Part shown: one piece after another, positions 1 to 64,000 of the stretch | Position numbering within the stretch: position 1 is the first letter of the stretch | Layout: each line of letters begins with the position of its first letter | Source: Flavobacteriales bacterium | GTDB taxonomy: Bacteria > Bacteroidota > Bacteroidia > JANQJC01 | Direction of reading: 5' to 3' | Assembly: GCA_028281825.1 (NCBI GenBank) | Contig: JANQJC010000050.1 | Coordinates: 1-64,000 of the forward strand | DNA length: 64,000 nucleotides | Program-made: the position numbers and the translations under genes | The notes under the pieces: generated by a model | What the model was told of the DNA's origin: nothing | What the model saw: only the letters and a program-made list of their open reading frames with translations | Database searches by the model: none

Positions 1-1329
1 CTTGTCCCAGTTCTCGTCGCTGCCTATATATTTTTCTTTATTCTCAGGGTCTCTCAATGATATCTGCGCTTTGAAGTCCTTGAAATCCAATGCGTTGAAT
101 ACATAAAGCACCAGGTCAATCACTTTCATAAACTCCTCGCCTACCTGGTCAGGACGGCAAAAGATATGCGCATCATCCTGAGTGAAACCACGCACCCTTG
201 TGAGGCCATGTAACTCGCCACTCTGCTCATAGCGATATACCGTACCAAACTCGGCGAGCCTTAGTGGTAAATCCTTGTATGAACGTGGGCTTGCCTTGTA
301 CACCTCACAGTGGAAGGGGCAGTTCATTGGTTTCAGGAAAAACTCTTCATCAGGGTTGGGAGTTTTAATCGGTTGGAATGAATCTTCGCCGTATTTCTCA
401 TAGTGCCCTGAAGTAACGAACAAGTTTTTATGCCCAATATGTGGTGTACCTACTTGCACGTAGCCACTGTTTCTCTGTGCTTTTTTCAGGAAGTTCTCCA
501 ATCTCTCTCTTAGTGCAGCACCTTTGGGTAACCACAATGGCAGGCCTGCGCCTACCTTTTCTGAGAAAGTGAACAATTCCAACTCGGCGCCTAATTTCCT
601 GTGGTCGCGCTTTTCAGCTTCTTCCAGCAAGTGCAGGTATTCATCCAAGTCTTTGTTCTTCTCAAAGGTGATACCGTAAATGCGTGTCAACTGCTTGCGG
701 CTTTCATCACCACGCCAGTAAGCTCCAGCCACTTTCAATAACTTGATGGCTTTTATCTTGCTGGTATTGGGTATATGCGGCCCACGGCACAAATCAGTAA
801 AATTACCTTGTGTATAAAAGGTTATCTCCCCGTCATTAAGACCTTCCAATAGCTCCAGCTTATATTCATCACCTTTCTCCCTAAAGTAAGCAATGGCTTC
901 AGCCTTGGGCACTTCTTTCCTCACATACTCGCTTTTCTTTTGTGCCAACTCTTTCATCTTGGCCTCTATCTTCGCGAAGTCATCAGTAGATAGTTTTCTA
1001 TCGCCTAGGTCTATATCATAGTAAAAACCACGCTCAATGGGTGGACCAATACCAAACTTCACGCCCGGGTAAAGTTCTTCCAGTGCCTCAGCCATAAGGT
1101 GGGCGCTTGAATGCCAAAAAGCATACATACCATCATCATCCCTACCCGTGAGCAGCACCAGGTTTGCATCGGTATTGATAGGGCGTGTAGCATCCCATAT
1201 CTCACCATCAACCTTTGCTGCCAATACATTGCGTGCCAGTCCCTCACTGATGGACATGGCTACATCCATAGCAGTAGCGCCTTTCTCAAACTGCTTTACA
1301 CTTCCGTCGGGTAAAGTAATGTTAATCAT
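1..1329 (-). CDS. thrS: Threonyl-tRNA synthetase, 3' end cut by window edge
   Basis: Class II aminoacyl-tRNA synthetase that charges tRNA-Thr in the cytoplasm. About 443 N-terminal residues lie in the window; the C-terminal part of the catalytic core and the anticodon-binding domain are off the left edge. Domains in order are the TGS domain (about 1-62, starting [14 protein letters not shown]), the editing domain with its HxxxH (FWHSSAHLM, near residue 73) and a CRGPH motif near 180, and the start of the class II core with MNCPFH and a motif 2 region reading GTVYRYE then [12 protein letters not shown]. The ATG at 1327-1329 gives the usual N-terminus. No neighbour is obviously co-transcribed. 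The identification is firm. Confidence 0.97.
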
Positions 1330-1450
1330 CTCTGCTCTTTGATTTCAAGGGGGCAAATATACTATTTAGCCATGAGCTATTAGCCATTAGTTCTTAGGTT
1401 TTTGGTTGAGTTATCAAGTTATGAATGTTGAGAAAGTTTGGAAAGTTGGC

Positions 1451-1474
1451 AGTTTACAATTTGCAGTTGGCAAT
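1451..1474 (+). repeat. Dispersed intergenic repeat, copy 1
   Basis: This 24-nt stretch begins AGTTTACAATTTG and ends GTTGGCAAT. It matches 9444-9467 at 23 of 24 positions. Both copies are intergenic, which suggests a dispersed non-coding repeat. Confidence 0.6.
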
Positions 1475-1548
1475 ATCGCGTTTGTCATTCTGATTCCGAA
1501 TACTTTCGGAAGTGGCAGGAATTGGCGTATTGTGCCCTCATCCCCAAC

Positions 1549-1568
1549 CCTTCTCCCCAAGGAGAAGG
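1549..1568. repeat. Palindrome CCTTCTCC-CCAA-GGAGAAGG
   Basis: Perfect 8-bp arms with a 4-nt loop, followed within 35 nt by a second G/C-rich inverted segment. No T-tract follows directly, so it looks more like a REP-type palindromic repeat than a terminator. Confidence 0.55.
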
Positions 1569-1630
1569 GAGTTTAAAGTCCCTCGCCTGAGGGAGAGGGA
1601 TATAGGGAGAGGGCTTTTACCAAGCTAATC

Positions 1631-2110
1631 CTAAAACAACCTATTGGAGTTTCTCACCTTGCCGCCGATTAGCCAGATGTAAAACCTGAAGAAGCTATTG
1701 ATGGGCTGTATGGCATCCCAGTGGTCAAGTATTTCACCATCCACTACCTTCCACCTGTCTGTGATGATGAAGCCATACTTTTCATTTCCCCTGTTTTTGG
1801 CTTTGGTAGTAACGTGTGAGTGGAACACTACCATATCACCACTGGCCATGATGTATTTCACATCATAACTATACTCAGGAAAATTCTTCACGAAACCCTT
1901 CACATAACCAATAAGCCCCGTTATACCTTCTGGTATGGCTAGGTTGTGCTGCACGTAATTATGGTTCCCGAACTTGTTCTGGATATAATCAAAGTCGTGC
2001 TCATTCATTAGGTGTTGAATAAAGTCTGCCACTACTGCTGCATTCTTTTTTTCAGCCTCTGTCCAGTGTGGTAGGCTTAGCTTCTCGAAATCTATCTTTT
2101 GTACGTTCAT
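1631..2110 (-). CDS. SnoaL-like (NTF2-fold) ester cyclase family protein
   Basis: A 159-aa cytoplasmic protein of the SnoaL-like polyketide cyclase/ester cyclase group, a small NTF2-like barrel. Visible family features are the helical start (AAVVADFIQHLMNEHDFD), the YVQHN segment, and a closing pattern of ITDRWKVVDGEILDHWD that lines the barrel pocket. No signal peptide is present. It is divergent from the TetR-family gene at 2218, with two operator-like palindromes between them, so it is probably repressed by that regulator. The substrate cannot be inferred; in this family it ranges from polyketides to unknown small molecules. Confidence 0.8.
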   Translation of the reverse strand: MNVQKIDFEKLSLPHWTEAEKKNAAVVADFIQHLMNEHDFDYIQNKFGNHNYVQHNLAIPEGITGLIGYVKGFVKNFPEYSYDVKYIMASGDMVVFHSHVTTKAKNRGNEKYGFIITDRWKVVDGEILDHWDAIQPINSFFRFYIWLIGGKVRNSNRLF

Positions 2111-2142
2111 TTCTTTACAGTTTTAATGTGTAATGTTCTATT

Positions 2143-2159
2143 TTGTACCGAATGGTCAA
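2143..2159. promoter_or_regulatory. Operator-like palindrome 1 for the TetR regulator
   Basis: TTGTACCGAATGGTCAA is an imperfect inverted repeat (TTG-ACC / GGT-CAA) in the 107-nt divergent region between the SnoaL-like gene and the TetR gene. It resembles the second site at 2174-2191, sharing the TTGTACC left arm and an -CAA right end. This is the usual layout of an autoregulated TetR pair. Confidence 0.6.
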
Positions 2160-2173
2160 ATATATAAATTATT

Positions 2174-2191
2174 TTGTACCAATCAGTACAA
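2174..2191. promoter_or_regulatory. Operator-like palindrome 2 for the TetR regulator
   Basis: TTGTACCAATCAGTACAA has 6-bp perfect arms (TTGTAC / GTACAA) around a 6-nt centre. It lies 15-32 nt upstream of the -7 box at 2206-2213, where a bound repressor would hinder RNA polymerase. Confidence 0.65.
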
Positions 2192-2205
2192 TTAAAACAA
2201 TTTTG

Positions 2206-2213
2206 TATTTTTG
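2206..2213 (+). promoter_or_regulatory. Bacteroidota -7 box TATTTTTG before the TetR gene
   Basis: This is an exact TAnnTTTG match ending only 4 nt before the ATG at 2218. Transcription would start at or next to the start codon, implying a leaderless or near-leaderless mRNA. Confidence 0.55.
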
Positions 2214-2217
2214 AGCC

Positions 2218-2787
2218 ATGCCACGGACAAAAGACTTTAATGAAGAAGAAGCCTTGCTAAAAGCCCTGAACCTTTTCTGGACAAAGGGCTATGAAGCTAC
2301 TTCGCTCAGCGACCTGACTACCCACCTGGGTATAGGTAAGGGTAGTTTTTACGACACATTTGGCAGCAAAAAAAAACTGCTTAACAGGTCGTTGGAAGTA
2401 TACCGGTCACAGGCTTACACATTACTCATGGCAGCTTTAAATGCAAAAGAAGACAGGATTGAAGGCATCAAAAACCTGATAGCCCTACACACTGAAACGA
2501 TGCTATCGAGCAATGCTTCAAAAGGCTGCTTTGTGGCAAACTCAACTGCTGAATTGGCTAGTGATGAAACTGTTAGCGCAGTATTGAAAGACCACAATAC
2601 CAATATGAAGGCAGGCATAGTAGCTTATTTAAAAGCTAGCAACATAACTACTGATAGTGCAGCACTTGCCGACCTGATACTCAGCCACCTTTCGGGTATC
2701 AGTTTACTATCAAAGATTATCACCGACCCCAAAAGGTTCAAAGCTGCTAATACTGCTTTTATAAAGGCTGTGGCAGCTATTGGTTGA
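2218..2787 (+). CDS. TetR/AcrR family transcriptional regulator
   Basis: A 189-aa repressor-type protein. The N-terminal 50 residues form the TetR helix-turn-helix: EEALLKALNLFWTKGYEATS, then SDLTTHLGIGKGSFYDTFGSK with the recognition helix around GSFYDTFG. The C-terminal region (60-189) is the helical ligand-binding and dimerisation domain. One TSLSDL- and GKGSFY-type signature places it near regulators of detoxification genes. It is divergent from the SnoaL-like gene, with two candidate operators in the shared promoter region. The ligand is unknown. Its stop codon is 2 nt from that of the convergent gene at 2790. Confidence 0.9.
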   Translation: MPRTKDFNEEEALLKALNLFWTKGYEATSLSDLTTHLGIGKGSFYDTFGSKKKLLNRSLEVYRSQAYTLLMAALNAKEDRIEGIKNLIALHTETMLSSNASKGCFVANSTAELASDETVSAVLKDHNTNMKAGIVAYLKASNITTDSAALADLILSHLSGISLLSKIITDPKRFKAANTAFIKAVAAIG

Positions 2788-2789
2788 TG

Positions 2790-3539
2790 CTACCCACCGT
2801 CTTGTTTGCTTTGCTCTGCTTTTATTCGTTCAAGCCTTGCCTTGCTGATATGCAAAGGTGGTTTTGGTGGTGTAGGCGGTGGTGGTGGCTTGGCCAATTG
2901 TATTGAGGCCCAGTTGAAGAAGTGTTTTTTAACTTCTTTGATATCCTTATCCAGTTCACCTTTGATGCGCATTTCCCAGATAAACTCATTTAATAGTTGG
3001 CGTATGCGTGCATCTGTGGTTTTCTTCATTATGGCTATCTCATTGAGCCATCTCTCTGAGTTTTTTATTTCATATATAATTTGATCTTCTGTTAATTGTT
3101 TTTTCTCTCCGCTCGGCACATTATCATTTACATTTTGATTCTCTTTTTCATTGGCATTAAGATTCTCATTTGCATTTACATTATCATTAAGGGGTTTTTC
3201 AGAATCGCCTTGGGGGTTATCTAGGGGTTTACTAAAATCACCCTGGGGGTTATCTAGGGGTTTTTTAGGGGTTTCTGTTTTTGATGGCCTACCACCTTTT
3301 TTACCATGCTCACTCCCCTTCTTTCCATTTTTGATACTTGCCCTGTATCGCTTGGCATTAGCGTCTAATTGAGGACGTATCAATAACCACATACCCTCAT
3401 TAATGGGGTTGGTGAATTGAGGTTCATTTTTGGTGAATGAAAAATCTGATATCGCATTCCACATTTCCAGTTGATATTCTTCTGGTAACTTACGAATGGC
3501 ATCTGTGAATGACTTGTAGATAACTATGCTATCTTTCAT
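2790..3539 (-). CDS. Orphan phage-replication-like protein (DUF6291/DUF7833-like)
   Basis: A 249-aa protein of the type found in Bacteroidota prophages and mobile elements next to replication genes. The N-terminal ~85 residues (KLPEEYQLEMWNAISDF, then an Arg/Lys-rich segment with KKGSEHGKKGGRPSK) match the phage-associated DUF6291 pattern as I remember it. The middle is low complexity: PLDNPQGD occurs twice and is followed by an Asn-rich NVNANENLNANE stretch. The C-terminal ~90 residues hold a helical domain ending in a Pro-rich PPPPPTPPKPP segment and a basic tail. No phage neighbours are seen, so it may be a remnant of an excised element. The family assignment is from memory. Confidence 0.65.
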   Translation of the reverse strand: MKDSIVIYKSFTDAIRKLPEEYQLEMWNAISDFSFTKNEPQFTNPINEGMWLLIRPQLDANAKRYRASIKNGKKGSEHGKKGGRPSKTETPKKPLDNPQGDFSKPLDNPQGDSEKPLNDNVNANENLNANEKENQNVNDNVPSGEKKQLTEDQIIYEIKNSERWLNEIAIMKKTTDARIRQLLNEFIWEMRIKGELDKDIKEVKKHFFNWASIQLAKPPPPPTPPKPPLHISKARLERIKAEQSKQDGG

Positions 3540-3693
3540 GGTTTGGTGGTTAAAAATGTATACTTACAAATATACTCAAAAAGTAAATATAATTTACATA
3601 TTGTAAATAAATATACTACCTGATTGCGAGTGAGCATAAAGTAGCACAACACATTCAAAAAGAACAAAGCTCAAGCTATAACCTTGCACGCCC

Positions 3694-3701
3694 TACTTTC
3701 G
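3694..3701 (+). promoter_or_regulatory. -7 box TACTTTCG for the histidine kinase gene
   Basis: One mismatch to TAnnTTTG. It would give a leader of about 28 nt before the ATG at 3735. Confidence 0.4.
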
Positions 3702-3734
3702 TAGCAATATAGTTTAGCACCTGTAGCCAGAGCT

Positions 3735-5762
3735 ATGAGGAGAGTATTACCCAAGCCATATATCCACACCTTGCTGTTTACCCTGGTGCTTTTACTGGGT
3801 GCTATGGTAATGCTCGGCTGGCTTCTGAAAATACCAGCACTGGTGCAAGTACTGCCTACCTTATCCCCTATGCAGTTTAATAATGCCCTGTGCTTTCTGA
3901 TATTTGGCTTATGCGGCATCTTTTATACCCTCAACTGGAAAACACCTTATATAACTTTTATTGTTTTAGGTTTGCTATTATCAGGGCTTACCTTTATTCA
4001 GTATCCTTTAGGGATTGACTTTGGTATTGACCAATTGCTCATGAAAGAAGAAAGTGTAGTGCAAACGGCTCACCCAGGACGTATGGCACCCAATTCAGCC
4101 ATCGGTCACTTTTTTGCTTTTCTATCCTTTTTTCTACTCTCCATTGGCAAGCCTTTTTATATAAGGTCAGCTGGATGGGCAGGTGCACTGGTGCTGGGAG
4201 CTGGTATTGTTTCCCTTTCAGGGTACATCATTGACCCTACGGGTGGCTACAGTTGGGGATTATACACCCAAATGGCCTTACATACCTCTTTAGGTTTTAT
4301 TTTGTCAGGTGCGGCCCTGGGTTTTACAGTTATCCCCAAACGTATGCGGATTGAGAAAAGCCGATTCAATTTATGGCCCTATCAGGTAATATTGATGGCA
4401 ATGGTTTTCTTTATCGACCTACAGATACCACAAGGTGTGGCTGTTGGCCTGCTGTATTTTATACCTGTTATGGTTTCGTGGTTTTTCCGCGACCGTAAAA
4501 ACATACTAATAGTAGCAGGTATAGCCAATGCACTGATTGTATTGGATATAATATTTGCCACTGAAAGCTTTGAGCGTGAAGCAGTCATCTTTAACCAGGT
4601 TATGAGTATTATAAATGTTTGGGTTGCAGCAGCTATCTTCTATTACTTGAAAACATCTGTACAAAAACGACAAGAAGCTGACACTAAATTCAAGTTGGCT
4701 GTAAAAGGAACCACTGCGGGTATATGGGAATGGATGGATGTGAGCAAGGACAAAGAATGGTGGTCGCCAACATTTTATGAATTGCTTGGCTACAAAAACG
4801 AGGAGATAGAGGCATCACTACAAACCTTTGCCGGCCTACTACACCCTGACGATAAGGAGGCTACCTTTAAACTAGTTGATGAACATTTTGAAAAGAAAAA
4901 GCCGTTTGTAATCGAGTACCGCCTAAAGCATAAATCAGGACAATATAAATGGTTCTTAGGCTCTGGTCAAGCTATATGGGATGATGATGACCAACCTAAA
5001 AGTATGGTGGGGACTATTATCAATATCCACCCTAAAAAAGCAGCCGAACAAGCTGAAAGAGAGAGAGCTGCACAACTGGAGAAGAAGAACAAAGAACTGG
5101 AAGAGCTCACCTATATCACTTCTCACGATTTGCAAGAACCGGTGCGCACCATAGCTAGTTTTTCAGAACTATTGGCGCAGGAGTATTATGACCAGCTTGA
5201 TGAAGAAGGGCGGCAATATCTTGATTTCATTAAGCAATCAAGTGAGCGCTCTCAGGAATTGATAGTTGACCTATTGGAGTATAACCGTATTGGTGCTGAT
5301 AGCAACATGCAGGAAGTAAACCTTGAAAAACTGGTGGAAGGCGTTTTAACCGACCTCTCAATACTGATACAACAAAAGCATGCCCAAATAAATATTGATA
5401 AACTACCCCTTGTAAAAGGCCACCCTACTGAGTTACGCCTGTTACTCCAAAACTTGATAAGTAATGCCATCAAATTTCACCAACCAGGCACTAGTCCTGA
5501 AATATCACTTAGAACCCAAAAGCAAAATGGTTATTGCACCATAGCCATTAAAGACAACGGAATTGGCATAGACCAAAAACACCTTGACCTTATTTTCGTT
5601 ATATTCAAGCGTCTGCACAGCAGAAATGATTTTGAAGGCACGGGAATTGGCCTGGCCCATTGCAAAAAGATAGTTGAACACCACGGTGGCAAGATTTGGG
5701 TAGAGTCAACAATTGGTGAAGGCAGTACTTTCTATTTTACCATACCTGTTTCTGAGGCTTAG
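3735..5762 (+). CDS. Membrane PAS-domain sensor histidine kinase
   Basis: A 675-aa inner-membrane sensor kinase. About eight hydrophobic segments fill residues 10-305. A PAS fold follows at about 312-440 (FKLAVKGTTAGIWEWMD, LLHPDDKEA, WFLGSGQAIWD), then a short coiled coil. The HisKA box YITSHDLQEPVRTI has phospho-acceptor His464 and is of the phytochrome-like HDLQEPLR type. The HATPase_c domain has its N box (LLLQNLISNAIKF), G1 (DNGIGID) and G2 (GTGIGLAHCKKIVEHHGGKI). No response regulator is adjacent, so the partner must lie elsewhere. The membrane part resembles a MASE-type sensor but was not assigned to a named family. The signal is unknown. Confidence 0.92.
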   Translation: MRRVLPKPYIHTLLFTLVLLLGAMVMLGWLLKIPALVQVLPTLSPMQFNNALCFLIFGLCGIFYTLNWKTPYITFIVLGLLLSGLTFIQYPLGIDFGIDQLLMKEESVVQTAHPGRMAPNSAIGHFFAFLSFFLLSIGKPFYIRSAGWAGALVLGAGIVSLSGYIIDPTGGYSWGLYTQMALHTSLGFILSGAALGFTVIPKRMRIEKSRFNLWPYQVILMAMVFFIDLQIPQGVAVGLLYFIPVMVSWFFRDRKNILIVAGIANALIVLDIIFATESFEREAVIFNQVMSIINVWVAAAIFYYLKTSVQKRQEADTKFKLAVKGTTAGIWEWMDVSKDKEWWSPTFYELLGYKNEEIEASLQTFAGLLHPDDKEATFKLVDEHFEKKKPFVIEYRLKHKSGQYKWFLGSGQAIWDDDDQPKSMVGTIINIHPKKAAEQAERERAAQLEKKNKELEELTYITSHDLQEPVRTIASFSELLAQEYYDQLDEEGRQYLDFIKQSSERSQELIVDLLEYNRIGADSNMQEVNLEKLVEGVLTDLSILIQQKHAQINIDKLPLVKGHPTELRLLLQNLISNAIKFHQPGTSPEISLRTQKQNGYCTIAIKDNGIGIDQKHLDLIFVIFKRLHSRNDFEGTGIGLAHCKKIVEHHGGKIWVESTIGEGSTFYFTIPVSEA

Positions 5763-5850
5763 AAACTGAACTAAGACAAAACTTTACTGTTTCATAAGGC
5801 AAGTTTGGTTGTTATGCCTTACATTTACTACTTAAACCAAACCGATAGTT

Positions 5851-6300
5851 ATGTCAACAGATTACAAACCCAAAGGCTGCCAGGATGTGATACCCTACCT
5901 GATAATGCCTGACATTAAAGCGCTAACCGAGTTCATCAAAAAAACTTTTGACAATGCTACCGAGGTAAGCATGATGCCCGACGATAAAGGCAACGTGATG
6001 CATGGTGAAATGACCATTGGTGACAGCAGGATAATGATGGGACAATCAAGCGAGCAGTTTGCTTCTATGCCTATGATGTTTTATATCTATGTGAAAGATG
6101 TAGATGCAACTTACCAAAGAGCCTTAGATGCTGGGGCAACCTCTGTGCGCCCTGTGGAAAACCAGTTTTATGGAGACCGTAGTGGAGGCGTTGTAGACCA
6201 ATGGGGCAACCAATGGTGGCTTGGAACTAAGATTGAGGATGTGAGCGATGAAGAAATGGAGAAAAGACACCAGGAATATGTAGAAAGCCAGAAGCAATAG
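5851..6300 (+). CDS. VOC family protein, PhnB/YdcJ-like
   Basis: A 149-aa cytoplasmic protein of the vicinal oxygen chelate (glyoxalase/bleomycin-resistance) superfamily. PhnB-type features are an opening DVIPYLIMPDIKALTEFIKK, the central HGEMTIGDSRIMMGQ strand pair, VKDVDATYQRALDAGATSV, and the closing FYGDRSGGVVDQWGNQWWLGT. The function of this subfamily is generally unknown. The next gene starts within its stop codon (TAG/GTG share one base), so the two are probably translated together. Confidence 0.85.
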   Translation: MSTDYKPKGCQDVIPYLIMPDIKALTEFIKKTFDNATEVSMMPDDKGNVMHGEMTIGDSRIMMGQSSEQFASMPMMFYIYVKDVDATYQRALDAGATSVRPVENQFYGDRSGGVVDQWGNQWWLGTKIEDVSDEEMEKRHQEYVESQKQ

Positions 6301-6530
6301 TGAGAAAAATAAAACTGATTTGGGATTTTCGTGGGCCTGATGCAGAAGGTATTGCTAAACACCATGCTATCCACCTAAGGGAGTTTGCCAAGAGGGAGAA
6401 CATTACCAGCGATGACATTGGGCATACGCCAGTGAGTGATATGTATTGTATCGCCTATATGGTGGTAGAAGAAAAAGATATGATACCCGCCCGGGATGCC
6501 CTTCGCCCACACCGCGGAGAAGTGGCTTAA
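6300..6530 (+). CDS. Small conserved-looking protein, function unknown
   Basis: A 76-aa protein with a GTG start that overlaps the stop of the VOC gene by one base. The sequence has LIWDFRGPDAEGIAKHHAIH near the start and MYCIAYMVVEEKD followed by ARDALRPHRGEVA at the end. It has no signal peptide or membrane segment. The tight coupling suggests that it works with the VOC protein or is at least co-expressed. It was not recognised as a named family. An alternative is that the reading frame is fortuitous, but its protein-like composition and exact overlap argue against that. Confidence 0.6.
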   Translation: MRKIKLIWDFRGPDAEGIAKHHAIHLREFAKRENITSDDIGHTPVSDMYCIAYMVVEEKDMIPARDALRPHRGEVA

Positions 6531-6543
6531 GCCCTCTCCCTAT
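6529..6543 (-). repeat. 15-mer shared with 1602-1616 (inverted)
   Basis: AAGCCCTCTCCCTAT at the end of the small gene is the exact reverse complement of 1602-1616. It appears to be part of the same C/T-rich intergenic repeat family. Confidence 0.5.
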
Positions 6544-6555
6544 GGGTAAAGGCTT

Positions 6556-8892
6556 CTATAGCTCCACCCTATATTTGATAACAGGCAATATCCCAATATG
6601 GGATTTGCTCTTGAACGAGTTAGTTTCCGGGTCATAATCCCGATGCACTTCGTTACGGTGATTGGTAGCGTTTTGCACGTCTAAAGACAACTCCCAGGCC
6701 CAGCGAGGGTTATTTTTGCGATAACTTACACTGGCATCTACCCTGAAATAATTGGTAGCCCTATCCGTGAAACCTTCTTCCCAAAGCCGCTCTTCAAGTC
6801 CGCTTATGGCCGATGCCTCATAATCTATGGGGTAATACCTACGCCCGCCAGCCCACATTACACGACTATTAACCCCAATAATATTGGCCTTTGCTTTCCC
6901 AACCCTAAAGTCTTTTCCTCCTGTGAAAGTGGAGATAAAGTTACCATTATACCTTGTGCTTTTCCAAACACCATCATGACCCGTGAACTCTGAGTTGTAA
7001 AGCGAGGCCGTAAATAGTGTATACCAATTGTTTTGCAAGCCCTTTTCCACTGTAAGCTCTATACCATAGTTCCTACCCAGTCCTTCATTCACTAAGGTAT
7101 TATCCTGGTAATATTCATCCTCATTCAATACTGAGTAATACTTTCTTCCTCTTGGCCTTATAGGAACATCATAAAGATATTGGTAATAGGCTTCCACTTT
7201 GGTATTCAGCTTTGGGGTAAAGTAGTGTGTGTAGCCCAACACGGCATGTACAGCTTTGGTTAGCAGCAAATGGCTATTAGTCCTATATGCTTCATCTTCC
7301 CAAAAGGTAATCATATATGTACCAAGAGGCTCCATGCGGCTATGTATACCAGCCCCTATGTTTATCACATCTTTTGTTGTAAGCTCCCAGGTTAGCCCTA
7401 ATCTTGGCTCTACAGTGTGGCTATTATTAAGCATAAACGCAGTGTAGTGCAAGCCACTCATCATTGTAATGCGTTTATTAAAGCGGTGTTTCCACTGTGT
7501 ATAGGCTTGCAGTAAATCTGTTTCACCTCTCTCCTCACCTTCAAATAAGCTGTATGTTTCACTGTAGCGAGACACATAATGCAGATTACTAAATATAACA
7601 CCTGAGCGCAATGAGTTGCGGGCATTAAATTTAGCATTGGCTTGCACTGTATTCCTAATATAGTAATTGATGATATCACTGCGTTGCAAGGTTTGAAACT
7701 TATTATCATCATTGATATAGCCGTACTTCCACAACACATCATAGCCCGATACTGAACTGATGGCTTTCAACCATAACTTATCATTGATAAAATAGGAGTA
7801 TGACAACCCAGCAGCGCCCATGTTGTAGCCTGATATGCTTTCAGTTTGATAAAGGGTTTTAAAGAAATTGTCCTCATCTTCAATAGTGGCATCGCTTTGT
7901 CCTCCCAGCCCCCAAACGGAGAGATAGCCCTTTTTACCCGTGGGTATAAAAAAGTTAAAATTCAAATCCTGGAAACCAATCTTCAAATCACCCTGAATAT
8001 CATACCCCGTAGCTTCTATCACTGCAAGGGTAGAATAACGATAATTAATAAGATAAGATGCTTTTGACTTTTTGGTGAAAGGACCTTCCAACGCTACATC
8101 TAGACCCAAAGTACCAATTTGAAAGGCATATTCTCTTTTCTCATTGTTACCCTTCTTGTATTTTAAGTCAAACACACCAGACAGTGCATTACCATACTCA
8201 GCCGGAAAGGCACCAGTATAGAAATCACTAGTGCCCAATACATTATTGCTTAGCATACTAATACTGCCAGCCCCACCACCCTCTTGAGTCAAATGGTTTG
8301 GGCTGGGAATCTCCACCCCTTCCAATTTCCACAGCAATCCACGAGGTGAGTTGCCCCGGATAACTATTTCATTAAAAAGGTCATTAGTTGGGCGCACACC
8401 AGCAAAGGACAGTACTAACCTTGATGGGTCGTCACCAGTAGCAGCAAAACGGTCTGTTTCTTCATTGCTAAATGAGCGGGCACTCACCGTAGCCATCTCG
8501 TTCAAGGCTTGGCCTTGTTTGCGTTCATCGGTTACAACCACCGCTTTAAGTTCTGTGAGGGCTTCCTGCATATCAAAATTGGCAATCAGCTCTTTACCAG
8601 TGCTTACCAGTACCTGTGATATTACCTGCTCCTCATACCCTGTATAAGTAGCTTTGATGTCATGCCTGCCAACAGGCACTTCTTTTATCTCATAGTAACC
8701 ATCCACATCAGTGCTTGAGCCTAAGAAGTTTTCTGAAGAAAGCACTACAATACTGGCACCAATGAGTGGCTGCTTTGATTCAATATCCACTATCCTACCC
8801 CTAACCGTTTGGGTAAGTTCTTGCCCAAAAACAATGATATTTGTCAATAATAACAAACATAACAATATACATTTCGGACACCTTTTCTTCAC
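6556..8892 (-). CDS. TonB-dependent receptor with carboxypeptidase-like domain
   Basis: An outer-membrane TonB-dependent transporter of about 778 residues. From the N-terminus it has a signal peptide (KKRCPKCILLCLLLLTNIIVFGQ), a carboxypeptidase-regulatory-like beta domain (VRGRIVDIESKQPLIGASIVVLSS..., DVDGYYEIKEVPVG), a plug (DDPSRLVLSFAGVRPTNDLFNEIVIRGNSPRG) and a large barrel ending in VIKYRVEL. The longest frame begins with TTG at 8940. The in-frame GTG at 8892 places the signal peptide correctly and is preferred. No SusD partner is adjacent, so the cargo may be an ion, a siderophore or a peptide rather than a glycan. Confidence 0.9.
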   Translation of the reverse strand: MKKRCPKCILLCLLLLTNIIVFGQELTQTVRGRIVDIESKQPLIGASIVVLSSENFLGSSTDVDGYYEIKEVPVGRHDIKATYTGYEEQVISQVLVSTGKELIANFDMQEALTELKAVVVTDERKQGQALNEMATVSARSFSNEETDRFAATGDDPSRLVLSFAGVRPTNDLFNEIVIRGNSPRGLLWKLEGVEIPSPNHLTQEGGGAGSISMLSNNVLGTSDFYTGAFPAEYGNALSGVFDLKYKKGNNEKREYAFQIGTLGLDVALEGPFTKKSKASYLINYRYSTLAVIEATGYDIQGDLKIGFQDLNFNFFIPTGKKGYLSVWGLGGQSDATIEDEDNFFKTLYQTESISGYNMGAAGLSYSYFINDKLWLKAISSVSGYDVLWKYGYINDDNKFQTLQRSDIINYYIRNTVQANAKFNARNSLRSGVIFSNLHYVSRYSETYSLFEGEERGETDLLQAYTQWKHRFNKRITMMSGLHYTAFMLNNSHTVEPRLGLTWELTTKDVINIGAGIHSRMEPLGTYMITFWEDEAYRTNSHLLLTKAVHAVLGYTHYFTPKLNTKVEAYYQYLYDVPIRPRGRKYYSVLNEDEYYQDNTLVNEGLGRNYGIELTVEKGLQNNWYTLFTASLYNSEFTGHDGVWKSTRYNGNFISTFTGGKDFRVGKAKANIIGVNSRVMWAGGRRYYPIDYEASAISGLEERLWEEGFTDRATNYFRVDASVSYRKNNPRWAWELSLDVQNATNHRNEVHRDYDPETNSFKSKSHIGILPVIKYRVEL

Positions 8893-9037
8893 TATTTGCA
8901 GCTTATCGAAAACAAAAGTTACAATATTACATAGAAGCAACCTATTAAAAGGTATAGTCGTCTATTAAAATAAGGTATTTGTCTAAAACTTAGATTTAAG
9001 TTCATATCAAAGGCATAAGGTCTTATTTTTAAAAATA

Positions 9038-9409
9038 ATGGACGAAGCAAGAAAGTTGGATCATTTAATGCTCGAGCTGCGTTCTGTAACCGGTAAAATT
9101 CAAGCTGATAGTATTATTGGCATGTATCCCTCTAAAACGTTACAGGATGAGAGGCGTGAATTGCTTAGTACCCTCATCAAAAATAAACATGTAGACTGCT
9201 CCACCGATAGTTTTGAGGATAGTAGCGATATTTGGCTTACAGAAGAGGGCTTACAATTTATTATGAAAGGTGGCTACAGGAAAAGAAAAGCCACTAACTC
9301 AGACAGGGAAGAAGTTACCCCAAGGCAGAAAGCGATACGTATTGCTATGTATGCCATCCCTATCCTCTTTTTGATAATTCTGCTACTTATTCTTTACAAG
9401 GTGATATAG
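9038..9409 (+). CDS. Tail-anchored winged-helix-like small protein, paralogue of 10772
   Basis: A 123-aa protein with an N-terminal helical domain that reads like a small winged helix: LDHLMLELRS, then a short helix, then ELLSTLIKNKHVDC, a hairpin and IWLTEEGLQFIMKGGY. After a basic linker (RKRKATNSDRE) comes a single hydrophobic segment near the C-terminus (IAMYAIPILFLIILLLILYK). It would be anchored to the membrane with the domain in the cytoplasm. It aligns over its whole length with the protein at 10772, so the two flank gldN as a paralogous pair. Its function is not known. Confidence 0.7.
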   Translation: MDEARKLDHLMLELRSVTGKIQADSIIGMYPSKTLQDERRELLSTLIKNKHVDCSTDSFEDSSDIWLTEEGLQFIMKGGYRKRKATNSDREEVTPRQKAIRIAMYAIPILFLIILLLILYKVI

Positions 9410-9443
9410 AAAATGTTAAATACTAAGTATTAAGGTAGCTAGC

Positions 9444-9467
9444 AGTTTACAATTTACAGTTGGCAAT
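9444..9467 (+). repeat. Dispersed intergenic repeat, copy 2
   Basis: Matches 1451-1474 at 23 of 24 positions; see that entry. Confidence 0.6.
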
Positions 9468-9614
9468 CCCAATTCTTGCAACATACGAACGCTCAAAAAG
9501 GTCACGGAGAGAGTTGAATGTCGTCAAGAGCCGGTAGTACCTTTTGCTAACCGAGCAGCTTTTAAACCCTTGCCCAAACATCCCCTTAAATTCTGGCTTT
9601 TGGCTATAACTGGG

Positions 9615-9644
9615 TGTAGTTTCCCCCTTAAGGGGGAAACTACA
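9615..9644. repeat. Perfect 30-bp palindrome
   Basis: The left arm TGTAGTTTCCCCCTT is followed directly by its exact reverse complement, with no loop. It lies in non-coding sequence and lacks a following T-tract. It could be a repeat-family member or a protein-binding site. Confidence 0.7.
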
Positions 9645-9920
9645 AACCGAAAGTAACAGGTGCAACACAATGAGGGGGGTGTATTGAGGTATGCAAGGTT
9701 GGCAATTTGCTGACTATGATTTGGTACTTTTTACTAATGGTAAATTTCAAGCTGTCAACTGTAACACTTCCTTCAATTTCCATTATTAATTAAACAAGCG
9801 CACAATAATTACAAAAACAAACAGTTATTAAATCAACAGCTAGCCAGATAGAGTGATGTAAAAAACACCTACTTCAGCACATCGGTCTTTTCCAAAACTA
9901 TTAACTAAAACATTACCGTT

Positions 9921-10757
9921 ATGACCTGGCGAGCATTCATCATTGTAATACTGTTTTTAAGCCCAGCTACCTTGCTGGCACAAAGTAAAGGTGGTTACAT
10001 ACTTGACCCCCTGGAGTCTAAGTATCAAAAACGTCCCACCCCGTATCCAAACCTGCGCGAAGCTAATATTATGTGGAGCAAAAGGATATGGAGAAAGTTA
10101 GACCTGAGGGAAAAACTGAATCATCCACTTTACTTCCCAATTGAGCCAACGGCTAATAGGGTAAGCCTGGCACAGGTACTTGTGAGCGCTGCTAAAGAAG
10201 GCGGCATTGCAGCTTATGACCCTTTTGATGATTCATTCACCACTATGCTAACCAAGGCACAGATTAACGCCAAGCTCTTTAAGATTGACACCTTTTACTT
10301 TCCCAACCCCGACCCGCCATACGATATGGAGATGAAGGTTGTGAGAAAGGAGCTGAATTATGGTGACATCAAAGAGATAAGGATAAAAGAAAATTGGGTG
10401 TTTGATAAAGAACGCTCAGTACTTGAAGTAAGGATAGTAGGCTTGCAACTGGTGAAAGAGAATATTGACCCTACCACTGGTGAAGTACGTGGAACAGAAC
10501 CACTTTTCTGGTTCTACTTTCCTGAACTAAGGCCTTTATTGGTGAACACCCCTGTGTTCAACACCTTTAATGATGCTGAACAAATGAGTTATGACGACCT
10601 ATTTTGGAAGCGTCGTTTTGCAAGCTATATCTACAAAGAGAGTAATGTGTACGACAGGAATATTAATGAATATACCACTGGCATTGATGCTATGCTTGAG
10701 GCCGAAAACGTAAAAGAAGACATCTTCATTTTTGAGGATGGGCTATGGGAATATTGA
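9921..10757 (+). CDS. gldN: Gliding motility / T9SS ring protein GldN (PorN)
   Basis: A 278-aa periplasmic protein with a signal peptide (TWRAFIIVILFLSPATLLAQ). GldN/PorN associates with the GldK ring of the type IX secretion system and is needed for secretion and gliding. Family landmarks are NIMWSKRIWRKLDLREKLNHP near the start, WVFDKERSVLEVRIVGLQLV, LFWFYFPELRPLL, and the C-terminal DDLFWKRRFASYIYKESNVY with NINEYTTG and EDGLWEY. The normal context is a gldKLMN operon. Here gldK, gldL and gldM are absent and the neighbours are two small tail-anchored paralogues, so this is either a separated single copy or a second GldN. The gene at 10772 follows after 14 nt and is probably co-transcribed. 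Confidence 0.93.
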   Translation: MTWRAFIIVILFLSPATLLAQSKGGYILDPLESKYQKRPTPYPNLREANIMWSKRIWRKLDLREKLNHPLYFPIEPTANRVSLAQVLVSAAKEGGIAAYDPFDDSFTTMLTKAQINAKLFKIDTFYFPNPDPPYDMEMKVVRKELNYGDIKEIRIKENWVFDKERSVLEVRIVGLQLVKENIDPTTGEVRGTEPLFWFYFPELRPLLVNTPVFNTFNDAEQMSYDDLFWKRRFASYIYKESNVYDRNINEYTTGIDAMLEAENVKEDIFIFEDGLWEY

Positions 10758-10771
10758 TGTAAATTAGCCCC

Positions 10772-11146
10772 ATGAGTGAGGCTAAGAGAAAGGACAAAAT
10801 TCTCAGGCAATTGAAGTCTGGTGGTGGATATGTGGATATGGAGAGCCTGATAAGCCTGCAACCTGAGAGAAAAGATAAAGAGTTTGCCCGGGTAGCTCTT
10901 AAAGCAATGCTAAAAGAAGGCATCATAGAATGTGATACTGAAGAGATTAGCTCTACCAGCAAAATAAAATTAACTGTTGAAGGCAATGAGTTTCTCTATG
11001 CGGGGGGCTACAAACGCAAAGAGCGCAAACCAAAAGTTGAAGACCATCGGCCAGAGCCTATCATGCCTTACTTAATAACCATACTGATATTTGGCTTACT
11101 GATAGCATTTCTGTACTACCTACTACCCGTGATATGGGCGTTATAA
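10772..11146 (+). CDS. Tail-anchored winged-helix-like small protein, paralogue of 9038
   Basis: A 124-aa protein starting 14 nt after gldN and probably in the same transcript. The layout matches the 9038 protein: an N-terminal helical domain (KDKILRQLKSGGGYVDMESL, ALKAMLKEGIIEC, IKLTVEGNEFLYAGGYKRKE), a charged linker and a C-terminal hydrophobic segment (MPYLITILIFGLLIAFLYYL). The shared GGY-(K/R)-(K/R) motif marks the end of the soluble domain. The position suggests a link with the T9SS or gliding apparatus, but nothing in the sequence proves it. Confidence 0.72.
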   Translation: MSEAKRKDKILRQLKSGGGYVDMESLISLQPERKDKEFARVALKAMLKEGIIECDTEEISSTSKIKLTVEGNEFLYAGGYKRKERKPKVEDHRPEPIMPYLITILIFGLLIAFLYYLLPVIWAL

Positions 11147-11151
11147 AAAGA

Positions 11152-11178
11152 ACATCCCCGGTAACCAGCCGGGGATGT
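11152..11178 (-). terminator. Strong hairpin terminator between convergent genes
   Basis: Perfect 10-bp arms (ACATCCCCGG / CCGGGGATGT) around a 7-nt loop. On the minus strand it is followed by a T-rich run, so it best serves the PDZ gene. It may also stop transcription from gldN. Confidence 0.85.
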
Positions 11179-11227
11179 AACCACTAACTAAAACCTAACC
11201 ACACGTTCCAACCTCACATTTTTCTAC

Positions 11228-12823
11228 TTATTGTTTTATAATCTTTTTACTGAACTGCTGTCCTTTTTGTGATATGATAAGGAAATAAACCCCATTAGGC
11301 TCATTGCTTATATTAATACGGTTTTCAAACCTACCTTGAAAAGCAGGTAGCATTTCATAATACACTTGCCTGCCATTGCCATCATACACTTTAATCTCCG
11401 TATCACCTGTATTTTGCAAGTCAAAGGTCAACTGAAAATCACCGTTATTAGGATTTGGCGCAAATTGTAGTGACTTGATAGCTAAATCACTTTCAGGGCT
11501 CACTTCAATACCTGTTTCTTCATTCAGCATTTCGGCTTCGTCTGCAGTAATATCGGCAATTTCTATTATTACTTTCACCTCTTTTTCAATAATGTGCGGC
11601 TCGTCCATATGCTCACCGTCATGAAAAAAGAATGCATTTTCAGACGGGTCTCCATAGGTTTCATGCCTACTCTTCAGCACGCCTTGCAGATTCACTTTCT
11701 TGCCATCGCGCAGCAATTCAATCTTTACATTATCGCCAGGCTTCATTTCTCTCAACTCATCAGCCAAATCTTTAAAAGTGCCGACACCTTCACCATTTAA
11801 CTCGGAGATAATATCACCTCTCTGTATACCAATGGCTTCAGCAGTTGAATTCTCGATTACACTACCTATTTCCACACCATCTTCAACATCATCACCGGGA
11901 GTAACTCCTAAAAAAGCCCTGTCCTTACCTGCCTGGTCATCAAAATGGAAACGGAACTTCTGGTCACCATGCTGCTCCATATGTTCCTCAAATTCTTCAA
12001 ACTTCCACTCCAGGTGCTCACCCATTTCTTCCAACTTTTCACCCAGTTGCTCCATGTAGCGCTCAAACTCTTCTGAATTGAAGCCTTCTCCATCATAGTC
12101 AAATTCAAAATCAAAGTCATAGTTTTCATGGTCTTCATCAAATGGAACCACAATCACCCTTCTCTCCATTTTCTTTTCACCCAACTCTACAGCAACAGTA
12201 TGAAAATGACCATCTTCATAAAGCTCTATTTCCACCACGTCACCTGGCTTATGTGAACGAACCATTTCTACCAGGTCACTATGACCAAATACTTGTTTTC
12301 CATCAAATTTTGTGATTATCTCACCCTCACGCAGCCCGGCCACTTCAGCTGATGTACCTTCAATTACACTCTTGATATAAGCGCCTTTCACATTCTTGAG
12401 TCCCATTTCTTCATAGTCTTTATCCTCCAGGCTCTCAATATATACCCCTAAAAAGGCTTTTTTGGCACAGGTAGCTTCATCAGGAAATGCATATGCCCTA
12501 ACTGAATGCCTTGGTGAGCGCATGTGGACACTCACATCTTTCTCATCTACACCACCCACTTTTTTCTTAATGTCAACCTCAATCTGTTGACCTTTGGAAG
12601 TCAGTTCCATACCTTCCAACACGCCTAAATCACGTAGGATGCTGTCAACGTCAACTTCTCTATCTGATTCTACTTCACGCGTAATTTCTTTAGTCTCACC
12701 ATTTTCAGTGATTTTCACGTGTACTTTAACTTTTTGCTTGGGCTCTGCATTTTGGTCTTGTGCTTGCAGGCTAAAAGAACCTGCAATCAAGGCAGCTAAC
12801 AATAAGTAGAATTTTGCTTTCAT
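11228..12823 (-). CDS. Two-PDZ secreted protein with T9SS sorting domain
   Basis: An exported protein of about 531 residues. It has a signal peptide (KAKFYLLLAALIAGSFSLQAQ), a region rich in charged residues, PDZ 1 (AFLGVYIESLEDKDYEEMGL ... KPGDVVEIELYEDG), a very acidic, helix-forming stretch (EEFERYMEQLGEKLEEMGEH), PDZ 2 (RAFLGVTPGDDVEDG ... LREMKPGDNVKIELLRDGKK) and a T9SS type A C-terminal domain (LQFAPNPNNGDFQL ... PNGVYFLII). No protease domain is present, unlike DegP-type PDZ proteins, so it may be a scaffold or chaperone-like binder on the surface. The longest frame starts at 12874, but the ATG at 12823 places the signal peptide correctly, and a -7 box lies just upstream of it. Confidence 0.9.
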   Translation of the reverse strand: MKAKFYLLLAALIAGSFSLQAQDQNAEPKQKVKVHVKITENGETKEITREVESDREVDVDSILRDLGVLEGMELTSKGQQIEVDIKKKVGGVDEKDVSVHMRSPRHSVRAYAFPDEATCAKKAFLGVYIESLEDKDYEEMGLKNVKGAYIKSVIEGTSAEVAGLREGEIITKFDGKQVFGHSDLVEMVRSHKPGDVVEIELYEDGHFHTVAVELGEKKMERRVIVVPFDEDHENYDFDFEFDYDGEGFNSEEFERYMEQLGEKLEEMGEHLEWKFEEFEEHMEQHGDQKFRFHFDDQAGKDRAFLGVTPGDDVEDGVEIGSVIENSTAEAIGIQRGDIISELNGEGVGTFKDLADELREMKPGDNVKIELLRDGKKVNLQGVLKSRHETYGDPSENAFFFHDGEHMDEPHIIEKEVKVIIEIADITADEAEMLNEETGIEVSPESDLAIKSLQFAPNPNNGDFQLTFDLQNTGDTEIKVYDGNGRQVYYEMLPAFQGRFENRINISNEPNGVYFLIISQKGQQFSKKIIKQ

Positions 12824-12850
12824 AACTATGTGGGTATTAGTTTTCAAAAA

Positions 12851-12858
12851 CAAATGTA
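12851..12858 (-). promoter_or_regulatory. -7 box TACATTTG for the PDZ gene
   Basis: An exact TAnnTTTG match on the minus strand, with a TTTG element (12882-12885) 23 nt upstream. It lies upstream of the ATG at 12823 and within the longer frame, which supports the shorter start. Confidence 0.55.
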
Positions 12859-12912
12859 AACGCCTACCTAACAAGGAAATGCAAAGAAATTCTAAAAAAT
12901 GTTAAATGGATT

Positions 12913-13626
12913 TTAACGTCTGCTACGGTATTCGTAATAACGCCCTTTGATATAGACACAAAACTCATATTGCGTGCTGCGTTTCAGAAACTCATCGCTC
13001 ACCCTACAGAAATCGATAAAGTCGTCAAACTCTTCATCATTTAGGTAGATGATATCAGCATCAATATATCTTCGGAACAACTCTTTGAGCAGCTCACGCT
13101 TTCTATCTTCATTCTCCAACTCAGCTACCTTACGCCTTGAACGCTCTCTCCTGCTGAATGATTGATAAAGAAAAGTGATAGGACTCTGAATGGCATCAAT
13201 ATCTGATAGAATATAATCTTCCTCGTTATAGCCTAACTTTTGAATATCTTCTTGTATCTCGTTCAAATCACGCTTGGTGAATACAGCTACGGGCTTTAAC
13301 TCGTACTGAATTTGCTGAAGTGGTATCTCAATAGTATATACCTCCTTCCTTACCGAATCACGAAAAGAAAAGCCTTTTGTTTTATACCCTACCACGTTGA
13401 TAGAGATAGAGTCATTCTTGCGACAAGTGATAGTAAAAGTTCCGTTTTTCTCTCCGAATATACCTACCAACTCTGTTTGGTTGAGAACCATCAGGTTGTA
13501 TTGGGTTTCACTATCGTTGGGGTCATACACCTTACCTTTCACCTTGATATAGGGATTATCTTGCGCTGATACAAAAGCAGCCACCAATAACAGCAAAAAG
13601 AGAAGGAAAGACTTAAGCCAGTTCAT
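12913..13626 (-). CDS. Secreted carboxypeptidase-like regulatory domain protein
   Basis: A 237-aa exported protein with a signal peptide (NWLKSFLLFLLLLVAAFVSAQ). Residues 25-115 look like a carboxypeptidase-regulatory-like beta sandwich (YIKVKGKVYDPNDSETQ ... SISINVVGYKTKGF). The C-terminal half is charged and helical (SRRERSRRKVAELENEDRKR, then DEEFDDFIDFCRVSDEFLKR). It has no T9SS sorting domain and no lipobox, so it probably stays in the periplasm. It lies 89 nt upstream of the PDZ gene on the same strand and may be co-transcribed. The type is common in Bacteroidota; its function is unknown. Confidence 0.75.
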   Translation of the reverse strand: MNWLKSFLLFLLLLVAAFVSAQDNPYIKVKGKVYDPNDSETQYNLMVLNQTELVGIFGEKNGTFTITCRKNDSISINVVGYKTKGFSFRDSVRKEVYTIEIPLQQIQYELKPVAVFTKRDLNEIQEDIQKLGYNEEDYILSDIDAIQSPITFLYQSFSRRERSRRKVAELENEDRKRELLKELFRRYIDADIIYLNDEEFDDFIDFCRVSDEFLKRSTQYEFCVYIKGRYYEYRSRR

Positions 13627-13783
13627 TTTTTCGGGTGTGCAAGATACTTCAAAAACATGGGGATAGTGCTTGAAGTACCTATAAATTCTACAATTATCTT
13701 TTTTTACATACCGGGAACAATTCCTGTAACTTGTATCCGTTGTTTTATAACTATCAAATTAAATACCAAAAAACCACCGTCCT

Positions 13784-14548
13784 ATGATTAGGTTTTTATC
13801 AATTATTGTGGTACTACTAAGTATGGGTTTGAATTCCGTAGCCCAAACCAAAATGATACACGTATACGTTGCCCTATGTGATAACGAAAATCAGGGCATT
13901 GTACCCGTACCTAAATTAATTGGGAATGGACAAGACCCATTTAATAATCTTTACTGGGGAGCATTGTACGGCATAAAAACCCATTTCAAGAAACACAAGA
14001 ATTGGCAACTCTTGGAAACTATTAAGAACCCTAAAGCTAATGTATTAGAAAGATGCATCTTTAAGCATTCCACTGAAAATGCCTACATGGTGGCCGACGC
14101 TTATGACGGCGCTTACATGAAGAATACTGTGGTTGATTTCCTGCGATCAGCTTCGGGCAATTCAAAAGAGACTATTACAATCAATGACAAAGCTGTCCCC
14201 ATTGCGGGTAAGGCCAACCTTATTGCCTTTATTGGGCACAATGGCTTAATGGATTTCAGGCTGGAAAACTACCCCACCAAAGCCAATGATGATAAACGGG
14301 AAACTGTGATACTGGCTTGTGTGAGTAAATCGTATTTTACAGATGCCATCAAAAAAGCAGGCGCCACTCCCTTGGTTTGGAGCACAGGATTGATGGCACC
14401 GGAAGCGTATACCTTAGAATACTTACTAAGGGGGTGGCTGGCTGGCGAAAGCAATGAACAAATTAGACAGCGTGCTGCACAAGGCTATCACGATTATCAA
14501 AAATGCGGTATCAATGGAGCCAAAAGGTTATTAGTTACTGGATTCTAA
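13784..14548 (+). CDS. Secreted protein with possible caspase-like His/Cys pair
   Basis: A 254-aa exported protein with a signal peptide (IRFLSIIVVLLSMGLNSVAQ). The mature part starts with a strand-like KMIHVYVALCDNENQGIVPV and has alternating strand/helix character. Two conserved-looking motifs stand out: LIAFIGHNGLMDF (His152) and VILACVSKSYF (Cys179), each at the end of a hydrophobic strand, as the catalytic His and Cys are in caspase-fold peptidases (clans CD: C11, C25, CHAT). The spacing (27 residues) is short for that fold, so the assignment is tentative. Downstream motifs are TGLMAPEAYTLEYLLRGW and CGINGAKRLL. No sorting domain is present. I do not recognise a named family. Confidence 0.7.
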   Translation: MIRFLSIIVVLLSMGLNSVAQTKMIHVYVALCDNENQGIVPVPKLIGNGQDPFNNLYWGALYGIKTHFKKHKNWQLLETIKNPKANVLERCIFKHSTENAYMVADAYDGAYMKNTVVDFLRSASGNSKETITINDKAVPIAGKANLIAFIGHNGLMDFRLENYPTKANDDKRETVILACVSKSYFTDAIKKAGATPLVWSTGLMAPEAYTLEYLLRGWLAGESNEQIRQRAAQGYHDYQKCGINGAKRLLVTGF

Positions 14549-14550
14549 AC

Positions 14551-14582
14551 AAAAAAAGAGGGATCCCTCGCCAAGGACCCCT
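14551..14582 (-). terminator. Terminator of the small secreted peptide gene
   Basis: Read on the minus strand: AGGGGTCC, loop TTGGCGAG, GGATCCCT, then CTTTTTTTG. The arms pair over 8 bp with one G-U. It lies about 50 nt downstream of the minus-strand peptide gene. Confidence 0.65.
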
Positions 14583-14632
14583 ACAAAACACAAAACAAAC
14601 TAAGCTATGAGTATTTGATTGTTTTCTCTTTA

Positions 14633-14791
14633 TTATAAGCCGGTATCTTCTACATCCACAATTCTTGCTACATCTATATCGTTCTGCTCGGCTAATTTTA
14701 CTACTTTTTCCTTATCGTTCTTAAGAGACTTTGCCTCTTGTGTTGAAACTGAACCTGTTGAGATTAAAACTGCTAGTATAACTTCTATCAT
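14633..14791 (-). CDS. Small secreted peptide (52 aa)
   Basis: A 52-codon open frame with an ATG start, too short for common gene-calling limits. The N-terminus is hydrophobic (MIEVILAVLISTGSVST), consistent with a short signal or anchor. The rest is charged and helical (QEAKSLKNDKEKVVKLAEQN, then DIDVARIVDVEDTGL). Codon use looks like a real gene, a terminator follows at 14551-14582, and the gene has its own upstream region carrying the GTCGTTT direct repeats. It is not recognised. It could be a small membrane protein or an exported signal. Confidence 0.55.
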   Translation of the reverse strand: MIEVILAVLISTGSVSTQEAKSLKNDKEKVVKLAEQNDIDVARIVDVEDTGL

Positions 14792-15172
14792 GACCTTAAA
14801 ATTTTTATTGTTGGTTTGCAGTTCCTTTTATGTAAATGGTTGTCTCTTCGTTTAGTCGTTTATCACGACAAGTGTGTCGTTCGTCGATACATTTTCTTTT
14901 TTTCATTCACTTTGGGTTAGAAATCATCAAAAACACCCTAAAAAGTGAATCAAAAACAGGGGTGGTTTTTACCAGTTGGGTGTTAACAATTTCTCATAAC
15001 AGCATGTAATTGGCTTTAAAGTGTTTCATTAATTTGTGGAGAAACACCCTTACAAGGTTGGTTTATTCTTAAGTCTATATGTTATTCATCCCTCTCTAGC
15101 GGGGATGTGCATACTGGCTAGAATTACAAGCAGTTAGTATATGAGGTGTTAAAAGTTAAGGCTGGTAACTAA
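14792..15172. other. Intergenic region upstream of the TPR gene
   Basis: These 381 nt contain the direct-repeat element at 14855-14894 and a weak hairpin with 6-bp arms (CATCCC 15087-15092 / GGGATG 15102-15107) in the presumed leader of the 15173 gene. No open frame of note is present on either strand. Confidence 0.5.
14855..14894 (+). promoter_or_regulatory. Direct-repeat regulatory element, site 1
   Basis: Two copies of GTCGTT start 21 nt apart. The second sits in GTCGTTCGTCGATACATTT, which matches site 2 (16863-16881) at 18 of 19 positions. Repeats spaced about two helical turns apart suggest a dimeric activator. LytTR-type regulators bind in this manner, but that identity is a guess. Confidence 0.6.
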
Positions 15173-16735
15173 ATGAAAGAGGAAAAGCTTAAATACCTGA
15201 AACAGATATTGGATACCCTTGATAAAAGAGAGTTAACGGTATTAGGTGACTACCTCACAGCTTTTGATTCAAGAAGCAAAGGATACAAACCCAAGACCTT
15301 AATCCTGTTCCAGCTTTTCCAGAAGTATGATGATATAGCAGACGTGTATCGCCTCTTTAAAAAGAAGATGCCTAGCGAGGATGCCATGCGCATGACTATA
15401 TATAGGTTGAAGGAAAAGATTGGAGAAAGCCTGTTGCTGGACATTAATATATCCCACGAAGAAAGTTATGACGAGTTATCAAGGGTGCGTGTGGATGTAG
15501 CCAAAAAGAAACTGGTGGCACTTATATATGCCAGCCGTGGATTAAGAGCAGAAACCATTGACATGTATAATAAGGTAATAGAACTCTCTAAAAAGTATGA
15601 GTTATACAACGACCTGGTTGAAGTGCTTTACCTAAAGCAAAGAGCGATTGGATTAACTCAGGGCAAGAAAGAGTTCGAGAAACTGGATAAGGATATTGAA
15701 CACTATGAGGTTTGCAGGGCTGCCTTCCAAAGGGCTGGAAAGATATACCATGAGATTATCCTTAACTATGGTTTCAAGGGTTTGAGCCATAGCGGAGCGG
15801 ATAAAGCCTACCAAGCCGAACTGGAAAATAAACTGGAGCAACTCAAGGCAGATTACAAGGCTACCAAGAGCGGACAGGTTGGTTATTACTACAACCTGTT
15901 AATGATTGAATACAACCAAATAACTGATAATATCGGCAAAGCCAGTAAGTATTGCCAACGTCTGGTAGAAACGGTTCAGGATAACCCTTCTGTATATCAT
16001 AGAAGAAGGCTGGGTATCGCTTACCTTAACTATTGCCAGAACGAGCTATTCAACTTTGCATTCGATTCATCACTAGAAAAAGCACATGAGGCTATCCCCT
16101 GCTTTAAGGATAACAGCCCCAACCAAAGTGTTGCCAAAGAAATGGAATTTTATGGGCATTTCTACAAAGGTGATATGCATCAGGCTGAGCAAGTAATTGC
16201 TGAACTATTGAATAATGAAAAGCTGGAGCAAAGTGGTTTCCGTTATGCCAAGTGGAGTTACCTGTTAGCCTGTGTTAACTTTATTAATGGTGTGTATAAT
16301 AAAACCCTACTCAACCTGCAGGATGCACATAAGATGGATAAAGACCGTGAAGGCTGGAACATAGGCATAAGAGTGCTTACCATACTATATGCCATAGAGA
16401 ACGAACAGCACGACTATGCTGATTCATTAATAGTTAACCTTCGCCAGTTCATTAAAGAAGGTTTAAAAGACCAGGCTGTAAGAGAAAGAGACAAAAACAT
16501 ACTGGATATACTACTACAGCTAAGAAAAACTGCTTATAACTTCAAAGAGACCGCGGAGAGTAAGCAAGCAGAACTAAACTCTCTCTACCAAGAAAAACCA
16601 CAACTAGCCTGGCACATCCAATCTCCAGAATTGATTGTTTTCCACCAATGGTTTGCAAGTAAGTTGGCTGGTAAAAAGTATAGCCCAGAGTATAGTAAAG
16701 AGGCTATTTTCAAGCTCCCCGTTGTTATTAATTAG
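15173..16735 (+). CDS. TPR-like helical repeat protein, paralogue of 47824
   Basis: A 520-aa cytoplasmic, nearly all-helical protein. The first ~95 residues form a distinct domain (LDKRELTVLGDYLTAFDSRS, LFQLFQKYDDIADVYRLFKK, AMRMTIYRLKEKIGESLLLD). The rest reads as tetratricopeptide-like helix pairs (AETIDMYNKVIELSKKYELY, GKASKYCQRLVETVQDN, HQAEQVIAELLNNEKLEQSG). The same architecture and length occur in the 47824 protein, with weak identity. No enzyme motif or signal peptide is present. Proteins of this type are common as hypothetical TPR proteins in Bacteroidota. It is preceded by a leader of nearly 280 nt carrying the direct-repeat element. Confidence 0.75.
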   Translation: MKEEKLKYLKQILDTLDKRELTVLGDYLTAFDSRSKGYKPKTLILFQLFQKYDDIADVYRLFKKKMPSEDAMRMTIYRLKEKIGESLLLDINISHEESYDELSRVRVDVAKKKLVALIYASRGLRAETIDMYNKVIELSKKYELYNDLVEVLYLKQRAIGLTQGKKEFEKLDKDIEHYEVCRAAFQRAGKIYHEIILNYGFKGLSHSGADKAYQAELENKLEQLKADYKATKSGQVGYYYNLLMIEYNQITDNIGKASKYCQRLVETVQDNPSVYHRRRLGIAYLNYCQNELFNFAFDSSLEKAHEAIPCFKDNSPNQSVAKEMEFYGHFYKGDMHQAEQVIAELLNNEKLEQSGFRYAKWSYLLACVNFINGVYNKTLLNLQDAHKMDKDREGWNIGIRVLTILYAIENEQHDYADSLIVNLRQFIKEGLKDQAVRERDKNILDILLQLRKTAYNFKETAESKQAELNSLYQEKPQLAWHIQSPELIVFHQWFASKLAGKKYSPEYSKEAIFKLPVVIN

Positions 16736-16800
16736 CTGATTGGCTAATTGCTTTCAAATCATATCTTTAATTAGCTAATAATCTCATTTGCTAATCAGCT
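16734..16800. repeat. A/T-rich inverted repeat after the TPR gene
   Basis: AGCTGATTGGC (16734-16744) pairs with GCTAATCAGCT (16790-16800) with one mismatch. Between them lie further TTAGCTAAT-like fragments. It may act as a weak terminator or be repeat debris. Confidence 0.4.
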
Positions 16801-17089
16801 CATTTTAATACCCTTTGTTTATCGAACGAGCAACAAAAATTGGTCGTTTATCCAAAAAATATGTCGTTTGTCGATACATTTGAAACATTTTATCTTGCCT
16901 TTTTTGGAATTTATACATCCCTTTAATACCAATGATTTTATAACATTTTAATAGCATTTGAGTGTTCAAATAACTTGTTTTTTTATACATATATATATAT
17001 AGGGCATGCCACATTTGCATCAACAAAACGCAAACAAATTATTAATCGCTGAACGGCTCGCCCCCGTGAGGCACTAAAAAACAAACGCT
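16736..17089. other. Intergenic region upstream of the PanB-like operon
   Basis: These 354 nt hold the inverted repeat just described, direct-repeat site 2 (16843-16881), an AT run near 16990-17000 and a leader ending AAAAAACAAACGCTATGAG. No gene is seen on either strand. The element lies about 210 nt before the PanB-like start, so a long 5' leader is likely. Confidence 0.5.
16843..16881 (+). promoter_or_regulatory. Direct-repeat regulatory element, site 2
   Basis: GTCGTTTATCC and GTCGTTTGTCG start 20 nt apart, the second within GTCGTTTGTCGATACATTT. A further GTTTATCGAAC lies about 25 nt upstream. It is the same arrangement as site 1 before the TPR gene, so the two units may be co-regulated. 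Confidence 0.6.
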
Positions 17090-17911
17090 ATGAGCATCGT
17101 AAAAAACTTTAAAAAACTAAAGACTGACGGGCACAAGATTACCGTAGTTACTTCTTATGACTATTGGAGTGCCCGCATCTTGAGCGAAACCAATGTGGAT
17201 GGTATCTTGATTGGTGATTGCTCGTCAATGGTAATGCATGGTAATGACACCACTTTGAATTGTGATGTTGATATCATTGCGCTACACACCAGGGCTGTTG
17301 TCAAGGGTGCCAACAACAAATTCATAATCGCCGCCCTTCCGTTTATGGCTAACCGCAAAGGCTTTGAAAAAGCAATGGACAACGTTGAGACATTGATGAA
17401 AGCTGGTGCTAAAGCTGTGAAGATAGAAGGTGTTGATGGTAATGAAAGGTTAATCGCCCATTTATCAGAGTCTGGTATACCAGTAGTTGGTCATATCGGA
17501 TTAACCCCATCTCATCACCATTATGTGGGTGGTTTTAAAGTACAAGGAAAAACTCAGGAAGCAGAAGAGAAAATTGTTGCCGATGCTATCAAACTTCAAG
17601 AGCTAGGTTGCTTCTCAGTTGTGCTAGAGGCAGTTCCCCCACACGTGGGCGCCGCAGTAAGGGATGTTATTGATATACCAGTTATTGGCGTTGGCGCAGG
17701 CCCTCATGTTGATGGACAAGCATTGGTATTACAAGACATGCTTGGCATGTGCGTTGATTTCAAGCCTAAGTTTGTAAGGACTTACATGTATGGCGCTGAT
17801 TTGATGCGCGAAGCCGTTAACCAATTTGTTCAGGATGTTGCAGAGCAGGCATTCCCTTCGCAAAATGAGTGCTATGCACCTGGAAAAACACAATTAAGAA
17901 AAGTAGCTTAA
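17090..17911 (+). CDS. Divergent PanB homologue lacking one Mg-ligand Asp
   Basis: A 273-aa TIM-barrel protein clearly related to 3-methyl-2-oxobutanoate hydroxymethyltransferase (PanB, pantothenate synthesis). Shared motifs are VVTSYDYWSA, IGD (Asp43), VKIEG, GHIGLTP, GGFKVQGK, VLEAVPP (catalytic Glu equivalent kept) and PVIGVGAG. In Escherichia coli PanB, Mg is held by Asp45, Asp84 and Glu114. The Asp84 position (LADLPFM) is Ala82 here (IIAALPFM), and the GDSLGM loop reads GDCSSM. Activity may therefore be lost or changed. No panC or panD is adjacent. Two small proteins of another family follow at 36 and 47 nt spacing. It may be a repurposed PanB rather than the housekeeping enzyme. Confidence 0.88.
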   Translation: MSIVKNFKKLKTDGHKITVVTSYDYWSARILSETNVDGILIGDCSSMVMHGNDTTLNCDVDIIALHTRAVVKGANNKFIIAALPFMANRKGFEKAMDNVETLMKAGAKAVKIEGVDGNERLIAHLSESGIPVVGHIGLTPSHHHYVGGFKVQGKTQEAEEKIVADAIKLQELGCFSVVLEAVPPHVGAAVRDVIDIPVIGVGAGPHVDGQALVLQDMLGMCVDFKPKFVRTYMYGADLMREAVNQFVQDVAEQAFPSQNECYAPGKTQLRKVA

Positions 17912-17947
17912 TCACAAACACAATTAAAACACAAAACTCTTCTAGTT

Positions 17948-18442
17948 ATGGGAACTGTAATAAATCTATCAATGATAAGTGTACCTCAAAGTACACCTTC
18001 TACAATGCCAATTGGACAACAAATCAATGGCATGATTGAAAATGACATGGAATGGTTTGCCATGTTCAAAACACACATCACCGAGGCTATCGATACCAAG
18101 CCTTTCAATACTATGCTTAACAAAAACAAGAACTTGAAGGCACCAACTAATATTTTGGTTGCTATGAAAGTATTGAAAGAGTCTTTCGGCTGGACTAATA
18201 AACAATTGTTCACGCAAAGCCACAGCGATATTAAACTTCGTTTCGCCTTGGGCTTGAGTCAATCTTTCAACATTCCTTCAATGTTTGTATTCAGGGCATT
18301 TGAAAATATGTTGGAAGACTACAAGTCAAACACTGGTAATGATTTGGTTAAAGAAGCTATTGAAAACTTAGCTAAAACTCAGGCTCCCGTATTTAAGGTA
18401 GGCGAGAAAAGATTAATGCTTTGGGCAACTAAAGTAGCGTAA
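17948..18442 (+). CDS. Small protein resembling a transposase N-terminal (DUF772-like) domain, copy 1
   Basis: A 164-aa protein. Residues 30-120 follow the pattern of the N-terminal helical domain of IS5/IS1182 transposases: an aliphatic helix after KAPTNILVAMKVLKESFGWT, then NKQLFTQSHSDIKLRFALGL, then IPSMFVFRAFENMLEDY, which corresponds to the family's 'p..stl.rFR..L' segment. No catalytic DDE domain follows. The protein aligns along its length with the 18490 protein, so it is not simply a truncated transposase. It is the second gene of the PanB-like unit. A DNA-binding or adaptor role is inferred. The similarity was judged by eye. Confidence 0.6.
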   Translation: MGTVINLSMISVPQSTPSTMPIGQQINGMIENDMEWFAMFKTHITEAIDTKPFNTMLNKNKNLKAPTNILVAMKVLKESFGWTNKQLFTQSHSDIKLRFALGLSQSFNIPSMFVFRAFENMLEDYKSNTGNDLVKEAIENLAKTQAPVFKVGEKRLMLWATKVA

Positions 18443-18489
18443 TTGGAAAGTGGGGTTAAATAATTTTTAAACACAAAAAACACCATACT

Positions 18490-18936
18490 ATGAAATCCTC
18501 TCTAACTATTGTAAAGTCACCCAAGCAAACCAATGTGGTTGAATGGTTTGAAACAACCAGAAAAAACATTGAGAATGCAGACCTATCTAAATTTGAAATG
18601 CTGTACAGCTTGTTTTACAACAAGCCAAGCAAAAATATAGAAGCATTGGTAACCATGAAAACCTTACAAGAAAATTTTGATTGGAAGGATGGTGAAGTAT
18701 TTAAAAATTACAGCAGATTAACAAGTATGTTAATTCACTTAGGGCGAATGGTGAAGCGAGAAGAAACCCCTACCCTGTTTGAGTTTGCAACCTTCAGCAA
18801 ACTTTTGAAGAAGTTGAAAAGAGAAACAGGAGATGACTTAATAAAGGAAATCTTGAATGATTTTTACAATAATGGTAACATTATAGCGTTTGTACCGTAT
18901 ATAGCAACACCTTCCGCTGCAACTAGGGCAGCATAA
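18490..18936 (+). CDS. Small protein resembling a transposase N-terminal (DUF772-like) domain, copy 2
   Basis: A 148-aa paralogue of the preceding protein. Shared landmarks are VEWFETTRKNI at the start, KPSKNIEALVTMKTLQENFD, then a helix ending MLIHLGRM, TPTLFEFATFSKLLKKLK, and TGDDLIKEILND, matching TGNDLVKEAIEN in the first copy. No signal peptide or catalytic motif is seen. It is the last gene of the PanB-like unit, followed by a strong terminator. Two divergent copies side by side suggest a heterodimer or a duplicated adaptor. Confidence 0.6.
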   Translation: MKSSLTIVKSPKQTNVVEWFETTRKNIENADLSKFEMLYSLFYNKPSKNIEALVTMKTLQENFDWKDGEVFKNYSRLTSMLIHLGRMVKREETPTLFEFATFSKLLKKLKRETGDDLIKEILNDFYNNGNIIAFVPYIATPSAATRAA

Positions 18937-18955
18937 AGGTTTGGTTAGGTTAGTT

Positions 18956-18984
18956 GGAAGCCGGTCTGAGGAGGCCGGCTTTCC
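18956..18984 (+). terminator. Terminator of the PanB-like operon
   Basis: GGAAGCCGG and CCGGCTTTCC form 9-10 bp arms with a 10-nt loop (TCTGAGGAGG), 20 nt after the last gene. Confidence 0.75.
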
Positions 18985-19060
18985 GATTCTATATACCTCT
19001 CATTGTTTATACATCTATCCTTCTACTTCCTTATATTAGCGGTTTAGAAGCACAGCTTAA

Positions 19061-20995
19061 ATGATAAAAAGGTTATTGGTTTTAGGAGTATTATTAACTA
19101 CCATACTTCTATTGAGTGTGCAGTTTAGGCAAATGAATGAAGCCCAAGCCTTCCATACCAAAGATGAACTAGCTTATTTCAAAGCCATCTTTCGGGGTAG
19201 TAATGGCCTACCTGAAGCAAACAATACACTATTCGCAGCCTCTGGCAAATGTGTTACTTGTCATGGTTACGACTCTGACCTGATTGCTAGTATAGATAAT
19301 AATGATGTGGATGTGAACGTGGTAGATGACTGGCGAAGCACCATGATGGCCAACTCAGCCAAAGACCCTTTTTGGAGAGCTAAAGTAAGTCATGAAGTAT
19401 TGGTTAACCCAGGTCATCAAACAGAATTGGAAGATAAATGTACTAGCTGCCATGCACCTATGGGTCACTTTAACGCCAAGCATATTGGACAAACCCACTA
19501 CTCTATTGCGGATATGGTTGGTGACCCAGTGGCATTAGATGGTGTTTCATGCAATGCTTGCCACCAAATAAAGAATGATTCATTAGGGCTTTTATTCTCA
19601 GGAAACGTAAAGTATGATACCGACTACTTCCTTTATGGCCCATACCCTAACCCAGTTGGACCTCCAATGATACAAATTGGATATGAGCCTATTTACAGCA
19701 CTCACATCAATAATGCCGGGCTATGTGCATCTTGCCACACGCTGATTACCGAAACTGCTGATACCTTTGGCAATCTAACAGGTGACCAATTTGTTGAACA
19801 GGCTACCTACCATGAATGGGTAAACTCATCCTACAATAATAATATCAGTTGCCAGGGTTGTCATATCCCAAGAATACAGGATAGTATTATTATCTCAGCT
19901 GATCCACCAGACCTACCTAAACGCAGCCCTTATGGCTTACACCAGTTAGTTGGGGGTAACACTTTTATGCTTAGGATGTTCCAGGAAAACTTGAATAACT
20001 TGGGTATAACTGCAACCATTGAGCAGTTTGATTCAACTATCGCAAGAACAGAACGAATGCTGAGATATCAGACAATGGATATTGAGCTAACTGAAACTTC
20101 AAGAACTACCGACACTGTTTTTTATAGCCTGAAGCTAACCAATAAAGCGGGGCATAAATTCCCTTCAGGATATCCATCACGCAGGGCTTTTGTTGAATTT
20201 GTTGTAATGAACAGCACCTTAGATACCCTCTTTCGCTCAGGTATTTTGAATTACAACTATGAAGTAAGTGGGCACAACGCCGACTATGAACCACACTACA
20301 ATATGATAAATCAACCTGACCAAGCACAGATATATGAAATGGTGATGGCTGACGTAAATGGAAACAAAACAACTGTACTTGAACGGGCCAAAGAGCCGCT
20401 GAAAGATAATCGCATACCGCCATTAGGTTTCACAACCACTCATTTTGCTTATGACACTACCAAAATTGCTGGCAATGCTTTGAGTGATGCTGACTTTAAT
20501 ATTGAGAACAGCCAGGAAGGCTCTGGAACTGATATAGTGCATTATCACGTACCTCTGAATGGCTACACAGGTAATTTAAACATAACTGCTAGAGTTTATT
20601 ACCAACCGGTACCACCCAAATGGAACGAGGAAATGTTTAGCTACAATTCAACCGAGATAGATGCCTTCAGGGATTTATACCAAAGCGCTGATGGTTCTCC
20701 TTCTCTGGTAGCTGAAACAGCACTGGGAGATATCACAATAGGAATGGATGAAGTTGAGTTAAAGGTGAGCATATACCCTAACCCATTCAGCGATTTTGTT
20801 GTAGCACAGTATCAAGGCAAAGAAGTTTTGGACTTTATCTTGTATGATATAAGTGGCAAACTAATCCTTAGGCAACCTGTACAATCAAGGCAAAGGATTG
20901 ACTTAAGCTCTCAAGGTATTAAGCCGGGAGTTTATTTGTATCATATAACTAAAGAAAGGAAGTCTGTGAAATCTGGCAAACTGGTGAAGCATTAA
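19061..20995 (+). CDS. Pentaheme c-type cytochrome with T9SS sorting domain
   Basis: A 644-aa exported multihaem protein. After a signal/anchor helix (LLVLGVLLTTILLLSVQF) there are five CXXCH haem sites: CVTCH at 64, CTSCH at 127, CNACH at 164, CASCH at 222 and CQGCH at 264. The spacing and the intervening DPFWRAKVSHEV and YGPYPNPVG segments recall the cytochrome c-554-like family. The remainder is a beta-rich domain, and the C-terminus is a T9SS type A sorting domain (VSIYPNPFSDFVV ... KPGVYLYHI). It would sit on the cell surface as an electron-transfer protein. It is convergent with the next gene; their ends overlap by 3-4 nt. The electron partner is unknown. Confidence 0.92.
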   Translation: MIKRLLVLGVLLTTILLLSVQFRQMNEAQAFHTKDELAYFKAIFRGSNGLPEANNTLFAASGKCVTCHGYDSDLIASIDNNDVDVNVVDDWRSTMMANSAKDPFWRAKVSHEVLVNPGHQTELEDKCTSCHAPMGHFNAKHIGQTHYSIADMVGDPVALDGVSCNACHQIKNDSLGLLFSGNVKYDTDYFLYGPYPNPVGPPMIQIGYEPIYSTHINNAGLCASCHTLITETADTFGNLTGDQFVEQATYHEWVNSSYNNNISCQGCHIPRIQDSIIISADPPDLPKRSPYGLHQLVGGNTFMLRMFQENLNNLGITATIEQFDSTIARTERMLRYQTMDIELTETSRTTDTVFYSLKLTNKAGHKFPSGYPSRRAFVEFVVMNSTLDTLFRSGILNYNYEVSGHNADYEPHYNMINQPDQAQIYEMVMADVNGNKTTVLERAKEPLKDNRIPPLGFTTTHFAYDTTKIAGNALSDADFNIENSQEGSGTDIVHYHVPLNGYTGNLNITARVYYQPVPPKWNEEMFSYNSTEIDAFRDLYQSADGSPSLVAETALGDITIGMDEVELKVSIYPNPFSDFVVAQYQGKEVLDFILYDISGKLILRQPVQSRQRIDLSSQGIKPGVYLYHITKERKSVKSGKLVKH

Positions 20996-21507
20996 ATCCT
21001 CTTCAACTGCATTTCAATCATTTTCACTTGTTCCTTCATCATTCCAGCGCTTTTTGACTTTTTCACCTCTGTAAGCATGTTGATGGCTAAGCGCTTTTTT
21101 CGTTGGGATATATAGATACCTGCCAAGCTCAATTGAGCCATAGCTTTATCATGGTCCATTTTTAGGCCTATACCCAGCGCTTTCTTCAATAAGTGCTCCG
21201 CCTTGCCACCACCTGGTTGTTGTGAAGCTATCATACCTTTTAGTAAGTAATGATAAGCCTCTTGTGGCTTGCGCATATGCTCCGGATGTTTCACCGATTC
21301 TAAAATTTGAGATGCCTTTTGAAAGTTTTGTTTTCTCAAGTACCACATCGCCAATATATTTCGTGCATTGATGAAAAGAAAAAAGATGGGGATACCTGTT
21401 AGCAATACCAAGAAAATGCCATTACCAATATTACCCACCACAAATTGATACACTGCAAAAGCAAGTGTCAATGCTGCCAAAACAATTTTTACTAAGCGTG
21501 AAGACAT
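20992..21507 (-). CDS. Two-TM membrane protein with TPR-like tail
   Basis: About 171 residues from the ATG at 21507; the longer frame to 21624 has no typical N-terminus. Two adjacent membrane helices (VKIVLAALTLAFAVYQFVV, GIFLVLLTGIPIFFLFI) are followed by a cytoplasmic tail of helix pairs (QNFQKASQILESVKHPEH, KPQEAYHYLLKGMIASQ, DKAMAQLSLAGIYISQRKK) with tetratricopeptide character. Such small membrane TPR proteins are common in Bacteroidota. No function can be assigned. It ends inside the stop of the cytochrome gene. Confidence 0.7.
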   Translation of the reverse strand: MSSRLVKIVLAALTLAFAVYQFVVGNIGNGIFLVLLTGIPIFFLFINARNILAMWYLRKQNFQKASQILESVKHPEHMRKPQEAYHYLLKGMIASQQPGGGKAEHLLKKALGIGLKMDHDKAMAQLSLAGIYISQRKKRLAINMLTEVKKSKSAGMMKEQVKMIEMQLKRI

Positions 21508-21689
21508 AATTTTCCAGTCGACTTTAATTAAAACGACCGCAAAGTTAGGTTTAATTCTTTGAGGAACAAGGCTTGAAATACCCATGAAAAAAGCGATGCC
21601 TAAATAACAGTTAAATTTTTGCAATTATTCCTTTTTTAACTCAAAATTTACTTTTAATTTAGAAACGTATTAACCAAAATTAATAAGCT

Positions 21690-21944
21690 ATGAACATTAC
21701 TTTCAATGAGCTTAGGCAGCTAAAAGACCGTTTGCCAAATGGTGCGATGCATCAAATTGCTGAAAAACTACAACTTGATGTTGACACTGTGAGAAACTAT
21801 TTTGGTGGAGCCAATTACAAGCAAGGAAAAGCAACCGTAGGTATCCATTATGAAGAAGGACCTAATGGTGGCGTTGTTCATCTTGACGACACAAAAGTGC
21901 TTGATTTGGCGCAAGAAATATTAAAGAAAGAGAAGCAAAACTAG
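21690..21944 (+). CDS. Small helix-turn-helix DNA-binding protein
   Basis: An 84-aa protein. The first half is a helix-turn-helix: LRQLKDRLPNGAMHQIAEKL, then QLDVDTVRNYFGG as the recognition helix. The second half is a short acidic/hydrophobic segment (IHYEEGPNGGVVHLDD) and a C-terminal helix (LDLAQEILKKEKQ). The pattern is that of a small Bacteroidota DNA-binding protein. No target is visible. Its leader ends AATAAGCTATGA, like several others in this window. Confidence 0.7.
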   Translation: MNITFNELRQLKDRLPNGAMHQIAEKLQLDVDTVRNYFGGANYKQGKATVGIHYEEGPNGGVVHLDDTKVLDLAQEILKKEKQN

Positions 21945-22023
21945 GTTTCTCTTTTTTTGTTTAAGGTTCTTTCTAACACTCTTAACTGGCTTACCGCCAA
22001 AGCCAGCAAGGGGTGAAATATTC

Positions 22024-22031
22024 TAAATTTG
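22024..22031 (+). promoter_or_regulatory. -7 box TAAATTTG for the lipoprotein at 22077
   Basis: An exact TAnnTTTG match 45 nt upstream of the ATG. The hairpin at 22034-22054 falls at the very start of the predicted transcript. Confidence 0.5.
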
Positions 22032-22033
22032 GA

Positions 22034-22054
22034 GGATGGTTTTAGAAACCATCC
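22034..22054. terminator. Hairpin: terminator of 21690 or 5' leader stem of 22077
   Basis: A perfect 9-bp stem (GGATGGTTT / AAACCATCC) with a 3-nt loop, followed by TTCTTTATTAT. Its position right after the -7 box means that it could equally be a stabilising 5' stem of the next mRNA. Confidence 0.6.
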
Positions 22055-22076
22055 TTCTTTATTATACATTAGGCCC

Positions 22077-22694
22077 ATGAAATATTTTTTCACCTTACTT
22101 ATTGGTGTTTTACCTCTTGCTTTTAATTCCTGCACTCAAACCGACCCTAATAAGGAAATAGACGAAGGTATTGTGGAAGAAAACACCTACACCAGCCAGG
22201 AACTTGGCTGGACCATCAATATCCCTGATAAATGGGAAGTAGTAAGCAGAGATGAATTGCAGGAAAAAATGTCTATGGGCGAAGAAGCCATTGAAGAGAC
22301 TTATGAGGAAGATATTGACGCTTCAACGGTTAAAAATCTTATTAGCTTTAAAAAAGACCAATTCAATATTTTTACTTCCACATCGCAACCGTTTGATGAA
22401 GAGTACCCAAATCAATGGAACGAAGTAAACACCGAAATAAGAGGTATGCTTTACCACACTTATGTGAGCAAGGGCATCAAGGTTGATAGCTCATCCTCTG
22501 AGACAGTTATTGATGGACAAAAGTTTTATGTTTCGAGTTTTGCCTTATACTCTCCTAAAGGTGAACTCATCCTAAATCAGGACATGTATAGCTGTTTGCG
22601 CAATGATATTGATTTTGCAGCTACATTAAACTACAACAATCCTGTTGACAAAGAGATAATGGAAAAAGCCCTGAAAGGCTCAAAGTTTCAATAA
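22077..22694 (+). CDS. Lipoprotein, function unknown
   Basis: About 205 residues from the ATG at 22077, with a lipoprotein signal (MKYFFTLLIGVLPLAFNSC, lipobox FNSC). The mature part has GWTINIPDKWEVVSRDELQE near the start, typical of proteins with a PsbP/MOG1-like alpha-beta fold that bind at the membrane, then a mixed region (FYVSSFALYSPKGELILNQD). An upstream in-frame ATG at 22029 would put the lipobox too far in. It probably faces the periplasm. The fold suggestion is an inference from the opening motif. Confidence 0.75.
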   Translation: MKYFFTLLIGVLPLAFNSCTQTDPNKEIDEGIVEENTYTSQELGWTINIPDKWEVVSRDELQEKMSMGEEAIEETYEEDIDASTVKNLISFKKDQFNIFTSTSQPFDEEYPNQWNEVNTEIRGMLYHTYVSKGIKVDSSSSETVIDGQKFYVSSFALYSPKGELILNQDMYSCLRNDIDFAATLNYNNPVDKEIMEKALKGSKFQ

Positions 22695-22739
22695 TACCGG
22701 TTTTTTGTTTCCTATCATAAACTGATTTACATTTACCTT

Positions 22740-23219
22740 GTGAGTGGTAGAATTACAAATAACAGTTACCAATATCAACTGGAATTAAAAGCGAGGTTTA
22801 TTTCGCCATTTAACTCCGATACTCGAATCATCTATTCTGTATTTCCAGCATTCTATGAAGGTAATTATTCTCTACAATTGATTGATGAAGACGAACCTTA
22901 CATATTGGTTCGTAAATGGAAACAAGATATATCTAACTCATCACATCTGGGTATTTACAAGCCTGACGATATTTCGTTTGAAGAAACCCAAATAAATATT
23001 TCAAAGGAGCAAAGAGATAAATTGCTAGAAATCGCTGAAAGAAAGTTAATAGCGAATGGACTTGAAACAGTTATGCTGGATGGAGTTACCTTTGACCTAA
23101 TTATTTATGGCAAAGAAAACCAAAAGCTCACTTGGCAATTGCCAGAGCAATTAAACAACCAAGCTCTCAAACTTACCAATCAGTTGGAGGAACTTGTCTT
23201 TGCTCATCTAGAATCCTAA
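22740..23219 (+). CDS. Hypothetical protein, GTG start
   Basis: A 159-aa protein beginning with GTG (SGRITNNSYQYQLELKAR). There is no signal peptide. Content is mixed strand (RIIYSVFPAFYEGNYSLQLI) then helix (KEQRDKLLEIAERKLIANG). It is not recognised as a known family. A TACCTTG sequence overlapping the start codon is a weak promoter candidate that would put transcription inside the frame, so the start remains uncertain. It lies 45 nt after the lipoprotein gene and may share its transcript. Confidence 0.6.
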   Translation: MSGRITNNSYQYQLELKARFISPFNSDTRIIYSVFPAFYEGNYSLQLIDEDEPYILVRKWKQDISNSSHLGIYKPDDISFEETQINISKEQRDKLLEIAERKLIANGLETVMLDGVTFDLIIYGKENQKLTWQLPEQLNNQALKLTNQLEELVFAHLES

Positions 23220-23246
23220 TTCCTAATACTGATACTTAGTACCTAT

Positions 23247-24320
23247 CTATATCACATCATAGTCCACCACAACCCTCTCCGTAAGTGGGTGTGCTTGGCA
23301 AGTGAGTATATAGCCTTCTTCTACTTCGCCATCACTTAGGGCATAGTTTTGCTCCATACGTGCTTTACCCTCAAGCACTTTGCCTTTACAGGTGGCACAC
23401 ACAGCCCCTTTGCATGAGAAAGGAGCGTCTGCACCAGCTTCAATAGCTGCATCTAGTATCGGCTCTCCCTTTGATGACAATTCAAAGTCAAACTCATCAC
23501 CATCCATGATGACTGTTATCTGGCTGATTACTTCTGCACTATCATCAACCACTTTTGGAACATTTTCTTTATTGAGAACTGTGGTAAAGTATTCTAGATG
23601 TATCTTATCCTTGTCCACACCGAGGCTCTTCAAAGAGTTCTCAATATTCTGCATCATTGGCCCAGGCCCACAAATAAAGTATTCATTATTTGGAGTTAGC
23701 TGAACAAATTGATTGACTACAACTTTGGTTTTCTCCTCGGTCATGATACCCTTCAGCACATCTTCCACAGCACCAGATGGATTATTAAGTACGTGGTAAA
23801 CCTTCAATCTATCAGGATAATCAGCATTCCACTTAAGCAACTCATCTTTAAAAATAATGGCTGACTCGTTTTCGTTTGCATAGATTAAAATCACTTTGCT
23901 ATTTGGCTCTTGACTAAGAACAGTCTTAAGTATTGAAATAACTGGAGTAATTCCACTACCACCTGCAAACAGTACATAGGTTTTTGAGTTTTCCTCACTT
24001 ATTGGGGTAGTAAAACCGCCAGCTGGTGTCATTACATCTAGTTCGTCACCTACTTTAAGGGTATCGGTCAAATATGGTGACAGAGCACCAGAATCCACTT
24101 TCTTAACTGCTACCCTGAAAGATTCATTTAAAGCTGGACTGCTGCACAATGAATAAGAGCGTCTTACATCTTCTCCAGCTATATCCATTCTTATGGTAAT
24201 ATATTGCCCTGACTTATATTGGTAATCATTCTTCAGGCTTTCAGGTATATCAAACACAATAGAAACACACTGGGCTGTTTCCCTTCTTACTTCTGCTACT
24301 TTAAGTTTATGGAATTTCAC
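23247..24320 (-). CDS. paaE: 1,2-phenylacetyl-CoA epoxidase, reductase subunit PaaE
   Basis: A 357-aa flavin/iron-sulfur reductase passing electrons from NADPH to the PaaA di-iron site. Domains are an FAD-binding barrel (YKSGQYITIRM, RRSYSLCSSP), an NAD(P)-binding domain (FAGGSGITPVISILKT, FICGPGPMM) and a plant-type [2Fe-2S] ferredoxin with CKGAVCATCKGK and the fourth Cys in LTCQAHP. The start is GTG at 24320. It is transcribed away from paaABCD, whereas in many bacteria paaE ends that operon. A -7 box lies 25 nt upstream of the start. Confidence 0.95.
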   Translation of the reverse strand: MKFHKLKVAEVRRETAQCVSIVFDIPESLKNDYQYKSGQYITIRMDIAGEDVRRSYSLCSSPALNESFRVAVKKVDSGALSPYLTDTLKVGDELDVMTPAGGFTTPISEENSKTYVLFAGGSGITPVISILKTVLSQEPNSKVILIYANENESAIIFKDELLKWNADYPDRLKVYHVLNNPSGAVEDVLKGIMTEEKTKVVVNQFVQLTPNNEYFICGPGPMMQNIENSLKSLGVDKDKIHLEYFTTVLNKENVPKVVDDSAEVISQITVIMDGDEFDFELSSKGEPILDAAIEAGADAPFSCKGAVCATCKGKVLEGKARMEQNYALSDGEVEEGYILTCQAHPLTERVVVDYDVI

Positions 24321-24345
24321 GCTTTGTCTATTTTTTAGTCGCGTG

Positions 24346-24353
24346 CAAAAATA
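24346..24353 (-). promoter_or_regulatory. -7 box TATTTTTG for paaE
   Basis: An exact TAnnTTTG match on the minus strand, 25 nt upstream of the paaE start. Confidence 0.55.
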
Positions 24354-24500
24354 TCATTTCTAAAATAAATCATTCATTACCTCTCACCTGTCATTCACTC
24401 CCTTAACAATTCTATCTATACCCGATGAAGTCCAATATATGTTGGTTAAAAAGCAAGTTATTAACTATTAATCGTTGAAAAAATAGATGTAATATTTTGT

Positions 24501-24508
24501 TAGTTTCG
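24501..24508 (+). promoter_or_regulatory. -7 box TAGTTTCG for the Cys-rich lipoprotein
   Basis: One mismatch to TAnnTTTG, 50 nt before the ATG at 24559. Confidence 0.4.
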
Positions 24509-24558
24509 TTTGAAAGGGTTTACTTTGCCAAAAAATCACTTTAAAAATTTCAACCCAA

Positions 24559-24924
24559 ATGAAAAAAAATGTATTTATGCTAGTGTTTGCTGCAGCCGTA
24601 GCATTCTCTTTCACTTCATGTAAGAAGTGTTTCCAATGTACTGTAACCAATGCTATCTACGGTTCTGTTTATACTGAGCCAATGGTAACTTGTGGAGAAA
24701 AAATGGATGATCACAAGTCAGTTCTTGAGCAAACTTTCTCTTGCGCTACTTGCAACTACACAGTTGAGCAATTCGGTGGTACTACTACGTTTACTGATAC
24801 TCAGTGCGGTACTACTGAAGATGTTGACATCTTTGTAGCTGACGAGTTGGATGAAGATGATCCAGATTTATCAGTTACTTGCAGCAAGTCTACTCCGACA
24901 GTAAACTGCTACGAGGCTAGCTAA
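24559..24924 (+). CDS. Small Cys-rich lipoprotein
   Basis: A 121-aa protein with a lipoprotein signal ending FSFTSC. The mature peptide carries several further cysteines, including CKKCFQC, VTCGEK, SCATCNY, TQCG and NCYEAS, probably as disulfides or a metal site, and an acidic segment (DELDEDDPDLS). It has its own -7 box and terminator, so it is a single-gene unit sitting between the divergent paaE and paaA genes. No family was recognised. There is no sequence sign of involvement in phenylacetate breakdown. Confidence 0.8.
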   Translation: MKKNVFMLVFAAAVAFSFTSCKKCFQCTVTNAIYGSVYTEPMVTCGEKMDDHKSVLEQTFSCATCNYTVEQFGGTTTFTDTQCGTTEDVDIFVADELDEDDPDLSVTCSKSTPTVNCYEAS

Positions 24925-24943
24925 TTAAGATTTTAAAATCTAT

Positions 24944-24969
24944 AAAAAGGGGCTGCGAGCCCCTTTTTT
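24944..24969 (+). terminator. Terminator of the Cys-rich lipoprotein gene
   Basis: AAAAAGGGGCT / AGCCCCTTTTT with a 3-nt GCG loop, ending in a T run. Confidence 0.92.
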
Positions 24970-25027
24970 ATTGCACTAAAATGAACAATAATGACCTGTA
25001 TCATTTTAATTAGTAACTAAGCTTCTG

Positions 25028-25035
25028 TAAATTTG
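25028..25035 (+). promoter_or_regulatory. -7 box TAAATTTG for paaABCD
   Basis: An exact TAnnTTTG match 60 nt upstream of the paaA ATG. Confidence 0.5.
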
Positions 25036-25095
25036 TCATTAGATTTTATTTCCTAAAAGTTTATTTTAGGACCTTCAAAAAAATATACCAGTACA

Positions 25096-26034
25096 ATGGA
25101 GAATCAAGAATTGGAAATACTTTTCCAGCAAAAGATAGACCGAGAGGAAAAGATAGAACCAAAAGATTGGATGCCAGAAGCATACAGAAAACATCTTATC
25201 AGGCAGATATCTCAACATGCCCACTCAGAGGTGATTGGCATGCAACCTGAAGGCAATTGGATAACCCGGGCTCCCAGTTTGAGAAGCAAAGTAGTTCTTC
25301 TTGCAAAGATTCAGGATGAAGCAGGTCATGGTTTATACCTATATAGCGCGGCTGAGACTCTCGGTGTTACCAGAGACGAAATGCTTAATGCATTGCACGA
25401 AGAAAGAGCTAAGTATTCCAGTATATTTAACTACCCTACCCTCACTTGGGCTGATATAGGTGCAGTTGGCTGGTTGGTAGATGGAGCTGCGATTGTTAAT
25501 CAGGTTTCACTGCAAAGAACATCTTATGGCCCATACTCCCGTGGAATGGTGAGAATATGCAAAGAAGAAAGCTTCCACCAACGCCAGGGTTATGAAATAA
25601 TGGCCCACATGGCTCAAGGCACACCAGAGCAGAAAGCTATGGCCCAAGACGCACTAAATCGTTTTTGGTGGCCATCACTTATGATGTTTGGCCCTCATGA
25701 CTCCGACTCAGCGCACTCAGCAAAAGCTATGCGATGGAAAATAAAGAGAGAAACCAATGATGAGCTAAGGCAAAAGTTTGTTGACAAAACAGTTCAACAA
25801 GTAGAAGTAATTGGACTAACCATACCTGATCCAGAGCTAAAATGGAACGAAGAAAAAGGTCATTATGACTTTGGTGAAATAAACTGGGATGAGTTTTATA
25901 ATGTGATTAGTGGCAATGGGCCATGTAATAAGCAAAGGCTTAGCCATCACAAAAAGGCACATGATAATGGTGCTTGGGTGCGTGAAGCAGCTGAAGCCTA
26001 TGCCAGGAAAAAACAAAAAAGTGTAGCCGCATAA
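25096..26034 (+). CDS. paaA: 1,2-phenylacetyl-CoA epoxidase, catalytic subunit PaaA
   Basis: A 312-aa di-iron oxygenase subunit that epoxidises the ring of phenylacetyl-CoA. The ferritin-like fold carries the iron-ligand motifs: [26 protein letters not shown] and, later, [35 protein letters not shown] is also typical of PaaA. The length is normal. It is the first gene of the paaABCD operon, with paaB starting 16 nt downstream. The downstream pathway genes (paaG, paaZ, paaJ, paaK) are not in this window. Confidence 0.97.
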
Positions 26035-26050
26035 AGAAACCTAAGAACAA

Positions 26051-26344
26051 ATGAGCAAACAAGATAATCAATGGCCCCTTTGGGAAGTTTTTATTCAAAG
26101 TAAAACGGGACTACCTTATAAACATGCAGGTAGTGTACACGCCCCTGACAAGGAAATGGCTTTGCAAAATGCACGCGATGTATATACCCGCCGCAGTGAG
26201 GGTACAAGCATTTGGGTAGTGCTAAGCGATAATATAGTGGCCAGCAATCCTGACGACCAAGAGGCGTTTTTTGACCCTGCTAATGATAAAGTATATAGGC
26301 ACCCCACTTTTTACGTAATGCCTGAAGGCGCCAAACACATCTAA
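26051..26344 (+). CDS. paaB: 1,2-phenylacetyl-CoA epoxidase, subunit PaaB
   Basis: A 97-aa small subunit of the PaaABC(E) complex that helps to assemble the higher-order oxygenase. Characteristic features are WPLWEVFIQSKTGLPYKHAG at the start, SVHAPDKEMALQNARDVYTR, and EGTSIWVVLSDNI. It starts 16 nt after paaA and ends 3 nt before paaC, in keeping with tight translational coupling. Confidence 0.96.
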   Translation: MSKQDNQWPLWEVFIQSKTGLPYKHAGSVHAPDKEMALQNARDVYTRRSEGTSIWVVLSDNIVASNPDDQEAFFDPANDKVYRHPTFYVMPEGAKHI

Positions 26345-26347
26345 GGC

Positions 26348-27106
26348 ATGGATACTAAAGAAGCATTATTTAAATATTGCCTGAGGTTGGCAGATAACAA
26401 CTTGGTATTAGGTCATCGCCTTTCTGAACTTTGCAGTAATGGCCCTATTCTTGAGGAAGACATAGCCACTACCAATATTGCTTTGGACTTGATTGGGCAA
26501 GCGCGTCATCTTTACCAATACGCAGCTGAAGTAGAAGGCAAAGGTCGCACCGAAGATGATTTAGCCTATAAGCGAGCAGAAAGAGAATTTTACAACACAT
26601 TGCTTTCTGAACAACCAAATGGTGACTTTGCAGTAACTATAGCCAGACAATTTTTTATAGACGTATTTGATTATTACTTCTATAAGGAATTATTGAATAG
26701 TAAGGATGAAAGGTTAAAAGAGCTGGCTGCAAGAGCGATAAAAGAAGTGACCTACCACCTTCGCCATAGCACACAATGGATATTGCGCCTTGGTGATGGA
26801 ACTGAAGAAAGTCATAAACGATTACAAACAGCAGTTGATGGCTTGTGGATGTACACAGGTGAGCTGTTTGAAATGAATGAAGTTGATGAAATACTAATCA
26901 AAGAAGGTATTGCCCCTAATTTGAATGATATTAAAACCAAATGGGAAAGTAAGGTGAGTGAGGTACTGGCGGAATCTACCATCACCAAGCCCGAAGATGG
27001 CTGGATGCAAACAGGTAGCAGAAAAGGCATGCACTCAGAGCACCTTGGCTATATATTAGCTGAAATGCAGTACCTGCAAAGAGCCTATCCTGATGCACAA
27101 TGGTAA
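26348..27106 (+). CDS. paaC: 1,2-phenylacetyl-CoA epoxidase, structural subunit PaaC
   Basis: A 252-aa ferritin-like partner of PaaA with no working iron site of its own. Motifs are LADNNLVLGHRLSELCSNGP, EEDIATTNIALDLIGQARHL and EVTYHLRHSTQWILRLGDGT. The length is normal for the family. Its last 7 nt overlap the start of paaD. Confidence 0.96.
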   Translation: MDTKEALFKYCLRLADNNLVLGHRLSELCSNGPILEEDIATTNIALDLIGQARHLYQYAAEVEGKGRTEDDLAYKRAEREFYNTLLSEQPNGDFAVTIARQFFIDVFDYYFYKELLNSKDERLKELAARAIKEVTYHLRHSTQWILRLGDGTEESHKRLQTAVDGLWMYTGELFEMNEVDEILIKEGIAPNLNDIKTKWESKVSEVLAESTITKPEDGWMQTGSRKGMHSEHLGYILAEMQYLQRAYPDAQW

Positions 27107-27594
27107 GTATTGATACAGATAAGGAAAGGATTTATCAACTACTCAACGAAATACCCGACCCAGAAATACCAGTAATTAGTGTAACTGACCTGGGGGTGAT
27201 AAGAAAAGTTGAGTGGGAAGATGATACCCTCACCATTTCAATCACTCCTACCTACTCTGGATGCCCTGCTATGAAGCAAATAGAGCAGGACATTGAAAAA
27301 AAACTAGCCGATTCAGGATACGAGAAAGTTAAAGTAAAAACAGTTTTTACTCCTGCCTGGACAACTGACTGGATAAGCGATGAGGCAAGAGAAAGATTAC
27401 GTAAATATGGCATAGCCCCGCCCCAAGGTAGTGCAGATAAAAGTTTGATAACTACCGAACCCAAAGTAGTGCCTTGCCCACAATGTGGCTCAAGAAACAC
27501 ACAACTTACCAGCCAATTTGGTTCCACCCCTTGCAAAGCGCTATATAAGTGCCTGGATTGCAAAGAACCTTTTGATTATTTTAAGTGTATTTAA
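27100..27594 (+). CDS. paaD: Phenylacetate epoxidase assembly factor PaaD
   Basis: A 164-aa MIP18/DUF59-family protein thought to assist iron-sulfur or iron loading of the Paa oxygenase. The N-terminal DUF59 part reads LNEIPDPEIPVISVTDLGVI and SITPTYSGCPAMKQIEQDI. The C-terminal zinc-ribbon-like part has CPQCGSRNTQ and CKALYKCLDCKEPF. The ATG lies inside the last codons of paaC. It is the last gene of the operon; the following lipoprotein has its own -7 box. Confidence 0.95.
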   Translation: MVSIDTDKERIYQLLNEIPDPEIPVISVTDLGVIRKVEWEDDTLTISITPTYSGCPAMKQIEQDIEKKLADSGYEKVKVKTVFTPAWTTDWISDEARERLRKYGIAPPQGSADKSLITTEPKVVPCPQCGSRNTQLTSQFGSTPCKALYKCLDCKEPFDYFKCI

Positions 27595-27607
27595 ATGCTC
27601 TTTTTCC

Positions 27608-27615
27608 TAATTTTG
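27608..27615 (+). promoter_or_regulatory. -7 box TAATTTTG for the lipoprotein at 27636
   Basis: An exact TAnnTTTG match 20 nt before the ATG at 27636. It argues for that start rather than an upstream in-frame ATG at 27585. Confidence 0.55.
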
Positions 27616-27635
27616 GAAACCTAAACAATACTCTT

Positions 27636-27968
27636 ATGAAAATTAGACTCATCTATTGCCTGTTAGCGGTATCACTTTTAGCGTGTAATAAAGAGGAAGA
27701 AGCAAGTTGTAAGGTTAGCAGCTTTAGTCCTGAAGTTAATGGTGGAATTGTCAGCATATTTGTCTCATCAGATGGTGGCTCTGGAATATACGAATTGGAA
27801 TATGGCTCAAACGGTTTCTCACAAGGAAGTGGAACAAAAGACACCATAAGCAATGGCGATCAAGTACATAACCTATCTCCAGGTATCCATGATTTTTATA
27901 TTCGAGCTAATTGCGATGGCACCGAATGGAGTGAATGGGTAGGTCCTAAAAGTGTTTTGCTTAATTAG
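27636..27968 (+). CDS. Small lipoprotein with single beta-sandwich-like domain
   Basis: About 110 residues with a lipoprotein signal (KIRLIYCLLAVSLLAC). The mature part (SFSPEVNGGIVSIFVSSDGG, YELEYGSNGFSQGSG, DFYIRANCDGTEWSEWVGP) resembles one fibronectin type III-like or immunoglobulin-like domain. It has its own promoter after paaD and is convergent with the MpaB-like gene, 4 nt away. Its role is unknown. Confidence 0.72.
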   Translation: MKIRLIYCLLAVSLLACNKEEEASCKVSSFSPEVNGGIVSIFVSSDGGSGIYELEYGSNGFSQGSGTKDTISNGDQVHNLSPGIHDFYIRANCDGTEWSEWVGPKSVLLN

Positions 27969-27972
27969 GATT

Positions 27973-28848
27973 TTACTTCACATATTTGTGCTTTATATCT
28001 CCTTTTGGCTTTGCCCCTAAATCCTTGATTTGATAACCCTTCGTGTAAGTCTTATTCTTTCGGGTTGTTCTGAGAGTTGGTTTCTTAGGTAATGGCATAA
28101 ACTGCATAAAAAAGGCTCTTACTGCCATTACACTATTCACAAGTCCTCTAATAAATATAGATGGCTGCTTGTAATTAAAGGCATCCAGCAAAGGCTTATC
28201 CATAATCGCCAAGACAAATGGCCTACCCAACCAATGCAGCCATTTAGGCAAATACCAACCTAAGAATAAGTTTAGTGTAGAATCGGCCACTCTCCTGCCA
28301 CCTTCGCAATAAGCAAAGTGCTCCTTTTCATATCGAATATTGAATTGCTCTAGCTCTTCATAGGAGTTGGGCACATCTTTAATGTTCATCCTTTTGCCCA
28401 TCTCCCGCCAAAAGATATAGGCTGATTGCCTTTCCTTTTCTGTACTCTTTCTATAACCGAACTTGGCATTCCACCTTACTGGCTCCATCACAAAGGTGGA
28501 GAGCACATACAGGTAGTCGTCATTGGAAATATTAAAATCATGATGAATAGAGTTCATTCTGCGCAAAGCTTCCTTACCCCTTTCGCTATCATAACCATTC
28601 TCCAATATCTCACTTAATATTAGGTCGGTATCGTCATAACGCTTTTGGGGACGTTTTTCAAACTCGTGGGTGGCTGAGAGTAGTTCACCAATTGTTGGTA
28701 CAGCAAAAGTTCTGAAAAGGGCAAACTCTAAAGAGCGAGCCGTATCCCATGGGAAATCATAATAGCTTACTAACCTTGAGATTTCAATGTGGTCTTCCTC
28801 AGGCTCCAGTTGTTCAATTTTCTTTAGGAATTGTTTTTTCCTGAACAT
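27973..28848 (-). CDS. MpaB/latex-clearing-protein-like oxygenase (DUF2236 family)
   Basis: A 291-aa protein of the DUF2236 family, which includes the haem enzymes MpaB and Lcp (latex clearing protein). Family features are YYDFPWDTARSLEFALFRTF near the N-terminus, the HHDFNISNDDYLYVLSTFVM segment, FGYRKSTEKERQSAYIFWRE and NIRYEKEHFAYCEGGRRVAD. No signal peptide is seen. The C-terminus is basic. Substrates of the wider family include rubber and small metabolites; the one here is unknown. It lies just downstream of the helicase gene (6 nt gap) and is probably co-transcribed with it. Confidence 0.85.
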   Translation of the reverse strand: MFRKKQFLKKIEQLEPEEDHIEISRLVSYYDFPWDTARSLEFALFRTFAVPTIGELLSATHEFEKRPQKRYDDTDLILSEILENGYDSERGKEALRRMNSIHHDFNISNDDYLYVLSTFVMEPVRWNAKFGYRKSTEKERQSAYIFWREMGKRMNIKDVPNSYEELEQFNIRYEKEHFAYCEGGRRVADSTLNLFLGWYLPKWLHWLGRPFVLAIMDKPLLDAFNYKQPSIFIRGLVNSVMAVRAFFMQFMPLPKKPTLRTTRKNKTYTKGYQIKDLGAKPKGDIKHKYVK

Positions 28849-28854
28849 AAAGGC

Positions 28855-30129
28855 TCACTCCTTTTTGTCCCCACCACCTTTTCTTCTACCTTTTTGAAAC
28901 GGTTTTCCTCCTTTCCCCCTGTTGTTTTTCCCTCGGTGGCTTCTTTTACCTTTGTATTTCTTCTTCTTACCCTTAAAGTCTGCAGGGTTGTATGCTGGGC
29001 CCTGCTCCATGCCCTCTGGTAGTGCCAACTTATCTACCGTTTGTCTTATCAGTCTTTCTATCTTATGAAAACGCTGCACATCATCTCCATTGATTAGTGT
29101 GATGGCTTCACCAGTTTTGGCTGCCCTTGCAGTACGCCCTACCCTATGTACATAATCTTCGGCATCACCTGGCACATCATAGTTGATAACCATATTAATG
29201 TCATCAATATCTATCCCTCTTGAGAGTACATCGGTGGCTACAATTATTTTGAGCTTCTTATTTCTAAAGTTAAGCAGTATCTCTTCCCTTGCTTTTTGCT
29301 CTAAATCTGAAGAAATACCTTCTACTTCAAAACCATTCTTTTTAAGACTGCGTGTCAACTCTTTAACAGTTGTTTTACGGGAAGCAAAAACTACTACACT
29401 ATCATGGTCTTTCTCTTTTAAGATACCGGAGATTAACTCCAATTTCTGAGGATTGTGAACCAAATAGGCTTGCTGCTTTACCCCTTCTGCAGGCGCTGAA
29501 ATGGCAATATCTACCTGGGCGTAGTTAGTTAACATCTTATTTGCCAACTGCCTTATCTTGGGTGGCATAGTAGCCGAAAACATTAAAGTTTGTTTCTTGG
29601 GAGGAAGGTGCTTGTATATCTTCATCAAGTCTTCAAAAAAGCCCATGTCCAACATTCTGTCGGCTTCATCCAATACCAAGAATTGAAGATTTTGAAATTT
29701 CACATAACCCAAATTGAGATGCGATATCAACCTACCCGGAGTTGCTATGATAACATCCGCTCCACTAGTAAGCGCTTTTTTCTCTATCTCCCACTCGCCT
29801 GAATCCCTGCCACCATAAACTGGGACAGAATGTAAGTTAAGGAAATAAGCCATTCCCTGAAACTGTTGGTCAATCTGAACTGCCAATTCTCTCGTTGGGG
29901 CAAGTATAAGTGCATTAGTGCCTTTTAGGTTTTTAGTGAATATCTCATTCATCACTGGTAACAGGTATGCTGCTGTTTTTCCTGTACCGGTTTGTGCACA
30001 GGCTATTATATCCTTTCCAGTCATCACTGGTGGTATGGCTTTCTCCTGAACGGGTGTTGCCTTTTGAAAACCCATCGCATTCAGACTTTCCATTAGCTCA
30101 GGAGAAAAACCAAATTCACTAAAATCCAT
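28855..30129 (-). CDS. DEAD-box RNA helicase, RhlE-like
   Basis: A 424-aa ATP-dependent RNA helicase with all core motifs: Q motif (FGFSPELMESLNAMGFQKAT), Walker A AQTGTGKT, PTRELA, DEAD, SAT, RGIDI and HRVGRTARA. The last ~55 residues form a Lys/Gly/Arg-rich basic tail for RNA binding, common in RhlE-type proteins of Bacteroidota. Roles would be in ribosome assembly or RNA turnover. Its own promoter region is divergent from the methyltransferase gene. Confidence 0.95.
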   Translation of the reverse strand: MDFSEFGFSPELMESLNAMGFQKATPVQEKAIPPVMTGKDIIACAQTGTGKTAAYLLPVMNEIFTKNLKGTNALILAPTRELAVQIDQQFQGMAYFLNLHSVPVYGGRDSGEWEIEKKALTSGADVIIATPGRLISHLNLGYVKFQNLQFLVLDEADRMLDMGFFEDLMKIYKHLPPKKQTLMFSATMPPKIRQLANKMLTNYAQVDIAISAPAEGVKQQAYLVHNPQKLELISGILKEKDHDSVVVFASRKTTVKELTRSLKKNGFEVEGISSDLEQKAREEILLNFRNKKLKIIVATDVLSRGIDIDDINMVINYDVPGDAEDYVHRVGRTARAAKTGEAITLINGDDVQRFHKIERLIRQTVDKLALPEGMEQGPAYNPADFKGKKKKYKGKRSHRGKNNRGKGGKPFQKGRRKGGGDKKE

Positions 30130-30200
30130 CTCTGTTTATTAAGGTTGCTAAGTTATCTTTTTAAACCAATAAAAAATATTTGAAATATCAAGTCCTTTAT

Positions 30201-30208
30201 TAGTTTTG
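30201..30208 (+). promoter_or_regulatory. -7 box TAGTTTTG for the methyltransferase operon
   Basis: An exact TAnnTTTG match ending 8 nt before the ATG at 30217, implying a very short leader. Confidence 0.5.
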
Positions 30209-30216
30209 TTCATCTT

Positions 30217-30882
30217 ATGCGGTGGCTACTAAACTTTATGATGAAGGTTGGTTTCTCGGGCTACTTTGCCAAGCAGTTGAGTAATCCTCATGGTTTTTTG
30301 GGTTCACGCTTTATAACCAGAATGATGAACCAAGGCAATGAAGAGTTGGAGTATTTCGGGTTGGAACTTATGAATATAAATGGTGACGAACACATCTTAG
30401 AAATAGGCTTTGGCAATGGCAGGATAATGCAGGAAATGAACAACCAATTGAATACTGGAAAAATATATGGTATTGATATCTCAGATGAGATGATAACTCA
30501 AACCAGTAAACGACTGAAGGCTGATGTTAATTCAGGTAAAATAGTTTTAGGGAAAGCCAATGTCGAGAAAATACCATTTGATGATAACTCCATTGATAAA
30601 GCATTTACTTGCAACACCATTTATTTTTGGCCAAATTTGGAGAAATGCGCGAAGGAAGTAATGAGAGTTCTGAAACAAGGAGGAACCCTCTATTGTGGCT
30701 TTAGAGAAAAGGAAATAATGAGCAGATACCCTTTTGTTGCCCAATATCGCAATATATTTAAGCACACGATGACAGAGCAAGAAGTAAAAAACCTGTTTGA
30801 AAAAGCTGGCTTTTCAAAAGTTAATATTCAAGTAAAAAAAAGTGAGTTTGTAGATTCGTATTTTGCAGTCGCAACTAAATAA
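30217..30882 (+). CDS. Class I SAM-dependent methyltransferase
   Basis: A 221-aa methyltransferase of the UbiE/Methyltransf_11 type. The SAM site shows motif I LEIGFGNGRI, the acidic motif II end (YGIDISDEMI), KANVEKIPFDDNSIDKAFT and motif III-like VMRVLKQGGTLYCGF. The N-terminal 45 residues are specific (FLGSRFITRMMNQGNEELE). It is the first of a run of four genes on the plus strand. The acceptor is unknown; a small-molecule or lipid substrate is likely for this type. Confidence 0.85.
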   Translation: MRWLLNFMMKVGFSGYFAKQLSNPHGFLGSRFITRMMNQGNEELEYFGLELMNINGDEHILEIGFGNGRIMQEMNNQLNTGKIYGIDISDEMITQTSKRLKADVNSGKIVLGKANVEKIPFDDNSIDKAFTCNTIYFWPNLEKCAKEVMRVLKQGGTLYCGFREKEIMSRYPFVAQYRNIFKHTMTEQEVKNLFEKAGFSKVNIQVKKSEFVDSYFAVATK

Positions 30883-30898
30883 TTAAAACCAATATACC

Positions 30899-31765
30899 AT
30901 GGCACAAAGAGTTCAATATGAAGTTCACCCAAAAGAGAAGCTTTATTTTACTTTGAAAGTAATTTTTAGCGGAATTATTTATGTAATCCTTGCTATTGTT
31001 TTATTTACTTCACTCAGCACCCCGCAAGGCACAGTAGTTCTAACAGGTATTTTGTTTTATGCAGCTATTATTATGATAATTATACTTTTCAGTATTGGAT
31101 TGTTAATAGGTCACCTAAAAGGCAATGCTGTAAAGATTACCGCAGACCAATTTCCGGATATATATGATATAGTTAGGAAACAATCTGAAGCACTGAGACT
31201 TTCCACCATTCCTCAAACTTATATATTGCAGTCAGGTGGTTTACTAAATGCTTTTGCCACTAAGTTCTTAGGAAGAAACTATATCGTTATCTACTCCGAA
31301 ATTTTGGAAGAAGCCTATGAAAACAATTTAGAAACGGTAGAGTTCGTGATAGCTCATGAGCTTGGACATGTTCAGAGAAACCATATCACTAAGAACATGT
31401 TACTCTTTCCTTCAGCAATAGTACCGTTTCTTCAACAAGCCTACTCAAGGGGATGTGAATATACCTGTGATAGGATTGGTGCAGCACTTAGCCCTAAAGG
31501 TGTAGTCACTGGACTTACAGTTCTTGCGGCTGGTAAAAAGCTATACAAGAAAGTAAACGTAGATGCTTATGTGGCGCAAAATCGTACAGAGGCAGGCTTC
31601 TGGCCGTGGATTGCTGAAAAGTTATCTACGCACCCAAAACTGACAAAAAGGGTAGCAGAGTTTGCCAATCGCCCTGAGTTTACTCCAGCAGCCAAACCTG
31701 CCGTAAAAGAAGAAGTGAAAGAGCATGTAAGCAATGATCACAGCAAATATATGCCTGGGATGTGA
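30899..31765 (+). CDS. M48-family membrane metallopeptidase
   Basis: A 288-aa zinc peptidase in the inner membrane. Two N-terminal membrane helices (about 16-38 and 46-70) are followed by the catalytic part with HELGH (His153-His157, Zn ligands and catalytic Glu), with the third ligand region near CEYTCDRIGA. This is the layout of HtpX/YcaL-like quality-control proteases. The C-terminal part is basic and polar. It starts 16 nt after the methyltransferase and is probably in the same operon. Confidence 0.9.
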   Translation: MAQRVQYEVHPKEKLYFTLKVIFSGIIYVILAIVLFTSLSTPQGTVVLTGILFYAAIIMIIILFSIGLLIGHLKGNAVKITADQFPDIYDIVRKQSEALRLSTIPQTYILQSGGLLNAFATKFLGRNYIVIYSEILEEAYENNLETVEFVIAHELGHVQRNHITKNMLLFPSAIVPFLQQAYSRGCEYTCDRIGAALSPKGVVTGLTVLAAGKKLYKKVNVDAYVAQNRTEAGFWPWIAEKLSTHPKLTKRVAEFANRPEFTPAAKPAVKEEVKEHVSNDHSKYMPGM

Positions 31766-31804
31766 ACCGTTTCTTTTTCCTAAATTAGCAGGAACGGCAA
31801 GTAA

Positions 31805-32725
31805 ATGGAAGATATCATTCAGCAAATAGAAGGTTTTAAATCCTACTTTGTACCAAGCCTTTATATTTTTGGTGTATCCATTATCATTCTAGAGACATTT
31901 CTCTATATCCTGAATAAGAAGCCGCGGGACAGAATGGCACGGATAGCCAGTATAGTATGCGGCATTCTGGCTTTCGGAAACGGCTACCTGGTTTCAATTA
32001 CCATACTTTATGTAGCTCAAAGCTGGGTGTATGACCATCGACTGTTTACACTGGGGTTTGATTGGTATGTTTGGGTTCTATGTTTTTTTATCAACGATTT
32101 TGTGTTTTATGTAAACCATTGGGCTCACCATCAGGTCAGGCTGTTTTGGTGTACCCATGTGGTTCATCATTCAGCCAGACATTTTGACCTAACAACTGGT
32201 ATTAGAGGAAGTTTTTTTGATGCTGTTTTCACTTTTCCGTTCATAGTTTGGATTCCTATTTTAGGTATCCACCCTATTATCATTATCATGCTTGACACAG
32301 CCTTTAAGTTCATAGGCTTATCCTATCACACTGCATTCATTAATAAACTAGGTTTTCTGGATAAAGTGTTAGTTACTCCCTCAAACCATAGGGTTCACCA
32401 TGGCTCTGATGTGAAATATCTCGACCGAAATTACTCTGGGTTCTTTATTTTTTGGGATAAGCTTTTCGGGACATTTCAAAAAGAAGAAGAAACTCCTGAG
32501 TTTGGGATAAGAAAAGATAGCGACATGCACAACGTGTTAAAAATACAACTGCACGAGTTCGTCTCCCTATGGAAAGATGTTAAAGCAGCACCTACTTTTA
32601 CGGATAAACTCAAATACATCTTCTATCCTCCGGGTTGGAGACATGACGGCAAGTTACAAACCACCAAACAACTGCGTATAGAAGCTGGATTAGATTTAGC
32701 ACCCACAACACAAGCAGCCAGTTGA
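31805..32725 (+). CDS. Sterol desaturase / fatty acid hydroxylase family protein
   Basis: A 306-aa membrane di-iron enzyme. Four or so membrane helices surround a classical eight-His cluster: HWAHH, then HVVHHSARH, then HRVHHG. Members of this family hydroxylate or desaturate lipids or carotenoids at the membrane. The C-terminal ~60 residues are cytoplasmic. It lies 39 nt after the M48 gene. Its stop codon TGA overlaps the TTG start of the next gene. The lipid substrate cannot be deduced. Confidence 0.9.
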   Translation: MEDIIQQIEGFKSYFVPSLYIFGVSIIILETFLYILNKKPRDRMARIASIVCGILAFGNGYLVSITILYVAQSWVYDHRLFTLGFDWYVWVLCFFINDFVFYVNHWAHHQVRLFWCTHVVHHSARHFDLTTGIRGSFFDAVFTFPFIVWIPILGIHPIIIIMLDTAFKFIGLSYHTAFINKLGFLDKVLVTPSNHRVHHGSDVKYLDRNYSGFFIFWDKLFGTFQKEEETPEFGIRKDSDMHNVLKIQLHEFVSLWKDVKAAPTFTDKLKYIFYPPGWRHDGKLQTTKQLRIEAGLDLAPTTQAAS

Positions 32726-34083
32726 ATTTACCTGAATTTTTCGTAAAAACCTCCCAAGCACTACTCGGGGAAGAGTGGCCTTTGTTCCTTAAGACTTTAG
32801 AAAGTGATAGCCCCACTAGCATTCGGTTAAATCCTTTCAAATCAACGAAGTCACGTTTTCAGGAAAAGGTCCCTTGGACTGAGCATGGGTATTACCTACC
32901 TGAAAGACCAAGCTTCACCTTTGACCCATTATTTCACGCTGGAACATATTATGTACAAGAAGCAAGTTCTATGTTTTTGGAACAGGCAGTGAAACAGAGT
33001 ATTGACTTATCAGAGCCGATTATAGCCCTTGACTTGTGTGCTGCACCTGGCGGGAAGTCAACACACATTGCATCTCTCATCTCAAATGGTAGTCTATTAA
33101 TCAGTAATGAGGTAATACGTTCTCGTGCAAACATACTGGCAGAAAACATAACGAAATGGGGAACTTCCAACGTCATCGTAACTAATAGTGACCCAAAGGA
33201 TTTCAGTTCCTTCCCTCCTATTTTTGATTTAATGATAATTGATGCCCCATGTTCAGGCGAAGGTATGTTTAGGAAAGATAAAGGTGCAGTTGATGAATGG
33301 TCGGCCAATAATGTGCAGTTATGTGCTGAAAGGCAAAGAAGGATACTTTCAGATGTATGGGGATGTTTGAAAAAGGATGGAATTTTAATTTATAGCACTT
33401 GCACCTACAACCAACAAGAAAATGAAGAGAACCTAAACTGGCTATCAGAAAACTGCGAGTTTGAAAGCACTGAGATAGACTTCCCTAATACCTGGGGAAT
33501 TGTAAAAAATAAGTTAAATAAGGCTACCGGATATAGATTTTACCCCCATAGGCTTTCTGGTGAAGGCTTCTTCTTGTCAGTATTAAGAAAAAAAGAAGGA
33601 AATGTAGGTGTTATAAAACCCAAAAAAAAGAACAGTATCAATCTTGCTACCAAGGCAGAGAAACAAATGGTTAATCAGCTGCTTGTAAATGGTAAAGAAC
33701 CGGGCTTATTTAATTTTAATTACGCTTTGTATGCCTTCCCTGAAGTGTACCATCCCGTTCTTGAAACTGTTAAACAACAGCTACGTATTGTTCAATTTGG
33801 CACTCAATTGGCCACAATAAAAAAGAATGGTATTGTCCCCTCTCACAGCTTGGCTCTCTCCAATTACCTTAATAAAAGTGCTTTTCCAGCAGTTGAACTA
33901 ACACTGGAAGAAACCATCAAATACCTTAGAAAAGAAAACCTACCTCCTGATACTTTCAAAGGTGGGTGGAATATAGTAACCTATGATAGCTGGCCTTTAG
34001 GCTTTATCAATCGCATTGGCAATAGGACAAACAATTATTACCCTAAAGAGTGGAGAATCAGGTCGGAGTGGAAAGACCAATGA
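32722..34083 (+). CDS. RsmF-like rRNA (cytosine-C5) methyltransferase
   Basis: A 453-aa enzyme of the NOL1/NOP2/Sun family that methylates cytosine C5 in 16S rRNA. Motifs are LCAAPGGKSTHIASLISNGS (SAM binding), DAPCSGEGMFRKD, and STCTYNQQENEEN with its catalytic Cys. The C-terminal ~150 residues form the PUA-like RNA-binding domain seen in RsmF/YebU (GEGFFLSVLRKKEG, then GWNIVTYDSWPLGF). Translation starts with TTG overlapping the preceding TGA stop (TTGA). The 3' end overlaps the convergent GNAT gene by 26 nt. Confidence 0.93.
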   Translation: MNLPEFFVKTSQALLGEEWPLFLKTLESDSPTSIRLNPFKSTKSRFQEKVPWTEHGYYLPERPSFTFDPLFHAGTYYVQEASSMFLEQAVKQSIDLSEPIIALDLCAAPGGKSTHIASLISNGSLLISNEVIRSRANILAENITKWGTSNVIVTNSDPKDFSSFPPIFDLMIIDAPCSGEGMFRKDKGAVDEWSANNVQLCAERQRRILSDVWGCLKKDGILIYSTCTYNQQENEENLNWLSENCEFESTEIDFPNTWGIVKNKLNKATGYRFYPHRLSGEGFFLSVLRKKEGNVGVIKPKKKNSINLATKAEKQMVNQLLVNGKEPGLFNFNYALYAFPEVYHPVLETVKQQLRIVQFGTQLATIKKNGIVPSHSLALSNYLNKSAFPAVELTLEETIKYLRKENLPPDTFKGGWNIVTYDSWPLGFINRIGNRTNNYYPKEWRIRSEWKDQ

Positions 34084-34657
34084 GCGATTCTATTTGCTTA
34101 TACCTATATAGAAACCTGAAAGAATAATGGTCTTGTGGAAATTGGGAAAAGTCAGCCTGAACTGGAATGTTAACCTGATACACTCCATCATGCTGCGAGA
34201 CCTTTGCATTGAGCGCCTTTAACCTTTCAAGAAAATGGACATTACCCTTAATAAGGTAACCTTTTAGGTATTCCAAACCCGCTTCGCGGGCAAGGAGATA
34301 AATCAACGTAAATAATAATGTACCCAGACCTTGGTTGTGAAATTCATCTATCACTGTAATAGCATACTCTGCGGCATTAGGTTCTTCCGCTAAGCGAATA
34401 AAGCGCCCCACCCCATAACCTTCTGTTTCTTCAGGGTTCACAGCCACCCATGCAACATGGTTGGTTTGGTCTACATCGGTTAGATATCTCACCTGACTCT
34501 CACTAAGGGAATTTCTCGGTGTAAAAAACCTTTTCATTCTGGAGTCAGCAGACAAATGCTTAAACCCTTCCAAAAGCAAAGCACTGTCGCCCGATTTTAT
34601 TGGTCGAAGCAGAACCCTACTCTCATCTGGAAGCTGGAAAACAAACTGCTTATTCAC
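34058..34657 (-). CDS. GNAT family N-acetyltransferase
   Basis: A 199-aa cytoplasmic acetyltransferase. The GNAT core is visible as LRPIKSGDSALLLEGFKHLS, strand VAWVAVNPEETEGYGVGRFI, YAITVIDEFHNQGLGTLLFT (acetyl-CoA loop) and the closing YLIKGNVHFLERLKALNAKV. The start is GTG at 34657; the ATG two bases away is out of frame. The acceptor is unknown. It is convergent with RsmF (26-nt overlap) and divergent from the lipoprotein gene at 34726. Confidence 0.85.
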   Translation of the reverse strand: MNKQFVFQLPDESRVLLRPIKSGDSALLLEGFKHLSADSRMKRFFTPRNSLSESQVRYLTDVDQTNHVAWVAVNPEETEGYGVGRFIRLAEEPNAAEYAITVIDEFHNQGLGTLLFTLIYLLAREAGLEYLKGYLIKGNVHFLERLKALNAKVSQHDGVYQVNIPVQADFSQFPQDHYSFRFLYRYKQIESLIGLSTPT

Positions 34658-34725
34658 ATCACGTCATATTAGAATACATCAACTCTCTTTCTGTATCTTG
34701 TGCCAAATTATTAAATCTAATTGAT

Positions 34726-35424
34726 ATGAAAAGGATAATTGGAATAGTAACTGCATTATTAACACTCTTTTTAACCAGTTGCATTACAATTGAAGAAATA
34801 TACACTTTCAACAGTGATGGTTCAGGTAGCATGAAATACGTTATTGATATGGGCGAAATGGCTACCATGCTTAAAGCCTTTGGTGGGGACGAAGAAAATG
34901 AAGAAACAAGTGAATTAGATACCTCTATGCGAGAAGCATCAGTTGAACTTGAGTCAAAGGCTAAAAGACTAAGCAGTATAAAAGGCATATCTGGTATTAC
35001 AAACTCTTCCGACGAAGAAAACTTTGTATTTACCTTGAGCTTTGATTTTAAAGATATAGACGCTTTAAATGCTGGCCTGAACGAAATACTAAAAGACAGT
35101 GCTGATACTCAATTCCACCAATATTTTATACAGAAAGGAAAAACACTACAAAGAAATTCTCTGCTAGGCAGCAAACTAAAAAGTGCAATGGGTTTAGAGG
35201 ATGAAAGCGACGAAAACGATGAAGAACAAGAAATGGCTAATATGATGCTTGAGCAGATGAAATACAACCTGACTTTCAATTTTAATAAAGGGGTTAAGTC
35301 AGTTAAAACTAAGTCAACAGTTGGCAAATTAAGCAGTGATAAAAAAACCTATACTATGGAAACCAATTTTAAGCAGTTAGCTGAAAATGGTGAAATGTTA
35401 GATGCCAACTTTAAGCTAAAATAG
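34726..35424 (+). CDS. Lipoprotein, charged, function unknown
   Basis: About 232 residues from the ATG at 34726, with a lipoprotein signal (GIVTALLTLFLTSC). The opening EIYTFNSDGSGSMKYVIDMG is characteristic of a family of Bacteroidota lipoproteins that I know only as hypothetical. The middle is helical and acidic (SDENDEEQEMANMMLEQMKY). The longer frame to 34600 overlaps the divergent GNAT gene and is unlikely. A strong terminator follows. Confidence 0.72.
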   Translation: MKRIIGIVTALLTLFLTSCITIEEIYTFNSDGSGSMKYVIDMGEMATMLKAFGGDEENEETSELDTSMREASVELESKAKRLSSIKGISGITNSSDEENFVFTLSFDFKDIDALNAGLNEILKDSADTQFHQYFIQKGKTLQRNSLLGSKLKSAMGLEDESDENDEEQEMANMMLEQMKYNLTFNFNKGVKSVKTKSTVGKLSSDKKTYTMETNFKQLAENGEMLDANFKLK

Positions 35425-35444
35425 TTGCAGACGAGTTTACTTTG

Positions 35445-35487
35445 AGCCCTGTTGGAAAGCAAAACCCAACGGGGCTTTTTGTTTTTT
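35445..35487 (+). terminator. Terminator of the lipoprotein gene
   Basis: AGCCCTGTTGG pairs with CCAACGGGGCT (one G-U), with a 10-nt loop and a T-rich tail. Confidence 0.9.
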
Positions 35488-35517
35488 CGTGTATTTAAAC
35501 ACATCAATCCATAATCG

Positions 35518-36063
35518 ATGGAAACCACAATACTCACTAATGCTAAGCATACATATCAATGCCCGAAAAAATGGGCAAGCATTGTGGATAAAAATGACCC
35601 GGAATTTTGCACACTTTGCCAAAAGAAAGTTTATGACCTTACAAGTAGAACTTCTGCAGAAATAGATGAACTTTTTGAGTTGCATAATGGTAGCATGTGT
35701 GCTAAACTTTACGAAGACCAATTGGATACGTGGGAAGAGCCTGCTAGCAGGTGGAAACTAATCGCTGCAACTCTGGCTGCTTTTTTCACTTTTAATGTGG
35801 GTAAAGTAATAGCACAGGATGTAAAAAATGAAGCACCTGTTGAGCAAATTGAAAGGATATATTACAAATACACACCAAATGGAGATGCAAAATGCGTTTT
35901 ACCGAAAGAACAAATAGAGGATTTTGAAGTGGAAGAAGAAGTTATTACCGCTTGCGATACTAAAGCCAAATCAACCAAAAGAAGAAGAAGATACCGTTAT
36001 AAAAAATCTATTTTTCGAAGCGCTTTCCGTTTATTCATAAGCGAAGAGCTTTGCGAGGTGTGA
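35518..36063 (+). CDS. CxxxW / FCxxC membrane protein, function unknown
   Basis: A 181-aa protein. The N-terminal soluble part carries a cysteine pattern: CPKKW, then EFCTLCQKKVYDL, then MCAKLYEDQL. The spacing suggests a zinc ribbon. This motif set occurs in many Bacteroidota proteins of unknown role, as far as I recall. One membrane helix follows (LIAATLAAFFTFNVGKVIA), then an acidic region and a very basic KRRRRYRYKKS tail. It stands alone between two terminators, so it is probably a single-gene unit. Possible roles include a membrane-linked sensor, but this is a guess. Confidence 0.72.
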   Translation: METTILTNAKHTYQCPKKWASIVDKNDPEFCTLCQKKVYDLTSRTSAEIDELFELHNGSMCAKLYEDQLDTWEEPASRWKLIAATLAAFFTFNVGKVIAQDVKNEAPVEQIERIYYKYTPNGDAKCVLPKEQIEDFEVEEEVITACDTKAKSTKRRRRYRYKKSIFRSAFRLFISEELCEV

Positions 36064-36085
36064 TATCCTTCTGATACAGAATAAC

Positions 36086-36115
36086 AAAAAAGCCGCTCAA
36101 TTGAGCGGCTTTTTC
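36086..36115. terminator. Bidirectional terminator between convergent genes
   Basis: AGCCGCTCAATTGAGCGGCT is a perfect 20-bp palindrome flanked by A and T runs, and serves both 35518 and 36138. Confidence 0.95.
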
Positions 36116-36137
36116 TTTTTTATCTACGTAAGAGATA

Positions 36138-37004
36138 TTATTTAGTCAATACCAACTTATCAGTTTTGATAATATTGTCGTTAGCATCTCTCATTTGCCA
36201 TACGTAGGTGCCTGCAGGCAAGTGACCAATGGTAATTGTTTTGTTCTCCTTACTTAATTTAGCATCCAACACCCTTCCACCAATGATATTAAAGATACTC
36301 ACTTTAGCTGTATTGTTGCTACCAAGGTTGAATGATACTTTATCAACAACCGGATTTGGGTAACTTGAAATAGAGCCTTTATCAGTATTTGAAATACCAA
36401 CTGTTGGCAAATAAATCAAATCCAAATCATCAACATACATTTTAGTATCAACAATACCACCACTAGCTTGACCAGAAGTGGCGATAAAGATTGCTTTTTC
36501 AGGGTCACCGGTCAAAAAATAGTTTACCTTAACAGCAAATCGTGTCCAGTTTGGCTGAGCTACAAGAGCAGTAAAATTGCCCACACCAACTGTATCGTTT
36601 CCACTATTTCTAAGCAAGAAAACATTAACTGTAGCACCAGCATCATTACCTTGTGGCACATACTTATACCAGCCAACCAATGAGTCTGGACGAAGCGCAA
36701 AATCTACACCACCGGTAAATTGCTGTGTAAAAATATCCAATGTACCAGTAGCCATAGTTCCTGGAACCACACCAAAAGTACCAGCATTTTTTGTAGTAAG
36801 AATGGATGCTGAAGCTCCCCCGTGAAAATCACCAGCAGAAGTTCCTTGAGTGCATGAACCAGGAACAAAGCTATTTAGAGTTGTCCAACCTGTTGGGTTG
36901 CCACCACTCCAAGCTTCCATATCTGGATTAGGAATAGCATTCTGTGCCATTGCAGCCCATCCTGCGAATAAAAACATACTGGCAAGAGTAAAAATTTTCT
37001 TCAT
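36138..37004 (-). CDS. Secreted PCMD-like protein with T9SS sorting domain
   Basis: A 288-aa exported protein with a signal peptide (KKIFTLASMFLFAGWAAMAQ). The mature part starts IPNPDMEAWSGGNPTGW, typical of the PCMD-like beta-sandwich found in Bacteroidota surface proteins ('NGDFE.W....P.GW'), with MYVDDLDLIY at the end of that domain. The last ~75 residues are a T9SS type A sorting domain (SSYPNPVVDKVSF ... LPAGTYVWQM). It probably binds carbohydrate or protein on the surface. It is transcribed convergently to 35518 and shares its terminator. Confidence 0.85.
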   Translation of the reverse strand: MKKIFTLASMFLFAGWAAMAQNAIPNPDMEAWSGGNPTGWTTLNSFVPGSCTQGTSAGDFHGGASASILTTKNAGTFGVVPGTMATGTLDIFTQQFTGGVDFALRPDSLVGWYKYVPQGNDAGATVNVFLLRNSGNDTVGVGNFTALVAQPNWTRFAVKVNYFLTGDPEKAIFIATSGQASGGIVDTKMYVDDLDLIYLPTVGISNTDKGSISSYPNPVVDKVSFNLGSNNTAKVSIFNIIGGRVLDAKLSKENKTITIGHLPAGTYVWQMRDANDNIIKTDKLVLTK

Positions 37005-37101
37005 GATATTTTTTTGTTTATGAATTAGTTTTCTGCGCCTAAATTATAAACATTTTTCTCACTAATACAATTAATACCCTATTAGTTTTCAACCAAAACA
37101 T

Positions 37102-37109
37102 TAAATTTG
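37102..37109 (+). promoter_or_regulatory. -7 box TAAATTTG for the first haem-copper gene
   Basis: An exact TAnnTTTG match 30 nt before the ATG at 37140. It overlaps the upstream in-frame ATG at 37107, which argues against that start. Confidence 0.5.
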
Positions 37110-37139
37110 GAGGCAAACACTTTATATACCACGATTCTT

Positions 37140-38792
37140 ATGAAGAAATTTTACTTTATTCTTAGTTTTATTTTTGTTGTCAATACTTCTTTTGCTCAAT
37201 CAACTTTCGAGTCTGTTTATAACCTCTTTCAGGCAAATTGTACCGTATCATGCCATAGTGGAGCTACTCCAGCTGGGCAATTGAACCTTGCTGCTCCCAT
37301 TATGGATGTGTATGCTGACCTTATTAATGTGACACCTGGAAATTTTGAAGCTGCAAGTAAAGGATACAAGCAAGTAGACCCAGGATACCCCGAAAGAAGT
37401 TTTTTGTTTAGAAAAGTGGCTCATGATATTGACCCAGACAGGGATTACCTAACGATACCAATGGGAAACCCTATGCCTGATGGACAAGCAGCCATGGACC
37501 ATGACGAAATTGAATTAATAAGACAGTGGATACTTTATGGTGCTGGTGATACCAATGAAACTTATCTCGACCCCCAGATACTTGAAGATTTTTATGGTGG
37601 AATGGGTTTACCAAGAGTAGAAGCTCCTGACGCCCCTAATGTAAATGAGGGTTTTCAATTACATTACGGCCCCTTCTTTCTTGAACCACTTGCAGAAAAA
37701 GAGTTCATGTATAAGTATGACACGAAACTACCTGTTACTAAAGAAATTTACCGTGTGAATACCAAGATTAATGAGGAATCTCACCATACAGCTCTTTATC
37801 GTTATCACCCTCAAGCTGATAGCTTAATTAAACCAGGTTTACGTCAGGTAAATGGCCTGTTGGATGCAGCACAAGTATTCTTTGCTTCTGATATACTAGG
37901 TCAATGGCCAAACGACCAGAACTTAGTTTTGCCCGAGGGTTTGGCGTTTACTTTTCCTCAAAACTGCGTTCTTGACCTTAACTATCACATTTTAAATTAC
38001 AGTTCTGACTCTATTTTAGCAGCGGAGTTTTATATGAACGTATATACTCAAGATGAAGGCACCGCCGAAGCTGAATTACTTTCTTTACCAGTTTACTATG
38101 GCGGACAGGAAGTATTCAACCTTATTATACCTCCTGGTGACAGCACTTTTGTGATAGAGCAATTTGAGACCGATACTGCCTATTCTATCTATCTTTGGTC
38201 CATCATGGCACATACGCATCAATTTGGGACATCTTTTGACGTATGGACAAGAGACTCATTAGGCGGTAAGGATGAACATATCTACAATGGAAACTATGAC
38301 CCAACTTATACTTTCCTTACTCCTAGCTACGATTGGCAACACGCCCCATTCCGCACATTTGACCCATTGAAGGAAATAGACATGACCAAAGGACTCATTC
38401 ATGAAGCTAGTTTTCACAACCCAGGAACAGAGAATATCGTATTTGGCTTGACCAATGATGATGAAATGTTTGTAACTTATCTGCAATATGCGAAGATACC
38501 TTTGACTGATGACACAGGAGAGAAAGAGATAGGCTTTGGCTACTTTAACGCTTATCCCAATCCCACCAAAGACCAGTTAACACTATCCTTTACTAATAAT
38601 GCTGACTCTGATGGTTTTGTGAGCATTTTTGACAATATGGGGAGAGAAATATACAGTAAAAGTTACTCTCTGAAAACTGGCGTTCAAAAAATTCAACTCA
38701 GCAAAAGTGAATTGGGAATAAGTGCCGGAATGTACTCCGTTAGACTGTCAACTCATCGCGGAAACAAAGTTACTAAAGTGGTTTTTGAATAG
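37140..38792 (+). CDS. Haem c / type II copper monooxygenase-like protein with T9SS domain, copy 1
   Basis: A 550-aa exported protein. After the signal peptide (KKFYFILSFIFVVNTSFAQ) comes a cytochrome c-like domain with an unusual CX3CH haem site (Cys34-TVS-Cys38-His39), an axial Met candidate in GNPMPDG and ELIRQWILYGAGDT, as in planctomycete-type cytochromes. Residues ~165-460 carry the ligand pattern of type II ascorbate-dependent copper monooxygenases (PHM/DBM): His215-His216 (ESHHTALY), His283 (NYHILNY), His358/His360 (AHTHQFG) and Met443 (DDEMFVTYLQY). A T9SS type A domain ends the protein. It would be surface-exposed. The substrate is unknown; the haem domain may replace ascorbate as electron donor. 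It aligns end to end with 39021. Confidence 0.85.
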   Translation: MKKFYFILSFIFVVNTSFAQSTFESVYNLFQANCTVSCHSGATPAGQLNLAAPIMDVYADLINVTPGNFEAASKGYKQVDPGYPERSFLFRKVAHDIDPDRDYLTIPMGNPMPDGQAAMDHDEIELIRQWILYGAGDTNETYLDPQILEDFYGGMGLPRVEAPDAPNVNEGFQLHYGPFFLEPLAEKEFMYKYDTKLPVTKEIYRVNTKINEESHHTALYRYHPQADSLIKPGLRQVNGLLDAAQVFFASDILGQWPNDQNLVLPEGLAFTFPQNCVLDLNYHILNYSSDSILAAEFYMNVYTQDEGTAEAELLSLPVYYGGQEVFNLIIPPGDSTFVIEQFETDTAYSIYLWSIMAHTHQFGTSFDVWTRDSLGGKDEHIYNGNYDPTYTFLTPSYDWQHAPFRTFDPLKEIDMTKGLIHEASFHNPGTENIVFGLTNDDEMFVTYLQYAKIPLTDDTGEKEIGFGYFNAYPNPTKDQLTLSFTNNADSDGFVSIFDNMGREIYSKSYSLKTGVQKIQLSKSELGISAGMYSVRLSTHRGNKVTKVVFE

Positions 38793-38810
38793 AATAAGCT
38801 AAAAACACTA

Positions 38811-38825
38811 CCGTTTGTCGAATAA
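38811..38825 (+). promoter_or_regulatory. Possible direct-repeat-like site 3
   Basis: CCGTTTGTCGAATAA contains the GTTTGTCGA core of sites 1 and 2, but only a single copy is clear. It lies about 130 nt upstream of the -7 box of the 39021 gene. Weak evidence. Confidence 0.3.
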
Positions 38826-38929
38826 TATGTAACCTTTTTTAAACACACTTATCCACATTAAAACCCTTAAAAATAAAGGGTTACAGGAAATAAGTACCTT
38901 TATTGAGTGTTCAAACACTATAAAGTTTA

Positions 38930-38962
38930 TTTGACATGCATTATATAATTGACTTATTTTTG
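38930..38962 (+). promoter_or_regulatory. Full promoter TTTG-N21-TATTTTTG for the second haem-copper gene
   Basis: A -33 TTTG (38930-38933) and a -7 TATTTTTG (38955-38962) are separated by 21 nt, matching the Bacteroidota housekeeping promoter. It implies a leader of about 52 nt and transcription separate from copy 1. Confidence 0.65.
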
Positions 38963-39020
38963 CAATGCAAGCATTGATAATAAACGGGGTTCGCCGCCCA
39001 AAAAACAAACAAAATAAGCT

Positions 39021-40724
39021 ATGAGTAGAAACTTTTACTTTACACTATTGAGTGTTGCAATGGTTGTATTTGGATACACAAATACACAAGCACAAAACTC
39101 AACTTTTACTGAAGTTTACAACATTTTTCAAGCTAAATGTACGTTTGGTTGCCATAGTGGAAGCAATCCTTCAGGGCTATTAAACTTATCGGGAACTGAA
39201 CAGGAAGTTTATGAAAGACTTGTTGGAGTGACTGCAGCTAACCCATATGCTGCAGCTGAAGGTCAAATGTTGGTTAGACCTGGATACCCAAAAGAAAGTT
39301 TCTTACTTAAAAAAGTAAGTGCTGGACTGGATCCAGAACTTGACCTTACGGATATAGCTCAAGGTAATTCAATGCCTGCCTCTCAACCTTTGCAAAAAAA
39401 CGAAGCTGAACTAATTCGCCAATGGATTTTATTTGGTGCAAAAGATACTGGAACTGTTATTGACCCACAGGTGTTGTTTGATTTCTACCAAAACGGCATG
39501 GGCCTTGAAGAAATAGATGCTCCAAGAACTCCAGAAGCTGATGGTTATGAGGGTCATCAAGTAAGAATAGGACCTATGTTCTTAAAGCCACTTGAGGAAA
39601 TTGAATTCTTCTTGAAGCAAGAAGTAGGTTTGCCTCACGAGAAAGAAGTATATAGATTAGATGGTTTCATGAATGAAGAGTCTCATCACTACGCGTTATT
39701 CGATATGGATCCATTTGCCGCTCAATATCAACCCGATGGTTTGTATGAGGCCCATGGAATTAACGAAGTAGCGTTTGTTCACCTTAACTCTACTCTATTA
39801 GGCGCCTGGCAATACGACAGAAACATGGAGTTACCTGATAACGCCGCTTTCTTCTGGGATGAGAATTCTGTTTTAGCAGTCAATTATCACGTGCTTAACT
39901 ACAGCTCAGACTCGATTCTTAAAGCTGACGCTTTTATCAACATATATACTAGAGACACAGTTGAAGGTACAAGAGAAATTGTTTCTGTTGTTGACCAATT
40001 AGGAAACAATGATCCTTTTATCCTTCAAATTCCGCCAATGGCTCAAGGTGAATTGCATACGGAAAGCTTCTTTTACAAGAAGCCTGGTGAGATTTGGGAC
40101 ATTTGGTCATTCCAGGCTCATACTCATAGTTGGGGAAGAGACTATGATGTCTACCTGGTAAATCCTGATGGAACTGTGAACTGGGATGAGCAGATTTATG
40201 AAGGTTTTTACGACCCAACATATACCTTCTTACAGCCGAGTTTTGATTTTGCTCATCCTCCAACAAGGACCTGGGATGATGAATTCTTAACTGTGAACAT
40301 GGACCATGGCTTATATCTTGAGGCCAAATTTGCGAACACAACACAAGATACTGTTGGTTTTGGTTTCACAACTTATGATGAAATGTTTGCCTTCTATCTT
40401 CACTATCTTGACCATGTTGAAGATACTACCGGAACTGACACAAGTGGTATTGGTATTGCAGAACTTGGAGATGCTCATTTAACGGTATATCCTAACCCAA
40501 TGACTGACCTTGCTGTCATTAATGTTTCTAACTCAAACGGTATTCAACTTGATAATGCTGAACTACAAATCCATGACATGATGGGTAAAGTGGTTAGAAG
40601 AGAAAGTGGGATCAACAGAAACTCAATAAGAGTTGAAAGAGAAGGTTTGCCCGCTGGTATTTATATATACAGCCTTTTGCAAAACGGGATTAAAATCGGT
40701 GCTGGTAAGCTGATAATGAAATAA
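39021..40724 (+). CDS. Haem c / type II copper monooxygenase-like protein with T9SS domain, copy 2
   Basis: A 567-aa paralogue of the 37140 protein in the same order: signal peptide (ending NTQAQ), a CX3CH haem site (Cys40-TFG-Cys44-His45), a Met candidate in GNSMPAS, ELIRQWILFGAKDT, and the copper-monooxygenase core with His222-His223 (ESHHYALF), His290 (NYHVLNY), His367/His369 (AHTHSWG) and Met455 (YDEMFAFYLHY). The C-terminal ~80 residues are a T9SS type A domain. All five His and the Met match copy 1, so the copper sites look intact in both. The gene has its own promoter and terminator. Divergence between copies suggests different substrates. Confidence 0.85.
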   Translation: MSRNFYFTLLSVAMVVFGYTNTQAQNSTFTEVYNIFQAKCTFGCHSGSNPSGLLNLSGTEQEVYERLVGVTAANPYAAAEGQMLVRPGYPKESFLLKKVSAGLDPELDLTDIAQGNSMPASQPLQKNEAELIRQWILFGAKDTGTVIDPQVLFDFYQNGMGLEEIDAPRTPEADGYEGHQVRIGPMFLKPLEEIEFFLKQEVGLPHEKEVYRLDGFMNEESHHYALFDMDPFAAQYQPDGLYEAHGINEVAFVHLNSTLLGAWQYDRNMELPDNAAFFWDENSVLAVNYHVLNYSSDSILKADAFINIYTRDTVEGTREIVSVVDQLGNNDPFILQIPPMAQGELHTESFFYKKPGEIWDIWSFQAHTHSWGRDYDVYLVNPDGTVNWDEQIYEGFYDPTYTFLQPSFDFAHPPTRTWDDEFLTVNMDHGLYLEAKFANTTQDTVGFGFTTYDEMFAFYLHYLDHVEDTTGTDTSGIGIAELGDAHLTVYPNPMTDLAVINVSNSNGIQLDNAELQIHDMMGKVVRRESGINRNSIRVEREGLPAGIYIYSLLQNGIKIGAGKLIMK

Positions 40725-40743
40725 AGCAGAACCACACTCAAAT

Positions 40744-40774
40744 AAAAAAGGCGGGCTTGGTTCCCGCCTTTTTT
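40744..40774 (+). terminator. Terminator of the second haem-copper gene
   Basis: AAAAAAGGCGGG / CCCGCCTTTTTT with a 7-nt loop. Confidence 0.93.
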
Positions 40775-40845
40775 ATACGCTTTTCATAACTTTAAAACAT
40801 TCTTGGACAATTGTTGTTTATACAACTGTTAAATTTACAGCAATC

Positions 40846-41559
40846 ATGAAAACAACTATTGTTAGAGCTAATGAAAGAAGCTCAGTAAATCATGGATGGT
40901 TGAAAGTAAATCATACTTTCTCTTTTGCAGATTATTACAATCCGGATAGAATAAGATTTGGGCTCTTGAGAGTTTTTAATGACGATTTCATTGAGCCATC
41001 TATGGGCTTCCCTCCACATCCACATGATAACATGGAGATAGTCACTATTATTCTGGAAGGCACACTTCACCATAAAGATTCAATGGGTAATTCTGGTGTT
41101 ATTAAGCCTGGGGAGGTTCAGATAATGTCAGCTGGCACTGGAGTGCAGCATTCGGAGTATAATGCTTCACCAACTGAAAGATGCAACGTTTTACAAACTT
41201 GGATATTCCCTAAAGTAAGAAATATCGAGCCTCGTTATGACCAATTGACCGTTGATGACGATAAACTTAAAAATCAGCTTTTTACTTTTGTTAGCCCTAA
41301 TAAAGATGAAAAAGATGCTGTTTGGATAAACCAAGATGCCTTTTATAGTATGGGGAAGCTAGAAGCTGGCACCAAAATTGAATACAGTCCACAACATGAA
41401 GGTAATGGCGTGTGGTTATTTGTCATTGAAGGTTCAGTAAAAATAGAGAGTGAAATCTTACACAAAAGAGATTCTATTGGAATTTGGGAATACTCAAAAA
41501 TTGAAATCGTTGCTAATGAAAACACTCAGATTATGGCAATTGATGCACCAATGAGCTAA
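40846..41559 (+). CDS. Pirin family protein (YhhW-like)
   Basis: A 237-aa bicupin. Metal-ligand motifs of the pirin N-cupin are FPPHPHDNMEIVTIIL (His, His) and SAGTGVQHSEYN (His, Glu). The C-terminal cupin lacks a metal site, as in YhhW. YhhW has quercetin 2,3-dioxygenase activity in vitro; the physiological role of such proteins is uncertain. No signal peptide is present. The gene stands 34 nt before yceI and may share a transcript with it. Confidence 0.93.
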   Translation: MKTTIVRANERSSVNHGWLKVNHTFSFADYYNPDRIRFGLLRVFNDDFIEPSMGFPPHPHDNMEIVTIILEGTLHHKDSMGNSGVIKPGEVQIMSAGTGVQHSEYNASPTERCNVLQTWIFPKVRNIEPRYDQLTVDDDKLKNQLFTFVSPNKDEKDAVWINQDAFYSMGKLEAGTKIEYSPQHEGNGVWLFVIEGSVKIESEILHKRDSIGIWEYSKIEIVANENTQIMAIDAPMS

Positions 41560-41593
41560 CTTAAATCAAATTAACTTAATACTCAGACAAAAA

Positions 41594-42220
41594 ATGAAAA
41601 CCAAAAACGTAATGATTGCCCTAATGATGGGCTTAGCTATGAATGCTTTTGCTAATGGCAATGAAAAAGAAAACAAGCATACTGATACCTATACTGTAAA
41701 TACAGCCGAGAGTACTGTGGGTTGGTATGGTGAAAAAATTACTGGTAAAAACCACAACGGCACAGTGGTAGTTAAAAATGGCTCAATAGTGATGAATCAC
41801 GGCACATTGCAAGGTGGTGAATTTACCATTGATATGACTACCATAGTATGCGAAGACCTTGAGGGCAAATGGGCTGACAAGCTAGTAGGTCATTTAAAGT
41901 CAGAAGACTTCTTTGGTGTGGAAAAATTTCCTACATCGAGTTTCAAAATAACTAAGGTGGAAAAAGTTGCAAACGATGCCGCAGGTCAAAAATTCAATGT
42001 GACTGGAGATTTAAGAGTGAGAGACAAAGTACAATCGATTACATTTCCTGCGACTATAGTTCAATCCAGCAATAACCTTTCTGTGGTTGCGAGTTTTGAG
42101 TTTGACCGCTCAAAACACGATGTGAAATACGGTTCTGGTGCTTTCTTTGACGGCCTTGGTGACAATCTTATAAAAGACAACATCAAGATTGATGTAAAGC
42201 TTAGGGCTAGCAGTAAATAA
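41594..42220 (+). CDS. YceI family lipid-binding protein
   Basis: A 208-aa exported lipocalin-like protein with a signal peptide (MMGLAMNAFA). Typical YceI features are DTYTVNTAESTVGWYGEKIT, an inner core with GEFTIDMTTI and KSEDFFGVEKFPTSSFKITK, and a closing FEFDRSKHDVKYGSG. The family binds polyisoprenoid or amide lipids in the periplasm. The terminator follows within 23 nt of the stop. Confidence 0.93.
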   Translation: MKTKNVMIALMMGLAMNAFANGNEKENKHTDTYTVNTAESTVGWYGEKITGKNHNGTVVVKNGSIVMNHGTLQGGEFTIDMTTIVCEDLEGKWADKLVGHLKSEDFFGVEKFPTSSFKITKVEKVANDAAGQKFNVTGDLRVRDKVQSITFPATIVQSSNNLSVVASFEFDRSKHDVKYGSGAFFDGLGDNLIKDNIKIDVKLRASSK

Positions 42221-42242
42221 TTACAATTATATAGTTGTAAAG

Positions 42243-42266
42243 AAAGGGGTGTGAGCCCCTTTTTTA
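42243..42266 (+). terminator. Terminator of yceI gene, overlapping the next promoter
   Basis: AAAGGGG / CCCCTTT with a 6-nt TGTGAG loop, running into a T tract whose end is the -7 box of the next gene. Confidence 0.88.
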
Positions 42267-42272
42267 TTTTTG
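42265..42272 (+). promoter_or_regulatory. -7 box TATTTTTG for the aminotransferase
   Basis: An exact TAnnTTTG match that overlaps the T run of the preceding terminator and ends 4 nt before the ATG at 42277, the same spacing as the TetR gene at 2218. A leaderless transcript is likely if this is the promoter. Confidence 0.5.
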
Positions 42273-42276
42273 TGCT

Positions 42277-43461
42277 ATGATTAGCCAAAAACAACTCTTC
42301 TTTCAACATGTAGCCCAAACCTCAAAATTTCCATTAGCCATTGAAATGGAAAAGGCAGATGGATGCTATATGTATGATACCAGTGGAATGAAATACCTAG
42401 ACTTCATTTCGGGTATTTCAGTGAGTAGCCTGGGGCATGGGCACCCTGATATAGTGAAAGCTGTGAAAGAGCAAGCCGATAAATACATGCACCTATTGGT
42501 GTATGGTGAGTTTGTACAGTCTCCTCAAGTAGAGTTGGCAAATTTGTTAACCAGTAACCTACCAAGCAGTTTAGATAACGTCTATTTTGTCAATTCTGGA
42601 GCAGAAGCCATAGATGGTGCAATGAAGCTTGCCAAGACCTATACAGGCAGAACAGAATTAATCAGTTTTAAGAAGGCATACCACGGCAGTACGCAAGGCC
42701 CACTTAGCCTTATGGGTGATGAAACTTTAAAACTCCCCTCCCGCCCTCTTTTACCAGGAGTTAAACACCTTGAGTTTAATAATCCAGACAATATTGCCCA
42801 AATAGGCAATCATACAGCAGCAGTTTTTGTAGAACCTGTTCAAGGTGAGGCTGGTACTGTACCTGCTAATATGGAATGGCTTAAACAACTGAGAAAGCGA
42901 TGCACTGAAACACGCACATTGCTTGTTTTTGATGAAATACAGACTGGTATGGGGCGCACTGGAAGCTTGTTCTGTTTTGAGCAATATGGCGTGATACCTG
43001 ATATCCTATGTTTAGCCAAGGCCTTTGGTGGGGGTATGCCCCTAGGTGCATTTATTTCCAATAAAGAGATAATGGAAAAGTTTTCTGCAAACCCTGCACT
43101 TGGGCACATCACAACTTTTGGTGGGCACCCCGTATGCTGTGCTGCGGGTCTCGCTGCCCTTAAGGTATTGCTTGAAAAGCCTTATATTTTTCAAGTTAAA
43201 AAGAAAGAAGTATTAATGAGGGATAAGCTCCAACATCACAATATAAAAGAAGTGAGAGGAAAAGGATTGATATTAGCAATTCAATTTGAAAATATGGAAT
43301 TCAATTTTAAGATAATAGAAAAGTGTATTAAAAAAGGATTGATGACAGATTGGTTCCTGTTTAACGACAGTGCTCTTAGGATAGCACCGCCACTCACCAT
43401 TACAGAAGCAGAATTAGAATGGGCTTGTGATACTATTATTGCGAGTATTAATGAGGTCTAA
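42277..43461 (+). CDS. Class III PLP-dependent aminotransferase
   Basis: A 394-aa enzyme of the acetylornithine/4-aminobutyrate aminotransferase group. Motifs are YLDFISGISVSSLGHGHPDI, FVNSGAEAIDGAMKLAKTYT, the FDEIQTGMGRTGSLF segment and CLAKAFGGGMPLGAF with the PLP Lys (Lys248). No arginine or other biosynthetic genes are adjacent, so whether it acts on acetylornithine, GABA or another amine is open. It is convergent with the CoA-binding protein, overlapping by 4 nt. Confidence 0.9.
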   Translation: MISQKQLFFQHVAQTSKFPLAIEMEKADGCYMYDTSGMKYLDFISGISVSSLGHGHPDIVKAVKEQADKYMHLLVYGEFVQSPQVELANLLTSNLPSSLDNVYFVNSGAEAIDGAMKLAKTYTGRTELISFKKAYHGSTQGPLSLMGDETLKLPSRPLLPGVKHLEFNNPDNIAQIGNHTAAVFVEPVQGEAGTVPANMEWLKQLRKRCTETRTLLVFDEIQTGMGRTGSLFCFEQYGVIPDILCLAKAFGGGMPLGAFISNKEIMEKFSANPALGHITTFGGHPVCCAAGLAALKVLLEKPYIFQVKKKEVLMRDKLQHHNIKEVRGKGLILAIQFENMEFNFKIIEKCIKKGLMTDWFLFNDSALRIAPPLTITEAELEWACDTIIASINEV

Positions 43462-43823
43462 TACTGCCCTGAACCAAGCATAACAAGTGTGCAGGCTTCA
43501 ATCGCCTTAATCCCGTTTTCTTTTGCAAGGTTTTCAAATGTAGGGTTTTCCGTACCTGGGTTAAATATTATTCTTTTGGGTTTTAATTCAAGTACTTTAT
43601 CGTAATACTGTTCCTGAATTTTAGGGTTAATGTAAAGCGTAACAGTATCTACTTCATCAATACCCTGTAAATCAGGTTTGATAGGTTCACCAAACACTTC
43701 ACCCTGGCTTCGCCCAACCAACTCAATAGGATGTCCATATTGATTGAGCCTTTCAGCTGCCAAATAGGAATATCTTGCTGGATTAGTACTTGCCCCTAGT
43801 ATAAGTGTCTTTTTTTCTTCCAT
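43458..43823 (-). CDS. CoA-binding domain protein
   Basis: A 121-aa Rossmann-like protein of the CoA_binding_2 family. Characteristic features are KKTLILGASTNPARYSYLAA at the start, IKPDLQGIDEVDTVTLYINP, PKRIIFNPGTENPTFENLAK and a closing EACTLVML. These proteins bind CoA or succinyl-CoA and their role is not well known. Its end overlaps that of the aminotransferase gene. It lies 32 nt downstream of the S74 gene on the same strand. Confidence 0.88.
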   Translation of the reverse strand: MEEKKTLILGASTNPARYSYLAAERLNQYGHPIELVGRSQGEVFGEPIKPDLQGIDEVDTVTLYINPKIQEQYYDKVLELKPKRIIFNPGTENPTFENLAKENGIKAIEACTLVMLGSGQY

Positions 43824-43855
43824 CCCCTCATTAACACCAAGAATACTATAATGTT

Positions 43856-46800
43856 CTATTTGCTCCCGTTGGCTTCCTGGTAAAGGCTTGTTTTTATCTT
43901 TTGCACCTCATTTTCAAGCATCTTAAGACTAGACACTGCTTCTTTTAACTCCTGATTATCAGATTGCAATAATTGATTAGTTGACTTAAGCTCCTCTATT
44001 TGAGCTTGTTGCTCTTGGATACCTTTCAATAGTACTGTAGTTAACTTATCATAGTGCACAATGTATCTGTCTGATTTCTCATCATGGAATACCATGTCAG
44101 GATAATATTTTAGTATTTCCTGAGCTATTACACCAATATGTTCATCATCATCAAGGTTTTCTTCTTCTTTATACTTGAACCTAATGGCGCTCAATTCCAT
44201 CAATGTAGGTAGGGTCTCTTCAAGTGGCTTAATGTCTTTCTTGGTTCTTATATCAGAAACTGTAGTACCTGTAGCCCATATTGCTGCGCCGTCATACAAT
44301 ACCATGTTTCTATCCGCTTGCAGGGCAAGGAAAAAATTACCCCTGGTCTCAGACCTAAATATTCCATTAGCTGCCCTTATCTCTGTTCCTCTTATTGTTC
44401 CTGTAACATCCAATTTTTGAGCTGGACCAGTATTTCCTATCCCTACGTTGCCACCTGCTTGCACGTACAGCCTTGTAGTACCAAAGCCACTTCCATAAAT
44501 TCCATCACCACCGTCCTCAGTAATTACAAAACCATTGTCTGTTCCTTCAATACCTCCCACCGACCAGTTTTTAGCATCCCTGCTTCTGAACAATATTTTA
44601 GCACCATCATTACCTGCGCCTGTAGTTCTAACCATGAGTGTTTGCCCCCAAGAGTTATTTCCGGGGCTGACAAACTGGGCTACTACGCGGTTATCTGTTG
44701 AAGCCCTCTCAACATGTAATGTATTGATGGGATTTAATGAATTAAGGCCCACAAATCCAGAATTAAGTATCGTCATCTTGGTTGAACCGTTGTAATTCCT
44801 GATACCAGCATGTGGATTTAAATCAGTACCCGCATGATAACCTATATCAAGAAATGTGCTATTAGCACCTGCTGTACCAATTGACCAATGTTTGTGAGCA
44901 CCAGAAGCACCAGCATCATACCCACCTAACATAAAGGTAGCACCGTGGTTTCCATTACCAGAATTACCAGACATCATTACCATTTGCGGGTAAACTCCTG
45001 TAGCACCAACACCAGCCCTATCATTACCATCAGTGAATATTCCGTTACCGTGATTACCTGCAACATGCAATTTGCCAGAAGGGTTAGTAGTACCAATACC
45101 TACATTGCCATCATTAAACGTAACCATATCACCACCACTATTCCAATCGTAGAACCTTAATTGTTCAAATGCCATTCTATGAAAACTACCTTGAAGCTCC
45201 AGACTCAACCTATCAGCACCAGTACCTATCATAACCCACCCTTGAGACCTAAGGGTTCCTGCTACATCCAGCTTGTATCCTGGGTTTGTTGAACCAACAC
45301 CTACATTACCACCAGGAAGCACCGCCAAGCGCGATGTACCAAAACCACCTACTCCAGCATCTTCATTCAGTGTAAATGTACCGACATTAACTCCATTCAA
45401 AATACCTAGTGACCAGTCTTTGGTGCTAGTCATAGTTTTACGGAACTGCATCTTAGGGCCATCAGAGTTGCCAATTGCATTTTGGTTAAGTAGAATACCC
45501 ACCCCGTAAGCGCTAGCCCCATTGTGGTCAACTTCTAACTTTGCAATTGGAGAAGTACCGCCAATGGCCACATTACCACCTGAAGAGTTAAGGGCAAGAT
45601 TTGCCCATGCACCAAGTCCACTATTGTGTCCACCAATTTGAGCTACTCCATTCAACTCTCCCATAATAACAGTAGCAGAAGTATAGCCAAAAGCACCGCC
45701 ACCCTTCCAGTTGCCTGTGTTACTATAACCTCTTATCGTAACCGGTTGAACATCTGAAGAAGCTGCCCCTACCTGTAAGTGACTGGTTGGATTACTATTG
45801 CCAATACCAGTATTACCTTTTATAAATAAGCGGCCTGTTCCACCCTCAATATCCAATAACGGATCCCAACCAGATGAGAAGAATGCAAAATGCCTGGATG
45901 AGTGCATATGAATACCAAAACCTGTTCTACCCCACGCGCCGCGCGAAGAACTACCTTTAATTAAGCCTTCATCCCAATTATTACCTATATCACGCCTCCA
46001 TTGAACCAATGGCCATTGATCTGAATCATTATTATCAAAATTTCCCAGAGTAATAGTACTACCATCGTTTGCAAGATTAGAAGTATTAACCCAACTTGTA
46101 CCGTTATGATAAAGTGTTTGTGCAGCAGTACCAGCTGGTAATACTCCACCTGGCATTGATTGAGTGGTAAGTGTACCACCAGCATTTGCCACTACCATTC
46201 TATCTCCAGCACCAGAAAGCGTTCCTAGCGTAAGGTTACCTGTGCCATCCAATACCATTGATTCTCCTGGAGCATCCATATCAAACCTCACAATATTAGC
46301 CTCCCAACCCCCAAAACCATCACCTGTGCGTGCAAACCTTAAATCATTAGTGCCAGCAGCACCGTAGTGTATCCATAAAGACTTATTGTCCTGACCGTCC
46401 ATTCTAATAGAAGCCCAACCGTCATCCGAAATACCTAAACCACCAGTACCAGTAGTATGAAGGTGAAGCTTAGCCCCAGGAGTTGTTGTATTTATACCCA
46501 CATTACCGTTTTGGTTAAGTATAGTCAAGGCTTCAGAATCGCTGCCGTTTACCCTCCTAAAAATTCTAAAAGGAACACTGCCTCCGCCATTATCCCTTGT
46601 ATCCAATCTCCAGCCATATAAATTGTTGGCTGATGCCATGTACAAATGATTATCATTACGCGGACCAATATGAACCTTTGCTGTTGGAGCAGCATTGCCA
46701 AACCCCACATTGCCACCACCTGAATTAATATATAAATCAGACCATGCGCCTAAACTTGAATTATGCCCCCCAATTTGGGCTACTCCACTTAATTCACCAA

Positions 46801-47572
46801 GAATTACAGCTCCACTGGTATAACCAAATGCCCCACCACCTTTCCAATTACCAATATTACTATAACCCCTTATTGTTACCGATTGACCGTCACTTGTAGC
46901 GTTACCTACACTTAATTTGTGACCCGGGGCAACATTGCCGACACCTACATTACCATTGTTAATAATTGACAATACCTGTGAATCATTAGCTGCAAAATCA
47001 CCTGTATGCCCTCCAAAGCCATTATCCATTGCCGCAAGCTTAAAAATATTGCCATCGCTACCTAGTTTGTAACTTGAAACACCGCTTGAATGAAAAAGCA
47101 CTACTGGATTAGAACCACTCTTATAAAGCTCCAGGCTTTCAACTGGTGTACCAGTACCAATACCTATATTAGTGCCATTGTCAAATAGCTGACTATTACC
47201 CAAGGCTGTGCCGCTTGGCGTCCATTTTGTCAAGTAGTTTACTGTACCAGAGCCTGAAAGAGAACCCTGGACAGTTGCAATCTGTGTCCAAGCTGAGCCA
47301 GTCCAGTAATATAGACCGTCAGGGCCTATGGCTCCGCCAACGTTATGGACCATTAGGCCAGTAGGCTTAGCCCCTGAAATTGGCAGATCATTACCATTAA
47401 GTTCTAACCTAGGAGGTAAGAAACCACGCCTATCGCTCGATAAGTCAAGAACAGCTTGAGTATTTGGTGTGAAGGTAGCATCACTTATGCCAACAGTTTG
47501 AGCTTCTACATCGAAGCATACCGCCAATATATACAATGCTATAGATAGTTTTTTAAGTAATCTTACTCTCAT
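43856..47572 (-). CDS. Large repeat protein with C-terminal peptidase S74 (intramolecular chaperone) domain
   Basis: A 1238-aa exported protein with a signal peptide (KKLSIALYILAVCFDVEAQ). The body is built from about a dozen units containing GNVGIG/GNVGVG-type motifs, each followed by a variable strand region, as in phage tail-fibre-like and collagen-like surface proteins. Two long segments are near-duplicates of each other (GGGAFGYTS ... GVAQIGGHNS ... GAWSDLYINS and its partner). The C-terminus is a peptidase S74 chaperone domain (SDIRTKKDIKPL ... IGVIAQEILKYYPD) and a coiled coil (EEQQAQIEELKSTNQ-type heptads). S74 domains trimerise and may be auto-cleaved. No T9SS domain is present. The role is probably a surface adhesin or structural fibre. 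Confidence 0.88.
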   Translation of the reverse strand: MRVRLLKKLSIALYILAVCFDVEAQTVGISDATFTPNTQAVLDLSSDRRGFLPPRLELNGNDLPISGAKPTGLMVHNVGGAIGPDGLYYWTGSAWTQIATVQGSLSGSGTVNYLTKWTPSGTALGNSQLFDNGTNIGIGTGTPVESLELYKSGSNPVVLFHSSGVSSYKLGSDGNIFKLAAMDNGFGGHTGDFAANDSQVLSIINNGNVGVGNVAPGHKLSVGNATSDGQSVTIRGYSNIGNWKGGGAFGYTSGAVILGELSGVAQIGGHNSSLGAWSDLYINSGGGNVGFGNAAPTAKVHIGPRNDNHLYMASANNLYGWRLDTRDNGGGSVPFRIFRRVNGSDSEALTILNQNGNVGINTTTPGAKLHLHTTGTGGLGISDDGWASIRMDGQDNKSLWIHYGAAGTNDLRFARTGDGFGGWEANIVRFDMDAPGESMVLDGTGNLTLGTLSGAGDRMVVANAGGTLTTQSMPGGVLPAGTAAQTLYHNGTSWVNTSNLANDGSTITLGNFDNNDSDQWPLVQWRRDIGNNWDEGLIKGSSSRGAWGRTGFGIHMHSSRHFAFFSSGWDPLLDIEGGTGRLFIKGNTGIGNSNPTSHLQVGAASSDVQPVTIRGYSNTGNWKGGGAFGYTSATVIMGELNGVAQIGGHNSGLGAWANLALNSSGGNVAIGGTSPIAKLEVDHNGASAYGVGILLNQNAIGNSDGPKMQFRKTMTSTKDWSLGILNGVNVGTFTLNEDAGVGGFGTSRLAVLPGGNVGVGSTNPGYKLDVAGTLRSQGWVMIGTGADRLSLELQGSFHRMAFEQLRFYDWNSGGDMVTFNDGNVGIGTTNPSGKLHVAGNHGNGIFTDGNDRAGVGATGVYPQMVMMSGNSGNGNHGATFMLGGYDAGASGAHKHWSIGTAGANSTFLDIGYHAGTDLNPHAGIRNYNGSTKMTILNSGFVGLNSLNPINTLHVERASTDNRVVAQFVSPGNNSWGQTLMVRTTGAGNDGAKILFRSRDAKNWSVGGIEGTDNGFVITEDGGDGIYGSGFGTTRLYVQAGGNVGIGNTGPAQKLDVTGTIRGTEIRAANGIFRSETRGNFFLALQADRNMVLYDGAAIWATGTTVSDIRTKKDIKPLEETLPTLMELSAIRFKYKEEENLDDDEHIGVIAQEILKYYPDMVFHDEKSDRYIVHYDKLTTVLLKGIQEQQAQIEELKSTNQLLQSDNQELKEAVSSLKMLENEVQKIKTSLYQEANGSK

Positions 47573-47680
47573 AGTTACCGCCTATTTTATTTTTTTAATG
47601 ACGCTTGTAGAAAACAGTTATGTCTAAATTAAGATTATTGCCGACTAATCAAAGTATTCATTCCACCAATAACTTTTTTT

Positions 47681-47698
47681 TATCGACTAGCGACAAAC
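47681..47698 (-). promoter_or_regulatory. Possible direct-repeat-like site 4
   Basis: On the minus strand this reads GTTTGTCGCTAGTCGATA, with GTCG cores like those in sites 1 and 2 but closer together. It lies about 110 nt upstream of the S74 gene. Weak evidence. Confidence 0.3.
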
Positions 47699-47823
47699 TT
47701 AAGAGTAATTTAACATAGAAACCAAACATTTTTTTAGTATTATTAAGTTTCTAATTAGAACTTGGCAACTTTATCTCCACGTTTTTAGCTAACTAGAGAA
47801 GTTATAGTTTAATTTTTTAATAA

Positions 47824-49362
47824 ATGAAAAAAGAACAAGCCCTTTTTGATCTTATTCATTCCTTGACAGCCTCAGAAAGGAGGTATTTTCACTTACAAAT
47901 GGTATCCAATAGAAAGAGCAGCAATCTTTTACGACTGTTTGAAGTCATCTCAAACCAAAAAAAGTATGATGAGAATGGGATTAATGAAGCCTTTAAGGGA
48001 GAAAAGTTCCTAAGCCAATTGCATGTTACCCGAAACCATCTTTATGAAGCCATCTTGAAGCATATGCGATCATTTGATATGGAGAAAACCATTGACTATA
48101 GGATTAAGGGAATGATACAGGATGTGAAATTCTTATTTGAGAAACGCCTTTTTAATCATTGCAAGGCAGCACTAAAAAGGGCTATAAAGTTTGCTGAGAA
48201 GCATGAAAAATACCACTCAATGCTTGAACTACTTGAGTGGAGAGCAAAACTTTTGTCATTCACATTTTATAACGAGCGAGATGAGAATGACATTGAGGAA
48301 ATATCAGAATTGTATTATGAAACCCTTGAAAAACTACAAAACATTAGGGAGTACAGCGATTTACAATCACGCATCTTTAACAACTACTATAAGATTGGAA
48401 CCGAACGCAAGAATGAAAACTATAAGACCAATGACCAAATTATCAATCAATTTGCCTTGAAGGATATCAACCGCGCATTAACCTTTAAATCTTTATGCTG
48501 TTACCATAACATTCATGCTATTTACAGGAAGATAAACAATGATTGGGAGGGAGCTTATAAATACAGGACACAATTATTAGAGCTTTTAAGGAATAAACCT
48601 GATAAGACTGAGGAGCACATCCAAATGCTATTTGGAACACTTAATAATCTAATACCCATTTGTATCAAATTACAGAAATACGAGCTGATTGAGGAATATC
48701 TAGTTGAAATTAGAGAAATACCAGACAAATACAGCGGAGTGAAAATATCCGACAACCTTAAGATGAAGGTATTGACTCAATCTTATGTTGCAGAGCTGGG
48801 TTATTTCGTAAAAATCGGAGAAGTTGAAAGAGGTATTCAAACGATTGGCCAAATCACAGAATACATCAAGGAAAGTGAAAAAAGGCTTAGAAAATTCCCT
48901 CAACTTCATTTGTATTACAATATTTCTTACTTCTATTTTTCCATTGGCGAGTATTCAAAATCTTTGCAATGGCTTAATAAGATATTGAATGATAACAGCC
49001 TCCGCTCCATTGAAGACTTACATTCATCTAGCAGAATCCTTAATCTTTTGCTGCAATACGAGCTTGAAAAGGATGATTTTATGGAATATCTTACCAGATC
49101 GACCTACCGATACCTTTACAAGCTGGAAGGCCTTTATGATTTTGAAAAGATAATTCTAAACTTTTTGAAAAAGAACACTCGCTTCGACTCTGTTGAAGAA
49201 CAAACCAAAGCATTCATTAAACTTAAATCCCAGCTGGAAAATACACGCTATGAACCAGGTGAAAGAAATGCCTTATCTACCCTAGATTTAGTGAGTTGGG
49301 TAAACAGCAAGATAGAGCAAGAGCCCTTTTATATTATCAAGCAAAAGCAACTAGAAAAATGA
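47824..49362 (+). CDS. TPR-like helical repeat protein, paralogue of 15173
   Basis: A 512-aa cytoplasmic helical protein. The first ~110 residues form a distinct domain (HSLTASERRYFHLQMVSNRK, NLLRLFEVISNQKKYDENGI, LYEAILKHMRSFD). The rest is TPR-like helix pairs (CKAALKRAIKFAEKHEKYHS, LYYETLEKLQNIREYSD, QTIGQITEYIKESEKRL, GEYSKSLQWLNKILND). The overall order and size equal those of the 15173 protein. No enzymatic motif is present. It may act as a scaffold. It is followed by the transglutaminase-like gene, 71 nt away. Confidence 0.75.
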   Translation: MKKEQALFDLIHSLTASERRYFHLQMVSNRKSSNLLRLFEVISNQKKYDENGINEAFKGEKFLSQLHVTRNHLYEAILKHMRSFDMEKTIDYRIKGMIQDVKFLFEKRLFNHCKAALKRAIKFAEKHEKYHSMLELLEWRAKLLSFTFYNERDENDIEEISELYYETLEKLQNIREYSDLQSRIFNNYYKIGTERKNENYKTNDQIINQFALKDINRALTFKSLCCYHNIHAIYRKINNDWEGAYKYRTQLLELLRNKPDKTEEHIQMLFGTLNNLIPICIKLQKYELIEEYLVEIREIPDKYSGVKISDNLKMKVLTQSYVAELGYFVKIGEVERGIQTIGQITEYIKESEKRLRKFPQLHLYYNISYFYFSIGEYSKSLQWLNKILNDNSLRSIEDLHSSSRILNLLLQYELEKDDFMEYLTRSTYRYLYKLEGLYDFEKIILNFLKKNTRFDSVEEQTKAFIKLKSQLENTRYEPGERNALSTLDLVSWVNSKIEQEPFYIIKQKQLEK

Positions 49363-49433
49363 ACAATTGTAGAATAATAGTGGTTTATTGGCTTGAATAT
49401 TGATACCTTAGTGATAAGTATAATTCAGAGAGA

Positions 49434-50297
49434 TTGAAAGAGAAGAACATAACGGCATTGATAAGCTTACTTGATGACCCAGATGAAGGAATATACTCTC
49501 ATGTAAGAAATGAACTAGTTTCATATGGAGAAGATGTGATACCTTATCTAGAGAAAGAGTGGGAAAATGCATTTGGGAGTATCATACAAAACCGAATTGA
49601 AACCATTATCCACAAAATTCAATTTGACAACACTCTACAAAAGCTACAAGAGTGGGCATTAAGTGGTGGCATCAATTTGTTTAAGGGGGCTATGCTTGTT
49701 GCCAAGTATCAATACCCTGACCTTGATGAAGAAAGCATCAAAGCAAAAGTTGATATGCTCACACAAGATGCCTGGTTGGAAATGAGCCCAAGGCTTACTG
49801 CCTTGGAAAAGGTGAGGGTTTTAAATCATATAATCTTTGAAGTTCATGGTTATAGTGGCAACACCAAAAACTTCCACGCTCCCCAAAACAATTATCTGAA
49901 TAATGTAATTGAGAGTAAAAAAGGCAATCCTTTATCGTTGTCTATTTTATATTCTATTGTAGCTCAAAACCTGCAAATACCTGTAAATGGTGTTAACCTA
50001 CCCGAGCATTTTATTTTAGCTTATGTGAATGACCATATTGATATAGTAAAAAACGAAAACATTAAAATCCTTTTTTACATTAACCCCTTCAGTAAGGGAA
50101 GCATATTCACTCAAAAGGAGATTACTGCCTTTTTGAAACAACTAAATCTAGAACCTAAGGAAAGCTATTATGAGCCCTGCACCAATCTTGAAATGATAAA
50201 AAGGCTGATAAACAATCTTATTATCTCTTATGATAAATTGGGATACCCAGATAAAGTTGATGAACTAAGAGAGTTGGGGGAAGCCTTGGCTACCTAA
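49434..50297 (+). CDS. Transglutaminase-like SirB1-family protein
   Basis: A 287-aa cytoplasmic protein. The SirB1 core is visible as VRVLNHIIFEVHGYSGNTKN, FHAPQNNYLNNVIESKKGNP, LSLSILYSIVAQNLQIPVNG and VNLPEHFILAYV, with a short TPR-like C-terminus (MIKRLINNLIISYDKLGYP). The canonical catalytic Cys is not evident in the visible core. The start is TTG at 49434, with no in-frame ATG near it, and an AGAGAGA stretch just before it. It overlaps the end of the convergent sugar transferase gene by 8 nt. Confidence 0.82.
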   Translation: MKEKNITALISLLDDPDEGIYSHVRNELVSYGEDVIPYLEKEWENAFGSIIQNRIETIIHKIQFDNTLQKLQEWALSGGINLFKGAMLVAKYQYPDLDEESIKAKVDMLTQDAWLEMSPRLTALEKVRVLNHIIFEVHGYSGNTKNFHAPQNNYLNNVIESKKGNPLSLSILYSIVAQNLQIPVNGVNLPEHFILAYVNDHIDIVKNENIKILFYINPFSKGSIFTQKEITAFLKQLNLEPKESYYEPCTNLEMIKRLINNLIISYDKLGYPDKVDELRELGEALAT

Positions 50298-50880
50298 CCA
50301 CTATTCTTAAGATAGTTTGAAACATAATTCCAATATCCGTCAAAAGGTTCCTATTGGCAAGGTATTCCAAGTTAATTTTCAGTTTTTGTGGCATTAATGT
50401 TTCTATGTAATACTTCTCTGGATTGTCTTGAACAGCTAGTAATTCACTCTCATTAATATAGGTGATTGAAGCAATGTCAGTAAGACCTGGCCTATGATTT
50501 AGAACTTTCAATTGTTCCTTGGAATATAAATCAACATACTTTCTGACCTCAGGCCGTGGCCCAACAAAACTCATATCACCCTTGAGTATATTTATCAACT
50601 GTGGAAACTCGTCTAACTTGTACTTCCTTAGATAATACCCAGAGTTAGTTACCCTCCTATCCCTATCTCCCATAGTTAACAGACCCTCTTTATCAGAATT
50701 AACTTTCATCGTCCTGAATTTGAGCAATGTGAAATCAACATTATTTCTTCCTACCCTGACTTGTTTGTATAGAATTGGTCCTTTTGAGTCAAATGCTACC
50801 CATAACGCAAGTACGACAAGTAAAGGCATCAGTATGGTGAGACCGAAAAGAGCCATAAAGATATCAAAGAGCCTTTTCAT
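50290..50880 (-). CDS. Undecaprenyl-phosphate sugar phosphotransferase (PglC-like)
   Basis: A 196-aa small bacterial sugar transferase in the inner membrane. An N-terminal reentrant/membrane helix (FDIFMALFGLTILMPLLVVL) is followed by the catalytic part: GPILYKQVRVGRNNVDFTLL, KFRTMKV, RKYKLDEFPQLINILKGDMS, FVGPRPEVRKYVDLY. It transfers a sugar phosphate to the lipid carrier to begin glycan assembly. It overlaps the preceding aminotransferase gene by one base (ATGA/TAA-type junction), so the pair is an operon. Together they suggest a bacillosamine-type first sugar. Confidence 0.93.
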   Translation of the reverse strand: MKRLFDIFMALFGLTILMPLLVVLALWVAFDSKGPILYKQVRVGRNNVDFTLLKFRTMKVNSDKEGLLTMGDRDRRVTNSGYYLRKYKLDEFPQLINILKGDMSFVGPRPEVRKYVDLYSKEQLKVLNHRPGLTDIASITYINESELLAVQDNPEKYYIETLMPQKLKINLEYLANRNLLTDIGIMFQTILRIVVR

Positions 50881-52100
50881 TAACTCCCCTTAAGTACATT
50901 TTCAATTACTTCTGTCAGCACTTTTATCACATATTGCACTTGCTCATCAGTTATGTTATAAAACACCGGTAATGAAATTTCACGAGTGAATTTATCTAAA
51001 GCAATTGGGCAATTATCCATATTATATCCTCTATCCCGATAAAAGGACATAAGTGGCACTGGAACAAAGTGCACATTAACTGCCACCCCACTCTCTCCTA
51101 CTTCTTTTATAATTTCATTCCTCTGATCAGATGTAATACCCTTCACAATAAGGGGATATAAGTGACAACATGACTTTTTATGGTCACTTTCTAAAACGGG
51201 CAATTCCGCCCATGAATATTTGGAGAAAGCTTGTGAATAGGTATCACAAACTCGTCTCCGCTTTTCCAATGTCTTAGGGTATTTCTTTAGCTGGACTATA
51301 CCTAATGAGGCTTGTAGGTCGCTCATATTCCATTTGTAGCCCGCTTCCACTATATCATAGCGCCAATTACCTGCTTGATTTTTCTCAAAAGCGTCCTTGG
51401 TCTGCCCATGTAGGGATTTTACTTTCAATGACTTATGTAACTCATCCTGATTGAATTTATCTCCTAAATTCAATACAACAGCACCACCTTCAGCAGTAGT
51501 TATATTTTTAACCGCATGAAAAGAAAATACAGTGGCATCAGCCAGAACACCAGTTTTCTTGCCTTTGTATTCGGCACCAATGGAGTGAGCAGCATCAGAA
51601 AGAACCATAATTCTACCTAGCTTTTCTTGCTCTGTGGTTGCTGCCTTGAATTGTGATGAAACTTCTGGCTTTTGAACCAATTCCAACACTGCGTCATAGT
51701 CACAAGGCCAGCCTCCAATGTCCACTGGCATGATAACTTTTGTGTTTGTGGTGATTGCCTTTTCAATGGCATCAACACTGACATTCAAATCATGAGAGTT
51801 GATATCCACAAAGACGGGGGTCGCACCGCAGTGTATCACTACATTTGCTGTTGCAGAGTAGGTATAAGCTGGGAGAATTACTTCATCACCTTTCTTCACT
51901 CCAAACCAACGCAGCATCAATTCAAGCCCAGCTGTTGCAGAGTTAAGACACACCACCTTTTCAGCACCACAAAATTCAGCAATTCGGTCTTCAAACTCTC
52001 TAATTTTAGGCCCAGTGGTAATCCATCCTGAACGCAAAGTAGCCACCACCCCAGCTATCATATCTTCATCTATATAGGGCGGCGAAAAGGGAACTTTCAT
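50880..52100 (-). CDS. DegT/DnrJ/EryC1/StrS aminotransferase (PglE-like)
   Basis: A 406-aa PLP enzyme that aminates a nucleotide sugar. Motifs are RSGWITTGPKIREFEDRIAE, NSATAGLELMLRWFG, DAAHSIGAEYKGKKTG and SFHAVKNITTAEGGA, with the PLP Lys at about 198. UDP-4-keto-6-deoxy sugars are the typical substrates. The operon with a PglC-like transferase suggests synthesis of a diamino sugar that starts a surface glycan. The acetyltransferase and dehydratase that would be needed are not next to it. Confidence 0.93.
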   Translation of the reverse strand: MKVPFSPPYIDEDMIAGVVATLRSGWITTGPKIREFEDRIAEFCGAEKVVCLNSATAGLELMLRWFGVKKGDEVILPAYTYSATANVVIHCGATPVFVDINSHDLNVSVDAIEKAITTNTKVIMPVDIGGWPCDYDAVLELVQKPEVSSQFKAATTEQEKLGRIMVLSDAAHSIGAEYKGKKTGVLADATVFSFHAVKNITTAEGGAVVLNLGDKFNQDELHKSLKVKSLHGQTKDAFEKNQAGNWRYDIVEAGYKWNMSDLQASLGIVQLKKYPKTLEKRRRVCDTYSQAFSKYSWAELPVLESDHKKSCCHLYPLIVKGITSDQRNEIIKEVGESGVAVNVHFVPVPLMSFYRDRGYNMDNCPIALDKFTREISLPVFYNITDEQVQYVIKVLTEVIENVLKGS

Positions 52101-52192
52101 ACTTTAGCAAACTTTGCCCAAAGTTGCTAAAAAATAGATAATGACTGATAGCACACTCCATTAAAACACGTTTCTATGCACAAAAACGTATT

Positions 52193-52954
52193 GTGTATGA
52201 ACTTATTTACAATATTAGCGAAGTGGAAAAGGGTATAACTTATTCAACCAAAAGTTTTATAACTGGCAACTTTACGCTAGGAATAATAATGGTTACGGGT
52301 ATGAGCCTTGGCTTTATGTTTTTGTTAGTCGTGATTGGCTTACCTAATTATCTTACAATAGCTCTATTTATTGGCAGCTTGGTTGTATTTATTGCGTTTA
52401 TCGCCGGTGATACCCAATACATAATCGATAAGAAAGGCATACATAGAAAAGTGAATACCATGCTTGTCAAGTTGACAGGCTTGTCAAGGGAGGATTTTTT
52501 TGCCTGGAAAGAAATTGAATGGTATGAGACAGGAAGTGACCTTAATCGCTCTATGACTGAATACAACTACCTGACCATTAAATTCAAAGGTGTTGGAAAT
52601 CAGTGGAAGATAAGTGATAGTGCCGGAAAAGGGGATGGCTTTAGAACTTTTGCTAATGCTTTTATCAAACTGGCCGGTGCCTATAATGAGAGTGAACAAC
52701 CTATTTCTGCAAGGCTTTCAAAAATTGATGAGCCAAGATTAAGGCGCACGGCAATCAAAAGAAAAAATAGTTTTTATGGCACATTGTGGTCTAAGGTACT
52801 AACAGGAATACTTTCCCTATTCTTATTCTGCATTTTTGCTTTTTATGCATTCAATCCAAATTACCTTAAAGCGACACATTTGTGGAGAATACTGTTAATA
52901 TTATTACCTGGACTCAGTTATATGGTATACCGTACATTTATTAAAAAAGACTAG
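52193..52954 (+). CDS. Membrane protein with PH-like middle, function unknown
   Basis: A 253-aa protein beginning with GTG (YELIYNISEVEKGI). Two adjacent membrane helices (LGIIMVTGMSLGFMFLLVVI, YLTIALFIGSLVVFIAFIA) are followed by a beta-rich region (QYIIDKKGIHRKVNT, EIEWYETGSDLNRSM, YLTIKFKGVG) resembling a PH-like or bPH2 domain, and a C-terminal pair of helices (LTGILSLFLFCIFAFYAF, LLILLPGLSYMVYRTFI). It is convergent with the EamA gene, overlapping by 4 nt. No function is known. Confidence 0.68.
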   Translation: MYELIYNISEVEKGITYSTKSFITGNFTLGIIMVTGMSLGFMFLLVVIGLPNYLTIALFIGSLVVFIAFIAGDTQYIIDKKGIHRKVNTMLVKLTGLSREDFFAWKEIEWYETGSDLNRSMTEYNYLTIKFKGVGNQWKISDSAGKGDGFRTFANAFIKLAGAYNESEQPISARLSKIDEPRLRRTAIKRKNSFYGTLWSKVLTGILSLFLFCIFAFYAFNPNYLKATHLWRILLILLPGLSYMVYRTFIKKD

Positions 52955-53853
52955 GGGTGTACTTTTTTGATAGATTTCTCTTTCCTACGGTTTATCCAAT
53001 AGCTAATTATTGCCTGACCAAATACCGAAATTAATATAATAGCAGTACCCCAATAGAAGCCACTGCTCAAGTCTTTATTCTCCTGAAATATCAGAAAGGC
53101 CATTATAATCCCATAGATAGGTTCTAGATTAATAGCCAAATTAACTGTGAAAGGAGTCAATTCCCTTAAGGCAGACAAAGAAAGTGTGAAAGCCAAAGTG
53201 GTACAAAACAGACTGTGTATTAACAACCAAAAGAAATCTATTTTACTGGGAAGTATTTGAGGTGAGGGGAAAATGTATAAATAAGCAGGTAAAAGAATAG
53301 TTAAGAATAAAAAACCGCTTGTTATTTCCCAAAAAACAATAGTACTTGTATCATAGGTGGTTGTTAACTTTTTATTCATTACTGTAAAAACAGAAGCTAA
53401 TAGAGCGCTTACTAGAGCGATGATAATACCTGTACTATAAAGTGTTTGAAATGAGAAGATTAAATAAACACCTAAAATCGCAAATAACCCCAATATAAGC
53501 TCAGAAGGGCGTATTTTAGATTTTGTCATTGCTGGCTCTACAAGCGCTGTAAATAATGCTGATGAAGCAAAACAACTAACTGTAATTGAAACATTAGAGT
53601 ATTTAATAGCCCCATAAAAGGTCACCCAATGCACAGCTATGATAAAACCCACAAAACTTATTCGCAAAATCTCACGCCTGGATATTTTTTTGAACTTCTT
53701 ACCAAAATAGAGTATCAAACCCAGACTTATTGCTGTGAACATCATGCGATACCATACCAAGAGCCCTTCTTGTAATGTGATTAATTTTCCAAGGATTCCA
53801 GAAAACCCAAACAAAAAGACAGAAGCGTGTAACTTAAAGTAAGCGTTTTTCAT
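52951..53853 (-). CDS. EamA/DMT family transporter
   Basis: A 300-aa inner-membrane transporter with about ten membrane helices in two EamA repeats: FLFGFSGILGKLITLQEGLL in the first and FWEITSGFLFLTILLPAYLY in the second. The Trp-containing GAIKYSNVSITVSCFASSAL segment is typical. Drug/metabolite transporters export small polar molecules; the substrate is not deducible. It is divergent from 53897 with a very short intergenic gap. Confidence 0.9.
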   Translation of the reverse strand: MKNAYFKLHASVFLFGFSGILGKLITLQEGLLVWYRMMFTAISLGLILYFGKKFKKISRREILRISFVGFIIAVHWVTFYGAIKYSNVSITVSCFASSALFTALVEPAMTKSKIRPSELILGLFAILGVYLIFSFQTLYSTGIIIALVSALLASVFTVMNKKLTTTYDTSTIVFWEITSGFLFLTILLPAYLYIFPSPQILPSKIDFFWLLIHSLFCTTLAFTLSLSALRELTPFTVNLAINLEPIYGIIMAFLIFQENKDLSSGFYWGTAIILISVFGQAIISYWINRRKEKSIKKVHP

Positions 53854-53882
53854 ATTTATGCCTGCAAATATCTATTATTCCT

Positions 53883-53890
53883 TACTTTTG
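53883..53890 (+). promoter_or_regulatory. -7 box TACTTTTG for the holin-like operon
   Basis: An exact TAnnTTTG match ending 6 nt before the ATG at 53897. It lies downstream of the alternative ATG at 53858, which makes that start unlikely. Confidence 0.5.
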
Positions 53891-53896
53891 CGCATC

Positions 53897-54268
53897 ATGT
53901 TAAGATTTTTTGTTAAAATAATTATTTCGGCTTTTGCAGTTATGATAAGCGCCTACTTGTTGCCAGGAGTAACTGTTGATGATTTTTCAAGCGCACTAAT
54001 TGTAGCTGCTGTTTTGGCACTGTTAAACGCAATACTAAAGCCATTGCTGGTGATATTTACCATACCTATCACTATTTTCACACTCGGCCTATTTTTATTG
54101 GTGATTAATGCCGTGATTATACTCATTGCTGATAGGCTTGTTGGAGACTTTGCAGTAGCAGGCTTCTGGTGGGCACTACTTTTCAGTATTATCCTATCAG
54201 TTATTACTTCGATTTTTGAGGGCATCAACAAAAGTTACGAGAACAAAGACCAAAATAAAAATGGCTGA
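53897..54268 (+). CDS. Phage-holin-superfamily-IV-like membrane protein
   Basis: About 123 residues with four hydrophobic helices (FFVKIIISAFAVMISAYLLP, SALIVAAVLALLNAILKPLL, IPITIFTLGLFLLVINAVII, WWALLFSIILSVITSIFEG). This is the compact four-helix YvlD/mycobacterial-holin-like family that is widespread in chromosomes and is not necessarily phage-related. Its stop overlaps the start of the next gene by 8 nt, so they form an operon. The role is unknown. Confidence 0.85.
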   Translation: MLRFFVKIIISAFAVMISAYLLPGVTVDDFSSALIVAAVLALLNAILKPLLVIFTIPITIFTLGLFLLVINAVIILIADRLVGDFAVAGFWWALLFSIILSVITSIFEGINKSYENKDQNKNG

Positions 54269-54611
54269 AAGAAAATATAAAAGCTTTGGGGAATTTTATC
54301 CCTATTACCTTACTGAGCATCAAGAGCCAGTATGCAGGGGGTTGCACTTTATAGGTACAGGTATAGTTATTGGTTTAGCTATTGCTGCGATTGCACTGCA
54401 AAAATGGATTTTGCTTGCATGGGTGCCAGTTGCTGGTTACGGCTTTGCCTGGGTAGGTCATTTCTTTTTTGAGAAAAACAAACCTGCTACATTTACTTAT
54501 CCGTTATGGAGCCTTGGTAGCGATTTTGTAATGTTTTGGCACATTATCACAGGCCAATTACCTAAAAAACTTACAGAAGCCCGCAAAACCATTCTTGGAG
54601 AGCAGGCTTGA
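54261..54611 (+). CDS. Mpo1-like / DUF962 family membrane protein
   Basis: About 116 residues from the ATG at 54261 (the longer frame begins in a neighbouring gene). The DUF962 signature is visible: YPYYLTEHQEPVCRGLHFIG, then GYGFAWVGHFFFEKNKPATF and PLWSLGSDFVMFWHI. In yeast the homologue Mpo1 is an iron-dependent dioxygenase acting on 2-hydroxy fatty acids; the conserved His in HQEPV, LHF and GHF fit a metal site. Two or three membrane helices are present. The gene lies between a holin-like gene and a DUF985 gene with overlaps on both sides. Confidence 0.88.
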   Translation: MAERKYKSFGEFYPYYLTEHQEPVCRGLHFIGTGIVIGLAIAAIALQKWILLAWVPVAGYGFAWVGHFFFEKNKPATFTYPLWSLGSDFVMFWHIITGQLPKKLTEARKTILGEQA

Positions 54612-55120
54612 CTAAGCCAGCTGAATATTGGGTTGAAAAACTCAGGATGGAGAAACATCCAGAAGGTGGTTGGTTTAAAGAAGTTTACCGCTCTGGTGAG
54701 ATAATTCCGCACGAAACCCTCCCCCCTACTTTTTCAGGACCGAGAAACTTCTCTACTTCAATTTTTTTTTTATTGAAGGGCGAACAGTTTTCAGGCTTTC
54801 ATAAGATATTGTCTGATGAGCTTTGGCATTTTTATTCGGGTTCTTCTTTAAACATCTATCAAATTGACAGAGAAGGATATCTTAAAGAGCATCACCTGGG
54901 ACTTAATATGGATGCGGGTGAGCAGCCTCAATTGGTAATAGATAAAGAGACTTGGTTTGCATCAAGGCTCAAGGAGCCACTGACTGACAATTATGCACTA
55001 GTAGGCTGTACTGTTTCACCTGGATTTGATTTCAATGACTTTGAGTTAGCCAACGCTGAGCACTTAAAACAACAATTCCCCAATCATACTAAGATAATTG
55101 AGGAATTGTGTGTTAGGTAA
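54608..55120 (+). CDS. DUF985 cupin family protein
   Basis: A 170-aa cytoplasmic cupin. Family features are EKHPEGGWFKEVYRSGE, STSIFFLLKGEQFSGFHKIL, DELWHFYSGSSLNIYQIDRE and ALVGCTVSPGFDFNDFELAN. Its function is not established. Translation begins with TTG overlapping the preceding TGA (TTGA), the same arrangement as at 32722. It is the last gene of a three-gene run starting at 53897. Confidence 0.9.
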   Translation: MTKPAEYWVEKLRMEKHPEGGWFKEVYRSGEIIPHETLPPTFSGPRNFSTSIFFLLKGEQFSGFHKILSDELWHFYSGSSLNIYQIDREGYLKEHHLGLNMDAGEQPQLVIDKETWFASRLKEPLTDNYALVGCTVSPGFDFNDFELANAEHLKQQFPNHTKIIEELCVR

Positions 55121-55126
55121 GTTGAC

Positions 55127-56008
55127 TTACTGTTGATTTGCCCTTCTCTTCCTTATGTACCTCCTGAGCAATAGAATTACTACTGCAATCAGCAATAAGA
55201 AAGGCCATAAATAAACCACCCCTATTATTAGGTTCAACAGCCCTTTCCAGCCTTTATCCAGCGCTTTAACAATTCTTTCTCCAAAACTCTTTCCTTTTTT
55301 AGGTATGTATTTGTAATCCAAGTTTTGGTAAACGTTCAAGTCAACCGTACTCATCCCCACCTGGTTTTCCAAATACTTTAACCTTCCTTCTTTAGCCTCA
55401 ATCTCTTCCCTAATAACCCTTAACTGATTTTCAACCTGCAAAATTTCCTCAATTGATTTGGCCTTTTGAAGTATTTCGGTAAAGCGTTTCTCTACCTCTT
55501 TCTTAGTCTTTAACCTAGCCTCGATATCTACATACTCTTTTGTCACGTCTTGTGCACTAATGTGCTTATAGTCAAGCCTTTTTGGGCCAGCTGCAAGCGT
55601 ATCCATAAAGCCATCTAAACGGTCTACAGGAATACGAATCACTAAATCATTGCTGATACGATAGTTGCTGTTTTCCTCACTCTCACTGGAAATATATCCG
55701 CCATGTAACTTTACTAACGCCTTTATCCTAGCTAATTCAAGCGTATAGTTCTCCACTTCATAGCCAATATCAGCTTGTTTGATAATCTTCTGCTCTATGG
55801 GTTCCTCCTGCTCCCAACCATTAGTTGTGCCGTTATTAATTGATACTCCTATTTCTTCATGATGAAAGGGCTCACCTTCGACAGTCATTTCATCATAATA
55901 TGAAGGCCTATTTTTCACCAGTTCCATCTCATCATAATACCCTGGTGAGTTATTGTTTTGGCAGGATGCCAACACTGCCAACAAGAATACAATCATTAAC
56001 TTTTTCAT
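55127..56008 (-). CDS. DUF4349 lipoprotein
   Basis: About 293 residues with a lipoprotein signal (MIVFLLAVLASC). The DUF4349 domain is recognised by IKQADIGYEVENYTLELARI, HGGYISSESEENSNYRISND, VIRIPVDRLDGFMDTLAAGP, VTKEYVDIEARLKTKKEVEK and a long helix (EEILQVENQLRVIREEIEAK). A C-terminal membrane helix (LIIGVVYLWPFLLLIAVVIL) and a basic tail follow. The longer frame to 56107 would abut the divergent DnaJ-like gene and pushes the lipobox out of place, so 56008 is preferred. Its role is unknown. Confidence 0.88.
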   Translation of the reverse strand: MKKLMIVFLLAVLASCQNNNSPGYYDEMELVKNRPSYYDEMTVEGEPFHHEEIGVSINNGTTNGWEQEEPIEQKIIKQADIGYEVENYTLELARIKALVKLHGGYISSESEENSNYRISNDLVIRIPVDRLDGFMDTLAAGPKRLDYKHISAQDVTKEYVDIEARLKTKKEVEKRFTEILQKAKSIEEILQVENQLRVIREEIEAKEGRLKYLENQVGMSTVDLNVYQNLDYKYIPKKGKSFGERIVKALDKGWKGLLNLIIGVVYLWPFLLLIAVVILLLRRYIRKRRANQQ

Positions 56009-56107
56009 AGTTTTAGGCTTTATGGTTTTATATCTAGATGAAGTTTGTAGATAATTCCATAAACTCGGTTTTAGGGGTAAAATTTTTATCCTTGCAAAAA
56101 AACTCAC

Positions 56108-56839
56108 ATGGCTAAGTATGGTAAATGGATAGGCGGCGGCCTAGGATGGGCCCTAGGTGGTGGGCCTATAGGCGCAATTATAGGTTTTGCTTTGGGCTCT
56201 CTTTTTGATAATGCGGTTGACTTTGAAGTACTCAAGGACAAGACTGGCAAAAGAACCACCCCAGGCGATTTTGGAATATCGCTTCTTGTTCTTACGGCTG
56301 CTATTATGAAGGCCGATGAAAAAATAATGAAGTCTGAATTGGATTACGTTAAGAGCTTTTTCAACAGGCAATTTGGCAGTCACTATACCAAGGAAAGAAT
56401 ACTCTTATTGAGGGAAATACTTAAGCAAGAGTTTTCTATCAAGGATGTTTGCCTGCAGATTAAATCCCACTTAGATCACTCCTCACGCTTACAACTGGTT
56501 CACTACCTTTTTGGAATTGCCAAAGCTGACGGTGAAATCCATAACAAGGAGATTGAATTGATTGGGCAAATGGCCCGCTACTTGGGTATTAGCCGACCTG
56601 ATTTCATATCAATCAAGGCCATGTTTGTTAAAGATACAAGTGGAGCTTATCTCATATTAGAAATAGACAAGAGCGCTAGTGAAGAAGAAATCAAAAAGGC
56701 TTACCGAAAAATGGCAGTCAAGTACCATCCTGATAAGGTGAGCCACTTGGGTGAAGAATTCCAAAAAGCAGCCCAAGAAAAATTCCAAAGCGTGCAAGAT
56801 GCTTATGAGCAAATAAAAAAGGAAAGAGGGGTTTCTTAA
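56108..56839 (+). CDS. TerB-like and J-domain membrane-associated protein (DjlA-like)
   Basis: A 243-aa protein. A Gly-rich hydrophobic N-terminus (WIGGGLGWALGGGPIGAIIG) is followed by a TerB-like helical domain (LVLTAAIMKADEKIMKSELD, LFGIAKADGEIHNKEIELIG) and a C-terminal J domain (YLILEIDKSASEEEIKKAYR, KYHPDKVSHLG) containing the HPD motif needed to stimulate DnaK. This order is that of DjlA. It would act as a DnaK co-chaperone at the inner membrane. A terminator follows within 15 nt. Confidence 0.93.
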   Translation: MAKYGKWIGGGLGWALGGGPIGAIIGFALGSLFDNAVDFEVLKDKTGKRTTPGDFGISLLVLTAAIMKADEKIMKSELDYVKSFFNRQFGSHYTKERILLLREILKQEFSIKDVCLQIKSHLDHSSRLQLVHYLFGIAKADGEIHNKEIELIGQMARYLGISRPDFISIKAMFVKDTSGAYLILEIDKSASEEEIKKAYRKMAVKYHPDKVSHLGEEFQKAAQEKFQSVQDAYEQIKKERGVS

Positions 56840-56851
56840 AAAAGTAATCCT

Positions 56852-56886
56852 AAAAAAAGCCACCTATCAGAGGCGGCTTCCTTTAT
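56852..56886 (+). terminator. Terminator of the DjlA-like gene
   Basis: AAGCCACC pairs with GGCGGCTT (one mismatch), with a 7-nt loop, flanked by A and T runs. Confidence 0.8.
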
Positions 56887-56923
56887 TCACTTGATAGGCA
56901 CAACATCTTGTGCCTTTACTTTA

Positions 56924-57298
56924 CTATTCTATATAAAAGCGTTTAGTGAGTTTCTCCCGCCTATCGCTATTATATATTTGCATCATATATAAACCCTTAT
57001 CCAGGGTAGTCAAATCAACTTTCAAATTTAGGTCTTCAAATTTTCTGTAGAAAACCTGCTCTCCAATTATATTGTAGATGATAACTTCCTTTATCTCGTT
57101 ACCAGTGTTGGTCAATATCTCAAACTTACCATTATTTGGATTGGGAAAAATGCTTACTTCAAATGGGCTTTGTTCGCTCTCAGTAAACCACACATCGTCA
57201 GAACCAATACTATTGGTTGATAAGTTAACCGCAAAAACATTTGCTGCCAAACTCACCAGAAATAAGGCCAATGTAATCTTAAGTATCCTTTTCATCAT
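56924..57298 (-). CDS. T9SS sorting-domain-only small protein
   Basis: A 124-aa exported protein. After the signal peptide (RILKITLALFLVSLAANVFA) only about 22 residues precede a full T9SS type A sorting domain (VSIFPNPNNGKFEIL ... DKGLYMMQIYNSDRREK ... KRFYIE). There is no recognisable cargo domain. It could be a remnant of a lost cargo gene, or a small protein using the sorting domain as its body, for example to occupy T9SS or bind surface glycan. It is transcribed away from the DjlA-like gene and its transcript would have its own promoter. Confidence 0.85.
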   Translation of the reverse strand: MMKRILKITLALFLVSLAANVFAVNLSTNSIGSDDVWFTESEQSPFEVSIFPNPNNGKFEILTNTGNEIKEVIIYNIIGEQVFYRKFEDLNLKVDLTTLDKGLYMMQIYNSDRREKLTKRFYIE

Positions 57299-57417
57299 AG
57301 TATCCCCTCCCTATTATTTCACTAAAACTAAATTAATTTCAAAAACAATCAAAATTTTTTTTGTTAAAAATATTTAACTCCTGATTGCACAATAAAGTTA
57401 CATCAAACATCGAGCCA

Positions 57418-58020
57418 TTAATTTGATTTAATGAGTTCTGAAAATTCTTTTTGTAAGGTTTGTGCCTTATCTTTTAAATACCACATTTGTATTTTCTTTG
57501 TGAATTCGCCCTTTGATAAGCCTTTATTATCAACTTTGTACTCCATCATCATCTTCTGCGCAGGCTGTGGCCTTGGGCCCCAAGTAAAAATTTCCGACAA
57601 TGTTTTTGCATCTACTGCAATAAGTTTAGGGATGGCACGTCCACCATTGGTAAGATAATCATCCATTATCTCCAGGTGTTCATCACGCAATACCAATTTC
57701 AATGATACTTTATCTGATAAATCAGCAATCTGACTGATAACAGGTACATTTATAGCTGCATCGCCACACCAACCCTCTGATAACACCACCCATATCTGTT
57801 CTTGTTCTATTCCACCCATTACTTGCTTAATTTCATCCCCTAGTTTCGTGGTTTTATCCATCCTATGCATGCGCTGCATGTTAAGTTTGGTATATTGTAC
57901 TAAATTTTCTGATTGTTTAGGCCCCGTAGTCTTGCCTTCAGTTAGCAATGTATTAATCACTTCCAGATACTTTTGATAACTCATTCCATTATCGACTACC
58001 TCTCTTGTTATATGACTCAT
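57418..58020 (-). CDS. Thioredoxin-fold family protein with single Cys
   Basis: About 200 residues from the ATG at 58020. The thioredoxin-like core reads WVVLSEGWCGDAAINVPVIS, then LVLRDEHLEIMDDYLTNGGR and AIPKLIAVDA with the cis-Pro. The active-site position is CGDA, so only the first Cys is kept and a disulfide exchange role is unlikely. It has a long N-terminal helical region and a C-terminal extension. It has no signal peptide. The group is annotated only as thioredoxin family in Bacteroidota. It is divergent from mnmD. Confidence 0.85.
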   Translation of the reverse strand: MSHITREVVDNGMSYQKYLEVINTLLTEGKTTGPKQSENLVQYTKLNMQRMHRMDKTTKLGDEIKQVMGGIEQEQIWVVLSEGWCGDAAINVPVISQIADLSDKVSLKLVLRDEHLEIMDDYLTNGGRAIPKLIAVDAKTLSEIFTWGPRPQPAQKMMMEYKVDNKGLSKGEFTKKIQMWYLKDKAQTLQKEFSELIKSN

Positions 58021-58094
58021 TTTGAATTTTAGATTGATTTGTTTGAACATAAAAACCATTCAGAACCTTAAGTGTTTAAAAAACTAACATTGAC

Positions 58095-58775
58095 ATGAAT
58101 CTTTCACCAGAAATAATTCTTACAAAAGATGGTTCACACACCCTAAAATCCCCTATTTACAGTGCTGGGTACCATTCTGTGCATGGAGCAATTCAGGAGT
58201 CTAAATATGTTTTTATCGAAGCTGGGTTGGCCTCTTGGCTTAAAAAGCATCAAGAGAAAGAGATTCAAATCTTTGAAATGGGATTGGGAACTGGCCTCAA
58301 TGCCTTTTTAACTTTACTTGAGGCTGAAAAAAGAAATATAAAGGTTGATTACACTGCAATTGAGGCTCACCCAATTGATTTAGAAACTGCTTTGCGGTTA
58401 AACTACCTTGAACAGTTAGAGGCTATAAATAAACAATCAGAATTTGAGAAAATACATACTGGTGGGTTTGATATTTCAAATTGTATAACTGACAATTTTT
58501 CGTTGACAAAGTTTAAAGAAAACTTGCTGAAATTTGAGCTACCAGCGCAATACAACCTTATCTACTACGACGCTTTTGCCCCGAATGACCAACCTGAGCT
58601 ATGGACGGCTGATGTTTTCAAGAAGCTTTTTAGAAATTCCAAGACTAATGGGATGCTACTTACATATTGCGCAAAAGGAGACGTAAAAAGGGCGTTACAA
58701 GCAGCTGGATGGACAGTGGAAAAAATACCTGGCCCACCTGGAAAACGAGAAATGATACGAGCAATAAAGCCTTAA
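58095..58775 (+). CDS. mnmD: tRNA 5-methylaminomethyl-2-thiouridine methyltransferase MnmD
   Basis: A 226-aa methyltransferase, the stand-alone form of the N-terminal half of MnmC, that completes mnm5(s2)U34 in tRNA. The SAM site is FEMGLGTGLNAFLTLLEAEK, and other motifs are YTAIEAHPIDLETALRLNYL, YDAFAPNDQPELWTADVF and LLTYCAKGDVKRALQAAGWT. The C-terminal oxidase half (MnmC FAD domain) is absent, as in most Bacteroidota. MnmA, which adds the 2-thio group to the same base, lies two genes downstream. Confidence 0.93.
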   Translation: MNLSPEIILTKDGSHTLKSPIYSAGYHSVHGAIQESKYVFIEAGLASWLKKHQEKEIQIFEMGLGTGLNAFLTLLEAEKRNIKVDYTAIEAHPIDLETALRLNYLEQLEAINKQSEFEKIHTGGFDISNCITDNFSLTKFKENLLKFELPAQYNLIYYDAFAPNDQPELWTADVFKKLFRNSKTNGMLLTYCAKGDVKRALQAAGWTVEKIPGPPGKREMIRAIKP

Positions 58776-58830
58776 GCTCAACGTAACATAAATGGTATCT
58801 GGCATTATATCATATGCCTTTTATTCTTAG

Positions 58831-58838
58831 TATCTTTG
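58831..58838 (+). promoter_or_regulatory. -7 box TATCTTTG for the MORN/mnmA operon
   Basis: An exact TAnnTTTG match 13 nt before the ATG at 58852. Confidence 0.55.
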
Positions 58839-58851
58839 TAGTCCAATAAAT

Positions 58852-59850
58852 ATGAAAAGGGAAATTTCAGTATTCATTGCGTCAAGCCTATTATCGGTAG
58901 CCGCTCTAGCACAGCCAGCGATGGTACCCAATGAGGTAGATGCCAATGGTAAAAAGCAGGGCAAATGGCAAAAGCTGTATGATGATGGCAAAGTAAGATA
59001 CCAAGGCCAGTTTAAGGATGATATTCCTGTTGGGATGTTCAAATACTACTACAAAAAGGGACAACTGCAGGCTACCATCAATCATTTTGATAACGGTAAG
59101 CGCTCCGCAGCCCATATGTATTACCCCAATGGAGAATATAAAGCTGTAGGTCTCTACTATGAAGAAAAGAAAGATAGCCTTTGGAAGTATTTTGACGAGC
59201 AAGGAGCCTTGATATCAGAGGTGTTTTATAAGAGCGGAGAACCCCATGGTGTGATGAAAGACTACTATGTGAACGGTCAGTTGTTGCAGGAGTTGGGATA
59301 CAAGAACGGTGTGAAGGATGGTGTGTGGAAGAAATACTATGCTGATGGTAAAGAAAGACAAACAGCTACCTATGTCGATGGAAAGCTAGACGGGGAGTTC
59401 AAGGTATATTTTGAGGACGGAAAACCCAATATTGAAGGAAAGTATCGCGATGATGTGAAAGTGGGTAATTGGTATTTTTATGACAGTTTTGGGACTTTGG
59501 AAAGGGTGCAATCTTGGGTAGATGGAGTAATGAAAAAAGACCAAAGGTTTAACGGTGAAGATATTAAGTACTACCCAAGCGGGATACCAAAATCAAAGAC
59601 CACTTACAAGAATGGAAAGAAAAACGGTGTTTGGGAGGAGTACTTTGATGTAGGTGAGTGGAAAACTAAAACAGTGCCTGGCGACCCAAAATTCCAAACA
59701 GAGCCGGAAGAAGTAGAATACCTGGAAGGGCAGCAGATTTCTGCCAAAGGCAAGTATGTGAATGGCGAACTAAACGGTGAAGTTATTCACTATAAGATGG
59801 ATGGAAGCATCTTGAGCAAGGAACAGTATAGCAACGGAGTAAAGCAATGA
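58852..59850 (+). CDS. Exported MORN-repeat (YwqK-like) protein
   Basis: A 332-aa protein with a signal peptide (EISVFIASSLLSVAALAQ). The mature part is a chain of about 11-12 MORN-like repeats of the form 'Y..G....G..K.YY..G.L' (GKWQKLYDDGKVRYQGQF, GVWKKYYADGKERQTATY, GKLDGEFKVYFEDGKPNIEG). The YwqK family is often a putative antitoxin in Bacillus, but the signal peptide here points to an envelope protein. Its last bases overlap the start of mnmA (ATGA), so it heads an operon that is otherwise about tRNA modification; that link may be accidental. Confidence 0.88.
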   Translation: MKREISVFIASSLLSVAALAQPAMVPNEVDANGKKQGKWQKLYDDGKVRYQGQFKDDIPVGMFKYYYKKGQLQATINHFDNGKRSAAHMYYPNGEYKAVGLYYEEKKDSLWKYFDEQGALISEVFYKSGEPHGVMKDYYVNGQLLQELGYKNGVKDGVWKKYYADGKERQTATYVDGKLDGEFKVYFEDGKPNIEGKYRDDVKVGNWYFYDSFGTLERVQSWVDGVMKKDQRFNGEDIKYYPSGIPKSKTTYKNGKKNGVWEEYFDVGEWKTKTVPGDPKFQTEPEEVEYLEGQQISAKGKYVNGELNGEVIHYKMDGSILSKEQYSNGVKQ

Positions 59851-60935
59851 GCAGCAAAGGAAAAGTATTAGTAGCTATGAGTGGTGGGCTTGATAGCTCT
59901 GTGGTGGCTATGATGCTGCACGAGCAGGGTTATGAGGTGATTGGCATTACTATGAAAACATGGGATTATGCTACTGCTGGCGGAAACAAAAAAACCACTG
60001 GCTGTTGTAGCTTAGATGACATTAATGATGCCCGCCAAATGGCTGTGACCTTAGGTTTTCCACATTACATTCTTGATATAAGAAATGAGTTTGGGGATTA
60101 CATTATCGACAACTTTGTAGAAGAGTATATAGCAGGACGCACGCCTAATCCATGTGTTTTATGCAACACCCATATCAAATGGGAAGCGTTGCTAAAAAGG
60201 GCTGACAAGCTAGGCTGCGAATTTATTGCTACAGGGCATTATGCTCAGGTAAGAAAAGAAAATGGCAGATACATAGTCTCTAAAGGCTTGGATGAAGCTA
60301 AAGACCAATCCTATGTACTTTGGGGGTTGAGCCAGGAAAGCCTTGCGAGAACTATTTTCCCATTAGGCAAATACCGCAAAAGTGAAATAAGGGATATGGC
60401 ATTGAAAAGCGGATTTGAGGAAATAGCCAAGAAAAGTGAAAGCTATGAGATATGCTTCGTACCTGATAATGACTACCGTAGCTTTTTGAAACGAAGGGTA
60501 GATGGATTGGAAGAAAAAGTGAAAGGCGGAAAATTTGTTACTACTGACGGTGAAGTGTTGGGTGAGCATGAGGGGTATCCTTTTTATACTGTAGGTCAAC
60601 GAAAGGGTTTGAATGTAGCTGTTGGACATCCACTATTTGTGACTAAAATTGAACCTGAAACAAATACAGTTGTTTTGGGTACAAAGGAAGAGCTTAATCG
60701 CCACGAGATGAAGGTTCGTGATGTGAACCTGATTAAATACAATGAGTTACCAAATGATATGGAAGCTCTGACAAAAATCAGGTATAAACATGCAGGGGCT
60801 ATGAGCAGGTTAAATATGCAAGGAGATAAAGTGAAGGTTGAGTTTTACGAAAATGTATCAGCAATTGCGCCCGGGCAATCAGCAGTATTTTATGAAGGTA
60901 ATGACTTGATTGGCGGTGGCTTTATTGAAAGATAA
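59847..60935 (+). CDS. mnmA: tRNA-specific 2-thiouridylase MnmA
   Basis: A 362-aa PP-loop ATP pyrophosphatase that adds sulfur to C2 of wobble uridine 34 in tRNA-Lys, -Glu and -Gln. The P loop is AMSGGLDSSVVAMM, and the two catalytic cysteines are Cys103 in NPCVLCN and Cys203 in YEICFVPD. The C-terminal part (FYTVGQRKGLNVAVGHPLFV, IAPGQSAVFYEGNDLIGGG) is the usual beta barrel. The start overlaps the MORN gene by 4 nt. It supplies the 2-thio group of the nucleoside completed by MnmD upstream. Confidence 0.97.
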   Translation: MSSKGKVLVAMSGGLDSSVVAMMLHEQGYEVIGITMKTWDYATAGGNKKTTGCCSLDDINDARQMAVTLGFPHYILDIRNEFGDYIIDNFVEEYIAGRTPNPCVLCNTHIKWEALLKRADKLGCEFIATGHYAQVRKENGRYIVSKGLDEAKDQSYVLWGLSQESLARTIFPLGKYRKSEIRDMALKSGFEEIAKKSESYEICFVPDNDYRSFLKRRVDGLEEKVKGGKFVTTDGEVLGEHEGYPFYTVGQRKGLNVAVGHPLFVTKIEPETNTVVLGTKEELNRHEMKVRDVNLIKYNELPNDMEALTKIRYKHAGAMSRLNMQGDKVKVEFYENVSAIAPGQSAVFYEGNDLIGGGFIER

Positions 60936-60939
60936 TAAA

Positions 60940-61626
60940 ATGAATAAAATATTGAAATACAGATTTTTATATTTATTTATATTAACTGTTACTTTATTTT
61001 ACTCATCTTGTAAAGAAGAGATACTTGACCCACCCTTTTTAGGCTATGAATACTTCCCTAATGAAGCTGGTATTTGGGTTGAGTATCAGGTTGATTCTAT
61101 CAGGTATGATGACCAGTTTGGGCACGATACTTTTAATTTTGAGCTGAGGGAAACTATCGAATCAAAATTTGTTGACAATGAAGGTAGGGATGCTCAAAGA
61201 ATAGAAAGATACAAAAGAGGTGATTCGACGGCCAATTGGCAAATAAAGGATGTGTGGTATGCCAATCTGACCAGCACCACTGCTGAAAAAGTGGAAGAAA
61301 ATGTAAGATTTGTGAAGCTTAACTTCCCCTTGAAGCTGGATAGACCTTGGGATGGAAACATTTATAATACCCTGGATGAGCAGGAATATGAGATTATCGA
61401 ACTCAATGAGCCATACTCCATCAACGGAATGAACTTTGACAGTACTGTTACTGTTTTGCACATTGAGTTTATCACACTTGTTTCGGAAGATTATTCAATT
61501 GAGGTGTATGCTAAGGGCGTAGGTTTGATACATAAAAAGTTTATTTCAACGGTACTTGATCAAAATACTGGGCTTATTAAGACTGGTATAGAGTTTGAGT
61601 ACATTATTACTGGTTATGGTTCGTAA
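60940..61626 (+). CDS. Lipoprotein, function unknown
   Basis: About 228 residues from the ATG at 60940, 4 nt after mnmA, with a lipoprotein signal (YLFILTVTLFYSSC). The opening DPPFLGYEYFPNEAGIWVEY and the all-beta character (EYEIIELNEPYSINGMNFD, IEVYAKGVGLIHKKFIS) match a hypothetical lipoprotein type common in Bacteroidota. The longer frame to 60910 lies within mnmA. Its end overlaps the start of the subtilase gene by 11 nt, so the four genes from 58852 form one operon. Confidence 0.78.
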   Translation: MNKILKYRFLYLFILTVTLFYSSCKEEILDPPFLGYEYFPNEAGIWVEYQVDSIRYDDQFGHDTFNFELRETIESKFVDNEGRDAQRIERYKRGDSTANWQIKDVWYANLTSTTAEKVEENVRFVKLNFPLKLDRPWDGNIYNTLDEQEYEIIELNEPYSINGMNFDSTVTVLHIEFITLVSEDYSIEVYAKGVGLIHKKFISTVLDQNTGLIKTGIEFEYIITGYGS

Positions 61627-63277
61627 TATTTGTCTGCTTTTATTTGTGCTATTTGGAGCTATAACTACCATTGCTCAGGAAAATACGAAAAAATACTGGA
61701 TACAATTTACCGATAAGGACAATAGCCCCTACTCTATCGAAACACCGGAAGACTTCCTTACTCAACGTGCGATTGATAGAAGACAAAAACAAGGAATAGA
61801 GATTAAGTGGAATGACTTGCCAGTAAACCCTTTTTATGTGGATAGTATTACTGATAAGGGTGCAAATGTGTTGTATCGCTCAAGGTGGTTTAATGGAGTA
61901 ACAATTGAAACAGACAGTATTACTCTTACCAAGATATTGGCACTACCCTTCGTAAATAATTACAAACCATTGACTAAAAAAACGCATCACCAAAGTACTT
62001 CTAAGTTTGATGACATTGGAATACCAAAGAACATTCCTGGAGAGCCAAAATTTGACCAGTCTGACTATGGAACCGCTCTTAATCAAATAGCCATGATTGG
62101 CGGCTTACCCTTACACGTCCAGGGAATGCGAGGAAACGGAATGGTAATAGCGGTGCTTGATGCAGGTTTTGAGAACATCAACAATATGAGTGTGTTCGAT
62201 AAGATGTTTCAACAAGGGAGGCTATTGGGAATGAGAGATTTTGTTTCAGGTGGAAGCAATGTAATTGGGCATCACAATCACGGGACTCATGTGCTTTCTA
62301 CCATGGCTGCCGACTTACCCGGACAAATGATTGGCACGGCTCCCGACGCATCTTATTGGTTGCTTCGCTCTGAAGAAGGTGGCTCTGAATTGATTATTGA
62401 GGAATACAACTGGGCCGCAGCAGCTGAATTCGCCGATAGTGTGGGTGCTGATATTATTAATTCATCTCTTGGGTATACGACGTTCGATGATACCACTCAA
62501 AATCACACTTATGCAGACATGGACGGCAACACCACCCCAGTTACCATTGCAGCTGACTTAGCTGCCAGCAAAGGTATGCTGGTTGTGACTAGCGCGGGCA
62601 ATAAAGGCTCGTCGCCCTGGTATTATATCAGTGCACCAGCAGATGGTGATAGTGTATTAGCTGTTGGAGCAGTGGATACTTTAGGTTTTTATGCAAGTTT
62701 TAGCTCACGGGGGCCATCCTATGACGGGCGCATTAAACCAAATGTGGCAGCTAAAGGTTATCAAACAACTATCTCATCTGCCTGGGATGGAAGCATTATT
62801 ACTGGCAATGGAACTTCGTTTTCTAGTCCTGTTATAGCAGGCATGTCTGCCTGTCTGTGGCAAGCCAACCCTGACATAACTAATATGGAGCTCTTTGATG
62901 CAATCCATCACAGTGCCAGTCAATATCACACACCAGATGACAAGCTAGGATTCGGCATCCCAAACTTCTCTACTGCCAATTTATACCTAAACAATATCCA
63001 AGTTGCTGATTATAATGACAGCCAGTTGGTGCATGTATCCCCTAACCCATTTAGCGACAGCTTCACCATGCATTTCTATTCAGCAACAGACCAATATGGC
63101 GTTTTTCAACTGAGTGACCTTACGGGCAAATTACTTCTGGAAGAAGTATGTGATATGCTAGGTGGCGCTTATTACCAAACAACTTTCGACGGTTTCCAGG
63201 GCTTAAACCAAGGTATCTACATTTTTGCGGTGAGAACCAATGAAAAAACTTACTACACCAAGTTGATGAAGAAGTAA
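61616..63277 (+). CDS. Subtilisin-like serine peptidase (S8) with T9SS sorting domain
   Basis: A 553-aa exported protease. After a signal peptide (VRNICLLLFVLFGAITTIAQ) and a propeptide region, the catalytic triad is Asp182 (AVLDAGFENI), His222 (HGTHVLSTMAAD) and Ser401 (GNGTSFSSPVIAG). SAGNKGSS holds the oxyanion Asn. The C-terminal ~85 residues are a T9SS type A domain (VHVSPNPFSDSFTM ... GIYIFAVRTNEKTYY). It would act on the surface or in the medium. The ATG at 61616 gives the right signal peptide; the upstream start would lengthen it without reason. Confidence 0.94.
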   Translation: MVRNICLLLFVLFGAITTIAQENTKKYWIQFTDKDNSPYSIETPEDFLTQRAIDRRQKQGIEIKWNDLPVNPFYVDSITDKGANVLYRSRWFNGVTIETDSITLTKILALPFVNNYKPLTKKTHHQSTSKFDDIGIPKNIPGEPKFDQSDYGTALNQIAMIGGLPLHVQGMRGNGMVIAVLDAGFENINNMSVFDKMFQQGRLLGMRDFVSGGSNVIGHHNHGTHVLSTMAADLPGQMIGTAPDASYWLLRSEEGGSELIIEEYNWAAAAEFADSVGADIINSSLGYTTFDDTTQNHTYADMDGNTTPVTIAADLAASKGMLVVTSAGNKGSSPWYYISAPADGDSVLAVGAVDTLGFYASFSSRGPSYDGRIKPNVAAKGYQTTISSAWDGSIITGNGTSFSSPVIAGMSACLWQANPDITNMELFDAIHHSASQYHTPDDKLGFGIPNFSTANLYLNNIQVADYNDSQLVHVSPNPFSDSFTMHFYSATDQYGVFQLSDLTGKLLLEEVCDMLGGAYYQTTFDGFQGLNQGIYIFAVRTNEKTYYTKLMKK

Positions 63278-63310
63278 TCTTTGCCGTAATTTACAACCAA
63301 ATACTTCACG

Positions 63311-64000
63311 ATGAAAAAAGTAACTGTACTTGGCGCTGGACTGGTTGGTGCCGTGATGGCTATTGATTTGAAAGATAGCTTTGAAGTGACCTCTGTTGAT
63401 GTGAGCGAGAAAGCACTTAAAAAACTTGCATCCCTTGGTATTAAGACCATTAAAGCCAATCTCTCAAAAGCCGATGAAATAAAACGACTTGTTGCTGATG
63501 CAGATATAGTAGTTGGCGCAGTACCCGGCTTTATGGGTTATAAGATGCTTCAAGCTGTAATTGAAGCAGGTAAAGACATCGTTGATATTTCCTTTTTTCC
63601 TGAAGACCCATTTATGTTGGATAAACTAGCTAAAGAAAGAGGAGTAACTGCGATTGTGGATTGTGGTGTAGCACCTGGCATGGGCAACATAATTCTGGGT
63701 TATCACAACCAGCGGATGAAAGTGAACGACTACAAATGCTTTGTAGGTGGATTGCCGCAAGTCCGTGAGTGGCCTTATGAGTACAAAGCGGTTTTCTCTC
63801 CAATTGACGTGATAGAAGAATACATTCGTCCTGCCAGATATATACAATCGGGTGAAGTTGTAACACGTGAAGCACTTAGCGACCCAGAACTTATCAACTT
63901 TGAGAAAGCAGGAACTTTAGAAGCTTTTAATACCGATGGGTTGCGCTCTTTGATAAAAACAATGGCTATCCCTAACATGATTGAGAAAACCATGCGCTAT
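63311..64000 (+). CDS. Saccharopine dehydrogenase-like protein, 3' end cut by window edge
   Basis: About 230 N-terminal residues of an NADP-dependent dehydrogenase of the saccharopine dehydrogenase (LYS9-like) type. The nucleotide-binding fingerprint is KKVTVLGAGLVGAVMAIDLK, followed by VGAVPGFMGYKMLQAVIEAG, DISFFPEDPFMLDKLAKERG and IVDCGVAPGMGNII. The type is widespread in Bacteroidota and may act in lysine catabolism or another reductive amination. The C-terminus lies beyond the right edge. Confidence 0.9.
   Translation, partial: MKKVTVLGAGLVGAVMAIDLKDSFEVTSVDVSEKALKKLASLGIKTIKANLSKADEIKRLVADADIVVGAVPGFMGYKMLQAVIEAGKDIVDISFFPEDPFMLDKLAKERGVTAIVDCGVAPGMGNIILGYHNQRMKVNDYKCFVGGLPQVREWPYEYKAVFSPIDVIEEYIRPARYIQSGEVVTREALSDPELINFEKAGTLEAFNTDGLRSLIKTMAIPNMIEKTMRY

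Follow-up and report, generated by a model that had tools for sequence, protein, structure and literature searches.

In ketopantoate hydroxymethyltransferase (PanB), residues D45, K112, E114, H136 and E181 (E. coli numbering throughout) are catalytic and substrate residues, E181 being catalytic, and D84 is a Mg2+ ligand in the E. coli enzyme. In the family closest to the proteins described here, f83, the neighbors of panB are genes that we take, from their translations, to be panC and coaBC. One article states that a metal ion aids formation of the enol (PMC7770189).

Here we describe a locus in which a PanB paralogue, which we call PanB2, precedes genes for small proteins that resemble the N-terminal part of a transposase. 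It lies in a 64,000-nucleotide stretch of DNA from a Flavobacteriales bacterium, and this whole stretch is called the window below. The pairing of panB2 with a small gene was not described in the literature searched, which included passages of PMC4814558, PMC6193735 and PMC7770189.

RESULTS

Layout of the locus

The features are collected in Table 1. The initial annotation had described a PanB homologue followed by two paralogous small proteins, and the open reading frames, the gaps of 36 nt (panB2 to small gene 1) and 47 nt (18443-18489, small gene 1 to small gene 2), the match of PanB2 to PF02548 (E 1.3e-91) and the identity between the two small proteins all agree with it. It also stated that the locus lacks panC and panD, and neither was noticed among the ORFs neighboring panB2. 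As for the strong terminator that it placed behind the last gene, the hairpin is real; its U tract is short, and it is missing from the list of the consensus terminator scan. Rfam models matched nothing in the window and gave sub-threshold matches alone in six related loci.

Table 1. Features of the panB2 locus (positions in the window)
Feature	Position	Strand	Size and evidence
520-aa TPR-like gene, upstream context; module membership uncertain	15173..16735	+	synteny in f1/f10, weak TPR matches
Direct-repeat site TCGTTTATC-N11-TCGTTTGTC, candidate operator, 246 nt 5' of panB2 start	16844..16872	+	pattern search, 6 genomes
panB2, ketopantoate hydroxymethyltransferase paralogue, S46C and D84A	17090..17911	+	273 aa; PF02548, TIGR00222, clade and residues
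Small protein 1, IS1182-like transposase N-terminal part, DUF772-type, without catalytic domain	17948..18442	+	164 aa; PF05598 matches of orthologues, tblastn, alignment
Small protein 2, divergent duplicate of the preceding protein	18490..18936	+	148 aa; homologous to small protein 1, 30% identity, E 5.2e-9
Strong hairpin 3' of last gene, likely transcript end	18956..18984	+	18937-19010 folds at -27.6 kcal/mol, z -3.74

The 520-aa protein is 43% identical to an orthologue encoded 5' of panB2 at locus L025, and its gene is syntenic in this position in the window's family (f1) and in f10; in f4 the orthologue is unlinked. Directly 3' of the module, at 19061-20995, lies a gene whose product resembles multihaem cytochrome c and has a secretion sorting domain at its C terminus. 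All three proteins of the module end in -VA or -AA (17900-17908, 18430-18439 and 18925-18933), as do the PanB2 proteins that have a partner gene, and the PanB2 proteins of Methylophilaceae end in K, KK or T. The shared ending is possibly due to chance or possibly a degron-like tail.

Conservation of the pair

The pairing of panB2 with the small gene in some Bacteroidota is real and under selection. Searches for the small gene covered 60 relatives, 395 genomes of the class and 7 genomes of family f4, and recovered it in 12 genomes from three families of one class (the window's genome in f1, six genomes in f4 and five in f10), at one locus per genome. panB2 lies directly 5' of it in all 12, i.e., in 11 genomes besides the window's; this count includes G003, where panB2 is split across contigs C81 and C80. 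The small gene is present in six of the seven f4 genomes, the seventh being 68% complete, and in five of the nine f10 genomes of the class sample, with no match in the other four. We took a further weak class match, in G299 (E 0.0047, within a frame of 1039 aa), to be due to chance, since its locus has long ORFs and no panB2. In nine pairwise comparisons of the small gene, dN/dS was 0.068-0.263; in seven of panB2, it was 0.014-0.048. The second small gene was found in the window's genome alone, no second copy being present in the other genomes.

In f1 and f10, panB2 and the small gene are separated by 30-36 nt, whereas the f4 genomes have 252-445 nt between them. Because the small gene of f4 lies this far behind panB2, past an array of hairpins, tight co-expression is not assured there. 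The array is a string of RNA-type hairpins with a constant CCGTAA loop and variable stems. Stems of at least 5 pairs accompany CCCGTAAG in 27 of 29 cases in six f4 loci; with viral contigs and the window taken together as background, the count was 12 of 195. Hairpins with a CAACCC loop are interleaved (L006:1132-1383, L012:1056-1500 and L005:223-540; also L010, L011 and L015), and a long hairpin stands at the end of the array, before the small gene. An 18-mer from the array, with up to 2 mismatches, had no further occurrence in any of the four f4 genomes that were searched, and among the matches listed for the tandem-loop pattern, every one from f4 sits at the panB2 locus. Tandem CCCGTAAG pairs were found in 48 of the 395 class genomes, where they sit at various loci; hairpins of this type are thus general rather than bound to panB2. 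Tandem CCGTAA-loop hairpins were seen at L115-L144 (e.g., L128:1501-1893, L129:1169-1539 and L130:1058-1551), some families having at least 10 copies at one locus. We dropped the array as a part of the mechanism, f1 and f10 being without it.

PanB2 forms a clade with an altered active site

By the curated equivalog model TIGR00222, PanB2 of the window scores as a PanB (270.9 bits against a cut-off of 207.55). The same genome has a second panB on contig C75, canonical at all residues checked. In an alignment with 15 PanB2 rows, the position of S46 is C in every row, and that of D84 is A in 14 and S in one; D45, K112, E114, H136 and E181, five of the seven active-site positions checked, are retained in all 15. 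The 17 non-PanB2 rows of the tree have S46 without exception and D84 in 16 cases, the remaining row, from f83, having Y. PanB2 forms a single clade of 15 rows (support 100/100) in a tree of 32 rows, in which, according to a warning of the program, some of the long branches meet; the clade lies inside the PanB of family f83, which is its nearest outgroup.

A scan of genome contigs with the PanB2 alignment gave 19 loci, one of which (L039) is a canonical PanB and was left out. The 18 PanB2 loci comprise eight from f4 and f10, six of the Methylophilaceae type (our shorthand for records labelled Methylophilaceae, Methylophilales, Methylotenera, Methylopumilus or Burkholderiales) and four from Saprospiraceae. 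Searched by tblastn with 13 small proteins, seven of the eight f4/f10 loci had the partner gene, L028 ending within panB2; it was found at none of the 10 Methylophilaceae and Saprospiraceae loci, of which L031 extends about 800 nt 3' of panB2. Methylophilaceae PanB2 is 83-88% identical to that of f10, and its rows (loci L029-L034) are nested within those of f10 (support 99/97). Hence, it seems that PanB2 crossed phyla and the partner gene did not. Two Methylophilaceae genomes have S at the position of E181 in their other PanB (L085 and L086) and may therefore rely on PanB2.

A convergent gene for a 5-formyl-THF cyclo-ligase-like protein adjoins panB2 at L029, L032, L033 and L034 (Pfam assignment at L029). 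The Methylophilaceae panB2 neighbors (5-formyl-THF cyclo-ligase, CMAS-type synthase and TonB-dependent receptor) led us to consider a link to light or folate, which we set aside since most neighbors vary by locus.

The small proteins derive from a transposase N terminus

PF05598 (DUF772) was matched by 11 of 13 members of the small-protein family at E ≤ 10, with a best value of 2.1e-7; neither small protein of the window matches it alone at this threshold, nor any other Pfam family convincingly, and their membership comes through homology to the family. In a PF05598 search of 20 genomes, two small genes linked to panB2, those of G003 and G009, exceeded the curated cut-off. By tblastn against plasmids, haloarchaeal transposases were matched by small protein 1 (E 4e-4, 27% over about 105 residues, four records) and by an f4 small protein (E 4e-8), and an f10 member and small protein 2 gave no match. 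In BLASTP searches of a four-protein database, the f10 member matched one haloarchaeal transposase at 3.8e-13, and small protein 2 matched the L104 transposase at 1.6e-6. The matched haloarchaeal transposases carry DUF772 and a DDE domain and show their closest resemblance to IS1182 (125 and 134 bits; cut-off 270). Judged by these alignments, the close transposase subfamily of the small protein is haloarchaeal; the IS5/IS1182 proteins of relatives went unrecognized by an HMM built from 11 small proteins (best E 0.11).

Where the transposases read ETGRDLLHEV ... QRMDST, the small proteins read TG.(N/D)L..E ... RLMLWA and then end. The strand with QRMDST in the transposases is NRLMLWA in the small proteins, and the position of its Asp is not Asp in the aligned rows. 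In our reading of the DDE fold, this Asp would be the first catalytic one. The small protein is thus a transposase N terminus that breaks off at the presumed first catalytic strand and has lost the Asp. A DDE catalytic domain, by the IS1182-type criterion, is absent from the small proteins. Their C-terminal tail diverges from the transposase sequence and is among the best-conserved parts in 12 of the 13 members.

For the small proteins, searches with PADLOC, PHROGs and NCBIfam were uninformative. Viral contigs yielded no relative of either PanB2 or the small protein by the method used; none of the small protein was found in phage records, and none in the initial scan of genome contigs with the window's small protein. 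Two AlphaFold models are helical with a pLDDT of 68-69; with these as queries, Foldseek found no match in the PDB and BFVD at E ≤ 0.001. VIA-align placed chains of MarR, DnaA domain IV, TrpR and Fur amid unrelated ones, with Z values of 2.5-4.7; the best value of 4.7 lies below the level that the tool regards as telling, and we gave these matches no weight.

A direct repeat upstream of panB2

The pattern TCGTTTRTC-N9..14-TCGTTTRTC occurs once per genome in six of six genomes (G000 and five of f4), always 5' of panB2; the reversed control pattern has a single occurrence in the same six, in G003. We compared 20 promoters, 11 with a partner gene and nine without. The exact 9-mer is present in nine of the 11 partner-bearing promoters and none of the nine partnerless ones. 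With up to one mismatch on the plus strand it is found in all 11, at about -240 to -260, against none of nine; on the minus strand, a one-mismatch 9-mer occurs in two of the nine partnerless promoters. By a Markov control, the exact 9-mer is expected by chance in 0-1% of cases per promoter. The f10 promoters have a single copy. Promoters are related within families, and the co-occurrence in three families therefore amounts to few independent events linking site and partner.

The repeats are spaced 11-12 nt apart, within the range of LytTR sites; the site is far upstream, and its sequence is only partly like the LytTR consensus. For LytTR-family regulators, PMC6193735 gives repeats spaced 11-13 nt. 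Because the spacing fits such sites, a regulator of this family has to be weighed as the owner of the repeat.

DISCUSSION

Our tentative preference, for which we put the chances a little short of even, is that the locus is a conserved operon joining an altered PanB to the domesticated N-terminal domain of a transposase, the latter being a candidate DNA-binding protein dedicated to the panB2 promoter. The small protein may retain the ability of the transposase's end-recognition domain to bind DNA. It would bind the direct repeat 5' of panB2, or similar sites, and would control its own operon, the genes presumably being co-transcribed. Its ancestry, the selection on it and the genome-unique site suggest such a role at the promoter. 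PanB2 would carry out a PanB-like hydroxymethyl transfer or enolisation with altered handling of metal or substrate, as the pattern of its active site suggests. Small protein 2, a lineage-specific duplicate, might tune the control of the operon. Against this reading stand the single 9-mer of f10, the four of nine f10 genomes that gave no match to the small gene, the LytTR-like spacing, the wide gap in f4, the small number of independent events and the fold searches, which returned no telling match.

The initial annotation had proposed a domesticated DNA-binding pair associated with a modified metabolic enzyme and had made this proposal depend on a link to DUF772 and on a gene order shared with relatives. 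The link appears in the PF05598 matches of the family and in the similarity of small protein 1 to haloarchaeal transposases, and the gene order recurs in other families. The canonical panB that it suggested looking for exists, and the loss of the metal ligand D84 throughout the PanB2 clade bears out a modified enzyme. Domestication fits the missing catalytic part together with purifying selection. The pair as a unit is unsupported because the second copy was seen in the window's genome alone; overall, the interpretation is supported in part.

PanB2 could be a working ketopantoate hydroxymethyltransferase isozyme for special conditions, regulated by the small protein. This is compatible with the operon reading above, and we consider it somewhat unlikely. 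The active-site positions unchanged in all PanB2 rows, including catalytic E181, and the TIGR00222 score above the cut-off argue for it, as do the two Methylophilaceae genomes, where PanB2 could be the working copy. However, the Mg2+ ligand is A or S clade-wide, and the Bacteroidota hosts tested already have an intact canonical PanB.

We judge it unlikely that the small protein is a protein partner of PanB2, such as a subunit or chaperone, in which the helical transposase domain has been reused for protein contact instead of DNA. Transposase domains often make protein contacts too, the order of the two genes never varies among the 12 genomes, and the tail that is unlike the transposase is highly conserved. 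The PanB2 proteins of Methylophilaceae and Saprospiraceae, however, have no partner within their loci, and PanB2 seems independent of it because the partnerless Methylophilaceae enzymes are so close to those of f10.

It is also improbable, in our view, that the upstream repeat belongs to another regulator, of the LytTR family or the 520-aa protein, and that the role of the small protein is unrelated to it. In f1 and f10 the 520-aa gene has a syntenic place upstream, and the spacing matches LytTR sites as given in PMC6193735. However, the site is present in f4 although the 520-aa gene is unlinked there, and the repeat pair occurs at no further place in the six genomes.

More doubtful still is a role of PanB2 as a moonlighting enzyme or a sensor of a metabolite, with its ligand state gating the transposase-derived DNA-binding protein at one genomic site. 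If true, an enzyme of a vitamin pathway and a captured domain of an insertion sequence would together form a one-enzyme, one-site regulatory switch. That the small genes are decaying transposon remnants standing behind panB2 by chance is refuted in substance: they are truncated transposases, but their dN/dS is well below 1, and their end point, tail and gene order are conserved across three families.

Under the operon reading that we prefer, the locus would be a bacterial example of a domesticated transposase with ties to a named enzyme. Several genomes have orthologues and the candidate DNA site is defined, so that the recruitment of an insertion-sequence domain into a host gene could be put to the test. 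Moreover, family models label the D84-less PanB2 as PanB, and pathway reconstructions could be misled.

Compared with PanB (TIGR00222 and PF02548; E. coli 1M3U and Mycobacterium tuberculosis 1OY0), PanB2 is alike in its whole-length homology and in most active-site residues. It differs in the clade-wide changes of S46 to C and of D84 to A or S, in being an extra copy alongside a canonical PanB and in being accompanied by a partner gene instead of pan genes. The panB-panC-coaBC operons of f83, also in Bacteroidota, are canonical, with D84 in seven of eight PanB checked and Y in one, and no small protein was found at the four f83 panB loci tested. With IS1182-family transposases (PF05598 and NF033551) the small protein shares an N-terminal stretch of about 105 residues, which reaches as far as the first DDE strand. 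Unlike them, it has no catalytic domain and a residue other than Asp at the first catalytic position, and it was found solely behind panB2, singly or as a tandem pair.

Follow-up and report, generated by a model that had tools for sequence, protein, structure and literature searches.

Type II (PHM/DBM) copper monooxygenases hold two uncoupled copper ions, CuH by a His-His pair plus His and CuM by a His-X-His pair plus Met, and CuM is their O2-activating hydroxylation site. In PHM, which has five disulfides, Arg240 and Asn316 hold the glycine-extended peptide substrate. DBH has an additional domain at its N-terminus, DOMON, whose relatives bind haem or sugars. Database entries from Planctomycetes and Acidobacteria show redoxin, cytochrome and Cu2_monoox domains in combination. 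Outside this superfamily, the solved proteins nearest by profile to the haem domain described below are hydrazine synthase alpha (PDB entry 5C2V), by its C-terminal haem domain, and FoxE (PDB entry 5MAB).

The window, a 64,000-nucleotide stretch of a Flavobacteriales genome, contains two neighboring genes, P1 and P2, whose products combine a PHM/DBM-type core with a putative c-type cytochrome domain and a T9SS export signal. The superfamily is a known kind; new are its joining to a c-type cytochrome and its export by T9SS. New as well are the phylum-wide extent of the haem fusion, the drifting spacing of the haem site, a PCMD-containing partner, and the presence of two old subfamilies. The features of the locus are as follows, with the evidence for each in brackets.

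36138..37004, minus strand: divergent neighbor, 288 aa, with a PCMD domain (PF13201, E = 3.7e-7) and a T9SS domain (domain match)
37140..38792, plus strand: P1, first gene, 550 aa (ORF check, Pfam/TIGR matches, alignment)
37239..37256, plus strand: haem attachment motif CTVSCH (CX3CH) of P1, residues 34-39 (sequence and column invariance)
39021..40724, plus strand: P2, second gene, 567 aa (ORF check, Pfam/TIGR matches, alignment, fold model)
39138..39155, plus strand: haem attachment motif CTFGCH (CX3CH) of P2, residues 40-45 (sequence)
39684..39689, plus strand: predicted CuH ligands His222-His223 of P2 (alignment and profile register with PHM)
39888..39890, plus strand: predicted CuH ligand His290 of P2, in NYH (alignment and profile register with PHM)
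40119..40127, plus strand: predicted CuM ligands His367 and His369 of P2, HTH (alignment and profile register with PHM)
40377..40385, plus strand: DEM of P2 with predicted CuM ligand Met455 (alignment and profile register with PHM)

The ORFs, start codons and coordinates of P1 and P2 were correct on re-check, and the two genes lie 232 bp apart on the plus strand. Each product comprises a hydrophobic N-terminal signal peptide, a predicted c-haem domain, a PHM-like dicopper core (about residues 165-466 in P2), and a T9SS sorting domain (type A, residues 472-548, in P1; residues 489-559 in P2). The motifs GN(P/S)MP (GNPMP/GNSMP), ELIRQWI, SHH, NYH, HTH and DEM are found in both. The elements on which the original prediction was built, namely a signal peptide, CX3CH near residue 40, six copper ligands in order and a T9SS domain in both genes, were all seen again. 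P1 and P2 are most alike in the haem domain (52% identity), less so in the core (42%), and least in the tail (23%). A candidate Bacteroidetes-type promoter before P2 (38930-38962) was discarded, the pattern occurring in the window as often as chance predicts (3 vs 3.4 expected).

The predicted T9SS sorting domains are matched by both PF18962 (P1, E = 2.7e-11; P2, E = 2.7e-10) and TIGR04183 (9e-11 and 3.5e-9), and the source genome encodes the T9SS sortase PorU (1436 bits), which bears out the proposed C-terminal export signal. The T9SS model is matched by 58 of 67 scanned family members, and 64 of 77 have a length fitting T9SS-tailed proteins.

Pfam evidence taken alone leaves the copper core a borderline case, given scores on either side of the 23-bit cut-off. 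PF03712 (Cu2_monoox_C) matches P1 slightly below it (21.7 bits, E = 1.5e-4) and P2 slightly above it (23.3 bits, E = 4.8e-5), and is found at E < 0.01 in 23 of the 67 scanned members. An AlphaFold2 model of P2, calculated with the family alignment as input, has a mean pLDDT of 88.6, with core blocks mostly at 90-97, and displays the double jelly-roll of PHM (PDB entries 1PHM and 3MLL), with the HH + H set of CuH and the HxH + M set of CuM in the same order and the same DEM context. Foldseek comparison of this model with the PDB placed only PHM and DBH structures among the 31 best matches (E 2.8e-13 to 6.9e-9, probability 1.00), the core fold aligning to DBH (PDB entry 4ZEL) with E = 6e-13; the PHM-like fold proposed from the sequence was thus recovered in the model. 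TM-scores by target are moderate (0.53-0.65 for PHM, rmsd about 5-7 Å), and domain packing may therefore differ from that of PHM. A search of PDB sequences with the core profile likewise returned PHM as the ten best matches, weak by sequence (E 0.017 and up), in which HH, H, HTH and DEM of the core align in register with their PHM counterparts.

In an alignment of 77 Bacteroidota sequences, with core identities mostly of 19-45%, His222, His223, His290, His367, His369, Glu454 and Asn288 (P2 numbering) are identical in 77/77. Met455 is identical in all 76 homologs that reach it, the remaining row ending before the Met. This invariance rules out a chance match of His motifs. Homologs lacking these residues were looked for, and all six ligands proved to be kept, in PHM order and in register with the profile hits. 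Fold and ligand set together support placing the predicted P1 and P2 cores in the type II copper monooxygenase superfamily.

Beyond the ligands, the family departs from PHM. The place of Arg240 is occupied by Ser, Thr, Met, Gln or Tyr and that of Asn316 by Leu, Val or Ile, while the place of Tyr318 is Tyr in 26/77 members and Phe in 30/77. Because Arg240 and Asn316 are missing, the substrate appears to differ from that of PHM and the family is not expected to be peptide-amidating. The disulfides of PHM cannot exist in most members either, which have no core cysteine: the core is free of Cys in 45/77, and the sole cysteines of P2 are Cys40 and Cys44 of the haem motif. The fused haem domain and T9SS tail are further differences from PHM.

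The loss of these substrate residues, and the finding of no pathway genes nearby in 25 stretches (24 family neighborhoods and the window), would also fit a core that is a redox or copper protein and not a hydroxylase, such as an extracellular oxidase, a nitrite- or peroxide-consuming enzyme, or a copper/haem electron buffer using O2 as a sink. This seems unlikely to us, because every ligand of the two copper sites, the methionine of CuM and its DEM context among them, is invariant in a divergent family, and in known members CuM is where O2 is activated for hydroxylation.

The N-terminal domain, modeled alone, has a pLDDT of 95.1. Cys40, Cys44 and His45 (P2 numbering) are identical in 76/76 homologs that reach the motif. 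Foldseek matches are weak by E value (best 0.048), and 15 of 16 are haem c proteins; the top match is hydrazine synthase alpha (5C2V; probability 0.92, E = 0.048). The domain profile matches the same protein over its C-terminal haem domain with E = 1.7e-4, and FoxE with 5.6e-4. In contrast to the family, these two relatives have only CX2CH in the aligned stretch and are fused to other enzymes. The likely distal ligand, position 118 (Met118 in P2), is Met in 69/77 members; the exceptions are Cys in three, His in two, and Val, Ala or Ser in three, two of which have an adjacent His. Taken together, the alignment and the models support a c-type haem domain at the N-termini of P1 and P2, from which we infer haem binding. 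Cytochrome_CBB3 is matched by 10/67 members and PSCyt1 (PF07635) by 4/67 (best E = 1.3e-4; P1 and P2 not among them), so the description "planctomycete-type", which had been suggested by GN(P/S)MP and ELIRQWI, is fair, if loose.

The CX3CH spacing of P1 and P2, noted from the outset, is real in both proteins but does not hold across the family. The spacing of the haem cysteines is CX2CH in 22 members, CX3CH in 30, CX4CH in 22, and CX6CH in two, all inside one alignable family. On a tree calculated from the copper domain only, loop length changes at least 14 times, compared with 33.5 for shuffled labels; it drifts, yet tracks descent. Altered spacing is reported to lead to faulty haem attachment in the System I of Escherichia coli (PMC3601427), CX3CH departs from the usual haem motif, and hmmscan of P1 and P2 finds no cytochrome model at cut-off. 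These points could be read as a decayed or non-haem site, binding a metal or forming a disulfide, in proteins that contain copper only. We consider that reading very improbable: the Cys, Cys and His are retained in 76/76 members across loops of 2, 3, 4 and 6 residues, relatives with CX2CH belong to the same family, and haem is also indicated by the MP motif on the distal side and by the matches to cytochromes in fold and profile.

How such spacing might be tolerated is suggested by the haem maturation genes of the source genome, which encodes CcmB, CcmC, CcmE and CcmF. Its CcmE bears CPSKY, in which a cysteine replaces the haem-binding histidine, as does CcmE in 30/30 family genomes examined; no CcmH was found over cut-off in these 31 genomes. 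The cysteine form of CcmE without CcmH is the System I* state of Desulfovibrio and archaea (PMC3601427, PMC9084895), to which the family genomes are alike in both respects. By analogy, a System I* state may explain the tolerance of variable haem spacing. System I* was also considered as a special partner of the family, which was not borne out: CcmE is found in 129/149 members of the class, and CcmE-type maturation is therefore a background trait, for which no specific link to these proteins emerged.

A search for the copper core in other Bacteroidota revealed that the fusion to haem is widespread and not a local oddity. A scan of 198 Bacteroidota genomes with PF03712 yielded 23 matches, spread over 20 genomes; every matched protein has an N-terminal CXnCH except one, whose ORF is truncated at the start. 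Since 22 of the 23 carry CXnCH, fusion to haem is the ordinary state of the Cu2_monoox_C core in the phylum. The domain placed before the core is a predicted c-type cytochrome with a covalent attachment motif, in contrast to the DOMON of DBH. A second group among these matches has HMH at CuM and CX2CH, and includes a third gene of the source genome (G000:C91, L071 5351-6730). The product of this gene resembles P1 and P2 in its N-terminal CMPCH and in its HH, NMH, HMH and DEM motifs; it differs in a lipoprotein-like start, the lack of a T9SS tail, HMH at CuM, a CX2CH loop only, and an adjoining thioredoxin-like gene.

Near-universal fusion suggests, from sequence comparison, that the haem and copper parts work together. 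The proteins could instead be hydroxylases whose haem does not feed the coppers and serves in docking, sensing or structure, a small reductant taking the role that ascorbate has in PHM and reducing the coppers directly. PHM of animals needs no haem, and the distal Met is missing or substituted in 8/77 members; both points agree with this alternative. All 76 members that reach the motif, however, keep the haem triad regardless of how long the loop is, and this, with the near-universal fusion in Bacteroidota Cu2_monoox_C proteins, makes a non-feeding haem improbable in our judgment.

Among 395 Bacteroidia genomes searched with P2, 53 have matches that reach the haem or copper part (E below 1e-17); a tally of 105/395 was rejected as inflated, many of its matches covering only the T9SS tail (query residues 470-567). 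When the search was extended by profile to the rest of the phylum, the family was located in 23/396 genomes, other classes included, and no relative was found in plasmid records. P1 and P2 fall in separate subclades, each common to other genomes (SH-aLRT 99 on the P2 side). They are indeed paralogs side by side, as had been proposed; this placement rules out a recent tandem duplication, and by sequence P1 and P2 represent two old subfamilies. Family genes are also paired in tandem at about nine further loci. The literature searched (subscription journals outside its scope) contained no experimental study of the family or of T9SS-exported c-type cytochromes, in agreement with the initial impression that the family is uncharacterized.

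The divergent PCMD/T9SS gene lies 136 bp from P1. Homologs of its N-terminal domain take an equivalent divergent position, no more than 300 bp from the leading family gene, in 13 of the 61 arrays that had enough upstream sequence, and the whole source genome contains four PCMD matches. PCMD stands for "putative carbohydrate metabolism domain"; a partner linked to glycans is a clue to what the substrate may be, and not a result. The 25 stretches revealed no conserved electron-donor gene, and no other recurring neighbor beyond the shared synteny of close relatives.

On the sequence and model evidence, P1 and P2 are probably cell-surface proteins of haem c and a PHM/DBM dicopper core, exported by T9SS, that act as C-H hydroxylases fed by their haem. 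For the family as a whole, this role on the cell surface, with electrons entering by way of the haem, is the most likely reading, and the original prediction is thereby largely upheld. The Ccm system would attach haem to CXnCH in the periplasm and copper would load before export, after which T9SS would export the folded protein and fix it to the cell surface. The haem, presumably ligated by His45 and usually Met118, would be reduced by single electrons from a donor outside the cell or in the outer membrane and would hand these on to CuH (His222, His223, His290), from which an electron would reach the O2-binding CuM (His367, His369, Met455), as in PHM. CuM would then hydroxylate an extracellular substrate at a C-H bond, and this substrate would not be a peptide with C-terminal glycine bound in the manner of PHM. 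As hydroxylation needs two electrons and a single haem carries one, the haem would be reduced twice per turnover; this counts against the proposal, as does the finding of no dedicated donor gene in the 25 stretches. The broadest form of this proposal is a widespread class of surface dicopper hydroxylases wired by their own covalent haem and not by ascorbate, with a repeatedly respaced haem site (CX2CH to CX6CH) made under a tolerant system that has cysteine in CcmE and lacks CcmH; it is offered tentatively, the balance lying slightly against it.

With its drifting loop length, this one family offers a natural panel for probing which spacings haem-attachment systems will accept. The route of electrons to the two uncoupled coppers of PHM/DBM enzymes is a long-standing question, and a built-in haem donor would let this step be followed by haem absorbance. 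Animals use the same type of dicopper core to finish peptide hormones and to make noradrenaline. If the proposed function is true, the family would carry out O2-dependent hydroxylation outside the bacterial cell, where polymers or xenobiotics are possible targets.

The family array of the window, two genes for proteins that join a c-type haem domain to a PHM-like dicopper core, has a divergent neighbour:

36138-37004, minus strand, PCMD protein with a T9SS domain

Such a gene, likewise divergent, lies 25-276 bp from 13 of 61 family arrays. Loci carrying it besides the window (L-numbers denote other genomes or other contigs of the window genome) are L009, L016-L018, L021, L041, L070, L073, L076, L078-L080, and L092; the L079 partner has 1074 residues and bears SprB repeats. 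A further secreted protein is encoded in the window:

43856-47572, minus strand, repeat protein of 1238 aa

Its C-terminus (DIRTKKDIKPLEE...IGVIAQE), judged by reading the sequence, resembles the intramolecular chaperone domain of peptidase S74 type that phage tail spikes carry.

The haem domain varies within the family. At L016, L017, L034, L052-L055, and L068, Cys replaces the likely distal Met (Met118 in the second window protein), or His lies at or beside its position, possibly tuning the haem potential. The longest haem loops are of CX6CH type, and the L072 member additionally sits on a long tree branch:

L072, 554-2278, CGSGNNSCH
L069, 1447-3426, CGSMTGGCH

At L068 (2351-6322) the haem-copper unit occupies the N-terminal part of an open frame of 1324 aa.

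The window genome encodes a third haem-PHM protein, which belongs to a second branch of this build with CX2CH only. A thioredoxin/redoxin-like gene adjoins it.

L071 (contig C91), 5351-6730, minus strand, CMPCH and HMH motifs

This genome is the sole representative of its order in the set used, and the window thus comes from a thinly sampled Bacteroidia lineage. Its CcmE carries cysteine (CPSKY) in place of the haem-binding histidine:

L096 (contig C60), 2335-2742, CPSKY-type CcmE

The same type was found in 30 of 30 family genomes (L127-L156). As CcmH gave no match over the cut-off in the window genome or these 30, haem maturation resembling System I*, the type of Desulfovibrio and archaea, looks general in these Bacteroidia.
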